Positions 1 through 43,663 of a stretch of 43,663 nucleotides of DNA are shown here, piece by piece (position 1 is the first letter of the stretch; each line of letters begins with the position of its first letter). The stretch comes from a virus. The notes under the pieces were generated by a model, which worked only from the letters and a program-made list of their open reading frames with translations, did no database searches and was not told where the DNA came from. Position numbers and translations under genes: made by a program. Where the stretch lies: the IMG/VR virus record IMGVR_UViG_3300045944_000376, positions 1-43,663 of that record. One strand, 5' to 3'.

Positions 1-207
1 CACTTCTGGAAGGTGTGCTACGAAGTGGAATTTGGGCGGCCGGCGCCATTGCCGTACATTATCGAGCATGATCCGGTGGCGCATGGCCCAGGTCTCCTCC
101 AGGTGCCGCACTGGCCCGACATCCCGGATAAAAGCGCGGTGCTGCGGGAGGAAGAAACCGAGGCCGAAGACGCCCCGGAGGAGCTGACCAGCCCGGAGGA
201 GGGATGA
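1..207 (+). CDS. tas: Tas-like protein, C-terminal 68 residues (continuation from the right end)
   Basis: The frame is open from base 1 (HFWKVCYEVEFG...) with no start of its own that would make a sensible gene; the first ATG is internal at 13. It follows in frame from the right-hand end, which stops at ...VKMFLEHF. Both ends carry CACTTC, so the joint may be a plain abutment (HFHF) or a 6-bp terminal duplication (HF). The segment holds an aromatic, Pro-rich stretch (GRPAPLPYIIEHD) and a very acidic tail (EEETEAEDAPEE). The stop overlaps the ATG of the next gene (ATGA), so the two should be co-translated. Confidence 0.72.
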   Translation, partial: HFWKVCYEVEFGRPAPLPYIIEHDPVAHGPGLLQVPHWPDIPDKSAVLREEETEAEDAPEELTSPEEG

Positions 208-644
208 CGATGAACTATGAGGAAGAGATGAATCGTCAGTGGCATGATGGATATGAACACTATTATAGCCGTAATCAGCATCACAAAATGCGCCAACATC
301 CTCAATGTCCCTTTATCTTACGCAATGGACACCAATGCAAAAACACCATCTCCTATCGTCAGAAGACGTGTTACACGCATCGCCATATGCTCAGTATCCC
401 GTTTTTGAATGAGGAAGCGTTACACAGGGAGATACAAAGGCAATGGGACATCTTACCGCTGGAACAGCAGCACTTTGTGTGTGAGCTTTATAAGATGATG
501 CATCTGTTTGACCCATGGCATTCGGAGCATACGAGCTTCTTGCTCGAAATCCTGCTGGCCCATTGGAACGACGAGCATTTTCGAAAGCGGATCTTCTCCA
601 GGCCTTCTGTAGCGACAGATCCCGAGAAGCGCGGCCCCTGGTAA
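204..644 (+). CDS. Small Cys/His (zinc-finger-like) protein between the Tas-like gene and the guide array
   Basis: 146 residues, start ATG overlapping the stop of the Tas-like gene. A candidate metal site is Cys35, Cys45, Cys56, His59 (C-x9-C-x10-C-x2-H) in a context rich in basic and aromatic residues (GHQCKN, TCYTHR). The rest is helical, with an HWNDEHFRKR segment near the C terminus. I do not recognise a named family. Base composition is visibly more AT-rich than its neighbours, which suggests separate acquisition. The last codons (PEKRGPW) run through the first conserved motif of the array and stop at 642-644, so gene and array overlap. Its position inside the locus makes it a candidate accessory protein of the system. 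That is inference from location only. Confidence 0.65.
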   Translation: MTMNYEEEMNRQWHDGYEHYYSRNQHHKMRQHPQCPFILRNGHQCKNTISYRQKTCYTHRHMLSIPFLNEEALHREIQRQWDILPLEQQHFVCELYKMMHLFDPWHSEHTSFLLEILLAHWNDEHFRKRIFSRPSVATDPEKRGPW

Positions 645-898
645 AGAGCCACCCAATATGTGCGAGCGCGGCCCTTGAAGATGAGCCACCCACAAGAAAA
701 GAGCGCGGCCCAGCAAGACGAGACGCCCTTAAAGCAGGCGCGCGGCCCTAAGGTTTGAGACCCCCATTAATGGAGAGCGCGGCCCAACAGTAAGAGACAC
801 CCCAGCCATTCGAGCGCGGCCTTTTGGATTGCGGCACCCCTACCGAGCGCGCGCGGCCCACCTTGGCGAGACACCCAAGAAGTAAGAGCGCCGGTCGC
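627..898 (+). repeat. TIGR-like guide array: seven 37-bp units, each with two short repeats and two short spacers, plus a degenerate end
   Basis: GCGCGGCCC occurs at 629, 666, 703, 740, 777, 814 (last base T) and 851, and a degenerate GCGCCGGTC lies at 888: eight positions exactly 37 bp apart. Seventeen bases into each unit a second 9-mer recurs, consensus GAGACACCC, at 646, 683, 720, 757, 794, 831 and 868. The motif GCGCGGCCC is usually preceded by GA. Between the motifs lie variable stretches of 8 nt (ctggtaaa, ttgaagat, agcaagac, taaggttt, aacagtaa, tttggatt, accttggc) and about 9 nt (aatatgtgc, acaagaaaa, ttaaagcag, attaatgga, cagccattc, ctaccgagc, aagaagtaa). Repeats and spacers this short with two alternating motifs do not fit CRISPR. 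They fit the edge-repeat/spacer A/loop-repeat/spacer B organisation of TIGR arrays. Transcription is probably rightward from the upstream genes. Confidence 0.82.
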
Positions 899-907
899 TG
901 ACAGAAC

Positions 908-944
908 CACCGCCCCGGCACCAGGGGGGGCACCAGGGGCGGTG
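908..944 (+). other. GC-rich stem-loop just after the guide array
   Basis: CACCGCCCC at 908-916 pairs perfectly with GGGGCGGTG at 936-944 around a 19-nt loop that itself repeats GCACCAGGGG. No T-tract follows. It begins in the last degenerate unit of the array, so it could protect or end the array transcript. That role is inference. Confidence 0.5.
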
Positions 945-1025
945 AACCACTACCGACAAGCTGGAGATGGGCTACTACTCCCAGCCTCCAGCGCCCAGTC
1001 TAGCACCCAGGCCAGCACCCGACAA

Positions 1026-1117
1026 GCCTGCCCCACGCCAGGGCGTCATGCGCGGCTAAGCCTCCTGGCGCACGGACACCATGCCGCCACAAGCGGCGTG
1101 GTGGGGGCAGGCCTTTT
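1026..1117 (+). terminator. Branched GC-rich RNA fold ending in TTTT between convergent transcripts
   Basis: GCCTGCCCC (1026-1034) can pair with GGGGCAGGC (1104-1112), enclosing two hairpins: CGCCAGG (1036-1042) with CCTGGCG (1064-1070), and CACCATGCCGC (1077-1087) with GCGGCGTGGTG (1093-1103, one G-U pair, loop CACAA). TTTT follows at 1114-1117. The element lies between the array and the 3' end of the minus-strand tailspike gene, whose stop is at 1116-1118. It could terminate the rightward transcript. The T-tract is short, so a structured RNA is the alternative. Confidence 0.45.
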
Positions 1118-2900
1118 AACGCAGTGGCACCACCACCACGGTTTCGACCACCGGCTGGCCATCGGTCACGGTAAATGCCGCGCTGACGTTATCGGCCACG
1201 ATCTGGCCGGTACTATCGTGCAGGGACACCGTGACCGTATACGTCCCACTCGCCAGCCCATGCAGGCGGGTCACGACCAGGTACGTCTCCGCCTCAGGCG
1301 CTGGCGTGGGGGGAGTCGGGTCCTCCGCTTCTGGCCGGGCGCCAAACGCGGCCTGTGGGTGCGTACAGCCCGGGAGCGCGGGATAGGTCACGCCGGCAAT
1401 GGCGAAGGGTTGGGAGACGTCTATAGCGCCACTGGCGGCGGTCGAGTCCTCGGGCACGACGAAATCGGGGATGGTCTGATCGTCCCACAGGCGCGGCTGC
1501 CCAAAGATATTGCCCTCTTCGGCGTTGGGATAGCCGCTGCGAGTGCACCAGTTGTAGGCGAAGATGCCAGCGTCGTTGCCGCCACTGCTCGCCAGGCCCT
1601 GGACGCTGAACAGGTTGTTGACGGCGTACAGGAGCGGTAACTGGTGCTCGGCATTGCCGGCATCCAGGGCCCAGCCCCCTCCGGCAAAGCTGTTGTGGTA
1701 AACCCACAGCGTGACGGCACTGTTGACCTGCTGGCCGTCCACACCTTCAAAGCTGGTATTGATGTGCTTCGGACTCTGGCTCTCCGGCCGGGGCTGCCAG
1801 CACTGGTTGTGATAGATATAGTACGTTCTGGCCCGTGGGTCCTCGCAGGATTGCACCCGGCACAGGTGCTCGGCGTCGTAGAGCAGGTTATCATACACCT
1901 CGACGTCCGTCGAGCCATCGTGCAGCCACACGGCTTGCGCGCCGTAGCCGTAGAGCACGCTATGACGCAGGACGGTGCCACTGCCACCCCAGCAGGCGAC
2001 GCCGACCATGGCGGTGTAGAGCAGGCAATCGTCGATCACCGTGTCCGTGGCCTGGTTGATGTAGATGTTCGTATCCTCTTCCGTGGTGCGGCCGATGGCA
2101 AACTTATTCTCGTTGTACTGGTGCGCCTTCACGATGTAGGCATAGTCCGGACTATCCCGCTCCCACTCACCCGGCGGCTGGAGGGCATAGCCCATGGCCG
2201 TGGAGTACAGCTCGCAGTGGGCGAGCACGGCTCCAGCCGTGCCCCCATCGAGTCGCACCCGTCGGCGTCCGCCGCGCATGAGGCAGTGCTCCAGGCGTGG
2301 CATGCTCGCGCCATCGAGGACGACCTGTGTCTCTCCGCCCTCTATCGTCAGGCCGCTCAGCGTCACACCGTCGGCCTGTACGGTAATGACCCCTCCGGCT
2401 GGCGCACTGGTCAGCCCGAGCGGGTTCGGGTCGCGGCCGTCCCGGAAGCGCACATACGTCGTCCCGGCGAGGTGTCCCCACAGGGCCTCGATGCCGTCCC
2501 AATAGCTCTGCACCGTGGCGCCGATGTTGCCAGTATAGGCGCCAGAAGCCGGGCGGGTGAGGTAGTACCAGCCATCGCCGTTGGTGCCATACACCTCCAG
2601 TCCAGCCATGGTGTCATCGTTGATCCGCCACAGGGCATGTGTGCCACAATGCAAGGCCCAGGGCGTGTAGGCGATCTGTGTCGTCTGCCAGACGCCACTC
2701 CCCACGCTGGCAGCGGGCTCCCAGAGCACGGGCGGATCCCCGCCATCGATGGTGGCGCCCGTGCCGCCGAGCGTGATGCCGGGCGTGGCAATGGTCAGGC
2801 GCTCGCGGTAGAGCCCGGGCGCGAGGGTGAGCACCGTTCCCGGTGACGCGGTATCGAGCGCGGCCTGGATGGACTGGCCTGGATCAAGACGGATCTGCAT
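1116..2900 (-). CDS. Right-handed beta-helix tailspike-like protein (putative glycan-binding or depolymerase)
   Basis: 594 residues. The N terminus (SIQAALDTASPGTVLTLAPGLYRERLTI) is the typical entry of pectate-lyase-like parallel beta-helix proteins. It is followed by repeated short strands such as GVTLSGLTIEGG, TVIDDCLLYTAMVGVACWGG and TVLRHSVLYGYGAQAVWLHDGSTDV. The last roughly 80 residues, after a PTPPTPAPEAE linker, look like an Ig-like domain (GTYTVTVSLHDSTGQIVADNVSA). There is no signal peptide. As the last gene of the leftward tail operon it probably forms a tail spike that binds or cuts a surface polysaccharide. No catalytic residues can be assigned. ATG start with a weak AAGGGA site. 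Confidence 0.75.
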   Translation of the reverse strand: MQIRLDPGQSIQAALDTASPGTVLTLAPGLYRERLTIATPGITLGGTGATIDGGDPPVLWEPAASVGSGVWQTTQIAYTPWALHCGTHALWRINDDTMAGLEVYGTNGDGWYYLTRPASGAYTGNIGATVQSYWDGIEALWGHLAGTTYVRFRDGRDPNPLGLTSAPAGGVITVQADGVTLSGLTIEGGETQVVLDGASMPRLEHCLMRGGRRRVRLDGGTAGAVLAHCELYSTAMGYALQPPGEWERDSPDYAYIVKAHQYNENKFAIGRTTEEDTNIYINQATDTVIDDCLLYTAMVGVACWGGSGTVLRHSVLYGYGAQAVWLHDGSTDVEVYDNLLYDAEHLCRVQSCEDPRARTYYIYHNQCWQPRPESQSPKHINTSFEGVDGQQVNSAVTLWVYHNSFAGGGWALDAGNAEHQLPLLYAVNNLFSVQGLASSGGNDAGIFAYNWCTRSGYPNAEEGNIFGQPRLWDDQTIPDFVVPEDSTAASGAIDVSQPFAIAGVTYPALPGCTHPQAAFGARPEAEDPTPPTPAPEAETYLVVTRLHGLASGTYTVTVSLHDSTGQIVADNVSAAFTVTDGQPVVETVVVVPLR

Positions 2901-2912
2901 CGCGTCTTCCCT

Positions 2913-4208
2913 TCAGGGCGCCTTCGAGAGAGGAGCGAACAAGTTCATTTGTGCCGTATTCTTGTCGTGCTGCTCAAGGCAATGGGGAGAAGCCCACAGT
3001 CGTTCCCGGTGCTGCTGGGATGTGCCATCGATATTGCCGTATCCGCCACGGAGGAATCCTGGGGCATACCATTCATGCACCGTCCAGCCTGCAGCCTCGA
3101 GGGCTGTGTGTTCGGTATCATAGCCAGCCAGCACGATGCGTGTCTGCGGCTGCTGTGCTGCGTGCAGGCACCAATCGCGTACCCGCTGCTGCATATTGTC
3201 CTGGTCGATGCGGTAGAGATCTCTGTCGCGTTCCGTGCAACTGTAGGGCGGATCGAGAAACACGCCGCAGTACCCGTCTCCTTGCCGGACTGACAAGGTC
3301 AGGCGTGCGCCATCGGTGCAGATACGCTGCCAGTCGCCAGCCACGATGCGGACATGCCGGAGCCTGGCGGCAAGCCAGCGAAACCAGCGGAGGAGTTCTG
3401 GCATCGTCACCGGATGAAATTCTGCTTCCTCGCTGACGCCAGGCTCCCTGAGTCCGGCATGGTTGACGCCCATGCCATTATCGCTCAGGTGCGGCAGGTC
3501 GCGCGAGACGCCAGGATCCATGAGCTGTGGCCGGTTGACGCCCATGCCATTATCGCTCAGGTGCGGCCGGTTGCGCGAGACGCCAGGCTCCCTGAGCTGT
3601 GGCCGGTTGATGCCCCTGCCATTATCGCTCAGTTGCGGCAGGTTGCGCCAGATGCCAGGCTCCCGGAGCTGTGGCCGGTTGGCGCCATTGCCATTAGTGA
3701 TCAGGGGCGGCCGGTTGCGCGAGATGCCAGGCTGGCCGGTTTTGACGATGCGCCCGGTGACTGGGTCGGCAGTCCATGGGCCTCTGCCGTGGAACGGTCC
3801 GATCTGGCAGCATACGCCATAGAGCCACCAGCCCGCCATCTGCGGATCACACCAGGTTGCACTCCCAGCAAGACGTTCGTGGACAGCTTCCGTATACCAC
3901 TTGAGCACGGCTATCTGCCGTGCCTGTTTGTCTAGCTCTGAGACTGGCCACGACGCAGCCTCTGCCGTAGCCTCTGGATGCCATTGTATAGCCCGCCAGG
4001 CATTGACCACAAACCCATCCAGATCATTGATCGTTTCACTGTAGTACGTTCTATTGCACGGATGCGGCCGCTCCAGGAGCACTGCCATCGAGCCAGCGAA
4101 GGGCTCGACGTAATGCATGACGTCCCCCAGCAGGCTCCAGACCAGTGGTGCTGCCTGGGATTTTCCGCCATACCAGGGGAACGGCGCTTTGTTCAGCCGT
4201 TCCAGCAT
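2913..4208 (-). CDS. dam: D12-class DNA adenine methyltransferase with a 24-residue repeat insert
   Basis: 431 residues. The order of motifs is that of Dam/D12 N6-adenine methyltransferases: PFPWYGGK near residue 9 and EPFAGSMAV at 35-43 (AdoMet binding), then the catalytic DPPY at 319-322. Between the target-recognition region and DPPY, residues 161-256 hold four 24-residue repeats of the type GVSRNRPHLSDNGMGVNRPQLREP, then a fifth start (GVSEE). The C terminus (GFLRGGYGNID, RERLWAS) resumes the family fold. It may protect phage DNA from host restriction or mark it for packaging. Placement between the tailspike and the secreted BNR protein, outside the replication genes, is unusual. The repeat insert is probably a disordered or solenoid linker of unknown role. 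Confidence 0.85.
   Translation of the reverse strand: MLERLNKAPFPWYGGKSQAAPLVWSLLGDVMHYVEPFAGSMAVLLERPHPCNRTYYSETINDLDGFVVNAWRAIQWHPEATAEAASWPVSELDKQARQIAVLKWYTEAVHERLAGSATWCDPQMAGWWLYGVCCQIGPFHGRGPWTADPVTGRIVKTGQPGISRNRPPLITNGNGANRPQLREPGIWRNLPQLSDNGRGINRPQLREPGVSRNRPHLSDNGMGVNRPQLMDPGVSRDLPHLSDNGMGVNHAGLREPGVSEEAEFHPVTMPELLRWFRWLAARLRHVRIVAGDWQRICTDGARLTLSVRQGDGYCGVFLDPPYSCTERDRDLYRIDQDNMQQRVRDWCLHAAQQPQTRIVLAGYDTEHTALEAAGWTVHEWYAPGFLRGGYGNIDGTSQQHRERLWASPHCLEQHDKNTAQMNLFAPLSKAP
3441..3728 (-). repeat. Four in-frame 72-bp tandem repeats inside the Dam gene
   Basis: The sequence ggttgacgcc starts at 3461 and again at 3533, 72 bp apart, and the pattern continues. Translated, it is four copies of a 24-residue unit rich in Asn, Arg, Pro and Gly. 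Copies differ at several positions, so this is an aged rather than a fresh duplication. Copy number could vary between related phages by recombination. Confidence 0.85.
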
Positions 4209-4236
4209 AAGTGCCTTCTTTCTGTGTTGTGTTCGA

Positions 4237-5646
4237 TCAGTTTCCGCACTGCCCCGACTCCGGCCAGGTCAGGCTCCAGATGGTCAGTCTCCCCGTATCG
4301 TTCCCATGCGCATAGAGCCGGAGCTGATGCGTGTCTCGCAGCCACGCTCGATCCCAGGCCACGTCATAGGGTCCCTCCTCCAGTCCCAATGCGTAGAGGG
4401 TCCAGGTCTCGCCGCCATCGGTCGAGACATGCAGGCGCATCCCGGAGGAGACGGCAATCCAGCGTCCCCAGGCATCCCGGTAGACGAGCGAGGGCGAATA
4501 GTCCAGCACCCGCGGCTGCGTCCAGCCACTGGCCTGGAGGGTGAGATAGCTGCGCTTGATCCCTTTGTCGCTGTCCGTGGTGTTGGGAAAGACGACCAGC
4601 GTTGGCTGCATCAGTGTATCCACGGTGAGGGCCAGATGGCCGTCATAATAGCCCACCGCGCCGACGCTGTCGAACCATGCCGGGCCACTGGCCACTTCGG
4701 ATTCGTTCCGATTGAGCGGCAGCGTCAGCACCGCGCCCGTGCTGGTGCTCCAGGTCATGCCCTGATCGGCCGAGACGGCGTAGCTCACCATGTTCGGGCG
4801 CGCAAAGCAGGCCTGGCCGCCCTCTTCCGCGGTGTAGGCGTCGCACCACAGCCAGGCGGCATGCAACCTCCCCTGGGGATCCCCCGCCAGGCGCACTGCG
4901 ATGGGAAGCCCCCCTGGCTCCGTGGCCCAGGGCCGGATGCCGGCCAGCCGCGTCCAGGTCCTGGTCGCGAGGTGGTAGCGCGCAATGCCTGCCGACCACT
5001 GTCGGCTGTGAAAGCTGGCGTCACAGAGCAAGCACTCGCGGTAGGCCAGAAACAGGCTACCGTCCTGCGTGGTGGCAAAGTGCGGATAGGTGATCTGGTT
5101 GCCGGGAATGGCCGCAATGCCCGGCTCGTTGGTGGTCCAGTCGGTAGCACACTGTCCGGTACAGTCTGCCTCTGCCGGGCTGGAAGCGCCCGGCGTGCTG
5201 CCGGCGTCCTGGCCCAAGAAGGTCATGGTCTGGATGCTGTGCGGCTGCGCACTGCGCCAGTACTGCCACGGGGTATTATGCATATTGGCCGCGGCATGCA
5301 GGTAGCCCTGCGCATCGAGCCCCAACGAGCACTGGTTGTGGAACTTATCGGCCTGCGTAACCGGCGAGAGCACCGTAGGAGCGCTCCACTGGCCGGTGGG
5401 AGGGTCGTAGCGCTGCACCACGGTCTGGAGGGTAGGGGTGATCAGGCACACGTAGGCCGCGCCGTCCGGTCCAGAGACGAGCGGCGTGCCAAAGCGTGGC
5501 GCGTTGGTCGCGTGCACGGCAAACTCGCCGAGCTTCGCGGCGCAGAACGGTGCCGCCGTGTCTGTCCGGGGCTGCTGGTGCTGTTGGTGCAGACAAGCAC
5601 TCAGCGCCAGGAGCAGCGCACAGAGCACAAGGGCCAGACGAGGCAT
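4237..5646 (-). CDS. Secreted lipoprotein with BNR-type beta-propeller
   Basis: 469 residues. The N terminus MPRLALVLCALLLALSAC is a lipoprotein signal with lipobox LSAC, Cys18. The body contains Asp-box-like segments (SADQGMTWS, STDGGETWT) and a KFHNQ...HNTPWQYW segment typical of BNR_4-type propellers found among sialidase-like and polysaccharide-lyase proteins. It is Cys-rich (ECLLCDASF, CTGQC), which suits export. A lipidated enzyme cannot act as a virion tail part easily. It may be made in the lysogen (conversion) or modify surface glycan during infection, and no substrate can be inferred. Start ATG at 5646, followed downstream by the Dam gene. Confidence 0.72.
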   Translation of the reverse strand: MPRLALVLCALLLALSACLHQQHQQPRTDTAAPFCAAKLGEFAVHATNAPRFGTPLVSGPDGAAYVCLITPTLQTVVQRYDPPTGQWSAPTVLSPVTQADKFHNQCSLGLDAQGYLHAAANMHNTPWQYWRSAQPHSIQTMTFLGQDAGSTPGASSPAEADCTGQCATDWTTNEPGIAAIPGNQITYPHFATTQDGSLFLAYRECLLCDASFHSRQWSAGIARYHLATRTWTRLAGIRPWATEPGGLPIAVRLAGDPQGRLHAAWLWCDAYTAEEGGQACFARPNMVSYAVSADQGMTWSTSTGAVLTLPLNRNESEVASGPAWFDSVGAVGYYDGHLALTVDTLMQPTLVVFPNTTDSDKGIKRSYLTLQASGWTQPRVLDYSPSLVYRDAWGRWIAVSSGMRLHVSTDGGETWTLYALGLEEGPYDVAWDRAWLRDTHQLRLYAHGNDTGRLTIWSLTWPESGQCGN

Positions 5647-5655
5647 GCGGCGCTC

Positions 5656-5913
5656 CTACTCGTTGGGGTGGCAGCGTTTGGCCAGCGCCAGATGGGCTCT
5701 TTGTTCGAGCATATAGGCCTCAAGGAGTTTATGCGTTCTCTCACGTTCGACTTGCAACTGGCCAAGCAGGTAGGACACCAGCAAGTACCCGATAGCGCAG
5801 CCCAGGATAAGGGTGACCGGGGTAGCTTGCTGCAGCAGGAGAAAAGCCTGTTTGATCCATCCATTGCCGCCATTCAAGCGCCCTGGTCCTTCTGTGAAGT
5901 CATCACGTGCCAA
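5656..5913 (-). CDS. Small single-pass membrane protein, candidate holin
   Basis: 85 residues with one strong membrane segment at about 30-50 (TPVTLILGCAIGYLLVSYLLG), a short amphipathic N-terminal part, and a charged helical tail (QVERERTHKLLEAYMLEQRAHLALAKR). The start lies 11 bases inside the end of the fibre gene, so it is in the tail operon. Size, topology and place fit a class III-like holin or an inner-membrane spanin. The only lysin-like gene visible in the window is the NlpC/P60 tail protein, so the lysis assignment is inference. Confidence 0.6.
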   Translation of the reverse strand: MARDDFTEGPGRLNGGNGWIKQAFLLLQQATPVTLILGCAIGYLLVSYLLGQLQVERERTHKLLEAYMLEQRAHLALAKRCHPNE

Positions 5914-7741
5914 CAGTCCACGTCCCGGTCATGGCCAGCGCGTGCCAGTGGGTGGGGTTGACGGCAAGAAGCGTAAGCGAACTATAGAGCACGGTACTCT
6001 CCGCGTATCCGGCACTGCCGCTCGAACCTACCCCCGCAATTCGAATGATGTCGCCTGCCGCGGCACGAATGCGCAGGCCCTGACTGGTATAGACGGTGAA
6101 ATAGAATACCAGGCCCGCTGTCGCTGACGGCAGATCTATCTGCGATTTGGCCGTGCTGTTGGTTGGCACCAGGACCCGGTTCGACTCGTCGGCGCTCAAT
6201 ACATGGGGTGCGGCTTCCGTAGCGGTGGCCGGGGCGCTCACCGAGAGCCGTGTCAAGATGGCGGGGCCGATCCGGGTGATCGTGTTGTTTTCGGCACGGA
6301 TACACAGGGTCGCCATGCCTGCGTCGGCATCGAGATCTTCTACCCAGAGCTGCACCGCATCTGCCGGCGAGGTGGTGGGCGCGGTCCCCACCTTGAGCGC
6401 TAGCCCGGCAGCCAGGCCGCTGGTCACGTTTCCGCCCGTCGAGACGAAATTGCCCGCGCCATCCATGCGCCAGCGCTCGCCCTGGGTGATCGTGCCGGCC
6501 AAGGTCGTATTGAAGACGATCGTGGAGCCTTGGGCGGTTGGCGTCCAGGTCTCTGTCCCGGCCATATCGATCCAGGTCCGCACCTGGGAGGGAAAGGCCG
6601 TGCCATCATGGCCGCGTCCGCCTACCCGCACAAACACCTGTCCGGGCCCGGTGGCAGCCGGCACCGCCTCTGTGCCGCCAGAGCGATAGCCATAGAGGGC
6701 ATTGACGTGGTTGGTCGTGGTGGAGAAGAGCTGCTGCTGGACGTGGTTATTGGCGCTATCCTGGCGCAGGATCGCATAGCTCTGATTCACTTTGATCGAG
6801 CCATTAACGGTCAGGTTAAAGGCCGGGTCTGGGGCGATCCCAACCCCCAGCCGTCCATCGCTGGTCGTGGTGAGGCCGGGCGTGGCTTCTACCGTCTGCC
6901 CGCCACTGGCAAAGCGCGTCACACTGAGCGGCGTGCCCGCAGGCACCCGGACATCGAGCGCGGCTTTCACGCCAGCCGGGTGCGTCGCCACGGTCGTGAG
7001 GAGGCCGTCGGTGGTTTCGGTCACGGTGCCGTAGCGCGTACTGCCCGGCGTCGTTTCTGAGGCGGCCACGCCCGCCAACGTGCCGCCAGTCAGGCTCAGC
7101 CCGCTGCCCACCTGCAGTTCTTCGACCGGGCCCGCCCCCGTGGTGCTGCGTCCCAGCAGGCGGGGAGTCGCGCTCACCGCCTGGAGCTTTGCATAGGTGA
7201 TCGCCGCATCGGGGATCTGCGCCTTGCTCTGCCCCGCCGTACTGTGGTCCCAGGCAACCGTCGCCGTATCCATCACCACCCGTTCCCCGGTGAGCAGGCT
7301 ATGCGCCGTACTGACGAGGTAACTGGCATCCGGCGGTGCCCCACCGCCTCCGCCGCCACTGGCGCCGACCGGAAAGACATTCGTGCCATCGCAATAGAGG
7401 AACGTGCGTTCACCCTGCGGTACCGCAAAGCCGCTCCCGGTGGCGGGTTTCACCGTGACCGTAAAGGCACCGGTGGTACGGTTATCGACGACGAACACCC
7501 GGCCCTCGGCGGGCACGATCAGGTTGACGTTGGCGAGCAGGGTCCCGGTCAGGACGAGAATCATATGCATGGCCTCGCCCTGGTTATCGGTCGTCAGCGT
7601 GTAATCCGTCGCGGCGAGTGGAATCGTCGTCACCCCGGAGATCCCTAAACTGACGTTCGCAAATCCGTCATTGCTCAACGTCTCTTTGCCGAGACTGCCG
7701 ACGAGCATCAAGTCGATATTGCGCACTGGGGTGGTAGGCAT
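5903..7741 (-). CDS. Tail fibre / receptor-binding protein
   Basis: 612 residues. It has the low-complexity, strand-rich make-up of fibre proteins: an N-terminal part ending in a Gly linker (GASGGGGGG), then phrases common in phage fibres such as AAITYAKLQAVSATPRLLGR, GSGLSLTGGTLAG, LGVGIAPDPAFNLTVNGSIKVNQ and GNVTSGLAAGLALKVG. The C-terminal 100 residues (ESNRVLVPTNSTAKSQIDLPSATAGL) resemble small carbohydrate-binding fibre tips. There is no chaperone or intramolecular peptidase signature. It directly follows the tail-tip gene (stop of that gene at 7742), which fits attachment of the fibre to the tip. Confidence 0.78.
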   Translation of the reverse strand: MPTTPVRNIDLMLVGSLGKETLSNDGFANVSLGISGVTTIPLAATDYTLTTDNQGEAMHMILVLTGTLLANVNLIVPAEGRVFVVDNRTTGAFTVTVKPATGSGFAVPQGERTFLYCDGTNVFPVGASGGGGGGAPPDASYLVSTAHSLLTGERVVMDTATVAWDHSTAGQSKAQIPDAAITYAKLQAVSATPRLLGRSTTGAGPVEELQVGSGLSLTGGTLAGVAASETTPGSTRYGTVTETTDGLLTTVATHPAGVKAALDVRVPAGTPLSVTRFASGGQTVEATPGLTTTSDGRLGVGIAPDPAFNLTVNGSIKVNQSYAILRQDSANNHVQQQLFSTTTNHVNALYGYRSGGTEAVPAATGPGQVFVRVGGRGHDGTAFPSQVRTWIDMAGTETWTPTAQGSTIVFNTTLAGTITQGERWRMDGAGNFVSTGGNVTSGLAAGLALKVGTAPTTSPADAVQLWVEDLDADAGMATLCIRAENNTITRIGPAILTRLSVSAPATATEAAPHVLSADESNRVLVPTNSTAKSQIDLPSATAGLVFYFTVYTSQGLRIRAAAGDIIRIAGVGSSGSAGYAESTVLYSSLTLLAVNPTHWHALAMTGTWTVGT

Positions 7742-10123
7742 CTAGGCTCCCTCTGCCGCGGCGGCCCGTGACACGCCATTGCGGCCCACTTGCACCACTG
7801 TGGCTTCCAGCGTCGTCTGGGGCGCGCCAAAATCGCTCGTCTGGTCTGCCACCGTGTACACATACGTGTCTTCCAGTTGATACTGTCCGGCCTCGGGCAC
7901 GTCGATCGCGCGCGCCAGCGTGGTCCGGGTCGCATCCGTATAGATGAGCACACGATAGGTGAGCAGATCCGGGTCTGGCGTCGCCTGGCTGCCGTCGACC
8001 CACGCCCCGGGAAACCGTGCGCGTCCGCGCCAGGCAAACAGCCAGTCCCCGTTCGTCTGGAGCGTCAGGTGCAGCGTCGCCACCGTCCACGGCGTCAGGT
8101 TCTCCATCGGCGCGGCATGCGTTTGTGCGTTCGCATCGGCCAGGCTCAAGCCTCGCGTCACCGTCTTGTAGGCGCGCAGGACCGCGCGCCAGGCCAGGGG
8201 CATCTCCAGCCGATACACGCTCTGGTCGAGCACCGTAAACGGTTCGTCCGCCATATGCGTCCCTGTCGCCCATTCCGTGCCACGGCGCCCGCGCCAGAAA
8301 TGTCGCAGCTCGTACGTGTCCGGGGCAACCAGGACGGCCTCGCGGAACTGGACCAGCTCGCTCCCCAGCAGCGCCAGATTGCCCCCGAACTGGAAGGCCT
8401 CCGGGGTGATCGAGGTGAGGCTGCCATGGTGCAGCACGACGGTCACCACCGAGGTCGTATCGGTCCAGTGCGCCGGGGCATCGGGCAAGGCGGTCGTGGC
8501 ATCGCCCCAGATCCCTTCGAGCGTCCCCGTGTGGCGATAGGTATACGCCTGGCCGCTCGCATCGGCATCATACAGCGATCCCCCAGGCCAGCCTTGCGTC
8601 GCCGGAGGACTGGGATAGGTATAGACCCAGTGCAGGCGTGGCGCGGTATCCTCGGCGGTGAGCGCTGGCAGCGCCAGAAAGCGCGCCAGCGTCGGATCCA
8701 GGAAGTCCAGCTCCTGCCCGGTCTCTGGTCCCGTCCCGGGCGCCGCCCCGGGGACCCACATGACGGCCGCGCTATCGCCCCGTCCCTGGCATTCGAGCAG
8801 GCCCGGTCGGCCATAGGAGAGCTGGCCGAGATTGATCGTATAGAGCGCCTCGCGGCTCTCCACGGTAATACGGTCGCCGGGCTCCAGAAAGGCCCAGGGA
8901 CGCCCCACCGTGAACTGGTAGGAGGTACGTTCGATCCAGATTTGATCGAGGGTTTGTTGCGCCAGGTCTTTGGCCTCCCCGTCATCCAGCGCGAGCACGG
9001 TCGAGACCGCGCGCGGTTGTTCGACTGCAGTGGGGAGGAAGCCGATCATGGCCTGTTGCGTGCTCTGCTGATAGCCGCGATTGGGAGCCACGTAATTGAC
9101 GCTGAATTGCGTCGGCAGCGCCCGCTCCCGGGCACGGGGAATCTGCAATCCGGTCGTCTCCTGGTCTTCTTGATCCGTGGCATCCAGGGCGCCTTCAGGA
9201 ATGTGCGCCACCTCGTCCCCCCGCTCCTGGCTGCGCCCCACAATCTGGAGGCCGGATTCAAACAGATAAAAGCGATACGCGAAGGTGAGCGGTTCGATAA
9301 TAGTGCGTACCGCCTGGACATTGACCGTCGCCATGGCGATGGGGTTGGTCGGCACGGCGCTCCACTCCAACTGCTCTTCCGGCAAGCCCACGGCGGTACA
9401 GAGTTGGGTGAGCACCTGCGGTAAGGTGGGGAGCGGATCCTGGTAGACCTCGAAGTTGAAATTGGGGACACGTGGAAACGCCCCCATATCGTAATTCGTC
9501 ATGACGAGATAGCACAGGTACGGATAGCCCGGCGTATTGGCGAGGCCCAACGCCGCGCTGATCGTGGCATCGGGATTCTGATCCCCTTCGCCGCGGTGCA
9601 ATTGCCAGTTCTCTGGCCAGTCGAGCGCCTGATCCCGGTCATAGATGACGGTATTATCGGCCCAGACGGTTTGAATGCCGAGGATAAAGCCACTGATCAA
9701 GGTATCGCACAGCGCAATCGCCAGATCTACGCTATACGTTTTGGTGATACTCACCGCCGCGGGACCACCCCCTTTGCCGCCTTCGGCTTCCTCGCGGTGC
9801 TCGTGCTCGATTTTGGGGCCCATCCAGATAATGTTCCCGGCCAGGCGATACCGGCCCCAGATCTGGGGGATCGGTTGCGCGTAGGACGAGGTTTGGAGGA
9901 CCAGATCGGCAATGGAGTCTTGCTCATTGATTTGATCCGGCGCGGTGGCATAATCGTAAATGCCGCCGGCGATCCCGCCCACCGTCGCGCCGAGCGCCAG
10001 ATAGGTGCCGATTTGCGCCACCGTGAACGGTACGGAGGCGCCATAACTCACCACCGCCAGCACCACGGCCGCGACCGCCAACCCTACGAGCGTGCCGATT
10101 TGCCCTGCAGACATATTGCTCAT
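7742..10123 (-). CDS. Tail-tip / baseplate hub protein (J-like, Phage-tail_3 type)
   Basis: 793 residues from ATG at 10123. This start overlaps the NlpC/P60 stop (ATGA) and gives MSNMSAGQIG; the frame is open further up, but only in the shadow of that gene. Residues 5-40 are hydrophobic (GTLVGLAVAAVVLAVVSYGAS). SYAQPIPQIWGRYRLAGNIIW, just downstream, is the hallmark of the tail-tip family that includes gene transfer agent host-specificity proteins and lambda J relatives. Large beta-rich domains follow. It forms the distal tail hub that carries the fibre and opens the tail tube. The order DUF2460, DUF2163, NlpC/P60, tip protein is the conserved GTA/lambda-like order. Confidence 0.85.
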   Translation of the reverse strand: MSNMSAGQIGTLVGLAVAAVVLAVVSYGASVPFTVAQIGTYLALGATVGGIAGGIYDYATAPDQINEQDSIADLVLQTSSYAQPIPQIWGRYRLAGNIIWMGPKIEHEHREEAEGGKGGGPAAVSITKTYSVDLAIALCDTLISGFILGIQTVWADNTVIYDRDQALDWPENWQLHRGEGDQNPDATISAALGLANTPGYPYLCYLVMTNYDMGAFPRVPNFNFEVYQDPLPTLPQVLTQLCTAVGLPEEQLEWSAVPTNPIAMATVNVQAVRTIIEPLTFAYRFYLFESGLQIVGRSQERGDEVAHIPEGALDATDQEDQETTGLQIPRARERALPTQFSVNYVAPNRGYQQSTQQAMIGFLPTAVEQPRAVSTVLALDDGEAKDLAQQTLDQIWIERTSYQFTVGRPWAFLEPGDRITVESREALYTINLGQLSYGRPGLLECQGRGDSAAVMWVPGAAPGTGPETGQELDFLDPTLARFLALPALTAEDTAPRLHWVYTYPSPPATQGWPGGSLYDADASGQAYTYRHTGTLEGIWGDATTALPDAPAHWTDTTSVVTVVLHHGSLTSITPEAFQFGGNLALLGSELVQFREAVLVAPDTYELRHFWRGRRGTEWATGTHMADEPFTVLDQSVYRLEMPLAWRAVLRAYKTVTRGLSLADANAQTHAAPMENLTPWTVATLHLTLQTNGDWLFAWRGRARFPGAWVDGSQATPDPDLLTYRVLIYTDATRTTLARAIDVPEAGQYQLEDTYVYTVADQTSDFGAPQTTLEATVVQVGRNGVSRAAAAEGA

Positions 10124-10569
10124 GGCGCGGTCTCCTCCACGCCGGGGAACCGATAGACGGCCATGATCCTGGGCCCCCAGGCCGGCGGGATCGGCTGGTG
10201 CAGTACCCCGCGCCGATGATCGGCATGGACGATGTCCTCCCTGGTGATGAGCACCGCCGCATGATTGGCGACGTGACCAAACCGCACCAGGAGGATATCG
10301 CCCGGGTGCCTGTCGTCCCATGCGGCCACCTGACACCCGGCGCGCTCCAGGGCGTGCCGATAGCGCTCATCGTGCTGGTGCAAATGCCACTGGGGGCTGT
10401 AAACCGGACGGGGCGTGCGTGGATCGAGACACCCAACGGCGAGCGCGACACTATAGAGCAGATAGGCACAGTCCACCCCGCCCTGCGGCCCTTTGAGGTT
10501 TTGCAGATGTTTGTAGGGGGTACCCACCCAGCTCAAGGCTTCGGCGACGATGGCGGCACGGGTCACCAT
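10120..10569 (-). CDS. NlpC/P60-family tail peptidase
   Basis: 149 residues. Catalytic Cys34 lies in GGVDCAYLL, His103 in VANHAAVLI, and a third polar residue is likely His115 or His118 (DIVHADH). The spacing fits the NlpC/P60 cysteine peptidase fold, here in its minimal single-domain form. In siphoviruses and GTAs such a protein sits at the tail tip and cuts peptidoglycan peptides during DNA entry. Start ATG at 10569 shares one base with the DUF2163 stop, and its own stop overlaps the tip-protein start, so three genes are coupled. Confidence 0.85.
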   Translation of the reverse strand: MVTRAAIVAEALSWVGTPYKHLQNLKGPQGGVDCAYLLYSVALAVGCLDPRTPRPVYSPQWHLHQHDERYRHALERAGCQVAAWDDRHPGDILLVRFGHVANHAAVLITREDIVHADHRRGVLHQPIPPAWGPRIMAVYRFPGVEETAP

Positions 10570-11453
10570 TACGGCGCCTCCGGTCGCGCAACAGCGGGCT
10601 TGAGCAGCGGATTCTCCAACACCCGGTCGATCCCTGGAAGGTGCGGAAACCCGCCGAAGTGCCGCGCATTATTAAAGGTCCCAACACACGTCTCGAACCG
10701 CTTGTCGTCGCCTCGAATCGCCTCGTACTGGTCGCCGACGTTACACACGAACGGGAGCGGGCGATGGAAGTAAAACAGCGTCGACTCCCAGTGACGAATG
10801 TCCATCTGGTGGCCCTGGTTGGGTCCACTGGTGAAGGTGATGACCCCCTCATCGAAGAAGCCATCCGGCGCGCCCTGGTTGGCGTCGAACAGCTGGAAGA
10901 GCGGACTCGGCCCCAGGGCGGTAATACTGCCGGTCCGCGTATGTGGCCCGAGGTCCACCGTGCAGCGACTATCCCCGAGCCGCCACGGACAGGTCGGGGC
11001 GAACACCCGGCCCACATGCACGTCCAGGGCTTCCAGTTGGCCATGCAGCGAGGTGCGCACGCGTCCGGTCTGGCGTTCGAGCGTCCCCAGTGTCCCGGCC
11101 AGGAGGATGTTGCACCCCTGCGCATCGATCACGGTTGGGAGCACGTCCCAGCGCGCCTCGAAAATCAGCACCGCCGCCTCGTCCCACAGCCCGGCCTCGA
11201 TGGCTTGCTCATCGCTCGAGGTGAGGAACGTACTCACATCGAGCGTGCCAGGCGCGAGCGTCGAGGTCGTCTGCGTCGCCGTTGCCAGCAGGCCGGCCGC
11301 GGCATAATAGGTGAGCCCGTCGATCACCAGGTCCTGATCATGATCGACCCAGCCAAACACCTGCCCATCGCGCCGCGTCACGCGCCAGAAGGTGGCGAGG
11401 CTCGTCGTCGTCTGCGTGTAGTGATCTTTGAGCGCCTGGGTCCACGGTTTCAA
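10569..11453 (-). CDS. DUF2163-type tail protein
   Basis: 294 residues starting with TTG at 11453, within the stop of the upstream gene (TTGA overlap). The N-terminal part (TTSLATFWRVTRRDGQVFGWVDHDQDLVIDG) and APTCPWRLGDSRCTVDL are the conserved parts of the DUF2163/BR0599 family, found between DUF2460 and NlpC/P60 genes in GTA-like tails. Conserved Cys residues in the CPWRLGDSRC segment recall the iron-sulfur or disulfide site of lambda gpL-like proteins. The role is tail-tip assembly. The family assignment is by order and motif. Confidence 0.85.
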   Translation of the reverse strand: MKPWTQALKDHYTQTTTSLATFWRVTRRDGQVFGWVDHDQDLVIDGLTYYAAAGLLATATQTTSTLAPGTLDVSTFLTSSDEQAIEAGLWDEAAVLIFEARWDVLPTVIDAQGCNILLAGTLGTLERQTGRVRTSLHGQLEALDVHVGRVFAPTCPWRLGDSRCTVDLGPHTRTGSITALGPSPLFQLFDANQGAPDGFFDEGVITFTSGPNQGHQMDIRHWESTLFYFHRPLPFVCNVGDQYEAIRGDDKRFETCVGTFNNARHFGGFPHLPGIDRVLENPLLKPAVARPEAP

Positions 11454-12055
11454 CTCGCGACCTCCCTGATTTCTACCAGCTCTATGGCGTCACACGAATA
11501 CGCGTCCGGCGCTACCCGCCGGATCGGCAACGTCTCGATATCGAAGCGCACGGGGACGTCGAAGGCGCCCTGCGCTTCGAGCACGGCGCCTGCTGCCGGC
11601 GGGGACGGCAGGGTCACCAGACCGGTCGTCCAGTCGATGGCGTACCCCACCACCTCCACGCTGTCGAGCCAGAGCGTCAGCGTTCCCACCACGGGCTTCG
11701 TGAGGATACGCGTGGTCTGCCAGGCGCCCACCTGATAGCGCTTGACGAGCTGAAACGCGGTCGTCGTCCCATCGCCCGTGCCAATCGGATTATCGAACGT
11801 GCTATCCGTGAAGTCGCGGAACCTGAATCCGTTCTGGCGTCCCACGGCGACGGCGCGGAAAAAATCCAGCAGCACGGTGATCTCGTCACGCGTGCGGTGC
11901 GTACTACCCACGTCGTAGCGGCAGCGGGCCTGCGCCCAGCCTCGATTACGCCGCTCCACGCCATCGCCCTGGAGCACCACCGTGGTGCTGTATGCCGGTC
12001 CCCCAGTCGCTCCGTAGGCCAGCGCTGCGGGAAACGGCGGGTCTTCGACGAACAT
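11450..12055 (-). CDS. DUF2460-type distal tail protein, copy 2
   Basis: 201 residues from ATG at 12055 (MFVEDPPFPAALAYGATGG). The frame extends upstream, but that part is a shadow of the first DUF2460 gene. Shared with the next gene up: FP..LAYG.TGGP.Y at the start, HRT..EI..LL.FFRAVA.GR in the middle, FDN.IGTGDG, and FDVPVRF...TLPI near the end. The family is a lambda gpM/distal-tail-like component. Its stop overlaps the DUF2163 start. Confidence 0.82.
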   Translation of the reverse strand: MFVEDPPFPAALAYGATGGPAYSTTVVLQGDGVERRNRGWAQARCRYDVGSTHRTRDEITVLLDFFRAVAVGRQNGFRFRDFTDSTFDNPIGTGDGTTTAFQLVKRYQVGAWQTTRILTKPVVGTLTLWLDSVEVVGYAIDWTTGLVTLPSPPAAGAVLEAQGAFDVPVRFDIETLPIRRVAPDAYSCDAIELVEIREVAS

Positions 12056-12056
12056 G

Positions 12057-12671
12057 CTAGGCGCCCTCGTCCGGTTCTTCTTGCAACACTTCAAGCAGCT
12101 CCAGCGCGTCGCAGGTGAAGGCGTCCACCGAGACATACTGTATCGGCAGCGTATCACTGGCAAAGCGCACGGGCACGTCGAACTCACCCGACGCCGCAAT
12201 GACCGCGCCGAACGCCGGCGGCACGGCAAAGCGGAGCATCCCGGTCTGGGCAAATAAGGTGTAGTCCGTGGTGACCACGCCGTCAAGCGTCACCACGATG
12301 GTCGTGGCCACGGGCGCCCGCACGAGGCGATACACGCTCGAGCTCCCACTGGTATACAGCTTGCGCAGATAGTGATCGGTATTCCCGCCGTCCCCCGTGC
12401 CAATCACGTTGTCGAAGGTGTAATCCGTGTGATCGTGAAACCGAAAGCTATACGCCCGCCCCTGCGCCACGGCGCGAAAGAAGGCGAGGAGCGGGGCGAT
12501 CTCGGCCGCGGTGCGGTGCTGGAAGCTCACCGTCCAGCGCCCGCGACTCTGCGCCCAATGCTGCTGGCGCGCTTCGTAGCCGCCAGGCGAGGTGAAGAGA
12601 TCGGTGGCATATTCCGGCCCGCCAGTCACCCCATAGGCAAATTCTCGGGGAAATTCGGCGTCACGAAACAT
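12057..12671 (-). CDS. DUF2460-type distal tail protein, copy 1
   Basis: 204 residues, ATG at 12671 with a GGGAGA site just upstream. It is the paralogue of the gene that follows it. Both carry the HRTA.EI...LAFFRAVAQGR core and the FDVPVRFASDTLPIQYV ending. Two tandem copies in one tail module are unusual. They may form hetero-oligomeric rings, or one may have specialised. It is the first gene of the leftward block after the plus-strand moron island, so it needs either read-through or its own promoter. Confidence 0.82.
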   Translation of the reverse strand: MFRDAEFPREFAYGVTGGPEYATDLFTSPGGYEARQQHWAQSRGRWTVSFQHRTAAEIAPLLAFFRAVAQGRAYSFRFHDHTDYTFDNVIGTGDGGNTDHYLRKLYTSGSSSVYRLVRAPVATTIVVTLDGVVTTDYTLFAQTGMLRFAVPPAFGAVIAASGEFDVPVRFASDTLPIQYVSVDAFTCDALELLEVLQEEPDEGA

Positions 12672-12724
12672 TTTTTCTCCCAGGGCTCAAGTTTTTTCTG
12701 TGGCCTGTCGATACGTCCATAGAG

Positions 12725-12751
12725 TACAATAAGTCCACAGGAGGATTCACC
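12725..12751 (+). promoter_or_regulatory. Candidate -10 and ribosome site for the moron genes
   Basis: TACAAT at 12725-12730 is a good -10 hexamer in a locally AT-rich gap after CAAGTTTTTT. No convincing -35 lies at 17 bp. A strong CAGGAGG site precedes the ATG at 12752. The gap separates divergent genes, so some promoter is expected here. Confidence 0.4.
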
Positions 12752-12931
12752 ATGGATGAAACCACACGCCGAACGATCAAGATCAGCACGGAAGCCCTCC
12801 ACGCCCTCCGCATCCTGGCTGCCTATCAAGGGAAAAGGCAGCATGAAGTGGTCGAACACCTCATTGTCGAGGCGTTGCAGGTGGAAGAACGACACCGTGC
12901 ACGCCAGAAAGGCACGCACCATGACCGCTGA
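12752..12931 (+). CDS. Small ribbon-helix-helix-like protein
   Basis: 59 residues starting MDETTRRTIKISTEALHALR, with a perfect AGGAGG site 7-8 bases upstream. A short basic strand followed by two helices (ALHALRILAAYQGKRQHEVVEHLIVEALQVEE) is the pattern of CopG/Arc-type DNA-binding proteins. It is the first gene of a four-gene plus-strand island set inside the minus-strand tail operon, so it may autoregulate the island. The end overlaps the next start by 11 bases. Confidence 0.7.
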   Translation: MDETTRRTIKISTEALHALRILAAYQGKRQHEVVEHLIVEALQVEERHRARQKGTHHDR

Positions 12932-13052
12932 ACACTGGTTTCTGGCTCTCCTGTCGTTTGCGACCTTACTCTACGTCGCGTGGAGTATGGGCCGCATCAT
13001 TACCGTACAACGCGCGATCGCGCAGATGGTGCGCGAGCTGCACAACCGTTAA
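12921..13052 (+). CDS. Very small single-pass membrane protein
   Basis: 43 residues: MTAEHWFLALLSFATLLYVAWSMGRI, then ITVQRAIAQMVRELHNR. One membrane helix lies at about 6-24 with a short basic cytoplasmic tail. The start overlaps the end of the ribbon-helix-helix gene. It could be a holin-like or accessory membrane peptide of the moron. I recognise no family. Confidence 0.55.
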   Translation: MTAEHWFLALLSFATLLYVAWSMGRIITVQRAIAQMVRELHNR

Positions 13053-13071
13053 CACCAGAAAGACATGTCCC

Positions 13072-13464
13072 ATGTTGACTACCACGTTGACCACGCTTAT
13101 CGCTGTGTTACTGCTCGCCGCCGTCCCGGCCTGGACCCAGAACCTGGCACCTGATTGTGATCCGCACTCGCCACGGACTGGCGCGCTCTGCCAGCGTCTC
13201 CAAGAGTTCCACGCCCAAAAAGCTCGGCTCGATAGGCAGAGTGAGGCTGATCGCGCCGCCAGGCTTGCGGAAATCCAGAAGCTCGGTGCTCCTATACGGG
13301 CAAAGTTGGAGGCCATGCGGAAGGCATCGGAGCACAAGCTCTCCACCATGCCTCTTGATGAGCATACGGTGACGCACACCTGGATCGATCATCGCGGGCG
13401 CACACAGCGCACAGAAACGACCTGTACGTTTTATCAATCCAAGACCGAATGCCATACCAGGTAA
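13072..13464 (+). CDS. Secreted small protein with helical core
   Basis: 130 residues from ATG at 13072. The N terminus (MLTTTLTTLIAVLLLAAVPAWTQ) is a clear Sec signal peptide. The mature part has a Cys pair (DCDPHSPRTGALC), a charged helix (LQEFHAQKARLDRQSEADRAARLAEIQKL) and a C-terminal Cys pair (TTCTFYQSKTEC). It is periplasmic or exported by prediction. It lies between the membrane peptide and the lipoprotein in the same plus-strand island. Function unknown; host-surface or envelope modification in the lysogen is a guess. Confidence 0.65.
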   Translation: MLTTTLTTLIAVLLLAAVPAWTQNLAPDCDPHSPRTGALCQRLQEFHAQKARLDRQSEADRAARLAEIQKLGAPIRAKLEAMRKASEHKLSTMPLDEHTVTHTWIDHRGRTQRTETTCTFYQSKTECHTR

Positions 13465-13476
13465 GGAGACTCGCTC

Positions 13477-13908
13477 ATGAAACCCTTTGCCCTCTGTATC
13501 CTCGCCCTTGCCCTGCTCGCCAGCGGCTGTGCCACCGTGCCGTTGGCGCCCGCGACGCCTGACCGCCTCGTCACCCAGCGACTGGCGCCTGAGACTGCAA
13601 CGATTGTGATCTACCGTCCCCCCATTCTGGGCCTGGCCTTCTTGCACACCGTGATGCTCGATGGGGTCATGGTCGGCAGCCTCGCCACCCGGACGTACCT
13701 GGAGATCCCCGTCACGCCAGGGCCGCACATTCTGGGTGTCGGCGCTGAAGCCCAACTGCATCGGCGCGCCCTGCACCTGGACGCCGGCGAGACGATCTAT
13801 ATCAAGTCAGGCGCCAAACCGGGCAGCATCGTGCTGAGCCAGATGGACCCCAAGGAGGGCGCGCGCGCCTTAAGTCGCAGCCGCCTCGCCCAGCGCCTGG
13901 ACCAGTAA
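13477..13908 (+). CDS. DUF2846-like lipoprotein
   Basis: 143 residues with an AAGGAG site. MKPFALCILALALLASGCATV has a textbook lipobox (ASGC, Cys18). The mature part (ATIVIYRPPILGLAFLHTVMLDGVMVGSLATRTYLEIPVTPGPH) matches the compact beta fold of DUF2846-type lipoproteins known from Gram-negative bacteria. It ends 6 bp from the tape-measure stop, convergent to it. With its neighbours it forms a cargo island likely to alter the lysogen's envelope, for example against superinfection. It could also be a lysis-related outer-membrane component, but spanins are usually smaller and less globular. Confidence 0.75.
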   Translation: MKPFALCILALALLASGCATVPLAPATPDRLVTQRLAPETATIVIYRPPILGLAFLHTVMLDGVMVGSLATRTYLEIPVTPGPHILGVGAEAQLHRRALHLDAGETIYIKSGAKPGSIVLSQMDPKEGARALSRSRLAQRLDQ

Positions 13909-13914
13909 CCCCGC

Positions 13915-16659
13915 TCAGGTTGCATACTGGCTCTGCCGTACCGCCTGCCCCATGGCGCGCTGAATTTCGCCCCGGCTGCGCAGGAAGCTCGTGGCGTCCG
14001 GTGTCGTAATATTGAAGACGATGTTCACCGCACGCGTCCCCACCGGCACGGCTCCGGGCATGGCCGGCTTCTCGGCCTCTGGCGGCTCCCCCGGCGCCGT
14101 GGTCCATCCGGGGAGGGTCCCGCCGAACTGCCGCCCAGGCAGGTGTGCCCTGACCGCCATGCGGCTGAGGGGGTGCGAGCTCGGGAACACCATGGCCCGC
14201 CCGCCGCGGCTGACAATCGCCTCTGGACCTGCTTCGCCAACCAGCGTCACGCCACTCCGCAGCGGGCCACCGGTTTGTGACCGCATGAGATCTTCGAGTC
14301 CTGCGCCACTGGCTGGACTGCCCCCGCTCAGGGCAGGCGTGCGGGTCGCTGCGCCGAGCAGCCCTAGCCCCCACTCCAGTGCTTTCTCCGTCCAGCTGGC
14401 AATCTTCGGCATGAGGAACTGTTGCTGGAGAATACGGGTGAGATCGCTGATGATCGAGGTGGCCAGGTCTTTGAAGGAGAGCTTGCCGCGCTCCGTCAGG
14501 TCCTGGATGGCATTGAAGACGTTCCCGGTCAAGGAGTCGGCCAGCTCCTCAAAAGCCTCCCTGGTCCGTTTCGCCTCCTCGGACAATCCGCCTTCGGTGC
14601 TCCGTACCTGGTCTTCAATAGCAGTCGCCGCCCGCAGGATCGCGTCCTGGAAGGTGGCCTGTTCCTCGATGAGGGCGAGTCCGGTCCGGCGCTCGGCATT
14701 GAGCGCCAGGAGGAGCTCATATTCCTCGTCCGTGCGAGCAATCTTCCGGATCGCCACGTCTTCCTGCGCTTCCTCCAGGCTGATGCCATGCTCTTGCGCC
14801 CGCACAATGGCTTCGAGGTCACTCATGAGGGTGTCATAGTACGACTCATACGCCTGCTGGGCCTCGTCGGCAGCCTGGCGCTGACGCTCCGTTTCCTGTG
14901 TCAGCGCCTGCACATTCAGTAACTCCTCGATCTCTGCTTCAGTAAACTGAAGCCGCCGTGCGCGTAATGCCAGCAACCCCGCCTCGGATTGTGTAGCGCG
15001 GTCATACGCCTGGGTCAGTTCGTCAATAAGCTGATTCTGTTCCCGCTGCAGCTCATTGGCGGCGCGCTGCTCCTCGGTCAGCCCACCGCGCTGCCGCCTC
15101 GCTTCGCGTTGCGGCTTGTTGCGCTCGCGTTCCTCGTCTTGTAAGACCTTGATGACGCCTTCTGTCGCTTCGATCTCATCCTGCACCGCGATGGCTTGCA
15201 TCTCACGAGCTTTGCGGTCGGCGTCGGTCATGGGCGTCGACGACGCCAGGACGTCGAGATGTTCTTGGAGCACCTTATTCAAGTCCGCCAGTTTGGCCCG
15301 TTCCCGCTCCAGCTGGGGAATCCCCACCGTCTGCCCCACCGCGTAGCGCCGCTGCCAGGCCGCCGTCTCCTGCTCGATCTGCGTCGTCAGCGTCTTCGTG
15401 ACGCCCGTTGGCCCGATCGCCGCGGCTTTGCGCCGTTGTTCTTCCGCGTTGGTCAGAAACTGCTGCTGCTGTGCCTGGAGCTTGATGAGGGCCAGACGCT
15501 GCGTTTCAAGTTCGGCCAGTTTCTGATTCGTCTCCAGGCTCCGTTGCCCAGAGAGACCAATCTCCCGGCGCAGCAGGTTGATGCGCTCGGTAATTTGCTC
15601 AATGGCGGTGAGTGGCCTGGGATCGATGGCTCCCACAGCGGCGCCAAAGTCATGCGCCCACCTTACCGCATCGCCCAGGTTCTGCATGGCGCCCTGAAAG
15701 ATGGAGGACTGGCCAATGGCCGCCAGTAAGTCCGTCAAGCTATTTTTCATCCGCGCTGAGGCAGATTCCATACTGCTCGCGGCAATGCCAGCGGCTTTGG
15801 GGATCTGCTCGCCCAGGACCTGCACCAGCGGGCGTAACACGCGGTCGAGCGTGAGCTGGCCAGCCTGCATCTGGTCCATGAACGCCTGCCGGGTGAGCCC
15901 CATCGCGCGGGGCAGCGCCGATGCCAGAATGGGCAGCGCCTCTTCCACCTGCCCTTTCCAGTTCTCTGCATCGAGCTTGCCGAGTGCAAACGTCTGTGTC
16001 AGGCCCCGCACGGCGTTGGCTAAGGTGTCCGCACTGCCGCCGACGAGCCGGGTGGTCGCGACCAGGCCGGTAAACAGCTGATTCGTGGTGGTGATGCCAA
16101 GATTCAGGCCGTTCGTATTGGCCAGGAAGCCGCGATAGGTCGCCGCCACGTCGGCAGTGTCCATGCCGAGCTGATTGGCGGTCTGGCGGGCAAACAGCAT
16201 GGCGTCCGCGCCGGCGCGGGCACTGCCGGTAATGGCATCGAGCGACAGTTGCAGCGTCTGCATACGCCCGGCGGTCTCGGTGACACTCCGGATAAACTGG
16301 CTCCCCAGATACCCACCAAATGCCACCGCGGCACCGCGGACACTGGCGAACTGGCTCCCGAGATCTTGCAAGACCGCGGTGAAGCCCTTCTTCGCCTGCG
16401 TGGCCTGGGTGGTACGCTGGTTCAGCGTCGCCAGGGCGGTGCCCTGCTGCCTGGCCGCTTGTTCCGTGACCGTGATGGAGCGCGCCAGGGCTGTCTCGGT
16501 CTGCGTCAACGCTTTCGCGGTGGCGTCGACCTGCTTCGTCTGCCGCTCCAGCTGGCCTTCTGCCTGCCCGAGCTGCTGCAGCGACTGGCGCGCCTGCTGC
16601 GTGCCGCGCTCCAGCTGCGAGGTCTCCAGGGCAATCCCAACGGTATACACGTCGACCAT
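13915..16659 (-). CDS. Tail tape measure protein
   Basis: 914 residues, the longest gene. The N terminus (YTVGIALETSQLERGTQQARQSLQQLGQ) and long coiled-coil stretches of Gln, Glu, Arg and Ala (about 25-100 and 330-640) are typical of TMP_2-like tape measures. A conserved block with GADAMLFARQTANQLGMDTADVAATY lies near 155-180, and the Gly-rich C terminus (LPGRQFGGTLPGW) is usual. No large membrane segment is evident. Using the usual rule of about 1.5 angstrom per residue, the tail would be near 130 nm long, which fits a siphovirus. ATG follows the frameshift-product stop directly (TAAATG). Confidence 0.93.
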   Translation of the reverse strand: MVDVYTVGIALETSQLERGTQQARQSLQQLGQAEGQLERQTKQVDATAKALTQTETALARSITVTEQAARQQGTALATLNQRTTQATQAKKGFTAVLQDLGSQFASVRGAAVAFGGYLGSQFIRSVTETAGRMQTLQLSLDAITGSARAGADAMLFARQTANQLGMDTADVAATYRGFLANTNGLNLGITTTNQLFTGLVATTRLVGGSADTLANAVRGLTQTFALGKLDAENWKGQVEEALPILASALPRAMGLTRQAFMDQMQAGQLTLDRVLRPLVQVLGEQIPKAAGIAASSMESASARMKNSLTDLLAAIGQSSIFQGAMQNLGDAVRWAHDFGAAVGAIDPRPLTAIEQITERINLLRREIGLSGQRSLETNQKLAELETQRLALIKLQAQQQQFLTNAEEQRRKAAAIGPTGVTKTLTTQIEQETAAWQRRYAVGQTVGIPQLERERAKLADLNKVLQEHLDVLASSTPMTDADRKAREMQAIAVQDEIEATEGVIKVLQDEERERNKPQREARRQRGGLTEEQRAANELQREQNQLIDELTQAYDRATQSEAGLLALRARRLQFTEAEIEELLNVQALTQETERQRQAADEAQQAYESYYDTLMSDLEAIVRAQEHGISLEEAQEDVAIRKIARTDEEYELLLALNAERRTGLALIEEQATFQDAILRAATAIEDQVRSTEGGLSEEAKRTREAFEELADSLTGNVFNAIQDLTERGKLSFKDLATSIISDLTRILQQQFLMPKIASWTEKALEWGLGLLGAATRTPALSGGSPASGAGLEDLMRSQTGGPLRSGVTLVGEAGPEAIVSRGGRAMVFPSSHPLSRMAVRAHLPGRQFGGTLPGWTTAPGEPPEAEKPAMPGAVPVGTRAVNIVFNITTPDATSFLRSRGEIQRAMGQAVRQSQYAT

Positions 16660-17138
16660 TTAACGTCTCGCTCGCGCCTGTTTCTCGTCGTAGTAGGCGC
16701 TCCAGAGCATCAGCTCATCCACGGGGAGCGCGTCGATTTCGGCCAGTGTCTTATGCAATGCCTCAGCTAAACTGAGTCGGTAATAGAGGTAGGAATCGTC
16801 CCGGAGTTTTTTTTGGCATCCTCCGCCGTGAGCGTCCGGCTCATCTCGTTGACGATCCGGATGATGGTCAAGTAATCACAGCTCGTCATGAGCGAGTGCT
16901 TATCACCCCACTGAAACAGCGGCTGCCCCTGGGCATCCTTCGCTTTGGCAATGAGCACAGAGACATTGTATTCCGCACCGGGCTTTGGGTCCCTGGCGCG
17001 AATCGCGTCTTCTTCTGCCGGGGTAATCGGCGTATACCAGATGATGAACGGGTAGTCATCCGTGCTCCACTCGGGGACAGGCAGCTCACGGGTCCCGACG
17101 GCAAAAAACGCCTGGCGGACATAATCAATCGGGCGCAT
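16660..17138 (-). CDS. Tail assembly chaperone, -1 frameshift product (G-T type)
   Basis: At residues 110-112 of the chaperone frame the minus strand reads GCC AAA AAA AAC. It contains the slippery heptamer A_AAA_AAC (complement of 16806-16812) in a run of eight A. A -1 slip continues as KLRDDSYLYYRLSLAEALHK..., then ALPVDELMLWSAYYDEKQ, and stops at 16660 immediately before the tape-measure ATG. The product is about 159 residues. The new tail matches the T part of lambda-like gpGT chaperones (short helical domain with an LPxDExxLWxAYY core), and the position just before the tape measure is the universal one. The segment has no good start of its own. Confidence 0.85.
16767..17138 (-). CDS. Tail assembly chaperone, unshifted product (G type)
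   Basis: 123 residues from ATG at 17138 (MRPIDYVRQAFFAVG), preceded by AAGGAGA; the longer frame upstream has no ribosome site. The protein is mixed alpha/beta with ITPAEEDAIRARDPKPG and LTIIRIVNEMSRTLTAEDAKK near the end. Translation without slipping stops at 16767 after NSGTIPTSITDSV. In lambda-like phages the ratio of short to fused product sets tail assembly. Family identity is based on position, size and the slippery site. Confidence 0.82.
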   Translation of the reverse strand: MRPIDYVRQAFFAVGTRELPVPEWSTDDYPFIIWYTPITPAEEDAIRARDPKPGAEYNVSVLIAKAKDAQGQPLFQWGDKHSLMTSCDYLTIIRIVNEMSRTLTAEDAKKNSGTIPTSITDSV

Positions 17139-17151
17139 CGTCGTCTCCTTG

Positions 17152-17799
17152 CTACGGAGTTTTCCGGTACAGTTCAAGCTTGTCCACGAGGCCAATGAGC
17201 ATCCCGCCCGTCGAGGACGCCGCTTGCCGCACACAGGCGCCTTCCCACAGGCTGGTCAGGTAGGCGGCGCTGGTATCGGTATGGTCGAGGACACGGGTGA
17301 GGTTACTATAGTCGCTGAGCGTGCCGCGCCAGACCTGCATGCGGAGCTGCGTTGCATTGACGATCTCCCATTGCACTTGCAGACTGAGCAGCGCCCCCGG
17401 CACATAGCCTTGCGGCGCCGTGGCGAGGATATCGCCGTTGGCCAGGTTGGTCGATCCGCTCACCTGGCGCAGCGTGATCGTGTTATAGGCCACCACGACG
17501 CCATAGCACGTAACGCTGGGCGTGCCAATCACCGCCGACTGCTGCGACTGGAAAAACAGCCCGAAGACATTATTCGGCCACGTCGCGTTCATGTCCCCCG
17601 TCACCTGGAAGAGGCCCCGTAAGCGCCCCTGCGTCCTGCCGTGCGGCAGGCCACTGGCGGGAGTCACCGTGAGGTCGGCGTTGCAGGTGCCTTCGTTGCC
17701 ACAGGTCACCTGCACGGCCTCATTCCCCGAGAGGCCGGGGCTGGGAAAACTCGCCGCGATATTGCCCGCGAGCGCGATCGTCCATTGGTTGCGACTCAT
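17152..17799 (-). CDS. Tail protein of unknown family, beta-rich
   Basis: 215 residues from ATG at 17799, which overlaps the upstream stop (TGATG); an ATG at 17814 would lengthen it by 5 residues. The sequence is strand-rich (WTIALAGNIAASFPSP, TLRQVSGSTNLANGDIL, LLSLQVQWEIVNATQLRMQVWRGTLSDYSNL). It resembles a concanavalin-like or jelly-roll sheet, perhaps a tail decoration. It lies between the tail-tube genes and the chaperone, where extra tube-surface domains are often found. I do not recognise a family. Confidence 0.7.
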   Translation of the reverse strand: MSRNQWTIALAGNIAASFPSPGLSGNEAVQVTCGNEGTCNADLTVTPASGLPHGRTQGRLRGLFQVTGDMNATWPNNVFGLFFQSQQSAVIGTPSVTCYGVVVAYNTITLRQVSGSTNLANGDILATAPQGYVPGALLSLQVQWEIVNATQLRMQVWRGTLSDYSNLTRVLDHTDTSAAYLTSLWEGACVRQAASSTGGMLIGLVDKLELYRKTP

Positions 17800-18545
17800 C
17801 AGGGGAGCCCCCATTCTTCACGGTAGTCGAGCGCCCAGCCGGTCTCGCCGCCTCCGCCACCCCCTCCGCCAGCGGCGCTGAGCGGTGTGGCCAGCAGCAG
17901 GCCGTGACTCTGGAAATTCGCCGTCACGCTCACCAGCTCCTGCCCCGGCGAGGTGATGGCCAGCGTGGTCAGCACCGCCGCCCCGCCGAGGACCACCGGG
18001 CCATCGGGGCTCACGACGAACGTCAGGCCCACCACGCTCCCATCGGGCTTCGCCTGGGTATAGCGGTTGAGAAGACTGGCCTGGCCGGGATCGCCGTAGT
18101 CGAACAGCGCCTCAAAGCTGCCTTCCCACTCGGTGAGACCGGTGCGCCGGGTGCGAAAGGCGTCGCCCTGCACCGTGGTTTCCAGCGTCTGCATCGTCGG
18201 CGTGGCGGTCCATTGCCGCGTTTGCGCCACCGAGGAGGTGGCGACGAAGACCAGGCCGCCCAGCGGAAAGCCCCCGCCGGGCGCCACGGGCGTAAAGGTC
18301 ACCCCGCTGAGCAGATTGCCACTCGCGACGACCGTGTTCGTCACCGTATAGGTCCCTTGGCTGCCGGGCACGGTGAAGACATCCCCAGGGAGCACGAGGC
18401 CGGTGAGCGGCGTGCCGGTGAGGGTCATGGTGCTGGCGCCCGCGCTGACCGCGGCCTGGAGCGTCGGGCTGCCACTCAGGTAGCCGCCCAGGCTGACGAG
18501 ACCATCCATGCCGCGATAGGTCTGGGGCACATAGGGTTCCGCCAT
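17799..18545 (-). CDS. Second, extended tail tube protein
   Basis: 248 residues. Its second half (TLETTVQGDAFRTRRTGLTEWEGSFEALFDYGDPGQASLLNRYTQAKPDG) matches the whole core of the preceding 137-residue gene. It starts with the same RGMDGxVSLG motif but then carries an insert of about 75 residues (SPTLQAAVSAGASTMTLTGTPL...), and it ends with a Gly8 linker plus WALDYREEWGLP. It is a tail-tube paralogue in which an extra domain is inserted in the N-terminal loop. It may be a minor tube form or the tube-terminal ring. Confidence 0.8.
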   Translation of the reverse strand: MAEPYVPQTYRGMDGLVSLGGYLSGSPTLQAAVSAGASTMTLTGTPLTGLVLPGDVFTVPGSQGTYTVTNTVVASGNLLSGVTFTPVAPGGGFPLGGLVFVATSSVAQTRQWTATPTMQTLETTVQGDAFRTRRTGLTEWEGSFEALFDYGDPGQASLLNRYTQAKPDGSVVGLTFVVSPDGPVVLGGAAVLTTLAITSPGQELVSVTANFQSHGLLLATPLSAAGGGGGGGGETGWALDYREEWGLP

Positions 18546-18549
18546 CGGC

Positions 18550-18963
18550 TTAACTCCAGGTGATGGCCCACGGCCCGTTCGTCTGGAAACTCACCGTGGC
18601 TTCCACGATGTTGCCGAGCGCCGAGGTGATCGGGAACGTGGTCAGAACGGCGTTGGGGATGTCGATATGCTTGGGATCGTTGTCCAGCCACAGCTGGAGG
18701 TTCTGGACGGCGCCGTCGGGCTTGGCCGCGGTGTACTTATCGAATAGAAGCTTCTGCCCCAACGTATCGCCGTAGTCAAAGCGCATCGTGAAGGAGCCCG
18801 AGCCATCCACCAGGCCGGTGCGCCGCGTGCGGGCTGGATCGCCCACGACCGTGGTCTCTAAGATCTCGAATTCGGCCTGAAAATTCCATGCCGTGATCTG
18901 TGCTACAAAATCTGGCGTGGTCCCGAGTGAAACTGACCCGTCCATGCCCCGGAAAAATGCCAT
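18550..18963 (-). CDS. Major tail tube protein
   Basis: 137 residues, compact and strand-rich, with LETTVVGDPARTRRTGLVDGSGSFTMRFDYGD and a closing ATVSFQTNGPWAITW. Length and features fit the TP901/lambda gpV-like tube fold. The next gene is an enlarged paralogue. It follows the tail-terminator gene, the usual place of the tube gene. Confidence 0.8.
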   Translation of the reverse strand: MAFFRGMDGSVSLGTTPDFVAQITAWNFQAEFEILETTVVGDPARTRRTGLVDGSGSFTMRFDYGDTLGQKLLFDKYTAAKPDGAVQNLQLWLDNDPKHIDIPNAVLTTFPITSALGNIVEATVSFQTNGPWAITWS

Positions 18964-18965
18964 GA

Positions 18966-19376
18966 TTAGCCTCCCGTCGTCTCAAGAATCCAGTACGGCA
19001 CCGTGACCTGTCCGGCGAACCAGCTCAGCGCGTACTCCTCCGCCTGTTGAAAGCCCGAGGCCACGTCGCAGTGCACCCCGGCGTCATCCAGGCGGGTATA
19101 GAGCTGCCTGATCTCCTCGGCAAAGCGCAGCGCGTCGCCATCACCGCTATTCTGCGGCGCGTAAATCCGCACCTGCAGCACTCCATGCACCCGATTGGTC
19201 TTGTCCGGCGCCATGGTCAGCACTTCGCCTGCGCCCCAGACCAGCCGCACCTGACACCACAGCGTCCCATTGCTCGGGGGCATAAAGTCGCTATTCGGGA
19301 ACCACGTGGGCACGGTCGGAAACGCTGCCGCAAAGCGCCCGAGGAGCACCGCGCTGGCGTCAAGCATCGTGGTCAT
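18966..19376 (-). CDS. Tail terminator / completion protein
   Basis: 136 residues (MTTMLDASAVLLGRFAAAFPTVPTWFPN...). WCQVRLVWGAGEVLTMAPDKTNRVHGVLQVRIYAPQNSGDG, a helix, then VTVPYWILE is the pattern of the lambda gpU-like/DUF4128 terminator fold. It lies between the HK97 gp10-like and tube genes as expected. The start overlaps the end of the gene above by 4 bases. Confidence 0.78.
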   Translation of the reverse strand: MTTMLDASAVLLGRFAAAFPTVPTWFPNSDFMPPSNGTLWCQVRLVWGAGEVLTMAPDKTNRVHGVLQVRIYAPQNSGDGDALRFAEEIRQLYTRLDDAGVHCDVASGFQQAEEYALSWFAGQVTVPYWILETTGG

Positions 19377-19804
19377 GACCGGGCAATCTCCTGCACGATG
19401 GCCCCCATCTCCTGCTGCAGCTCCCGCACCACCGGTCCCACCACCCCGGCCGGCGCCTTGCGGCTATGGCCCGCTTCGATGCGCCCGCTATAGGGCAGGC
19501 TGTTGGTGATATAGACCGTCTGCCCCAGCGTCATGCCGGGCAGCGCCGGCTGACTGGGCGGTGCGACGGGCGCACCGGGGCGTCCCGCGGTCTGGCGCGT
19601 GCTGGTATTGGGGGCGCCCACGCCAATGGTCCAGTTCGACCTGTACCGGCCAGTCAGCACGACCGGGGCCAGGATGCCGGGGCTGTCCATCAGCACCAGC
19701 TTCGACCAGGCCGTGACCACGGTTTCAAACTGGAGCTGCCGTAAGCGCGTCTCCAGCGTCTGGAGGATATGGTTCCGCCCGCTCGCCCCGCTGACCTCGG
19801 CCAT
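19373..19804 (-). CDS. HK97 gp10-like head-tail joining protein
   Basis: 143 residues. An N-terminal helix, then TGRYRSNWTIGVG and ITNSLPYSGRIEAGHSRKAPAGVVGPVV, form the recognisable core of the HK97 gp10 family (TGxxRxNW and YxxxIExGxSxKAPxGxV). It works in the neck between connector and tail. Size and position are typical. Confidence 0.88.
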   Translation of the reverse strand: MAEVSGASGRNHILQTLETRLRQLQFETVVTAWSKLVLMDSPGILAPVVLTGRYRSNWTIGVGAPNTSTRQTAGRPGAPVAPPSQPALPGMTLGQTVYITNSLPYSGRIEAGHSRKAPAGVVGPVVRELQQEMGAIVQEIARS

Positions 19805-19806
19805 GG

Positions 19807-20193
19807 CTAGTCGGCCTCACTGTCGCGGCGCACCTGGAGCACCCACAGTGACGCCCCGGTATCCTGATGGACGTCCATGACGTACCAGGTCGCGTTGTCC
19901 ATGGTGACGCGATCGCGCACGCCAGGCACGACGCCCGGGAGTTCAGCCTGGCGGATCGCCACCTTACGATCAGTCGACAGCACCGTATCAGGCATCAGCT
20001 CGGGGCTCCGGTACCGACTCACGAGCGCTTGCACCGGCAAGGCCACGTTGGCCCCCAGCACCGTATCCCCGGTGAGCGTGTCGTAGCTGCCCGGCAAAAA
20101 GTCGAGGAGCACCACCTGCGCCGGGATGTCGCCGACCAGGCCAAAAAATTCCTGCACCATCCCCGCCAGCTCGGCCTTACTGAAGGCGCTCAT
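19807..20193 (-). CDS. Head closure / neck protein
   Basis: 128 residues. Strand-rich with QVVLLDFLPGSYDTLTGDTVLGANVALPVQALVSRYRSPELMPDTVLSTDRKVAIRQAEL and a closing WYVMDVHQDTGASLWVLQVRR. Order (connector, Ig protein, this gene, gp10-like) and a small beta-barrel look fit the gp16/HK97 gp7-type stopper. ATG overlaps the stop of the Ig-like gene (ATGA). Confidence 0.68.
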   Translation of the reverse strand: MSAFSKAELAGMVQEFFGLVGDIPAQVVLLDFLPGSYDTLTGDTVLGANVALPVQALVSRYRSPELMPDTVLSTDRKVAIRQAELPGVVPGVRDRVTMDNATWYVMDVHQDTGASLWVLQVRRDSEAD

Positions 20194-20507
20194 TTCAGCA
20201 CGGGCGCGTCAATGGTGACCTGCAGCGCCTCCGCCGTGGCACTCGTCACGGTCACGGCGATCGTATCGACCACGGGCACCACGCCCGCGCCTAAGTCGGC
20301 ATCGACGTGCACCGTCACGGTCGATTCTCCCGGCTCGCCGGAGAGGATATACGCCGTGAGCTGCCCCTCAGGGGCCACGGTGCACGTGCCGGCGGTGACC
20401 GTCCAGGTGGCGTTCCCATCCACCGGGGCCGGATTGCCCGCCGCGGTCAGCGGTTGGACGGTCACCAGCGCCTTCTCTTCCGACGTCATGGTCACACTGC
20501 TGGGCAT
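20190..20507 (-). CDS. Small Ig-like virion decoration protein
   Basis: 105 residues. I choose the ATG at 20507 (MPSSVTMTSEEK) because GAGGAGG lies 7 bases upstream; the ATG at 20513 would be too close to it. The body (ATWTVTAGTCTVAPEGQLTAYILSGEPGESTVTVHVDAD...) has the Big-like/Ig-like seven-strand pattern. Such domains decorate capsids or tails and bind surface sugars weakly. It is sandwiched in the connector block. Confidence 0.72.
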   Translation of the reverse strand: MPSSVTMTSEEKALVTVQPLTAAGNPAPVDGNATWTVTAGTCTVAPEGQLTAYILSGEPGESTVTVHVDADLGAGVVPVVDTIAVTVTSATAEALQVTIDAPVLK

Positions 20508-20971
20508 TAACATTCCTCCTCTCTGAGGGCAGGCGTCCTGGCCGGATCCGTCCCTGGTGCCGACATGATCCCCACGACGAACCCTGGGGGCACCCGGTCC
20601 CCGTCTTGCTCCTGGCGCTGCATGTCGCTGACACTGATCCCCCCGGCGTAGGGCAGGGGCACGAGGCCGCCAAAGCCCGGCAGCTTTGCCTGGTTCCGCA
20701 GCTCCTGCGCCCGTTTCGCGTATGCCTCCGCCCGCTGCGACAAAGCAACCCGTAGTTCAGTTTCAACGGCGAAATCGACCTGGCTGCTATAGCGGTTGGC
20801 GAGCTGCACACACGCGGCAATGGCCGCCTGCAGCACGTTGCCGCCGGTGAGGCTCAGCAGATAGGCAATTTCCTCGTCGCTGAGCTGCGGCGTCGTCTCG
20901 GTCGTGTCGCCGATCCAGAAGCGCACCGCGTCGCCGGGACTGGAAGCGGGGTCACCGGTGTAACTCCACAA
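20507..20971 (-). CDS. Head-tail connector (adaptor) protein
   Basis: 154 residues starting with TTG at 20971. DAVRFWIGDTTETTPQLSDEEIAYLLSLTGGNVLQAAIAACVQLANRYSSQVDF is a helical bundle typical of gp6/gp15-type adaptors. A long helix (ETELRVALSQRAEAYAKRAQELRNQ) follows. It is the first neck gene below the capsid block and is separated from it by the plus-strand HNH gene. Its start region may have been altered by that insertion, and the ribosome site is poor. Confidence 0.75.
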   Translation of the reverse strand: MWSYTGDPASSPGDAVRFWIGDTTETTPQLSDEEIAYLLSLTGGNVLQAAIAACVQLANRYSSQVDFAVETELRVALSQRAEAYAKRAQELRNQAKLPGFGGLVPLPYAGGISVSDMQRQEQDGDRVPPGFVVGIMSAPGTDPARTPALREEEC

Positions 20972-21098
20972 GAGATGTGTCGCCTTTCCTGTTATACTTT
21001 TGGTGGTCTGGTAGTGCCTAGCTAGCCTCGCAAGTCTGTTATGCCTTACTCATAACGGAGCCAGACCATAGAGAGATTGACCAAGTAAGGAGGTCATC
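20972..21098 (+). promoter_or_regulatory. Gap upstream of the HNH gene with nested inverted repeats
   Basis: TGGTCTGG (21004-21011) can pair with CCAGACCA (21061-21068), and inside it GTTATG (21038-21043) pairs with CATAAC (21051-21056). GTTATACTTTT near 20990 provides a -10-like TATACT. A strong AAGGAGG site precedes the ATG at 21099. The fold could be a leader hairpin of the endonuclease mRNA. Confidence 0.45.
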
Positions 21099-21719
21099 AT
21101 GCCACAGATCGTCAAATATTGTCTCGTTTGTTCGAGTCCTTTTTCTATTCGCCCGTCTCACGCACACAAAAGACACCATTGCTCAAGGGCATGTTTTCAT
21201 AAAGCACGGTTGCTCCGTCCTTTTAATCCTGATCGCCTGTGGGACAAAATCTTGCAAGGAACCCCAGAGAGTTGCTGGCCATGGACAGGGAGCCGAAACC
21301 ACAAAGGCTATGGGCAAATAAGCTTTCACAGGACGCCACGCGCTGCTTCCCGTGTTGTATGGCAGGTCGTGTATGGTGACATCCCTGAGAACATGCAAGT
21401 CTTGCACCGTTGTGATAATCCTCCATGCTGTAACCCTGCTCATCTCTTCCTTGGTTCACCAAAAGACAACACACAAGATATGATGCGCAAAGAACGGTAT
21501 GGCGCAAAAGTAAAACCTGAGCGTGTTCCTCGCCAGCATCGACATGGCTCCCATACCAAGCCAGAACAGTTCTTTCGACGCCTCACGAGTGTGCAGCAAC
21601 ACGAAATCATCACTCTCTATGCCACGGGGCATTACACCTACGCTCAACTTGCATTGCAATACGATGTCAGCATAGGACGGATTGCTCGTCTTGTCCGTCG
21701 GTCTGCTAAGAACACCTGA
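21099..21719 (+). CDS. HNH homing endonuclease, insertion in the morphogenesis operon
   Basis: 206 residues. Two CxxC pairs at the N terminus (YCLVC, HHCSRAC) form a zinc motif. ESCWPWTGSRNHKGYGQISF and MQVLHRCDNPPCCNPAHLFLGSPKDNTQDM form the HNH_3 core with its conserved HRCDNPPCCNPxHL. A C-terminal helix-turn-helix (TYAQLALQYDVSIGRIARLV) would bind target DNA. It is transcribed against the surrounding genes and is less GC-rich, with its own leader and ribosome site. It is a free-standing mobile endonuclease between the connector gene and a capsid-block gene. Related copies lie at 31.2 and 32.8 kb. Confidence 0.9.
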   Translation: MPQIVKYCLVCSSPFSIRPSHAHKRHHCSRACFHKARLLRPFNPDRLWDKILQGTPESCWPWTGSRNHKGYGQISFHRTPRAASRVVWQVVYGDIPENMQVLHRCDNPPCCNPAHLFLGSPKDNTQDMMRKERYGAKVKPERVPRQHRHGSHTKPEQFFRRLTSVQQHEIITLYATGHYTYAQLALQYDVSIGRIARLVRRSAKNT

Positions 21720-21725
21720 ATCAGG

Positions 21726-22085
21726 TCATCGACTGAGATCCAGGGGCGCTTCCTGCTCGAGGCGCCGTTGCTCAGCATCGCCGGTGGTATCGACGTAGCC
21801 ATACAGGCCCATGCCCGCCTCGCTATAGGTCAGCTCGCCTTCGCGCCGTGTCAGCGCCCGCCCAAACTTCTCCAGATACCCGCCGTCGATGAACTTGCGC
21901 CCGGTCGCGCCGTGCTCGTGGTGCTTTTTAAACTTCGGCACCTCGTCCACGTACCGAAAGCGCACCAGCAGCGCATCATTGGCATAGCCCCCCAGCTCGA
22001 AGATTTCGCCTTCCGCAATGTCCCGCCCGGCATAACCAAACGGCCGCCTGGCCCAGACCTTTTTGCCCTTGAGGTCGTCGGACAC
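21726..22085 (-). CDS. Hypothetical capsid-block protein
   Basis: 119 residues starting with GTG at 22085, with TAGGAG about 9 bases upstream. The N-terminal part (GKKVWARRPFGYAGRDIAEGEIFELGGYANDALLVRFRYV) looks like a small SH3-like barrel. A charged middle and an acidic tail follow. It lies just after the major capsid gene. I recognise no family, and a head-completion role is only suggested by position. Confidence 0.65.
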   Translation of the reverse strand: MSDDLKGKKVWARRPFGYAGRDIAEGEIFELGGYANDALLVRFRYVDEVPKFKKHHEHGATGRKFIDGGYLEKFGRALTRREGELTYSEAGMGLYGYVDTTGDAEQRRLEQEAPLDLSR

Positions 22086-22096
22086 GTCGCACGCTC

Positions 22097-23080
22097 CTAT
22101 TGCACGGCACTGGCCATGAACAGGCCGGCACGCGGCACGGTGACGCGCTGATCGTAGTACGTGTTGCCCTCGATGATGTCAATCTCGCGCTCCTCGTCGC
22201 GCATCCGCTTCACGTACTGGAGGGCATTCGGCACCCGCTGCCAGACGAAGGTGTACATGGCCGCCGGGGTAAACAGGCTCGGCGTCTCGGGCACATACAG
22301 CAGTAAGGCATTCTTGCCCCACAGGCGACTATAGACGACACTGGCTTCTGCCGTGCCTTCCGGCGAGGTAGTGTGAATCGCCCGGCCGATCAGGATGCCA
22401 TTCGAGGGCAGCCCAACCATGGCGGCAAAGGCGTTGACGTTGATCAACGCCGGGACGCTATTGGTCCCGCCATAGACGGTGCGCTCCAGCACCCGCGGGT
22501 GGTTCATAACCTGCATCCACACCTGCTTGCCGAGCACCAGCTTGTTGGGCTCGCGCCCAATGCGGGCTTCGACCTCGTCGATATAGGTGGTAATGGTCTG
22601 GATCGGATTCGAGTTTGCGTAGTCGCTGAACCAGACGAAATCGCCGCCCGTGGCTGCCCCGGTTTTATCGCCCGTCCACACGCCGGTGGTGAAATAGCGC
22701 GTCGCGAAGTTGGCCTCGCGGTTCATCTGAATCTTATCGGTGACGTAGAGCGTCGCGTCACGGTCGAGGTTATACGGCGAGTCGGTGTTGTCGCGGACCT
22801 CGTCGATCAGGTCGAAGCCCCACGAGTAGCGGTTGCACACGTAGGAGGTGTTGGAGAGCGTAAAGCCACCGCGCTGGCTTGGCGTGCCCGGCGCCCGCAA
22901 GGCCGCGAGGTTGCGAAACCAGTGGCTCTGGTCATAGGCCGGGATGAGATCGGAGCGCTTCATCACCGGCACAAGCGGCGCGATCGTATCGGCAATGTAG
23001 GCCGGGTTCTGATAGCCGATGGACAGGTTCGTGAGGAGGGCATCCACGTGCACGTCACGCGGTGAAGTCAGTTCCGCCAC
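22097..23080 (-). CDS. Major capsid protein
   Basis: 327 residues from GTG at 23080 with AAGGGGA upstream; no ATG fits. VDALLTNLSIGYQNPAYIADTIAPLVPVMKRSDLIPAYD is the usual capsid N-terminal arm. FDLIDEVRDNTDSPYNLDRDATLYVTDKIQMNREANFATRYF corresponds to the long spine helix, and EARIGREPNKLVLGKQVWMQVMNHPRV to a domain seen in many HK97-fold capsids. Position after protease, scaffold and decoration genes supports this. There is no N-terminal delta domain, which agrees with a separate scaffold gene. Confidence 0.88.
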   Translation of the reverse strand: MAELTSPRDVHVDALLTNLSIGYQNPAYIADTIAPLVPVMKRSDLIPAYDQSHWFRNLAALRAPGTPSQRGGFTLSNTSYVCNRYSWGFDLIDEVRDNTDSPYNLDRDATLYVTDKIQMNREANFATRYFTTGVWTGDKTGAATGGDFVWFSDYANSNPIQTITTYIDEVEARIGREPNKLVLGKQVWMQVMNHPRVLERTVYGGTNSVPALINVNAFAAMVGLPSNGILIGRAIHTTSPEGTAEASVVYSRLWGKNALLLYVPETPSLFTPAAMYTFVWQRVPNALQYVKRMRDEEREIDIIEGNTYYDQRVTVPRAGLFMASAVQ

Positions 23081-23094
23081 TTGGGTCCCCTTTC

Positions 23095-23490
23095 TTAGCC
23101 CGCCGCAGCGGTAAAGACGCCGGCCGGATAGCCCAGCGCCACTTCGATAATCACGCCAGCGGCCGCGGCCGCCGTCAGGGCGCGGCCAAGCGTCGCATAA
23201 CTCGCCGTGGCCTTTTTCACCAGCACGCCGCCCGCGGCCGGCCCGACATAATCGCCCACCGCAATCGCGGTGCTCGAGCCATCGGCGATGGCATAGGAGC
23301 GCCCGACGTGCATCACCGCCGCCGCTTCGCCCTGTTTCGGCTTGTTCTGCAAGATGCCAATCGCGGCATCAGTCGCGGCATTGGCGACATTCACCGTATT
23401 GGCCGCGGTCAGCTCGACCGCGTACCACTGCTTGGTCGAGAGATCGGCGGCGGCAATAAAACTGTCTTCCCAGATGCTGATGGAGCCCAT
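23095..23490 (-). CDS. Capsid decoration / cement protein (DUF2190-like)
   Basis: 131 residues. Ala/Val-rich beta protein: VELTAANTVNVANAATDAAIGILQNKPKQGEAAAVMHVGRSYAIADGSSTAIAVGDYVGPAAGGVLVKK. This is the pattern of DUF2190-type cement proteins (recombinase-lyase-like label in databases, in fact decoration). ATG with AAAGGGA upstream, immediately before the major capsid gene. Confidence 0.8.
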   Translation of the reverse strand: MGSISIWEDSFIAAADLSTKQWYAVELTAANTVNVANAATDAAIGILQNKPKQGEAAAVMHVGRSYAIADGSSTAIAVGDYVGPAAGGVLVKKATASYATLGRALTAAAAAGVIIEVALGYPAGVFTAAAG

Positions 23491-23493
23491 CGG

Positions 23494-24195
23494 CTAGTCC
23501 CTTTCTTCGCGTTGCACGCTGCGTCCGTGCGCCTGGTACAGATCCGGCCGCTCGGCAATGGCGCGTTCGAGCCCTTCCGCCTCGGTCTTCACCACCCCTT
23601 TGGCCACGTAGGAGCGTCCTAGGGCTTCAAGCTGCGCCAGGGGCGCCGCGCCTCCACTCGGCACGCCATCACGGCCCCACGTTCTGGTGAGCCCGGCCTG
23701 CCGTCCCAACTCGTCAGCGGCTTTGAACAGCGTGTCGAGCCGCTCTTGCACCGGCGGCGGCAGCGTCGCCAGGCCCTTGAAGACCTCCCAGTCGTCATCG
23801 GGATTCACCGGGAGGAACTTGAAGCTCCGCGCTTTGGCGATATACAGGACCTTTTCGCGCTCGGCCTTCTCCAGCGCCACCGCCTCTTCGGCCCGTTTGG
23901 CCCGGGCTTCTTGTTCCTCGAAGCGCTTGCGGAACGTGTCAGGGACGCCTTTCCAGAGGTCCTCAGGATCAGGCGGGGTTAGCTTTGTCACCTGCTCGGT
24001 GAGGGTGGCAATCTGTGTTTTAGCCTCATTGAGTTGCTTGATAACGGCCTCATGGGCGGCTTTGTCCACCGTGTCAGCCATCTCCTCCTCCTCTGGCGGC
24101 GCGCTCTTGTAGAGCAGCACGTGCGCTTCCTGGTTGGCGCCCTTCGGGACCAGGGCAATCTTGGTAATGTGGAGAGCCTTCAGCCGTGTCGCCAC
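23494..24195 (-). CDS. Scaffold-like coiled-coil protein
   Basis: 233 residues from GTG at 24195, 1 base after the protease stop, with GGAGGAGG upstream inside the protease end. Residues 1-35 hold LHITKIALVPKGANQEAHVLLYKS, a short strand motif common at the start of phage XkdF-linked proteins. Residues 45-140 form a long charged coiled coil (VIKQLNEAKTQIATLTEQVTKL, RFEEQEARAKRAEEAVALEKAEREKVLYIAKA). The C terminus is basic/acidic mixed. Place and coiled coil suit an internal scaffold processed by the protease upstream. Confidence 0.72.
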   Translation of the reverse strand: MATRLKALHITKIALVPKGANQEAHVLLYKSAPPEEEEMADTVDKAAHEAVIKQLNEAKTQIATLTEQVTKLTPPDPEDLWKGVPDTFRKRFEEQEARAKRAEEAVALEKAEREKVLYIAKARSFKFLPVNPDDDWEVFKGLATLPPPVQERLDTLFKAADELGRQAGLTRTWGRDGVPSGGAAPLAQLEALGRSYVAKGVVKTEAEGLERAIAERPDLYQAHGRSVQREERD

Positions 24196-24196
24196 G

Positions 24197-24799
24197 CTAC
24201 ACCTCCTCCCGCACGCCACGACCTTCAAGACTGAACATCAGCAGCCCGCCCTCCTTCGCCTGCTGGTAGTCGGCATGGGCGGGCAGGTGATAGCCCACCC
24301 AGGCCCCGAGCGGCACGGTGCCGGCGGGAATACCCATCTTCTCCACCTTCTCCGGCGTAAACACCAGGGCTTCGACGAGGCGGCCACGCGTGGCCCCGGC
24401 GTGATCAAAATTGAGTTCGCCCGACTCACGCACATAGGCGTACATGGCGTCTTCGAGGTCCTCGATGGCGATCACATCGCCCTGCAGGTCGATGACCGGC
24501 GTGCCGTCTTTCGTCACCGCCACGCTTGCCCAGCCAAAGACGAGCTGGCGCGCATCGTCGGCTTTCGTAATGGGGATCTGCATGGTGGCCTGGGCCTTCT
24601 CGATCTCATGCCACATCTTGGTGTCGGGGTCCTGCCGGTAATGCTGTTTGATCTGTGCCCAGGCGGAGGCAAAGGCGCGTTCCGTGCTCATACCGCGCTC
24701 TTCCTGGCTGTTGACCACGTGCAGGAACATGCGCTGGGCTTTGGCAGGCAGGTGCGAGCGCACCGCCTCGGGGAGTTCGCTGACACTACGGTAGGGCAT
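24197..24799 (-). CDS. XkdF-like prohead serine protease
   Basis: 200 residues. After an N-terminal helical part, the core (RQLVFGWASVAVTKDGTPVIDLQGDVIAIEDLEDAMYAYVRESGELNFDHAGATRGRLVEALVFTPEKVEKMGIP) matches the XkdF putative serine protease domain, including DxQGDxI and FDHxG. HLPAHADYQQAKEGGLLMFSLEGRG completes it. It would mature the prohead and cut the scaffold. The order of portal, Mu F-like gene, protease, scaffold and capsid is classical. Confidence 0.82.
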   Translation of the reverse strand: MPYRSVSELPEAVRSHLPAKAQRMFLHVVNSQEERGMSTERAFASAWAQIKQHYRQDPDTKMWHEIEKAQATMQIPITKADDARQLVFGWASVAVTKDGTPVIDLQGDVIAIEDLEDAMYAYVRESGELNFDHAGATRGRLVEALVFTPEKVEKMGIPAGTVPLGAWVGYHLPAHADYQQAKEGGLLMFSLEGRGVREEV

Positions 24800-24802
24800 C
24801 GC

Positions 24803-25303
24803 TCACGCCTCCAGGATGGCAAACAGGCCGGCCCCACTGCGGCCACCGCCGGGCGCATCGGTCTGGACTTCCACGTGGTAGTCGCCCGGCGTGGTGGCGG
24901 TTACCCCCACGACCAGGGTTGTGAGCTCGGTTGGACTGACGAACACCGTCGTTTCGAGCCCGCCGTTGAAGACAATCTGTGAACGCGGCGTGAACGAGTG
25001 GCCGGTCACGGTGAGCGTCACATCGTCGCCCCCGGCCACCATACTGCGGGGAGCTACGGCGGTGAGGACAGGCCGTGGGGCGTCACCCAGGTCGGTATAG
25101 TTGACGACCTCCAGCACCCGGCCAAAGAGCCGCGGCAGCTCGGGCACGAGCGCCTGGACGGCCTCCAGGCTGTACGGCGTCGTCCCCAGCAGACTCAGGA
25201 TCCAATTCATCACGGGGTCCGAGCCGCTCATATCCAGGGCATCACAGGTGACCGCATGCAGCGTATCACCAATCAGGCCGGTGATCAGGAGGGCAGGGGG
25301 CAT
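24803..25303 (-). CDS. IPT/TIG-domain virion protein
   Basis: 166 residues. The C-terminal 85 residues (PRPVLTAVAPRSMVAGGDDVTLTVTGHSFTPRSQIVFNGGLETTVFVSPTELTTLVV...) are a clear IPT/TIG immunoglobulin-like domain. The first 80 residues are helical and hydrophobic (LLITGLIGDTLHAVTCDAL, WILSLLGTTPYSLEAV). It lies between an internal terminator and the protease gene. It may be a head fibre or decoration. The ribosome site is weak. Confidence 0.72.
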   Translation of the reverse strand: MPPALLITGLIGDTLHAVTCDALDMSGSDPVMNWILSLLGTTPYSLEAVQALVPELPRLFGRVLEVVNYTDLGDAPRPVLTAVAPRSMVAGGDDVTLTVTGHSFTPRSQIVFNGGLETTVFVSPTELTTLVVGVTATTPGDYHVEVQTDAPGGGRSGAGLFAILEA

Positions 25304-25314
25304 AGGCGGTTCCC

Positions 25315-25355
25315 CAAAAAAACGGCGTGCCAGAGGGCTATCCCCCCAGCACGCC
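25315..25355 (-). terminator. Intrinsic terminator inside the morphogenesis operon
   Basis: On the minus strand GGCGTGC (complement of 25349-25355) pairs with GCACGCC (complement of 25324-25330) and is followed by GTTTTTTT (complement of 25316-25323). A 7-bp GC stem plus seven T is a good rho-independent terminator. It would split packaging/portal genes from the capsid genes unless antitermination occurs. Confidence 0.75.
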
Positions 25356-25377
25356 TATCGGTCTTCGATTCAGCGCG

Positions 25378-25581
25378 TTAGCGGAGCTGGTCGCTGATCG
25401 TCGTATAAAGACACTGCACCTGATGGTGCGTGATCACAATTTCCACGCGGCCATAGCCATGGGCCACGACCTGCGCCACCGCCACACAGATTTTCTGCGC
25501 CAGCAGGGGATCAATCGCGACAAGTCTAGCGAGACCATCCTGTGGTGTCAATGGGTTGTACGGGGTGGCGGCGTCGGACAT
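25378..25581 (-). CDS. Small hypothetical protein after the Mu F-like gene
   Basis: 67 residues: MSDAATPYNPLTPQDGLARLV, then AIDPLLAQKICVAVAQVVAHGYGRVEIVITHHQVQCLYTTISDQ. Alternating strand and helix with conserved-looking GRVEIVITHHQV. It starts 9 bases after the preceding stop and ends just before the terminator, so it is the last gene of the upper transcription unit. The ribosome site is weak. No family recognised. Confidence 0.6.
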   Translation of the reverse strand: MSDAATPYNPLTPQDGLARLVAIDPLLAQKICVAVAQVVAHGYGRVEIVITHHQVQCLYTTISDQLR

Positions 25582-25590
25582 GCGTCTGCC

Positions 25591-26670
25591 CTAGTCCGCC
25601 GCCAGCAGCGACGGCGTGTATGGCGACAGACGACGGCGGGTGAAGCCCAAAACAGTACTGCATCTGCAGTGTACATGGACCGCCGGATGCATCACCGGGC
25701 CAATCGGCGTCTGAAACGGTTCTCGCAACCCCACGCCGTCCGGGTTCATCCCCGGAATGGCGCGACAGATAGAACACAATTTTTCATCTGGCGTGAGCAC
25801 CCAGTGTCTTCGTGCCCGCCCACTGTCCAACAACCCTTCCCGCTCGGCAGCTTCCCACAGCGCCTGCTGGCCGGCGGCCGCCGCAGTGATCGACTCCGTG
25901 CGCGCGATCATCTCTGCACGCTGGCGCAGGAGTTGTCCGGCCTTGCGCTCGACCCGTGCCACAAGCCTGTCGCCGGTCGCCCCACGGCTGAGGAGGCCAT
26001 TGCGGAAGCGCTCGACCTGCCCGACCTGGCGCGGCGTCAGCCCGGTGAGCGCCCGCACGTGCTGCGCCTGCTGGGCGGGCGTCTGGAGCGGCGTGGTGAT
26101 CGGCACCTGCGTGAGAATCCCCCGGACCTCCTGTTGGAGCTGCCCGATGGTGCGCCCGTGCGCCATGGCATCGCGTACCGCCGTCCCGAGCGCCTCACGG
26201 GTGGTCTGCGTGATCTGGGTCACGAGCTGCCCGGCGTGTTGTTCCGCCCACAAGGCTGACCGTGGACCCATCAGATCCCCCGTGAGGCGCGTCGTCACCT
26301 GCTCGGTGGGAATCCGTAACCGTTCCAGACTGGCCGTAAAGCTCGTACGTGCCCGCAACGCCGCCTGCTGAAACACCTCCTGCAACACCGGCTGCACCTC
26401 GGCGGCGATCTGCGCCCGCACCACCAGATCCCAGGCATCCGCCAGGGCGGTGGCGATCTCGGGTTGGGAGAGCGAGGGCAGCAGATGTTCCAACGTCTCG
26501 CCGGTGAGGCCGTGTTGCGCCTGGGCGAGGATGTCGCGGAGCCGCCGCCCAAGCTCGGGGCGCAAGCGGTCGGCAATGGCATGCAGGGCACGCCAGGCGG
26601 CTTCGTCGCCAGCGGGAAGTCGCCGCACGGCAGCGGGGACGGGGGCTTTGCGGACAGCAATCCAGTGCAC
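25591..26670 (-). CDS. Mu F-like head morphogenesis protein
   Basis: 359 residues from GTG at 26670, which shares one base with the portal stop (TAGTG) and has GAGGAG upstream; the longer frame is not needed. The long helical N-terminal region is followed by the family core: RTESITAAAAGQQALWEAA, HWVLTPDEKLCSICRAIPGM, and MHPAVHVHCRCSTVLGF. These carry the conserved Arg-Thr-Glu and Cys/His of the Mu gpF/SPP1 gp7 minor head protein. It binds the portal and is injected or used in DNA ejection in related phages. Confidence 0.9.
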   Translation of the reverse strand: MHWIAVRKAPVPAAVRRLPAGDEAAWRALHAIADRLRPELGRRLRDILAQAQHGLTGETLEHLLPSLSQPEIATALADAWDLVVRAQIAAEVQPVLQEVFQQAALRARTSFTASLERLRIPTEQVTTRLTGDLMGPRSALWAEQHAGQLVTQITQTTREALGTAVRDAMAHGRTIGQLQQEVRGILTQVPITTPLQTPAQQAQHVRALTGLTPRQVGQVERFRNGLLSRGATGDRLVARVERKAGQLLRQRAEMIARTESITAAAAGQQALWEAAEREGLLDSGRARRHWVLTPDEKLCSICRAIPGMNPDGVGLREPFQTPIGPVMHPAVHVHCRCSTVLGFTRRRLSPYTPSLLAAD

Positions 26671-27983
26671 TAGAGCACCGTCTCCTCTTTCGCCGGCCAC
26701 CCGGCGCGCCGGCGCACCTCGTTTTCGAGATCGCTGAGATCCAGCCCGGCCTGGCTGTAGCGCACAATGAAGTTGCCGAGTTCGTCCAGGTCCACGGTTT
26801 CAACATCGCCTGGCTCCAGATGCGGCAAGGTCTCGACGGGCCAGCCATTGAGCGCCCACAGGGGCGGGAAGACCTGTTCGGTGAACACCTCCGCGATGCT
26901 CGAACAGATGGCCCCGACGCCCATCGCCAGCAAGTTCGTCTTGCTCGACGCCAGGGCAAACGAGCCGACGCGCTCATGGCCGAGCAAGAGCACATCGGTG
27001 AGCAGCGCAATGGCCTTTTCGCGGTTGTAAAATTCCAGGACCTTCGTGGTGTCGAATTGGCGCGTCCCGCCACTGGAGAGCAGCTCCAGGCGGTAGAGCT
27101 CTTTCTGCGTCGTGGGATCGTACTGGAGCGGCAGCACCACGCCTTCCTGCTCGCCCCGGCGGATGTTGGTCACGATCTTTTTATAGGCGGCAAACGCCGC
27201 CTGGTCCTCCGCGCTGGCGGTGGGGCTCATTATCTCGCCGGGCACGTACATGACCGGCAGCCCGGCCAGATCGCGCTCGATGCCGATGCCTTGCAACTCC
27301 TCGATACGACGCGACATATACCACGGGCGGTAGACGGAACGGAGCAGGCTCCGACCCTCCGGCGAGCCTTTGTGCGCCAGCGGGCGAAACAGCGCGGCTT
27401 TGGCCATGGGAATCGTGTACAGCCCGCCGGTCACCGGATCGCGCTGCACCATGCCCCGGAGCTGGTTGGTGTCCTGATCGATGTCCCAGTGGTCGAGGGT
27501 TTCCTGGGCACGGATCGGCAGAGAGTGCCAGCCCCACTGGCCATCGGCGTAGCGGCTGCGGGTCCACGGGTCGGCGGTCCAGCCCTGGCGCCGTTTGAAC
27601 ACGACTTCGTGATACGCCCAGCCCGCCCAGTTCATGCTCAAGATTTCTTGCAGTAAGGCATCCCAGCCCCCGGCCAGGTCGGTCAACAGGGCGTCCTTCA
27701 CCCAGTCGGCGGCCTGCTGGGCTTCTGGCGTGTCCTCGCAGGGCATCACCGTCCAGGTCACCTGACGCACCAGCAGGCCAATGGCGAGGAGCGAGGCGCC
27801 AATGATCGGATCATTCTGGCTCATCTCGCGGTACACCTGGAAGCCGCGCCAGCCCTGGAGCGCTGGCAGCCATTCTTCCTGCAGCACACCGCCCCACTGC
27901 CTGAGCCCGGTCGTGCCCAGGATCACCGGAGGCCGCGGCCGGCGTGTCGTGGTCGTGCCGTTGGTCGTCAACGTCTCGGCCAT
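26670..27983 (-). CDS. Portal protein (DUF935/gp29-like)
   Basis: 437 residues. MSQNDPIIGASLLAIGLLVRQVTWTVMPCEDTPEAQQAADWVKDALL, AGWAYHEVVFKRR and the later GVGAICSSIAEVFTEQVFPPLWALNGW are the ordered features of the DUF935-type portal, the partner of Mu F-like proteins. The N-terminal 25 residues are Thr/Pro-rich and variable. It forms the dodecameric DNA gate. It starts 2 bases from the large-terminase stop, so the packaging and portal genes are coupled. Confidence 0.9.
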   Translation of the reverse strand: MAETLTTNGTTTTRRPRPPVILGTTGLRQWGGVLQEEWLPALQGWRGFQVYREMSQNDPIIGASLLAIGLLVRQVTWTVMPCEDTPEAQQAADWVKDALLTDLAGGWDALLQEILSMNWAGWAYHEVVFKRRQGWTADPWTRSRYADGQWGWHSLPIRAQETLDHWDIDQDTNQLRGMVQRDPVTGGLYTIPMAKAALFRPLAHKGSPEGRSLLRSVYRPWYMSRRIEELQGIGIERDLAGLPVMYVPGEIMSPTASAEDQAAFAAYKKIVTNIRRGEQEGVVLPLQYDPTTQKELYRLELLSSGGTRQFDTTKVLEFYNREKAIALLTDVLLLGHERVGSFALASSKTNLLAMGVGAICSSIAEVFTEQVFPPLWALNGWPVETLPHLEPGDVETVDLDELGNFIVRYSQAGLDLSDLENEVRRRAGWPAKEETVL

Positions 27984-27984
27984 G

Positions 27985-29559
27985 CTATCCCCTCCAATGA
28001 CTGCGACTGGTCACACTGCCGGGCGCCACCGCCTTGGGCCGCGCCGGCGGGGCGAAGCTCACCCCACAGGCATCGGCGATGTCTGGGCTCTGCACGCCCC
28101 GGGCCGCCAGCTCGTCTTTACTCTCGACCACAATGCGCCCTGACGAATCCAGATGACTTTTCGGCGTCGCCAGCTCCCCGGCCAGGTCCTCGGCCAACGC
28201 TTTGTCACAGGCGAACACCGGGGCGTCGTCGCGCAACCAGGCGGCCATCTCTAACCACAGGTGATCGCGCAACGTGCGGCCCTGCGGCTCGCCCTTCTTC
28301 CGCGGCGGCGCCGGCAACGCGACGTTCACGGCCACGAGCGGCAGCCGGTGCCAGCCGCGCCGGAGCATGAACGTGCGGACGGCCTCGGCCAGGCCCGGCG
28401 TATGCGGCGTGATCTCGGCCAATCGGTCGTAGACCCCTGCTCCCATCCCAATGCTATCAATATAGATCTCGTCGGCTTCCCAGTCCACCAGCGCCGTGAT
28501 CACACAGCCCACGGTGACCATGGTATCCTGCCGGCTGTAGATGCGGGCGTGCTCCACGAGCGGGCCCTGCCGCAACACCAGCGCCGTACGGTTCGTCCCC
28601 ATCCGCGCCACGTCCACGCCTACCCGCCTGGGACCGGTGACCACCTCGGGGCGCTCACGCGCCAGCGCCGCCTCGCAGTGGGCGAGCGGGATCAGTGCAT
28701 CGTCGTCGGCCTCGGGAAATTCCCCGTCGGCGCGCACCCGCACGACGTTGGAGCCCTCCCCAAACTTGGCCACGAGGCCTGCACGGTAGTCTGGGGCACA
28801 CAGCGGCGAGTCCTGCGAGCGGAAGTGCAGCGCCGTGTACTGCGCCCGGCGGCTGCGGTGCGAGGCGGCAAAGTAGCCCGTGTTCCGGGTGGGATTGCCG
28901 AGCATGAGGAGCCGGGCGCCCTGGCTGCCTAACGCGCCTTCGGCCACCTCGAAGATGCGGTCATCGATGCCACTGGCCTCATCGACCACGAACAGCAGCG
29001 GCGACGGGGCCTGGCTCGCCAGGCTGGTCCCATCCTCCGCCACCGTGATGGCGGTCGCGTGAAAGCCCTGGAGGGCTTCCGGCGCTTCCTTCCGGGCCGT
29101 CCGGGCCACGGCGAACCATTCGAGCGGCGCCCCCCGATCGGAGACGCGATCCTGCGTCAGCCGAAACAGCGTCGAGAGCCACAGCCGCCGGGGATCACCG
29201 CGCTGCTGGCTCTGCAGATCGGCTTGCCGGAGCCACTTGCCCAGTTCGCCCCAGAGCACCTGGCGGAGTTGCGCGGAGGTGGGCGCGGTACAGGGAATAC
29301 GGGCCATGTCGTGCGTTTCGAGCTGCCACCAGATGAGCGCGGCCGCGGCCGCCGATTTGCCGATATTGTGGCCGCTGCGCACGCTGACCTTGGCGCCCTC
29401 GGGGGCGAGAGCCTCCAGGATACGGCGTTGCTGATGCGTCGGCGTGAGGCCGAGGCGTTGCGTGGCGTAGAGGACCGGGTCGTCACGCCAATAGGTGCGC
29501 AGCTCCAGGTAGGCATCAACATAGGCGTTCAGGCGCGTCGGGGACAGGGCGCTGGCCAT
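27985..29559 (-). CDS. terL: Terminase large subunit
   Basis: 524 residues. ATPase: Walker A SGHNIGKS at 62-69, Walker B LLFVVDE at 188-194, motif III GNPTRNTG at 221-228. Nuclease: RVGVDVARMGTNRTALV with Asp316, and a second acid in YIDSIGMGAGVYDRL (Asp368), as in RNase H-like terminase nucleases. This protein drives DNA into the prohead and cuts concatemers. The start lies 44 bases inside the small-terminase gene. Whether it makes cohesive ends or headful cuts cannot be judged; the circular reading of the window fits either. Confidence 0.95.
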   Translation of the reverse strand: MASALSPTRLNAYVDAYLELRTYWRDDPVLYATQRLGLTPTHQQRRILEALAPEGAKVSVRSGHNIGKSAAAAALIWWQLETHDMARIPCTAPTSAQLRQVLWGELGKWLRQADLQSQQRGDPRRLWLSTLFRLTQDRVSDRGAPLEWFAVARTARKEAPEALQGFHATAITVAEDGTSLASQAPSPLLFVVDEASGIDDRIFEVAEGALGSQGARLLMLGNPTRNTGYFAASHRSRRAQYTALHFRSQDSPLCAPDYRAGLVAKFGEGSNVVRVRADGEFPEADDDALIPLAHCEAALARERPEVVTGPRRVGVDVARMGTNRTALVLRQGPLVEHARIYSRQDTMVTVGCVITALVDWEADEIYIDSIGMGAGVYDRLAEITPHTPGLAEAVRTFMLRRGWHRLPLVAVNVALPAPPRKKGEPQGRTLRDHLWLEMAAWLRDDAPVFACDKALAEDLAGELATPKSHLDSSGRIVVESKDELAARGVQSPDIADACGVSFAPPARPKAVAPGSVTSRSHWRG

Positions 29560-29983
29560 TGGTGTGGCTCTCCCTGGTGCGATGCACCAGCCCGATAAGG
29601 CCCTGTCCGAGCTGCTCCAGGGCGGCTGTCTCGCCGTAGAGGTCGAGATACCTGGCCCGCTGATCCAGGATCTTCAACACGCGATCGATCGCCAACAGAT
29701 TGCCATCAAGAGCCATGTGCCAGATCCCCAGGAGCAGGGCATCGAGCCGGTCCAGGTCCAGCGCTAGCATCTGCTCTGCGGTCTCTTCTGTCTGCGCTTT
29801 GATGCGCGCCAGCGCCGTGGACACCAGGTAGAAGGCATGCTGCCGGGTATACCCTAGCTCCTGGCCAATCTGCGTATACGTGGCGCCGGCCTGGCGCAGC
29901 TGGAGGGCCTGGAGCCGCTGCTGTTCAGCCCGCAAGAGGCCCTTGTCCGTCCTGGGCTTTCTCCGGTGCTGGGACTCCTCCAT
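29516..29983 (-). CDS. terS: Terminase small subunit (putative)
   Basis: 155 residues from ATG at 29983 (MEESQHRRKPR), with a GGAGG site 5 bases upstream; the longer frame lacks one. The basic N terminus precedes a helix-turn-helix (LQLRQAGATYTQIGQELGYTRQHAFYLVSTALAR). A helical oligomerisation part (MLALDLDRLDALLLGIWHMALDGNLLAIDRVLKILDQRARYLDLYG) follows. This two-part layout and the place before terL are those of small terminases that recognise the pac/cos site. Confidence 0.85.
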   Translation of the reverse strand: MEESQHRRKPRTDKGLLRAEQQRLQALQLRQAGATYTQIGQELGYTRQHAFYLVSTALARIKAQTEETAEQMLALDLDRLDALLLGIWHMALDGNLLAIDRVLKILDQRARYLDLYGETAALEQLGQGLIGLVHRTRESHTNGQRPVPDAPERLC

Positions 29984-30026
29984 GATACCTCCGCTGTTAA
30001 GGCTCAAGTGTCAAAATGCTCTGGCA

Positions 30027-30079
30027 GCTGCTGAGCTGTCAGCAGCCAAGTAGTAGCACCCGCACCGGCAGGGCGTCAA
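30027..30079 (-). promoter_or_regulatory. Hairpin and weak promoter candidate ahead of the packaging genes
   Basis: GCTGCTGA (30027-30034) pairs with TCAGCAGC (30039-30046) around a 4-nt loop. On the minus strand TTGACG (complement of 30074-30079) and TACTAC (complement of 30050-30055) are 18 bp apart, a weak promoter-like pair for terS. The hairpin could end the XRE transcript or regulate late genes. No T-tract is adjacent. Confidence 0.35.
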
Positions 30080-30321
30080 GCCGTGTCCTCCTCATAGTCT
30101 GGGTTATCGCCAATCAAGAGGTACTGCACACTCACACCAAGCGTCCTCGCAAGGTCTGGCACGCTTTCAACATACATGGAGCGGCGTCCACGCTCGATCA
30201 TCGAGAGGTTGGTGTAGCTCATCCCAGCATGTTCCGCACACTCCTTCAGCGTCAACCCTGTGAGAATACGTGCGGCACGGACACGACGGCCGAAGTGTTG
30301 CAGAAACTTTTCTCGTGTCAT
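30076..30321 (-). CDS. XRE-family regulator of the early small operon
   Basis: 81 residues from ATG at 30321 with AAGGAGG upstream; the frame continues further up through AT-rich DNA without a site. RVRAARILTGLTLKECAEHAGMSYTNLSMIERGRRSMYVESVPDLARTLGVSVQYLL is a complete XRE helix-turn-helix. It lacks a dimerisation or protease-sensitive domain. It is divergent from the gene at 30496, with an AT-rich spacer holding a promoter and inverted repeat, so it likely represses that operon and itself. Confidence 0.85.
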   Translation of the reverse strand: MTREKFLQHFGRRVRAARILTGLTLKECAEHAGMSYTNLSMIERGRRSMYVESVPDLARTLGVSVQYLLIGDNPDYEEDTA

Positions 30322-30495
30322 AGACACCTCCTTCCATATAATATATATCATTCTATAAAAAAATTGGATATTTAATGAAAATATTTCTCTACTAGTGCAT
30401 TTTACCACTTGACCGTATTTATTCGATAATGTATATTTAAAGCATGAGGCAGCGATGGTCGCTGCCGCCGCAACCGCCAGGCAGGAGATGAGACG
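30322..30495 (+). promoter_or_regulatory. Divergent AT-rich promoter/operator region
   Basis: Rightward: TTGACC (30409-30414), 17 bp, TATATT (30432-30437), a near-consensus sigma-70 promoter about 50 bases before the next gene. Leftward -10-like TATATATTATAT lies near 30335-30350. ATATTT (30368-30373) and AAATAT (30379-30384) form an inverted repeat with a 5-nt centre that could be the operator of the divergent XRE protein. Confidence 0.7.
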
Positions 30496-30927
30496 ATGGC
30501 ACCAGAGATCAGCACCGTAGAGCAGGCCGTAGCGATGTTTATCGCGCGCCATGACCCGGCCAATCCGATGGGGACCTGGAATCAGATAGACCGGTTGGAG
30601 CGCATGGCACGGCAGGGCGAGGACGCTGCCCCGTTTACGGCGGCGCAGTTAGGCGAGATCGCGGCGCTGGTGACCAGGGCGCTAACCGCGGAACCGGAAG
30701 CTACCGAGCCGGAAGCCACTGAGCCGAGCGAGCCGAGCGAGCCGACGTATACGGTCGAGGTCGAGGGGCAGGTCGTCGCGGGGAGTGCGGATCGCGACAC
30801 CGCCGTGAACCTGTACAACGCCACGGTATGGGATCTGATGGTACGGCGCGGTGAGACCACCACGGTCAGGCTCAACGCGGGCGGAGTGAATGTGGCGAGC
30901 TATCCGGAGGAGAAGATGAGGCGATGA
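30496..30927 (+). CDS. Hypothetical early protein
   Basis: 143 residues with GGAGATGAG upstream. An N-terminal helical part (STVEQAVAMFIARHDPANPMGTWNQIDRLERMARQGE) is followed by a low-complexity linker of repeated EPEAT/EPSEPSEP units at about 70-85. A strand-rich C terminus (TYTVEVEGQVVAGSADRDTAVNLYNATVWDLMVRRG) completes it. It is the first gene of the rightward early operon under the TTGACC/TATATT promoter. No family recognised. Confidence 0.7.
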   Translation: MAPEISTVEQAVAMFIARHDPANPMGTWNQIDRLERMARQGEDAAPFTAAQLGEIAALVTRALTAEPEATEPEATEPSEPSEPTYTVEVEGQVVAGSADRDTAVNLYNATVWDLMVRRGETTTVRLNAGGVNVASYPEEKMRR

Positions 30928-31514
30928 CGCAGGACGAGATGGAGCAACTGCTGCAGGCGCTGGGACAGTTTGCCACCGAACAGCAGGCGATCAACCGCCA
31001 GCAGCAGGAATTCAATCGCCAACAACTCCAGCTCAATGAGCGGATCGTGACGGCGATCGAGCGGCTGGACATCACCATGCAGGCGATCAAGAACATGCTG
31101 GAGCGTGGCAACGGCCACGAGCCCCAGACGCAGCAACGCCCTACTGAGGCACCCTCGACAAGTTTCTCAGCAGGGCGATCGGTCACACACCTAGGTGTTA
31201 GGAGGTATGACGATGCATACTGTACCAGCAAACAGCAGCCATGTGCAAATCTCGTTCAAAGAACGAGTGTACGCGGTGATGATGCTGAAGCAGGCAGAAC
31301 GGGTCTGGAATTACATCCAGAGCTGCGGACATGGCGATCAATGTACACGCTGCTGCTGGCCGTGGCGCAGCGCATGCGATGGCAAGGGCTATGGCGCCTT
31401 AACCATTGGATCGCCCACAACACGACGTGTGACAGCCAATGCGGCCCGCTTGGCGTATCTGTTGACCTATGGCGACATCCCTGTGGGCCTGAACGTCTTA
31501 CATCACTGCGATAA
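30924..31514 (+). CDS. Coiled-coil protein, 3' half overlapped by an HNH gene (probably truncated by insertion)
   Basis: ATG overlaps the preceding stop (ATGA) and GAGGAG lies upstream. Residues 1-65 are a strong Gln-rich coiled coil (MEQLLQALGQFATEQQAINRQQQEFNRQQLQLNERIVTAIERLDI). After about residue 90 the frame runs 300 bases through the start of the HNH gene in another frame and loses any protein-like pattern (CTSKQQPCANLVQRTSVRG...). I infer that the endonuclease inserted near the 3' end and that only the first 70-90 residues are native. Confidence 0.55.
   Translation: MTQDEMEQLLQALGQFATEQQAINRQQQEFNRQQLQLNERIVTAIERLDITMQAIKNMLERGNGHEPQTQQRPTEAPSTSFSAGRSVTHLGVRRYDDAYCTSKQQPCANLVQRTSVRGDDAEAGRTGLELHPELRTWRSMYTLLLAVAQRMRWQGLWRLNHWIAHNTTCDSQCGPLGVSVDLWRHPCGPERLTSLR
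31187..31198. repeat. 12-bp perfect palindrome before the HNH gene
   Basis: ACACCTAGGTGT lies 8 bases before the AGGAGG-ATG of the second HNH gene. It may mark the left edge of the inserted endonuclease or be a binding site or small hairpin. Confidence 0.45.
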
Positions 31515-31938
31515 CCCGCCATGTTGCAACCCTGCGCATCTGTGGCTAGGCACCATCCTGGAGAATAGTCGAGACATGGTCCAGAAGGGGAGATCTGCCA
31601 CAGGGGATCGCAATGGAAGCCGACGGTATCCTGAACGACTTCCACGCGGCGATCACTCGCCTTCACGGCGCCATCCTGAACGGTTAGCGCGCGGCGAACG
31701 CCATGGGACAAGAAGCCATCCTGAACAGGTCCGACGCGGAGAAACGCATCCTAACGCCAAACTCACGGACGCACACGTACGCGAAATTCGTGCGCTGAGA
31801 GGCACGATGACGCGAGCAGCCATCGCCCAACGTTTTGGGATAACGAAACATACTGTGTCTTCCATCCATGGAAAAAGAGCCTGGACCCATGTACCTGACG
31901 CTTCTGACGAGAGCACCAAAGAGGAGGGGCAGGAATGA
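31213..31938 (+). CDS. HNH homing endonuclease with repeat-rich linker
   Basis: 241 residues; I choose ATG 31213 because AGGAGG sits 7 bases upstream, while ATG 31207 is 1 base from it. A zinc-like CGHGDQCTRCCWPW and the HNH core (GLNVLHHCDNPPCCNPAHLWLGTILENSRDMVQKGR) match the other two copies. A linker follows with three variants of RRYPERLPRGDHS, RRHPERLARGERH and RSHPEQVRRGETH. The end is NAKLTDAHVREIRALRG...AIAQRFGITKHTVSSI, a DNA-binding helix-turn-helix. It overlaps the 3' half of the coiled-coil gene, which suggests insertion, and its stop overlaps the next start. Confidence 0.88.
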   Translation: MHTVPANSSHVQISFKERVYAVMMLKQAERVWNYIQSCGHGDQCTRCCWPWRSACDGKGYGALTIGSPTTRRVTANAARLAYLLTYGDIPVGLNVLHHCDNPPCCNPAHLWLGTILENSRDMVQKGRSATGDRNGSRRYPERLPRGDHSPSRRHPERLARGERHGTRSHPEQVRRGETHPNAKLTDAHVREIRALRGTMTRAAIAQRFGITKHTVSSIHGKRAWTHVPDASDESTKEEGQE

Positions 31939-32762
31939 GTACGCCAATGCCTATTTCCTCCTATTCATGGGAAGACAATTCGACGACCTACAACGCCCCG
32001 GCGATGGACGCCGGGCAGCGCTGGCGCTGTGCGCTGTCGCAGGCCGTGGAAGCGGCGCGCAAACGTTTTCCCCACTCGATCGACCGGATCGCGCGCGCCT
32101 ACGCGCTGGTGACCGAGGGCAAAGTGGTGCTGCATCCCCAGGCGGGGACGGCCACGGTGACCTCCAGCGACGGCAGCAAGGCGTACACCGTCAACGGGCA
32201 CTGCACGTGTCCTGACGCCGCCACGAGAGCTCCAGAAGGGTACTGCAAGCACGCGCTGGCGGTGGCCATCCTGCGGAAAGCCACCGTGGTGATGAAGGAG
32301 CTGGCCGAGGCGACGGCGCCGGTGACGGTCACGCCGCAGCCGCTGACCACAGAGGCCGAAGAGGCGCCGGTGATCGACGCGCCAGTGATCGACGCGCCAG
32401 TGATCGAAGCCGAGGTCCTCCCGTACACGCCGGCTGCTCCCACGGTACCGGCGCAGTTCGTGAAGGCGATCAAAGGGAAACCCTTCGTGCAGTTTGCCGG
32501 CTTGCTGCATGTGGCGCACCAGCAAGGCTTGCTGCGGCTAGAAGAGCGCATCACGTATGTCACGGACACGTATGTCATGGCTGAGGCCGTAGCCGAGTTC
32601 GAGGATGGCCGGGTGTTCATCGGCGTCGGCGATAGCAGCCCGGACAATGTGGGCAAGGAGGTGAAACCGCACTGGCGCCGGCTGGCGGGGACGCGGGCGA
32701 TGGCCCGGGCCTTACGCAACGCGCTCTGTATCACGATGGTAGCCATCGAGGAGATCGAATAG
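31935..32762 (+). CDS. SWIM zinc-finger protein with putative ssDNA-annealing-like domain
   Basis: 275 residues, ATG inside the HNH stop (ATGA). A SWIM motif is clear: GHCTCPDAATRAPEGYCKHALAVAI (C-x-C-x10-C-x-H) around residue 90. A linker holds three APVID repeats (15-bp units at 32364-32408). The C-terminal 110 residues (KPFVQFAGLLHVAHQQGLLRLEERITYVTDTYVMAEAVAEFEDGRVFIGVGDSSPDNVG...LAGTRAMARALRNALC) resemble the helix-rich end of Rad52/ERF-type annealing proteins, in which a TRAxxRALR helix is common. I infer a role in DNA recombination or early DNA metabolism. The first assignment is firm and the second tentative. Confidence 0.75.
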   Translation: MSTPMPISSYSWEDNSTTYNAPAMDAGQRWRCALSQAVEAARKRFPHSIDRIARAYALVTEGKVVLHPQAGTATVTSSDGSKAYTVNGHCTCPDAATRAPEGYCKHALAVAILRKATVVMKELAEATAPVTVTPQPLTTEAEEAPVIDAPVIDAPVIEAEVLPYTPAAPTVPAQFVKAIKGKPFVQFAGLLHVAHQQGLLRLEERITYVTDTYVMAEAVAEFEDGRVFIGVGDSSPDNVGKEVKPHWRRLAGTRAMARALRNALCITMVAIEEIE

Positions 32763-33341
32763 ATGCCGCGCGTCATCTGCGAAGTGTGCCACACAGCGAT
32801 GACGCGCTCCCCGAGTCGCATCGGGCCGCACGTCTATTGCTCTCAAGCCTGCCGCCAAGTGGGGATCACCATCACACTGCCCCAGCGCTTCTGGTCGCGT
32901 GTACGTCCAACGGCGACCTGCTGGCTGTGGCAAGGCGCGATGTCTTCCACGAACGGGTATGGAGTGATTTCCCTCTACAAGCATCCCACCAACCCGAGGC
33001 GATACGTCCAGGACGTGACGCATCGAGTGGCATGGATGCTGGCAATCGGGCCTGTGCCGCCCGGCATGCACGTTTGTCATCGCTGCGATACGCCCGCCTG
33101 TGTACGCCCGGACCATCTGTTCTTAGGCACGCAGCAAGACAATATCCGCGATGCCGCCCAGAAAGGGAGAATGCACACGGGAGAACAGTCGCCCAATGCC
33201 AAACTGACCGCTGGCCAGGTCCGTGAGATCCGCTCCAGTGCCAGCGGTACAACCTATCGGGCCCTGGCGAAAACCTTTGGCGTGCATCCCAACACCATAA
33301 GCCTCATTGTCCGTCGGAAGCAATGGAAACACCTAGACTAA
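32763..33341 (+). CDS. HNH homing endonuclease (third copy)
   Basis: 192 residues starting directly after the SWIM gene stop, with GAGGAG inside that gene's end. ICEVCHTAM and YCSQACRQ form the N-terminal zinc pair. CWLWQGAMSSTNGYGVISL and MHVCHRCDTPACVRPDHLFLGTQQDNIRDAAQKGRMHTGEQSPNAKLT form the HNH_3 core. A C-terminal helix-turn-helix (TYRALAKTFGVHPNTISLI) ends it. Here a change in the core is visible: CDTPACVRPDHL instead of CDNPPCCNPAHL. It is the more GC-rich and more adapted copy, probably the older resident. Confidence 0.88.
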   Translation: MPRVICEVCHTAMTRSPSRIGPHVYCSQACRQVGITITLPQRFWSRVRPTATCWLWQGAMSSTNGYGVISLYKHPTNPRRYVQDVTHRVAWMLAIGPVPPGMHVCHRCDTPACVRPDHLFLGTQQDNIRDAAQKGRMHTGEQSPNAKLTAGQVREIRSSASGTTYRALAKTFGVHPNTISLIVRRKQWKHLD

Positions 33342-33387
33342 CGACCGACGGGGGCCACGGTGCCCCCGCAGCAGGAAGGAGACGACA

Positions 33388-33585
33388 ATGGATACATTCC
33401 CCGCCCTCGTGTGGGTGACCGAGCATCTGGCCCTGAATCTGGCGCTGGTGACGCGCATTACGGTGGAGAAGGGCGACGTGCTCCTGCTCGATGTGAGCGG
33501 CACCGGCACCCGCCTGGAGGGGGAGGAGGCGCAGCGCTTCCTCGCCTGGATCAACCGACGGGCGGCATCCAGTCGCCACGGCTAA
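33388..33585 (+). CDS. Small hypothetical protein at the end of the early operon
   Basis: 65 residues with a strong AAGGAG site. MDTFPALVWVTEHLALNLALVTRITVEKGDVLLLDVSGTGTRLEGEEAQRFLAWINRR looks like a compact beta/alpha fold. Its stop overlaps the integrase stop on the other strand (33582-33585). No family recognised. Confidence 0.65.
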   Translation: MDTFPALVWVTEHLALNLALVTRITVEKGDVLLLDVSGTGTRLEGEEAQRFLAWINRRAASSRHG

Positions 33586-34748
33586 TCCTCCCCCCGGAGC
33601 ACCCGCGCCAGCGCCGCGCCGGTCTGGGCCGCGGCGGCGTGGGCCACCTGAGGAGCAATGTGCGCATACCGCGCAGTTGCTTGCGGATGTTTATGACCAA
33701 GCAGCGCGCCAATCTGCGGCAGCGTCGCGCCGGCGCCGGCCGCATAGGCGGCATAGGTGTGGCGGAGATCGTGTAGCCGCACATCGTCCAGGTCGATCGT
33801 CAGCCGGAAATGCTCCCAGGTCAGGCGGAGCCCGACGTAGGGCTGCCCCGTTTTGATGCCTGGGAGGACGTAGGGATTGTCGATCGCCCGGGAAAGGTGT
33901 CTGAGCACCGCTAACGCTTCATCAGAAAAATAGAGCGTTTTAGGGCCGGTTTTCGAGTCTGGCAAGCGCGCCTGCCCCTGCTGCCAATCGATCCAACGCC
34001 ACTGGAGACCAAGAATCTCCCCTACCCGTGCACCCGTCAGCAGCAACAGCCGGATGGCGGTAGGAAACCGATAATGGTACGTGCGCGCCGCCTGGGCATG
34101 ATCGAGCGCCTCCCACAGCCGCTGCACTTCGTCGGGCGTGAGATACCGCTCTCGCGCATATTCACGATAGGCCTGAATACCGCGCGCCGGATTGGTGCCG
34201 AGTTCACGCCAGCCCCAATATTCGGCAAGCGCAAACATTTTCGAGAGCACTGCTTTGACGCGATTGGCTTGATACGGCCGGTCATGCAGCCTCGCATGGA
34301 GGTCACGCAGCCGGTGCGTCGACACGTCCTGAACCAGGGCGGTATCGAGGGCCGGCAGGATATAGAGGCGTAAGATACTCGCGGTATGCCGCCTTGACTT
34401 GGGTTTCATCCGGATAAGCACATGCTCAGACCAGAAACGCTCAGCGAGATCGGCAACGGTCGGCAAGGCGTGGGGGCAAGCAGGCGCGTGCGGATCGCGT
34501 CCGAGAGCGACCGCGGCGAGCCATTCGCGCGCGTGACTCCGGGCTTCCTCTACCGTCAGCACCCCACAGAGGCCAAGCTTGCGCCGGCGTTGAACGCCTC
34601 CCGGTAAACGATATTGGACATAGAACGTTTTGGTCAGGGTCCCAGGACGCAGCCGAACTCCAAATCCGCGCAGCACACTATCCCACACAAACATCTCGCG
34701 GGAAGGGAGCCCCAATCCATCGAGGAGACTTTTGGTCAGTCGAGGCAT
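33582..34748 (-). CDS. int: Tyrosine-type integrase
   Basis: 388 residues from ATG at 34748, with AAGGAGG 5 bases upstream. The N-terminal arm-binding part (about 1-75) is the P4/DUF4102-like form (RDSVLRGFGVRLRPGTLTK-type strand motif). A core-binding domain follows at 95-190. Catalytic residues: Arg241 in LLTGARVGE, Lys266, His326 and Arg329 in HDLRHTY, His352 in LLGHKHPQATARY, and Tyr361. All are present, so the enzyme should be active. Integration makes this a temperate phage. The gene is convergent with the early operon and divergent from the repressor region. Confidence 0.95.
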   Translation of the reverse strand: MPRLTKSLLDGLGLPSREMFVWDSVLRGFGVRLRPGTLTKTFYVQYRLPGGVQRRRKLGLCGVLTVEEARSHAREWLAAVALGRDPHAPACPHALPTVADLAERFWSEHVLIRMKPKSRRHTASILRLYILPALDTALVQDVSTHRLRDLHARLHDRPYQANRVKAVLSKMFALAEYWGWRELGTNPARGIQAYREYARERYLTPDEVQRLWEALDHAQAARTYHYRFPTAIRLLLLTGARVGEILGLQWRWIDWQQGQARLPDSKTGPKTLYFSDEALAVLRHLSRAIDNPYVLPGIKTGQPYVGLRLTWEHFRLTIDLDDVRLHDLRHTYAAYAAGAGATLPQIGALLGHKHPQATARYAHIAPQVAHAAAAQTGAALARVLRGED

Positions 34749-35011
34749 GGTATCCTCCTTGGGAAGCAAGCGGGAAACACCTGGAAGCGTCATAGTGAGT
34801 CAGCCAGCGGCATACCGGCAGATCGTCCATGCTTCTGGCATCCCCGCACCACGTTCATACAGGCCATGATGCGTCACGGGACGTCATTTCACGTCAGGCC
34901 GCGTCGCCCACAACATCTGATACAACGTCAGCGTCTGTGTCACCGGATCCTGGCATGCCAGGCGGGGCAGCGGCGCGTGCACCCGCAGCGGGAAGCACGC
35001 AGGAAGCAGGC
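34749..35011. other. Intergenic region beside the integrase: candidate attP with phased repeats
   Basis: 263 bases without a gene. CGTCA occurs at 34872, 34882 and 34892, with CGTCG at 34902, each 10 bp apart on one face of the helix. Further copies lie at 34788 and 34926. Such helically phased short repeats next to int are typical of arm-type integrase or excisionase sites. The core crossover site cannot be found without the host junction. Confidence 0.5.
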
Positions 35012-35350
35012 TCAAGGGGGAGGACGGTGCGGACATTCCTGTTTAAGCGTTGAGACCAGGGCCGTCAGTTTATCTTGCAGGGGAGGCGATAAGCCCTGAA
35101 TATCCAGCGGCCGCTCTATCGGCTCGGTAAACAACGCACCAGGCTTCACCTTCAGCACCGCAGCCAACCGATAAATCACTTCCAACGTCGGATTATAGGT
35201 GCCCTGTTCCATCTGATTGATGGCGCTGCCCGTCTGCCATCCCATCGCCTGACCGAGGGCGCGCTGAGTCAACCCACGCTGGAGCCGTAGAGCGCGTAAC
35301 TGTTCGCCAAAATTGAGATGTCGTCTACTGGCGGCGGTCTTCGTCCCCAT
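35012..35350 (-). CDS. XRE-family lysogeny repressor (CI-like)
   Basis: 112 residues. FGEQLRALRLQRGLTQRALGQAMGWQTGSAINQMEQGTYNPTLEVIYRLAAVLKVKPGALF is a complete XRE helix-turn-helix. A short C-terminal extension (PLDIQGLSPPLQDKLTALVSTLK) may dimerise. There is no LexA-like peptidase domain, so induction would not be by RecA-driven self-cleavage. It is divergent from a smaller XRE gene and the replication operon, the CI/Cro layout. Confidence 0.85.
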   Translation of the reverse strand: MGTKTAASRRHLNFGEQLRALRLQRGLTQRALGQAMGWQTGSAINQMEQGTYNPTLEVIYRLAAVLKVKPGALFTEPIERPLDIQGLSPPLQDKLTALVSTLKQECPHRPPP

Positions 35351-35429
35351 CTCCGTGTGTCCTGCCTTGGCGTCATGAACCTCTGCCGATCACGACCTTC
35401 AGGCAGGTCGCGCGTCGAGTCCTCTCTAA

Positions 35430-35531
35430 TTTTACTTCTAGTAAAAAATAATGCGCAAGAGGAGGAGAGGCTACGCGAAGAAAAATTCATTGACAATGAA
35501 TTTTTATGGCGGTAAATTCATTATCAATGAA
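35430..35531 (+). promoter_or_regulatory. Lysogeny switch: early promoter with three palindromic operators
   Basis: TTCATTGACAATGAA (35486-35500) and TTCATTATCAATGAA (35517-35531) are near-identical 6-3-6 palindromes, 31 bp (three helical turns) apart. The first contains the -35 TTGACA (35490-35495). After 17 bp TAAATT (35513-35518) overlaps the second, so a bound repressor would block the rightward promoter. A different palindrome, TTTTACT-TCT-AGTAAAA (35430-35446), lies nearer the repressor gene and could serve the Cro-like protein or the leftward promoter. Confidence 0.82.
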
Positions 35532-35546
35532 CAAGGAGAGCCGACC

Positions 35547-35768
35547 ATGAGCGTGATTTCTGGCAGCACGATTCGCCGCTTACGCAAACAAGCCGGTCTG
35601 ACCCAGAAAGCCCTCGCACAAACTATCCACCGCTGTCCCGCCACGGTCTGTATGTACGAACGTGGTCAGCGGGATATCCCGACGTCTGTGCTCGCCAAAA
35701 TCGCCACCGCCCTCCAGGTCCAACCTGGAGACCTCTTCGAGGAGCAGCAAGGTGACCCAGATGCCTGA
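35547..35768 (+). CDS. XRE-family Cro-like regulator
   Basis: 73 residues from ATG at 35547, with AAGGAG upstream; the longer frame lies in the operators. STIRRLRKQAGLTQKALAQTIHRCPATVCMYERGQRDIPTSVLAKIATALQVQPGDLF is a complete XRE domain with nothing else. It is the first gene of the rightward replication operon, directly behind the operator pair, as Cro is. Its end overlaps the next gene by 8 bases. Confidence 0.85.
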   Translation: MSVISGSTIRRLRKQAGLTQKALAQTIHRCPATVCMYERGQRDIPTSVLAKIATALQVQPGDLFEEQQGDPDA

Positions 35769-36024
35769 TCCCGAGACCCTTCGCACCCCACTCGACCCAC
35801 ACCTGATCTACCTCCCGGCGGAAATCGCGGCCTACCTGCGGATCTCGATCCGCACGCTCCAAAGCTGGCGCCACCGCGGCGGCGGGCCGCCATTTCGCAA
35901 ATACGGCGCCCTAGTACGGTATCAGGGGAGCGCCGTGTTGCAGTGGGACGCCTCACGGAGCCGGCGCACCACCTCCGACACCCCGCCGCTGCAGGTGATC
36001 CAGAGAAAGGGACGACGTGACTAA
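35761..36024 (+). CDS. Excisionase / MerR-like helix-turn-helix protein
   Basis: 87 residues from ATG at 35761, inside the end of the Cro-like gene, with AAGGTG upstream. LPAEIAAYLRISIRTLQSWRHRGGGPPFRKYGALVRYQGSAVLQWDASR is the HTH_17 winged-helix pattern of phage excisionases (LTxxEAAxxLxIsxxTLxxWRxxGxGPPFxKxGxxVRYxxxxLxxW). It may direct excision with the integrase or act as an early DNA-binding regulator. It sits before the primase gene. Confidence 0.85.
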   Translation: MPDPETLRTPLDPHLIYLPAEIAAYLRISIRTLQSWRHRGGGPPFRKYGALVRYQGSAVLQWDASRSRRTTSDTPPLQVIQRKGRRD

Positions 36025-37462
36025 ATGGACTGGGCCGCCTCCCTCCGCAGAAGCGACACTGGGGGAATGGGCTGTATGGTATGTCGCGCAAGGCTTTGCG
36101 GTGCTGCCGTGCTGGGGAAAAAAACCCGTGGGCAAGATCGGGTTGCATCATGCCTCCACCTTACAGGAGCAAGTAGCTTCCTGGTGGCAGCAGTGGCCAG
36201 CGGCAAATATCGGCCTCGCCGTCACGCCGGGACGTATCGTGCTAGATATCGACCCGCGCCATGGGGGCGACGCCAGTTTGCAGGAGCTGGAACGCGCGCA
36301 TGGCGCACTGCCTGAAACACTCACCGCGCTCACCGGGGGCGGGGGCACGCATTACTGGTTCGCCGTCCAGGCCGGGAGCGTCCGCAACAAGGCGCCGCTT
36401 GGCGAAGGCATCGACGTGCAAGGTCCGGGAAGTTATGTGATCGCGCCGCCCTCCATCCACCTGGATACCGGCCAGAGCTACCGCTGGGATGCCGGCATGG
36501 GGCCCGAGAGTTGCGACATAGAGCCGGCTCCTGCCTGGCTCCTGACCCTGCTCACAAGCCAGCAGCGTCGCACACAGCGCGATGCAGAGCGCACGGGAAA
36601 CGGCACCATCCCAGAAGGACGGCGCGAAACAACGCTGCTGGCGCTGGCCGGAGCCATGCAGCGGCAGGGGGCATCGCCTGCCGCTATCCGGAGTGCCCTG
36701 GAAGCGGAAAACGCGCGCTGTGTCCCACCCCTGGACGATGCAGACCTGGACCGCATGACGCGGAGCGTCGGACGGTACACGCCGGCGCCAACGTTGTACG
36801 TCGGCGCAGAAGGACTGACACCCATACAAAAATTGTGGATGCATGGGGACAACGCCACACCACAGAGTCTACAGATTTTGCGCGCCTACTGGCATGGCGA
36901 CATTACCGGCGCTTGGCGCAGCGGCAAAGAACCTGCGACCTGGTGGATACGACTAAGCGGGCAGGAGATCTGTCTGGGAAGCACCATGCAACTCCAGGAT
37001 CAAAAGCATATCCGCGCCTGTTTCCTCGAAGCCACCGGACACATGCCGCCGGTGATCCCGCCCAAACGGGCGGAAGAATGGGATGCCTGTCTCAGAGCCC
37101 TCGCAGCCCTCGCCCTGGCACGCGACGAACCGGAAAATGACCCCGCCAACCAGGCCAGAGAACTCGTGAAGAGTTATCTGGACAGCAAACCATATAAGTT
37201 CCAGATGGATTTCGATGCCGAGGAGTGGCAACAGTGCGCCCGGAATAATCAGCCGTTTCGCTGTGAAGGCAGTGTCTATATCCACTGCCGGCAATGGCAT
37301 ATCGACTATCTGCGTCATTTTACGGATGTCACGTACGCTGAGGCCCTGGCGATGCTCCGTAAGTTGGGGACGAATACGCTGATCCGCCTAATGCACCCAA
37401 ACACCAGTCGGTACTACTGGAAAATCCCGGGAGAAGGCTTTGCCGATGTCGACGACAACTAG
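36017..37462 (+). CDS. Bifunctional primase-polymerase (prim-pol)
   Basis: 481 residues from GTG at 36017 with AAAGGGA upstream, overlapping the previous gene by 8 bases. The N-terminal domain carries the prim-pol motifs: WYVAQGFAVLPCWGKKP, the catalytic VLDIDPRHGG (Asp77, Asp79), GGGGTHYWF with His112, and GPGSYVIAPPSIH. A helical PriCT-like part follows (RRETTLLALAGAMQRQGASPAAIRSALEAENA). The last 200 residues are unrecognised (WWIRLSGQEICLGSTMQLQDQKHIRACFLEATGH...). It starts phage DNA replication. A hexameric helicase fusion is not present. Confidence 0.88.
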   Translation: MTKWTGPPPSAEATLGEWAVWYVAQGFAVLPCWGKKPVGKIGLHHASTLQEQVASWWQQWPAANIGLAVTPGRIVLDIDPRHGGDASLQELERAHGALPETLTALTGGGGTHYWFAVQAGSVRNKAPLGEGIDVQGPGSYVIAPPSIHLDTGQSYRWDAGMGPESCDIEPAPAWLLTLLTSQQRRTQRDAERTGNGTIPEGRRETTLLALAGAMQRQGASPAAIRSALEAENARCVPPLDDADLDRMTRSVGRYTPAPTLYVGAEGLTPIQKLWMHGDNATPQSLQILRAYWHGDITGAWRSGKEPATWWIRLSGQEICLGSTMQLQDQKHIRACFLEATGHMPPVIPPKRAEEWDACLRALAALALARDEPENDPANQARELVKSYLDSKPYKFQMDFDAEEWQQCARNNQPFRCEGSVYIHCRQWHIDYLRHFTDVTYAEALAMLRKLGTNTLIRLMHPNTSRYYWKIPGEGFADVDDN

Positions 37463-37676
37463 ACCATTCGCGCGCGCACACAAGAGAAATTGCTGGGAAA
37501 AAGGCTACATTTCTACACAAGTTCTATAACAGACATAATATCATATACTTATGGGTATATAGCATGACTACACAAGACTACTTCAAAAACTGCACGCGTC
37601 TCGCGCGAGGTCACGCGCGAACGACGTCAAATCTGCTATACGCGCGCGTATATATCTTTCCATGAAAGGATCCACG
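37463..37676. other. AT-rich and palindrome-rich gap between primase and helicase; origin candidate
   Basis: A 214-bp gap with an AT-rich half (about 37500-37560) followed by CG-alternating palindromes: CTCGCGCGAG (37600-37609), and the perfect 16-bp TATACGCGCGCGTATA (37637-37652). AAAGGA at 37665 serves the next gene. The mix of melting-prone DNA and palindromes beside the primase suggests a replication origin or a second operator. Confidence 0.45.
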
Positions 37677-39260
37677 ATGCCGGACTTCGCCTGTATATTT
37701 GGTCCCCCTGGCACCGGGAAAACGTCCAGTCTGACCAAAGCTATTGCCCATTATGTCCAGGAGTATGGGGCAGACAAAATCCTGGCCACCTCATTTACCA
37801 AAGCTGGCGCGCATGAACTCGCCGGACGGAATGCCTCGGTGCTCGCCGACCACATGCACGGCACCCTGCATGCGCTGTGTTATCGGGCCCTGGACGGTCC
37901 AAAGATTGCCGAAACACAAACTGAAGCAGGAGGCTGGAATCATACGTATCCCCATTATGCCATCCCGCAGAACAGCTTCCAGGCATCGTCACTCGCGGGC
38001 AACCCTGGCGACGAACCTCTGTCTGCCTCGCTGGGACAACACCGACTGCACGACTATACCGTGTGGCGTAGCGTGACCTGTGGCGAGGGCGTCCTGCCGG
38101 ACCTGCTAGAAGATTTCGTCCGCTGTTGGGAACAGTGGAAAGACCAGATGGGTCTGCGGGACTTTACGGACCTGCTGCTCGATGCGCTGCAGGTCATGCC
38201 GCGGGCTCCGGGCAATCCCGCCATGCTGGTGGCAGATGAAGCCCAGGATTTTACACCCCTCCAATGGCGCCTCCTCCGGCAATGGTCCAGGTCGTGTGCG
38301 CGCTGGATTGTCGCAGGCGACGATGACCAGGCCCTCTATACCTGGTGTGGGGCATCGCCACAGCCGATGCTGGAGGCTTCCGAGCACGAAAAAATCATTC
38401 TTGAGCAGTCCTACCGGCTCCCAGAAACGATTTATGCCCATGCCGTGACCTATCTCTCCCGCATCATGAAGCGTCAGGACAAACGCTGGGCACCACGGCC
38501 GCACCCCGGATCCTTGACGTCTCTGTCCCTCCCGCTGGGACAAGTCGCACAGCAAGCCATCCTGGACACGTTGCGTGACGCCTACGGTGCAGAGCACAAC
38601 TGCATGGCCCTTGCTCCCTGCTCGTATATGCTTGAGGGGACCCTCAGGTGGCTGCGTGCGGAGGGGATTCCTTTTGCCAACCCGTGGCGGCTCAGACGGG
38701 GTGATTGGAATCCCCTGGTTCCACGGGGGCGCGGTATCAGCTCCCGGACGCGCCTGCTGGATTTTTTACGGCCACCAGAGCGCCTATGGACCTGGCCGGA
38801 ACTTCACACCTGGCTGCCCATCATCCGGGAGAAGGGCACACTCAACCCCAGGCGATGGAAAAGCCTGCTAGCCCTCCACGAAGACGAGCAGCGGGTGTGC
38901 ACGCTGGAGGAATGTCAGGGCCTGTTTGTCCCCGAAGCCTTGAGCGGCGCTCTCTCGGGAAACCTGGAGTGGCTCACAACGCGTCTGCGGGCCGACAAAG
39001 CCCGCGGTATGGCCTATCCCATACGCATCGTCGAACGCTTCGGGCGGTCTGCGTTAGCGCGCGACCCAAGGATTTTTATCGGCACATGTCATAGCGTCAA
39101 AGGCGCTGAAGCGGACACCGTGGTGCTGTCTACGGCGCTGTCCCGGCGCTTTGCCGAGGCGCGTGCCTGGGGAGGCGAGAGCGCGGATGCCGTGGAACGC
39201 ATGCTCTATGTGGGCACAACCCGCGCGAAGGAACGCCTTCTCGTGACCGATCAACCCTGA
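37677..39260 (+). CDS. UvrD-like superfamily 1 helicase
   Basis: 527 residues from ATG at 37677 (MPDFACIFGPPGTGKT), with AAAGGA upstream; an ATG at 37662 would add five residues. Motif I is GPPGTGKT at 9-16, Ia TSFTKAGAHEL at 38-48, II VADEAQD at 185-191, III GDDDQALYTW at 214-223, and IV LEQSYRLP. Motif V is near TCHSVKGAEADTVVL and motif VI is LYVGTTRAKERLLV. This is the UvrD/Rep order with short insert domains. It would unwind DNA in phage replication or recombination. It is separated from the primase by the palindrome-rich gap. Confidence 0.92.
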   Translation: MPDFACIFGPPGTGKTSSLTKAIAHYVQEYGADKILATSFTKAGAHELAGRNASVLADHMHGTLHALCYRALDGPKIAETQTEAGGWNHTYPHYAIPQNSFQASSLAGNPGDEPLSASLGQHRLHDYTVWRSVTCGEGVLPDLLEDFVRCWEQWKDQMGLRDFTDLLLDALQVMPRAPGNPAMLVADEAQDFTPLQWRLLRQWSRSCARWIVAGDDDQALYTWCGASPQPMLEASEHEKIILEQSYRLPETIYAHAVTYLSRIMKRQDKRWAPRPHPGSLTSLSLPLGQVAQQAILDTLRDAYGAEHNCMALAPCSYMLEGTLRWLRAEGIPFANPWRLRRGDWNPLVPRGRGISSRTRLLDFLRPPERLWTWPELHTWLPIIREKGTLNPRRWKSLLALHEDEQRVCTLEECQGLFVPEALSGALSGNLEWLTTRLRADKARGMAYPIRIVERFGRSALARDPRIFIGTCHSVKGAEADTVVLSTALSRRFAEARAWGGESADAVERMLYVGTTRAKERLLVTDQP

Positions 39261-39330
39261 ACGAAAGTCAGGGCAGGCCTTGAACACGCCTCCCGCTGAC
39301 CGGGCGTCGTGAGAAATACGGTCAGCAGCA

Positions 39331-39365
39331 CACGCACCACGTGCCACGCAGCACGCAGCACGCAG
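39331..39365 (+). repeat. CACGCA repeats before the putative SSB gene
   Basis: CACGCA occurs at 39331, 39345, 39352 and 39359; the last three are spaced 7 bp as CACGCAG units. They lie in the 118-bp gap between helicase and the next gene. They may bind a protein or be a slippage tract. No promoter is evident. Confidence 0.6.
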
Positions 39366-39378
39366 AAAGGAATCCAGC

Positions 39379-40005
39379 ATGCCTGCTTTCAGCTATCAAC
39401 CGGCCCGCTCGATCAATGACCCGTCGCAGCTCTCGGAAAACTGGCACCCGGCCTATCTGGTCGCCATCAGTGACGAAGCCACGCCCGAGCAATGGGCCAT
39501 GTACCAGGCCTCGCCGCGCCTCTGGCGCTGGTGGTTCGCCGTCTGGGAGCACCCCTCGCAGCTCCACACCACCCCGGAGTGTCAGACCACGCCCACCAGC
39601 CAAAAGTTCAGCCCGGGGGGGAAATATCAGCCGTCTAAAGCGTATTTGTGGACGTGCAAATTACTGGGCCGGTCGTTTCAGGCCGGCGAGTCGGTGAACC
39701 TCGACACGCTGATGCCCTTGCCCTGCAAGGTGTACGTCAAACGCACCAACACCCAGGGGCAGCCCAGCGAGTTTGCCAACATTACCGATCTGTCCGCCTG
39801 GCCCGAAGGCCAGCCCCTCCTCACCCCGGAGCTGCGCCAGAAGCTTGCGATGTGGCTCCAGATGAAGCGGCAGGAGAGCCCCGCCCAGGAGCCCCCCCAG
39901 GGGGCAGGAACAGCGCATCCTCCTGTCAATCCACCCGCCGCTTGGCCCGCGGAGGCGCCACCGGCCCCTCCGGCTACGCCAACACCCAAACCTTTAGCCT
40001 GGTAG
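39379..40005 (+). CDS. Putative single-stranded-DNA-binding-like protein
   Basis: 208 residues with AAAGGA upstream. The core (LWRWWFAVWEHPSQLHTTPECQTTPTSQKFSPGGKYQPSKAYLWTCKLLGRSFQAGESVNLDTLMPLPCKVYVKRTNTQGQPSEFANITDLSAW) is strand-rich and aromatic, as in small OB-fold proteins coded near phage helicases. The C-terminal 50 residues are a flexible Pro/Ala-rich tail ending KPLAW, as in SSB tails that bind partners. I infer an SSB-like role from pattern and location; it is not a clear family match. Confidence 0.62.
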   Translation: MPAFSYQPARSINDPSQLSENWHPAYLVAISDEATPEQWAMYQASPRLWRWWFAVWEHPSQLHTTPECQTTPTSQKFSPGGKYQPSKAYLWTCKLLGRSFQAGESVNLDTLMPLPCKVYVKRTNTQGQPSEFANITDLSAWPEGQPLLTPELRQKLAMWLQMKRQESPAQEPPQGAGTAHPPVNPPAAWPAEAPPAPPATPTPKPLAW

Positions 40006-40009
40006 GAGT

Positions 40010-41899
40010 ATGCGTGTGAGCGAGCTGGTGTTAACGTCCCACCAGGAGACCGCGCTGGCGTGGGTTGTCGAGCGCCTGGAAGCGGGACAACGCCTGCTCG
40101 CCTTGCGCGGGCTGGCGGGCACGGGCAAGAGTACCCTGATGCCGGTGTTGCGTGCCCGCCTGGCCGCTCTCGGCCACGTGGTGAAGATTGGCGCCCCGAC
40201 GCATCGCGCCGCCATGGTGCTGAAACGGAAGGGCGTGCGTGACGCGGATACTCTGCACGCGCATGCGTTAGCGCCGTATTTTCTGCCGGAGTATGCCGTG
40301 GCGATGCGCTACCTGGGCGAAGAAGTGCGGACACGGGAGGAGGTCGATGACCTGGTGGACGCTCTGGGTCGGCCCCTCCTGCTGGCCTCCATCCTTCGGG
40401 ACGATGCCTCCGCCTGGCAGACCCTGAAGCGGACGAACATCCTGTATGGCGCGCGCAAGGCGTTGGCCAGTGTTGGGCTGCAAGGCAAACAGTATTTTGA
40501 TGGGTTTGGCCCGAAGCTGGGCGAAGGCTGCCTGATCATTGATGAAGCCTCGATGGTCGGGCGAGAGCAATTGGATTTGTGTCTGCAGGCCTTTCAGCAA
40601 GTGGTTCTCGTGGGCGATCCCGGGCAGCTTCCGCCCGTGAATGATGTGAGCGTGCTGGCAGAAACCGAGGGGTTTGACCTCACCGAGTTGCACCGGCAGG
40701 CGGCGGATTCTTCGATCGTGCAACTGGCCTATGCGGCCCGGCGGGGGGAAGCCTTCTGGAAAGAGACGTTCACGGGAGACGTGATTGCCGACACCGGGTG
40801 GCTCGATCCCCATCTCCTCCTGACGCAGCCGCTGCTGGTGTGGCGCAATGGGACCCGGATCGCGTGTACGGAGACCATCCGAGCCGCACTCGGCTACCCG
40901 TCACGCCTCCTCCAGCCTGGCGAGCCCCTGCTCTGCCGGGCGACATCGCCCGCCGATCGGGAGGAGGGTTTCTATAACAATGCGCAATTTCGTGTCGTCG
41001 CCGTATCCGGGAACAACCCGCGCCAGGTCACGCTGCAGGCGGACGGGGCGGAGGAGACCCAGGACGTGTACGTCCACCTCGAAGACTGGCATGGGGAGCG
41101 GGTGGACCCGGAGGCCGTACCGTTTCGGTTGGGCTATTGCTTGACGGCGCACACGGCGCAAGGCGGCGAATGGCCGTTTGTGGCGATTTCCCGGCCCGAG
41201 TTGGTGGCCTATCACGACCGCTGCCAGCGCTACCGCACGATGGACGAAATGGCCCAGTGGACCTATACCGCGATCACCCGGGCTCGGACCCAGATCGCCT
41301 TTCTCACGTCACACACGTTTGAGCGGCCGGCCTCTGTGCCGGTTTCGCAAGGAGTTTTGTCTATGCCCCCCACGTTTAGCGCTCCGTCTGCGGACCCCCA
41401 GGAGCCGGAGCCGGCTCCGGTGTCTGGCGATATTCCCGAGACGCCCGTTTCGCCGCCTGTGGCGGCCTTTATTGCGTCCATGCCTCCAGGGCCTGTGCTG
41501 CCTGAGGGGGCACTCTTACACCAATTCTGCGCTACGCTAGAGGCCAAAATGACCCAGTGGGTTGCCGACCAGTCGGTCTCCACGATGAAGGCACTCGATG
41601 CGGTGCTCGGGAAGATGGTCGAGTGTCTGGATAAAGTCGCGGTGGCCAACGACCATGCCCAGTATCAACTATCGCATACGCTGGAAAAGCTGTTAGGCCA
41701 GGGGGTGCAACTGCGTGGTGCGCCGTATACGGTGGAAATCCGGGCGCAGACCCCGCACGGGTTTCAGGTGGCGTTTCGCCTGACCAAAGAATCGTCGGCA
41801 GACCTGGCGCAAGCGACGGACGCGCTGGTGAGCTGGTTGGCTGGTTCCGGCTATGGCGTCACCATGCCCCACACCGACCCTGATGGGCTGCCATTTTAG
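40010..41899 (+). CDS. RecD-like superfamily 1B helicase
   Basis: 629 residues. Motif I is GLAGTGKST at 34-42, motif II LIIDEASM at 175-182, motif III GDPGQLPP at 202-209, motif IV region LHRQA, and motif VI region YTAITRARTQIAFL. The C-terminal 2A domain has LTAHTAQGGEW, the UvrD_C_2 signature. After about residue 450 a Pro-rich linker leads to a separate helical domain (SMPPGPVLPEGALLHQFCATLEAKMTQWVAD...). The AGGAG site is one base from ATG 40010 and five from GTG 40016, so the true start may be the GTG, two codons in. It would act on ends or forks during phage replication. Confidence 0.9.
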   Translation: MRVSELVLTSHQETALAWVVERLEAGQRLLALRGLAGTGKSTLMPVLRARLAALGHVVKIGAPTHRAAMVLKRKGVRDADTLHAHALAPYFLPEYAVAMRYLGEEVRTREEVDDLVDALGRPLLLASILRDDASAWQTLKRTNILYGARKALASVGLQGKQYFDGFGPKLGEGCLIIDEASMVGREQLDLCLQAFQQVVLVGDPGQLPPVNDVSVLAETEGFDLTELHRQAADSSIVQLAYAARRGEAFWKETFTGDVIADTGWLDPHLLLTQPLLVWRNGTRIACTETIRAALGYPSRLLQPGEPLLCRATSPADREEGFYNNAQFRVVAVSGNNPRQVTLQADGAEETQDVYVHLEDWHGERVDPEAVPFRLGYCLTAHTAQGGEWPFVAISRPELVAYHDRCQRYRTMDEMAQWTYTAITRARTQIAFLTSHTFERPASVPVSQGVLSMPPTFSAPSADPQEPEPAPVSGDIPETPVSPPVAAFIASMPPGPVLPEGALLHQFCATLEAKMTQWVADQSVSTMKALDAVLGKMVECLDKVAVANDHAQYQLSHTLEKLLGQGVQLRGAPYTVEIRAQTPHGFQVAFRLTKESSADLAQATDALVSWLAGSGYGVTMPHTDPDGLPF

Positions 41900-41912
41900 G
41901 AGGAGGACACCG

Positions 41913-42311
41913 ATGCTCACTGAGCCCAAACGCCTGCCTGATCCGCCGCCGTATGCCGTCCAACCGGGCAAGCGCTACGTGCTCCCCTGCCCGGTTCTGG
42001 GCCTGGGCGGGCTCTACGAATACGTCCTGGTCGATGCCGCGGCGGCCCGGCGCTGGCTTCTGGCTGGCCCCTGCGTGTCGTACCTCACGCACCCGTTGCT
42101 CAAGGCCGAGTTCGACCGGGTGATGGGCTTTTTCACCCCATGGCCGAGACGGGGGGCCCTGCCCCGGCTCGATTATCACGACGATGCGTTGCTGTTCCAG
42201 GTCGAGGGGTATGAGCTGCTGCACTTGCAGACGCGAGGGGATTCGCGGCGTCTGCGGGATCTCGTCGAGCAGGGCGCATATACCCTGGGCTTCCTGCGGC
42301 ATCTGGCATAG
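41913..42311 (+). CDS. Hypothetical protein, early region
   Basis: 132 residues from ATG at 41913, with AGGAGGAGG upstream; the longer frame overlaps the helicase. The sequence PGKRYVLPCPVLGLGGLYEYVLVDAAAARRWLLAGPCVSYLTHPLLKAEFDRVMGFF has alternating strand and helix with a WLxxGxxxSxxxH part, which recalls the small DUF1874/B116-like proteins. The match is weak and the C terminus differs (LQTRGDSRRLRDLVEQGAYTLGFL). Treat as unknown. Confidence 0.68.
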   Translation: MLTEPKRLPDPPPYAVQPGKRYVLPCPVLGLGGLYEYVLVDAAAARRWLLAGPCVSYLTHPLLKAEFDRVMGFFTPWPRRGALPRLDYHDDALLFQVEGYELLHLQTRGDSRRLRDLVEQGAYTLGFLRHLA

Positions 42312-42322
42312 GAGGAGAAGGT

Positions 42323-42523
42323 ATGCCCCCGCGGCGTCGTGCCCCTGTCCGGCCACCCACCCTGGATGCGCCGTCGGTTCGCCTGTGGCTGGCCGATTCC
42401 TATCGCTGGACATGTGCCGAGTGCCCCTGCACCAACAACTTGCGCGGGTTGCTGCGGGAGGTGTGCGTCAACTGCCGGCACATCCATCCCCCCCCGCAGA
42501 AGGAGCCCCCGCATGTCTCCTGA
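42323..42523 (+). CDS. Small zinc-ribbon protein
   Basis: 66 residues with AGGAGGAG upstream. WTCAECPCTNNLRGLLREVCVNCRH gives a CxxC-x19-CxxC-type metal ribbon; the N terminus is basic and Pro-rich (MPPRRRAPVRPPTLDAPS). It sits in front of the VRR-NUC gene and overlaps its start by 11 bases, so a DNA- or nuclease-linked role is possible. Confidence 0.72.
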   Translation: MPPRRRAPVRPPTLDAPSVRLWLADSYRWTCAECPCTNNLRGLLREVCVNCRHIHPPPQKEPPHVS

Positions 42524-42950
42524 CCCGATTCACCGCCTGCTCGGCCCCGCGTGGGACTGGACCGTCTCCCGTGTCGCCTGCGGCACACGGACAGCCACGC
42601 ATGCCACGTGGGACACGACGCTGGTGACCTGTCCACAGTGTCGGCAGGGACAGGCACCCGCGTACCTGTTTTCCAACGAGAAAGCCCTGGCTGACGCGGT
42701 GCAGCAACTCGCACGCTCGCAGGACTGGCTGTACTACCACACGCATGACAGTCGACACAGTCCGGCAGGCTATCCCGACCTGACCCTGGTCAAGGGTACC
42801 AGGCTCGTGTTCGCCGAACTGAAGATGCCCGGCCAGAGGCCCACCGTGGCGCAACGACACTGGCTCGACGCCTTGCGGCAGGTTGCGACCGTGGAGGTGT
42901 CCCTGTGGACGCCGGAGGACTGGCCCACCATCGAGGAGACGTTGCAGTGA
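42513..42950 (+). CDS. VRR-NUC family nuclease
   Basis: 145 residues from ATG at 42513, with AAGGAG upstream. A Cys pair near the N terminus (VTCPQCRQG) precedes the VRR-NUC core: NEKALADAVQQLARSQDWLYYHTHDSRHSPAGYPDLTLVKGTRLVFAELKMPGQRPTVAQRHWLDALRQV. The core carries the GxPDL and ELK catalytic motifs. Such enzymes are PD-(D/E)XK nucleases that cut branched DNA or act at junctions in phage replication. The stop overlaps the GTG of the Tas-like gene, so the two are translationally coupled. This raises the question whether it could serve the guide system as a nuclease in trans. Confidence 0.88.
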   Translation: MSPDPIHRLLGPAWDWTVSRVACGTRTATHATWDTTLVTCPQCRQGQAPAYLFSNEKALADAVQQLARSQDWLYYHTHDSRHSPAGYPDLTLVKGTRLVFAELKMPGQRPTVAQRHWLDALRQVATVEVSLWTPEDWPTIEETLQ

Positions 42951-43663
42951 CCGACAGCACCATGACTCTGCTCACCGGCCGCTTGAACCGCAGTATGCTG
43001 GCGCACGCTGCCGACCTGTCGCGCGAGGAAATCCGCGGCCTGGTCGATAGCTACTACCAGGCGCAGGAGTTGCGCAAGGCCGGCGCCAATCAGCGTCGCG
43101 CCGTCGCCCAGGGACGCGATGCCAACCCGCTACTCGATTATGTCGTGGATCACCTGGAGCACCTGGAGAAAGATATCCAGCGCATCATGGACGTGGCCAC
43201 CGATGCCCACATCCCGACCCGCTGGGCAAAAAGTCACGTCGGCATTGGCCCGACGCTGGCTGCCGGCCTCTGGGCGCATATTGACGTGCGGATTGCGAAG
43301 ACGGGTTCGGCGGTCTGGCGCTTCGCCGGTCTGGACCCCACGGTGAAGTGGGAGAAAGGCCAGCGGCGTCCCTGGAACGCAAAACTCAAAACTTTATCAT
43401 GGAAAGTCGGTGAGAGCTGGAAGAAGTTCTCCAATCACCCTCATGCCTCGCTTTATTCGCAACTCTACCGCGAGCGCAAGGCGCTGGAAGTGGCGCGCAG
43501 TGAGTCGGGGATGCAAGCCGAGACCGCCGCGGCACTCCTGGCGACGAAACGCTGGAAGGCGGGGACCGTGGCCGCCAAAGCCTACGCCGAGGGCAAGCTG
43601 CCGGCGGGACAGCTTGACGCCCGCGCCAGACGGTATGCGGTCAAGATGTTCTTAGAGCACTTC
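42947..43663 (+). CDS. tas: Tas-like (IS110/Nop-related) RNA-guide-binding protein, N-terminal 239 residues; continues at base 1
   Basis: The frame runs off the window end on a codon boundary and appears to continue at bases 1-207, giving 307 residues. The GTG start at 42947 overlaps the stop of the VRR-NUC gene, which suggests translational coupling. Residues 60-95 are helical (possible coiled coil). Residues 97-110 form a helix-hairpin-helix-like segment (HVGIGPTLAAGLWA), followed by AGLDP at 127-131 and a basic NAKLKTLSWK segment at 144-153. This order is that of the C-terminal half of IS110-family transposases, which is structurally related to Nop domains of box C/D RNPs. The N-terminal RuvC-like DEDD domain of IS110 is absent, and no HNH or RuvC motif is visible. 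With the 37-bp two-spacer array about 400 bp downstream of its stop, the best reading is a nuclease-free Tas protein of a TIGR-Tas system. The alternative is an orphan IS110-derived protein. Confidence 0.8.
   Translation, partial: MTDSTMTLLTGRLNRSMLAHAADLSREEIRGLVDSYYQAQELRKAGANQRRAVAQGRDANPLLDYVVDHLEHLEKDIQRIMDVATDAHIPTRWAKSHVGIGPTLAAGLWAHIDVRIAKTGSAVWRFAGLDPTVKWEKGQRRPWNAKLKTLSWKVGESWKKFSNHPHASLYSQLYRERKALEVARSESGMQAETAAALLATKRWKAGTVAAKAYAEGKLPAGQLDARARRYAVKMFLEHF

What the first reader, a model, noticed from the sequence alone, without database searches (positions are those of the whole stretch)
627..898. Phage-encoded TIGR-like array: 37-bp units with two short repeats and two short spacers
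Seven units at strictly 37-bp steps carry GCGCGGCCC and, 17 bases on, GAGACACCC-like motifs. The DNA between them is different in every unit (8 nt and about 9 nt). Ordinary tandem repeats would not keep exact spacing while two windows change freely. The layout and unit length fit guide-RNA arrays of the TIGR-Tas family as I recall it (two repeats, spacers A and B, about 36-nt guides). The array lies directly downstream of an IS110/Nop-related protein gene, which is the expected partner. A system in a temperate phage with its own spacers would be a rare, informative example: targets could be rival phages, plasmids or the host.
Basis: partly seen in the sequence, partly recalled or inferred. Interest (0 to 1): 0.97.

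Follow-up and report, generated by a model that had tools for sequence, protein, structure and literature searches.

The report
Phage-borne TIGR-TasA guide-RNA locus
A temperate phage carries a seven-unit array of paired short guides next to a gene for the matching RNA-guided DNA-binding protein (TasA), a recently described kind of system already known from phages, whose targets and purpose are still unknown.

Summary
At 627-891 there are seven units at exact 37-bp steps: edge repeat GAGCGCGGCCC, 8-nt spacer, loop repeat GAGACACCC, 9-nt spacer. The period-37 signal is far outside shuffles, and columns split into two conserved and two free blocks. The partner gene is present but cut by the record's ends: 42947-43663 runs in frame into 7-207 (6-bp overlap CACTTC), giving a 305-aa solo Nop-domain protein. 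Its family profile matches solved TasR (E=2.5e-23) and TasH (1.8e-12); its predicted fold finds TasH/TasR first in the PDB. Nearly all close viral relatives have dual-repeat arrays of period 36-37 near the gene. This is therefore a TIGR-TasA locus, a new member of a published family (Faure 2025, PMC12045711) already known from phages. Added here: the cassette occupies an exchangeable accessory site (a related phage has a DNA methylase there); 246 spacer pairs from five such phages show no self-targets above shuffled pairs; spacers are AT-richer than their genomes (36% against 63% GC here). No natural target was found.

The parts
42947..43663 (+). tasA, N-terminal 239 codons (GTG start overlaps the TGA stop of the upstream gene); Nop core
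   Evidence: profile match to TasR 9mty E=2.5e-23
7..207 (+). tasA, C-terminal part (bases 1-6 repeat the last 6 bases of the record); stop TGA 205-207
   Evidence: in frame with the right end; aligns without a gap across the join with the C-termini of relatives (17/37 identical to L015)
204..644 (+). 146-aa ORF with Cys/His zinc-finger-like spacing, ATG overlapping the tasA stop, 47% GC; role unknown, no relative found
627..891 (+). TIGR dual-repeat array, 7 units of 37 bp
627..637 (+). first edge repeat (AAGCGCGGCCC, 5' box D degenerate); lies inside the 3' end of ORF 204-644
638..645 (+). spacer A of unit 1 (8 nt); spacers A of units 2-7 follow at +37 steps
646..654 (+). loop repeat of unit 1 (GAGCCACCC; consensus GAGACACCC); the others follow at +37 steps
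655..663 (+). spacer B of unit 1 (9 nt); spacers B of units 2-7 follow at +37 steps
886..891 (+). 3'-truncated last edge repeat (GAGCGC)
908..944 (+). G+C-rich hairpin after the array (-25 kcal/mol), without a T run; near the start of the region 907-1090 shared with related phage G004

Best explanation
This is a TIGR-TasA locus of a temperate phage. The array is transcribed from the + strand, probably in the early operon with tasA (inferred), and cut in the edge repeats into about 37-nt tigRNAs (inferred from the family). Each tigRNA would be held by a TasA dimer through the pseudosymmetric GAG...CCC boxes of the loop and edge repeats. Spacer A would pair with one strand of a target and spacer B with the other strand right beside it (shown in the literature for TasR and TasH, inferred here). 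With no nuclease domain, TasA would bind and bend the target DNA and block its transcription or replication without cutting it (inferred). The targets are most likely foreign to the phage (host or rival elements), because its spacers do not match its own genome.
For: Array anatomy and significance. tasA read over the record ends. Profile match to TasR and TasH chains; tblastn hit to Salicola phage CGphi29, the phage from which SpTasH was described. Predicted fold with pLDDT 88, top PDB hits TasH and TasR. The protein covers only the Nop part of TasR/TasH, so no nuclease. 22 viral relatives, nearly all with dual-repeat arrays at period 36/37, and further relatives in bacterial and archaeal genomes. 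Shared edge/loop boxes, truncated terminal edges and 8-9-nt spacers agree with the published description. No self-targets among 246 pairs in five phages. A D12 methylase takes the place of the cassette in a related phage.
Against: No expression, processing or binding data. No natural target found: exact matches in viral contigs form no more independent clusters than for a mismatched-pair control. The hairpin after the array has no T run, so the terminator is uncertain. The join of the two record ends rests on a 6-bp overlap, the reading frame and the alignment. The edge is 11 nt and the boxes GAG/CCC rather than the UG/CCA of TasR.
Confidence: 0.93

Rival explanations
1. The array regulates the phage's own genes: TasA with its tigRNAs binds the phage genome as a guided repressor, or aids its integrase.
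For: TasA lacks a nuclease; an integrase gene is present; the discoverers of the family suggest aid to integrases as one possibility.
Against: Composite targets (spacer A + reverse complement of B, gap 0-2) in the own genome are no closer than shuffled pairs, here and in four larger sets of arrays. Spacers are much more AT-rich than the genome.
Confidence: 0.12
2. The array is a relict: a formerly active TIGR cassette carried passively.
For: Only seven units; the repeats of unit 6 are degenerate.
Against: tasA is an open, full-length frame that keeps the conserved core of the family. Six of the seven units match the strict edge+loop pattern exactly.
Confidence: 0.08
3. An ordinary tandem repeat (structural DNA or protein-coding) with no guide function.
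For: Tandem Repeats Finder does call part of it.
Against: Two sharply bounded free blocks per unit at constant length; a Tas gene beside it; the same architecture in relatives with other repeats and spacers. A period of 37 shifts the reading frame at every unit, so it is not a protein repeat.
Confidence: 0.02
4. An IS110-type insertion element with a bridge RNA.
For: Weak Pfam hit to Transposase_20 (E=0.007, below cut-off); PHROG 4285 is named transposase.
Against: No DEDD transposase domain; the closest solved proteins are TasR/TasH, ahead of IS621; a multi-unit array instead of one bridge RNA.
Confidence: 0.01

Closest known systems
TIGR-TasA with dual-repeat array (Faure et al. 2025, PMC12045711)
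   Same: Solo Nop-domain protein beside an array of alternating edge and loop repeats and two short spacers; truncated terminal edges; shared boxes in edge and loop; found in phages.
   Different: Edge repeat 11 nt and G+C-rich, so period 37 instead of 36; boxes GAG/CCC; a 146-aa ORF lies between tasA and array. Among the relatives here, L025 and L026 also have period 37.
TIGR-TasH of Salicola phage CGphi29
   Same: Phage-encoded, homologous Nop part (27% identity), dual-spacer array.
   Different: TasH has an N-terminal HNH nuclease; the window's protein has none.
TIGR-TasR (PDB 9mty)
   Same: Nop fold; profile E=2.5e-23, fold hit E=2.7e-5.
   Different: TasR has an N-terminal RuvC nuclease; boxes UG/CCA.
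IS110/IS621 bridge-RNA recombinases
   Same: Distant Nop-related fold.
   Different: DEDD transposase domain and a single bridge RNA, both absent here.

Membership tests
TIGR-Tas | Nop-domain Tas protein encoded next to the array | tested here: met
   the gene spans the record ends
TIGR-Tas | Two alternating 8-12-nt repeats separated by about 9-nt spacers (up to 12), most often 5-15 units | tested here: met
   11-nt and 9-nt repeats, 8-nt and 9-nt spacers, 7 units (definition)
[quoted passage not shown]
   GAG at the start and CCC at the end of both repeats
[quoted passage not shown]
   627-637 and 886-891
TIGR-Tas | Rho-independent terminator after the array | tested here: inconclusive
   Strong hairpin 908-944 but no T run; the terminator scan finds none on this strand
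TIGR-Tas | Processing into about 36-nt tigRNAs bound by Tas | not testable with these tools
   needs RNA data
TIGR-Tas | Tandem-spacer DNA targeting on both strands | not testable with these tools
   target searches gave chance-level matches
TasA subtype | No HNH or RuvC nuclease domain | tested here: met
   305 aa; the conserved core starts near residue 12; no nuclease hit in Pfam or PHROGs
CRISPR array | A single 25-36-nt repeat with spacers of similar size | tested here: not met
   two short repeats, spacers of 8-9 nt
IS110 element | N-terminal DEDD transposase domain with Nop-like C-terminal part | tested here: not met
   only a sub-threshold Transposase_20 hit; no DEDD domain

The most novel reading that the evidence does not exclude
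TasA arrays of phages carry guides drawn from AT-rich regulatory DNA of the host or of rival elements, so that the nuclease-free TasA acts as a phage-borne, PAM-free, multiplexed transcription silencer. The AT shift of spacers in 26 of 28 arrays would be the footprint of promoter targeting.
Probability: 0.15. Interest if true: 0.8.

Novelty: new member of a known kind. Interest (0 to 1): 0.42.

Why it matters
The biological role and the natural targets of TIGR-TasA are open questions, stated as such by its discoverers. This example has three useful features: an apparently complete temperate phage genome, a place at the end of the early operon, and close structural-gene relatives that lack the cassette. 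The comparison indicates that tas plus array is an exchangeable accessory module, and that spacers in five such phages show no self-targets and are AT-shifted. Both observations narrow what TasA can be for.

Tried and rejected
Targets in the own genome, in four related phage records and in the tas loci: no better than mismatched pairs. Exact dual-spacer scans of viral contigs for three units: 34, 24 and 20 hits in 5, 10 and 15 independent clusters, against 21 hits in 10 clusters for a mismatched-pair control; the largest cluster is one conserved stretch in low-GC viruses. Same repeat motif in other viral contigs: none. Relatives of ORF 204-644: none. VRR-NUC gene as a conserved trans-acting nuclease partner of tasA: only 3 of 18 relatives have one and it is no conserved neighbour, so rejected. 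Second period-36 repeat at 3425-3738: lies inside ORF 2913-4208(-) and lacks two free blocks, so not an array. First genome scan with the single protein found nothing. The host could not be identified: no tRNA genes and terminase relatives scattered over many hosts below 40% identity. No Rfam family in 1-1200.

Full report
WHAT IS THERE. The window is a whole IMG/VR virus record of 43,663 bases. At 627-891 seven units follow each other at exactly 37 bp. Column by column, one block (GAGCGCGGCCC, columns 36-37 and 1-9) and a second block (GAG.CaCCC, columns 18-26) are conserved, and the two blocks between them (8 and 9 nt) are close to random. The period-37 identity (0.59 over 222 bp) lies far above shuffled sequence (mean 0.35, maximum 0.396) and is the strongest periodicity in the window. 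The first edge repeat is degenerate at its 5' end and the last is cut after GAGCGC. A strong hairpin (908-944, -25 kcal/mol) follows, but without a T run.

THE PARTNER GENE. In the linear record the array seems to have no tas gene: only 626 bases lie before it. But the right end of the record encodes an open frame from 42947 that is homologous to IS110-like/Tas proteins, and the left end opens with 68 further codons in frame. The two ends share 6 bp (CACTTC). Collapsing this overlap gives one 305-aa protein that aligns without a gap through the join with its relatives. Related record G005 also starts at a permuted position: window 9023-9115 maps to both of its ends. So the record is most likely a circular map cut inside tasA. 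From the sequence, the gene overlaps its upstream neighbour (a VRR-NUC protein) by GTGA and its downstream neighbour (a 146-aa ORF) by ATGA, and the array begins within the 3' end of that ORF; tasA, the ORF and the array are contiguous on the + strand.

IDENTITY OF THE PROTEIN. A profile of 17 sequences, the window's and 16 relatives, finds TasR 9mty (E=2.5e-23), TasH (1.8e-12), and more weakly IS621 and ISCro4. AlphaFold2 gives a mean pLDDT of 88 for the 239 residues at the right end, and Foldseek ranks TasH and TasR first (E 1.7e-6 to 4.5e-5), IS621 next. The only match in the phage collection is Salicola phage CGphi29, the source of SpTasH in the TIGR paper (PMC12045711). There is no nuclease domain, so the protein is TasA-like.

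RELATIVES. One scan gave 22 viral loci (34-51% identity), nearly all with dual-repeat arrays of period 36 or 37 near the gene. A scan of bacterial and archaeal genomes with the alignment gave 18 more loci, some of them distant. Close relatives (L015, L017, L018; L019, L028) share some units with spacers A and B kept together, while other units differ or have one spacer changed. So arrays turn over and are not structural repeats of fixed sequence.

GENOMIC PLACE. Phages that share the structural genes (about 80-94% DNA identity to G005) showed no tas match (an empty answer in fragments is weak evidence, but G005 covers nearly 39 kb). In G004 the DNA homologous to window 907-1090 follows directly after a D12-class adenine methylase gene. 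Homology thus resumes right where the array ends, and a different accessory gene takes the place of tasA + ORF + array. This is what an exchangeable accessory site at the end of the early operon would look like.

TARGETS. The published geometry (spacer A on one strand, adjacent spacer B on the other, gap 0-2) implies, by my derivation from the stated 8-nt 3' overhangs, a target reading A followed by the reverse complement of B. In the own genome and in related phages the best matches are no closer than for mismatched pairs, also in two alternative geometries. In five genomes with 246 spacer pairs, self-matches follow the shuffled control. Exact scans of viral contigs for three units gave no more independent clusters than a mismatched-pair control. 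The spacers of the window are 36% G+C against 63% for the genome (binomial p=3e-9), and variable columns are AT-shifted in 26 of 28 loci (Wilcoxon p=8e-6; relatives are not independent samples). Whether this reflects targets, an RNA-structure constraint or a biased origin is open.

MECHANISM. Shown here: the array, its boxes, a complete Tas frame, homology and fold. Inferred from the family: processing to about 37-nt tigRNA, dimeric binding, dual-strand pairing. Inferred from the absence of a nuclease: binding, bending and blocking rather than cutting. Inferred from the absence of self-targets: foreign targets.

VERDICT. This is a member of a published, recently discovered family already known from phages, so novelty is 'new member', with modest added interest from the module exchange, the lack of self-targets and the AT shift. 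Whether this very record is in the authors' table S1 could not be checked.

Noticed in passing
L028 5947-8079: A tasA gene of a viral contig is interrupted in frame by an intein-like insert (Hint domain E=1e-6 and LAGLIDADG_3 E=6.5e-10) between KRL and CWLLGES of the Nop core. No intein in a Tas protein was mentioned in the parts of the TIGR paper read here.
   Followed up: partly
window 3425-3738: A 36-bp tandem repeat inside ORF 2913-4208(-), whose start matches a D12 adenine methylase (E=1.9e-9, residues 12-81 only); the methylase may carry a repeat insertion or be truncated.
   Followed up: partly
L021 675-8714 (contig record G020) and record G023: Single phage contigs carry very many TIGR units in several arrays around tasA: 76 in G020 (66 on one strand, 10 on the other) and 84 in G023.
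   Followed up: partly
28 loci with dual-repeat arrays: window and L007-L043: Variable (spacer) columns are AT-shifted against flanking DNA in 26 of 28 loci (mean 49% versus 59% G+C).
   Followed up: partly
window 204-644: 146-aa ORF with Cys/His spacing like a small zinc finger, much lower G+C (47%) than the phage (63%), no relative found; overlaps the tasA stop and contains the first edge repeat.
   Followed up: partly

What the first reader, a model, noticed from the sequence alone, without database searches (positions are those of the whole stretch)
42947..43663. Nuclease-free Tas-like protein coupled to a VRR-NUC nuclease
The protein keeps the helix-hairpin-helix and AGLDP region of IS110/Nop-type proteins but has no RuvC, DEDD or HNH part in its 307 residues. 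Its GTG start overlaps the stop of a VRR-NUC nuclease gene. If it is guide-loaded, it could bind DNA without cutting (regulation, or protection of phage DNA), or recruit the VRR-NUC enzyme in trans. The coupling of start and stop codons argues for balanced synthesis.
Basis: partly seen in the sequence, partly recalled or inferred. Interest (0 to 1): 0.9.

Follow-up and report, generated by a model that had tools for sequence, protein, structure and literature searches.

The report
Phage TIGR-TasA guide system, nuclease-free
A bacterial virus carries a small protein with no DNA-cutting part, together with a bank of seven short paired guides; it is a TIGR-TasA system, a known kind that probably grips chosen DNA without cutting it, and the nuclease gene next to it is most likely a neighbour from the phage's own DNA-repair genes rather than its partner.

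Summary
An ORF starts at GTG 42947, overlaps the stop of a VRR-NUC gene by four bases (GTGA), and runs across the ends of this virus record: 305 aa once the 6-bp end repeat is collapsed (307 without). It has no RuvC, DEDD or HNH part. Its model is all-helical and matches TasH and TasR structures best, then IS110 transposases, then Nop5.

A TIGR array lies at 627-885, 420 bp downstream: seven units of exactly 37 bp, with two alternating repeats and two variable spacers. Of 178 related loci, 154 have such a period and 145 have it within 1.5 kb of tas. This is a phage TIGR-TasA system (Faure et al. 2025), a known type.

The VRR-NUC coupling is weaker. VRR-NUC lies directly upstream in 5 of 89 Tas lineages, more than chance (expected 0.7), but scattered over the tree. 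None of 8 relatives of this VRR-NUC has tas in its record or an array nearby.

Arrays turn over far faster than the protein, and no self-targets were found. I favour cut-free binding to foreign DNA, with VRR-NUC serving phage recombination. Targets, processing and binding are untested.

The parts
42947..43663 (+). tasA gene, first 239 of 305 codons (Nop-type core; GTG start overlapping the VRR-NUC stop)
7..207 (+). tasA gene, last 66 codons and stop, continued across the record's ends (6-bp end repeat collapsed); ends in an acidic tail
   Evidence: register with relatives' C-termini
627..885 (+). TIGR array: 7 units of 37 bp = edge repeat (consensus GAGCGCGGCCC, 11 nt), spacer A (8 nt), loop repeat (consensus GAGnCaCCC, 9 nt), spacer B (9 nt)
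886..891 (+). truncated last edge repeat (GAGCGC)
907..944 (+). G+C-rich hairpin after the array, possible terminator; no run of T, and folding no better than shuffled sequence
204..644 (+). small ORF (146 aa, unknown) between tasA and the array; its start overlaps the tasA stop (ATGA) and its end runs into the first array unit
42513..42950 (+). VRR-NUC nuclease gene (145 aa from ATG), intact PD-(D/E)XK motif; neighbour, probably not a dedicated partner
42323..42523 (+). small zinc-finger-like ORF; kept next to VRR-NUC in L250, a phage record without tas
40010..41899 (+). RecD/Dda-like helicase, same gene cluster
37662..39260 (+). UvrD-like helicase, same gene cluster
36017..37462 (+). primase-polymerase (Prim-Pol) of the replication module

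Best explanation
The locus is a phage TIGR-TasA system. Shown here: a nuclease-free Tas protein of the TasR/TasH fold, an adjacent dual-repeat TIGR array of seven two-spacer units on the same strand, and an intact VRR-NUC gene just upstream in the replication/recombination gene cluster. Inferred from the published biochemistry of relatives: the array is transcribed and cut by a host RNase into guide RNAs of about 36-37 nt; a Tas dimer holds each guide by the box C/D-like ends of its two repeats; the two spacers pair with opposite strands of neighbouring half-sites and bend the DNA without cutting it. Inferred more weakly: the bound complex acts as a roadblock to transcription or replication of competing mobile elements or of host genes, since guides turn over quickly and none matches the phage's own genome. 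The VRR-NUC gene most likely serves phage recombination (junction resolution) and is a module neighbour, not the cutter of TasA.
For: Tas identity: profile of 17 relatives matches TasR 9mty at E = 2.8e-23 and TasH at 1.7e-12, IS621 at 4e-4. Direct sequence hit to Salicola phage CGphi29, the published TasH locus, E = 2e-6 (locus named in PMC12045711). Foldseek's top ten are all TasH or TasR. VIA Z: TasH 16.8, TasR 15.8, IS110 type about 12.5, Nop5 7.0.

Array: 7 units of exactly 37 bp; both repeats end in CCC and begin with GA(G). Pattern of edge + spacer + loop: 2 hits, 0 in 100 shuffles. 154 of 178 relatives have a 34-38-bp period, 138 at exactly 36; 145 within 1.5 kb of tas.

Nuclease-free: all-helical 239-aa model.

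External targets: TasA pairs of >=98% identity share a median of 41% of spacers; 95-98%, 15%; 80-90%, 6%. No self-target in the window and none in 142 loci with 1405 units.

VRR-NUC independent. Standalone VRR-NUC proteins are dimeric and cleave four-way junctions (PMC4103454).
Against: No RNA data: transcription, processing and guide loading are not shown. No real target was found; a viral-collection search with one true spacer pair gave 24 matches against 40 for a mismatched pair, that is, noise. Own-genome search was complete only for the window; relatives were searched only in their flanks. VRR-NUC next to tas is commoner than chance (5 lineages against 0.7 expected, P about 4e-4 under a uniform-placement null), so some functional link is not excluded. 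The hairpin after the array has no T run. The window's Tas sits on a long branch, so it may have diverged in function.
Confidence: 0.75

Rival explanations
1. TasA finds the target and the co-translated VRR-NUC nuclease is recruited in trans to cut it, making a two-gene RNA-guided nuclease.
For: GTGA overlap; the VRR-NUC active-site motif is intact; VRR-NUC lies directly upstream in 5 of 89 lineages against 0.7 expected, once more with overlapping stop and start (L028).
Against: The neighbours are scattered over the Tas tree (6 changes for 7 rows); 84 of 89 lineages lack a detected adjacent VRR-NUC; 0 of 8 relatives of this VRR-NUC have tas in their records or an array in their flanks, and L250 keeps the zinc finger-VRR pair without tas; no Tas-VRR fusion was noticed among the Tas ORFs, whose unusually long members were inspected. 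VRR-NUC fits the replication gene cluster on its own.
Confidence: 0.1
2. TasA represses or protects sites in the phage's own genome (self-regulation or shielding).
For: It cannot cut, and it sits in the early/replication module.
Against: Best own-genome matches of the seven spacer pairs have 3-5 mismatches, the same as mismatched pairs; no same-locus target in 142 loci; fast spacer turnover does not fit fixed own targets.
Confidence: 0.1
3. The protein is a decayed IS110-type transposase remnant with no guide function.
For: Weak Pfam match to Transposase_20, E = 0.0066; PHROG 4285 is annotated 'transposase'.
Against: Closer to TasR/TasH than to IS110 by sequence and fold; 17 relatives keep the core conserved; arrays co-occur in 154 of 178 loci.
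Confidence: 0.02
4. TasA helps integration or segregation of the phage, as guided DNA bending for an integrase or with a ParB-like partner (suggested for TasA in PMC12045711).
For: Published speculation and the TasParB operon.
Against: No ParB among the Pfam families listed for upstream neighbours (only 25 of 47 families were shown); spacer turnover argues against a fixed site.
Confidence: 0.06

Closest known systems
TIGR-TasA (e.g. Flavonifractor plautii FpTIGR; Faure et al. 2025, PMC12045711)
   Same: Solo Nop-type Tas protein without nuclease; adjacent array of two alternating short repeats with two short spacers; TIGR loci are frequent in phages
   Different: Unit of 37 rather than 36 bp, edge repeat 11 nt, box C-like end CCC rather than the CCA described for TasR arrays; an upstream VRR-NUC gene, not mentioned in the paper's main text
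TasH of Salicola phage CGphi29 and TasR (9mty)
   Same: Nop-type fold over most of the 239-aa model, dual-repeat array
   Different: Those carry an N-terminal HNH or RuvC nuclease; this one does not
IS110/IS621 bridge-RNA transposases
   Same: RNA-binding fold of the non-catalytic part (Z about 12.5)
   Different: No DEDD catalytic domain here; array of guides rather than one bridge RNA
Archaeal Nop5 box C/D snoRNP
   Same: Nop-type core (Z 7.0)
   Different: No fibrillarin-recruiting part; guides are in a compact array; distant in sequence
Standalone viral/bacterial VRR-NUC nucleases (4qbl, 4qbn, 4qbo)
   Same: The upstream gene product: motif and fold
   Different: Not an RNA-guided enzyme; shown for relatives to cleave four-way junctions

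Membership tests
TIGR-Tas | Nop-domain protein of the Tas family | tested here: met
   Profile E 2.8e-23 to TasR 9mty; Foldseek top ten all TasH/TasR; VIA Z 14.5-16.8
TIGR-Tas | Adjacent array of two alternating 8-12-nt repeats with about 9-nt spacers | tested here: met
   627-885: edge 11 nt, loop 9 nt, spacers 8 and 9 nt, seven 37-bp units; same period in 154 of 178 relatives
TIGR-Tas | Box C/D-like ends shared by edge and loop repeats | tested here: met
   Both consensus repeats begin GA(G) and end CCC; relatives mostly GA(G)...CCR. Contact with the protein not tested
TIGR-Tas | Array ends with a truncated edge repeat and a rho-independent terminator | tested here: inconclusive
   Truncated edge GAGCGC present; hairpin without T run, fold z-score -0.44
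TIGR-Tas | Array processed into guide RNAs of about 36 nt bound by Tas | not testable with these tools
   Needs RNA sequencing
TIGR-Tas | Tandem-spacer binding of opposite DNA strands | not testable with these tools
   Needs biochemistry; no target found
TasA subtype | No HNH or RuvC nuclease domain | tested here: met
   All-helical model of 239 residues; Pfam shows only a weak IS110 C-terminal type match; residues 240-305 not modelled, but the family's C-terminus aligns with the TasR C-terminus
IS110 transposase | N-terminal DEDD catalytic domain | tested here: not met
   Model starts directly with the helical region; no beta strands
VRR-NUC (upstream gene) | PD-(D/E)XK core with conserved D, E-x-K, Q | tested here: met
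   D89, E102, K104, Q114 invariant in 16 sequences; Pfam E 5.5e-6; profile match to 4qbo, E 1.8e-10
Conserved VRR-NUC/Tas pair (hypothetical two-gene system) | The two genes co-occur across relatives of both | tested here: not met
   5 of 89 Tas lineages; 0 of 8 VRR-NUC relatives

The most novel reading that the evidence does not exclude
In this and a few other phage lineages TasA and a VRR-NUC nuclease form a two-gene RNA-guided nuclease: TasA with a tandem-spacer guide bends and unwinds the target, and the structure-specific VRR-NUC enzyme cuts the branched DNA so exposed, a trans version of TasR/TasH.
Probability: 0.1. Interest if true: 0.85.

Novelty: new member of a known kind. Interest (0 to 1): 0.42.

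Why it matters
TasA is described as the commonest TIGR effector, yet its function and natural targets are open questions in the founding paper (PMC12045711). This locus adds a phage example with a complete array in a phage genome whose ends join. The survey adds two testable points: guides turn over much faster than the TasA protein, which points to changing outside targets, and VRR-NUC genes recur beside tasA more than chance but not as a conserved pair. If the trans-nuclease reading were right, it would be a new split design of RNA-guided DNA cutting.

Tried and rejected
Self-targets: seven spacer pairs against the whole window in three geometries; 3-5 mismatches, no better than mismatched pairs. 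That script sliced the spacers one base early, so each pair was tested with one box C base included and its last base left out; the pooled test, which also covers the window, used consensus-defined spacers and found no same-locus match.

Targets in relatives: 1405 units against 1.7 Mb of flanks; about 20 exact 16-mer matches for neighbouring spacer pairs against 6-11 for the spaced-pair controls of the two opposite-strand geometries, but evenly split between true and false pairings and inflated by near-duplicate loci, so taken as no signal.

Targets in the viral collection: 24 true against 40 control matches.

PF08774 over whole records first gave 5 of 22 and 6 of 71 records, missing several; a home-made VRR profile was used instead.

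The 36/72-bp repeat at 3435-3733 was considered as a second TIGR array and rejected: its 'spacers' do not vary and it lies in a coding frame.

The careful tree did not finish; the quick tree was used. VIA-align rows from unrelated helical proteins (Z 7 and below) were not interpreted; Nop5 at 7.0 is no stronger than those on its own.

Full report
1. What is there. The ORF begins at GTG 42947, about eight bases after a GAGGAG sequence, and overlaps the stop of the preceding gene by four bases. It runs off the window's end. The window is an entire virus record of 43663 bases whose ends share 6 bp. Joining the ends keeps the frame open: 307 aa, or 305 aa with the 6 bp collapsed. Only the collapsed form keeps register with the C-termini of relatives, so I take 305 aa and a circular or terminally repeated genome. 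The stop (205-207) overlaps the next ORF by ATGA, so tas is packed tightly on both sides. The rest of the record is an ordinary tailed phage: terminase, portal, major head and tape measure proteins on the minus strand, and Prim-Pol, UvrD-like helicase, RecD/Dda-like helicase, VRR-NUC and tas on the plus strand.

2. The protein. Pfam gives only a weak IS110 C-terminal match (E = 0.0066). A profile of 17 family members gives TasR (9mty) at 2.8e-23, TasH at 1.7e-12 and IS621 at 4e-4. The only hits among 50,697 phage records are the two records of Salicola phage CGphi29, the published TasH locus. The model (239 aa, pLDDT 88.8) is all helix. Foldseek ranks TasH and TasR in the first ten places, then IS110 types; VIA-align gives TasH Z 16.8 over 191 residues (rmsd 3.3), TasR 15.8 over 174 (2.7), IS110 types about 12.5, Nop5 7.0.

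3. The array. At 627-885 lie seven units of exactly 37 bp, each an 11-nt edge repeat (GAGCGCGGCCC), an 8-nt spacer, a 9-nt loop repeat (GAGnCaCCC) and a 9-nt spacer, followed by a truncated edge repeat. Lag-37 identity is 0.586 against 0.273 +/- 0.03 in shuffles, and this is the strongest such period in the window. These are the features that define a TIGR array in PMC12045711. A hairpin follows, but without a T run.

4. Relatives. The scans brought 178 distinct tas loci, mostly viral contigs, some in bacterial and archaeal assemblies. In 154 the best 34-38-bp period exceeds a cut-off above the 95% point of control periods; 138 are exactly 36 bp; 145 lie within 1.5 kb of tas. A few of these best periods are other repeats, for example in L010, L022 and L246, but those three also have a TIGR-type array beside tas. 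The association of protein and array is therefore general.

5. The VRR-NUC gene. Its product has the invariant D, E-x-K and Q residues, a PD-(D/E)XK fold and its family profile matches standalone VRR-NUC structures. Such proteins are dimers that cleave four-way junctions (PMC4103454). Is it coupled to tas? Forward test: a VRR profile finds the family within 6 kb of tas in 14 of 89 lineages (tas grouped at 70% identity), directly upstream on the same strand in 5, where 0.7 would be expected if placed at random (P = 4e-4). The null ignores that phage replication genes cluster, so the excess is an upper bound. L028 also shows a stop-start overlap. On the tree, 7 rows with an upstream VRR-NUC need 6 changes, so the neighbourhood arose or was lost repeatedly. 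Reverse test: 8 relatives of this VRR-NUC (36-52% identity) were found; none has a tas gene in its record or an array in its flanks, and L250 keeps the small zinc finger gene next to VRR-NUC with no tas. The same tas profile, run locally, found tas in all 249 tas loci, which serves as its positive control. Conclusion: a recurrent neighbour, not a conserved partner. Other upstream neighbours include HNH, DUF968, YqaJ and PDDEXK_1 proteins, as expected for phage early regions.

6. How it probably works. Shown in published relatives: 36-nt tigRNAs bound by a Tas dimer, pairing with both strands of a target and bending it; a TasA was itself shown to bind 36-nt RNA. Inferred here: the same for this protein, without cutting. 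Which targets? Spacers change much faster than the protein: pairs of TasA at 98% identity or more share a median of 41% of spacers, 15% at 95-98%, 12% at 90-95%, 6% at 80-90%. No own-genome or own-locus targets were found above chance. Fixed internal targets would preserve guides, so outside, changing targets (other phages, plasmids, host loci) are more likely; blocking transcription or replication is the simplest action for a non-cutting binder, as the founding paper also suggests. I could not identify any target.

7. Novelty. The kind is known. New here are this member, the VRR-NUC neighbourhood statistics, and the array turnover. I could not check whether this contig is in the supplementary tables of PMC12045711.

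Noticed in passing
L023:7923-10076: This TasA ORF is 718 aa because an intein sits in it: Hint_2 and LAGLIDADG_3 domains, N-terminal Cys and C-terminal HNC, inserted in the conserved LKRLC/WK stretch.
   Followed up: partly
142 parsed arrays, e.g. L134/L135, L157/L163: TIGR arrays of phages with nearly identical TasA share only a minority of spacers (median 41% at >=98% identity), so guides turn over quickly. The mechanism of spacer gain is unknown.
   Followed up: partly
L022:5500-5740: A 12-bp minisatellite whose minus strand reads GAGCGAGTCCCN, close to the edge repeat GAGCGAGCC of the true array beside tas in the same locus. L246 has a similar one built on GACCGAA. Possibly collapsed or expanded repeat material.
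   Followed up: no
window 3435-3733 (in ORF 2913-4208, minus strand): Four copies of a 72-bp tandem repeat (87% alike) inside an ORF whose N-terminus matches D12-class adenine methyltransferases.
   Followed up: partly
L102:4816-5480 and L006:7830-7980: TIGR arrays that stay open as reading frames (SEPxxxRVP-type peptides), and in L006 the array joins in frame with the start of tas. Probably a by-product of the 36-bp period.
   Followed up: no
L010:7296-7470: GC-rich 5-bp-based repeat (GCCGC/GCNNC type) just upstream of the gene before tas.
   Followed up: no
L044, L069, L072, L148, L149, L157, L163 (upstream of tas): A DUF968 (HNH-like) protein is the recurrent upstream neighbour in one group of seven tas loci.
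   Followed up: no
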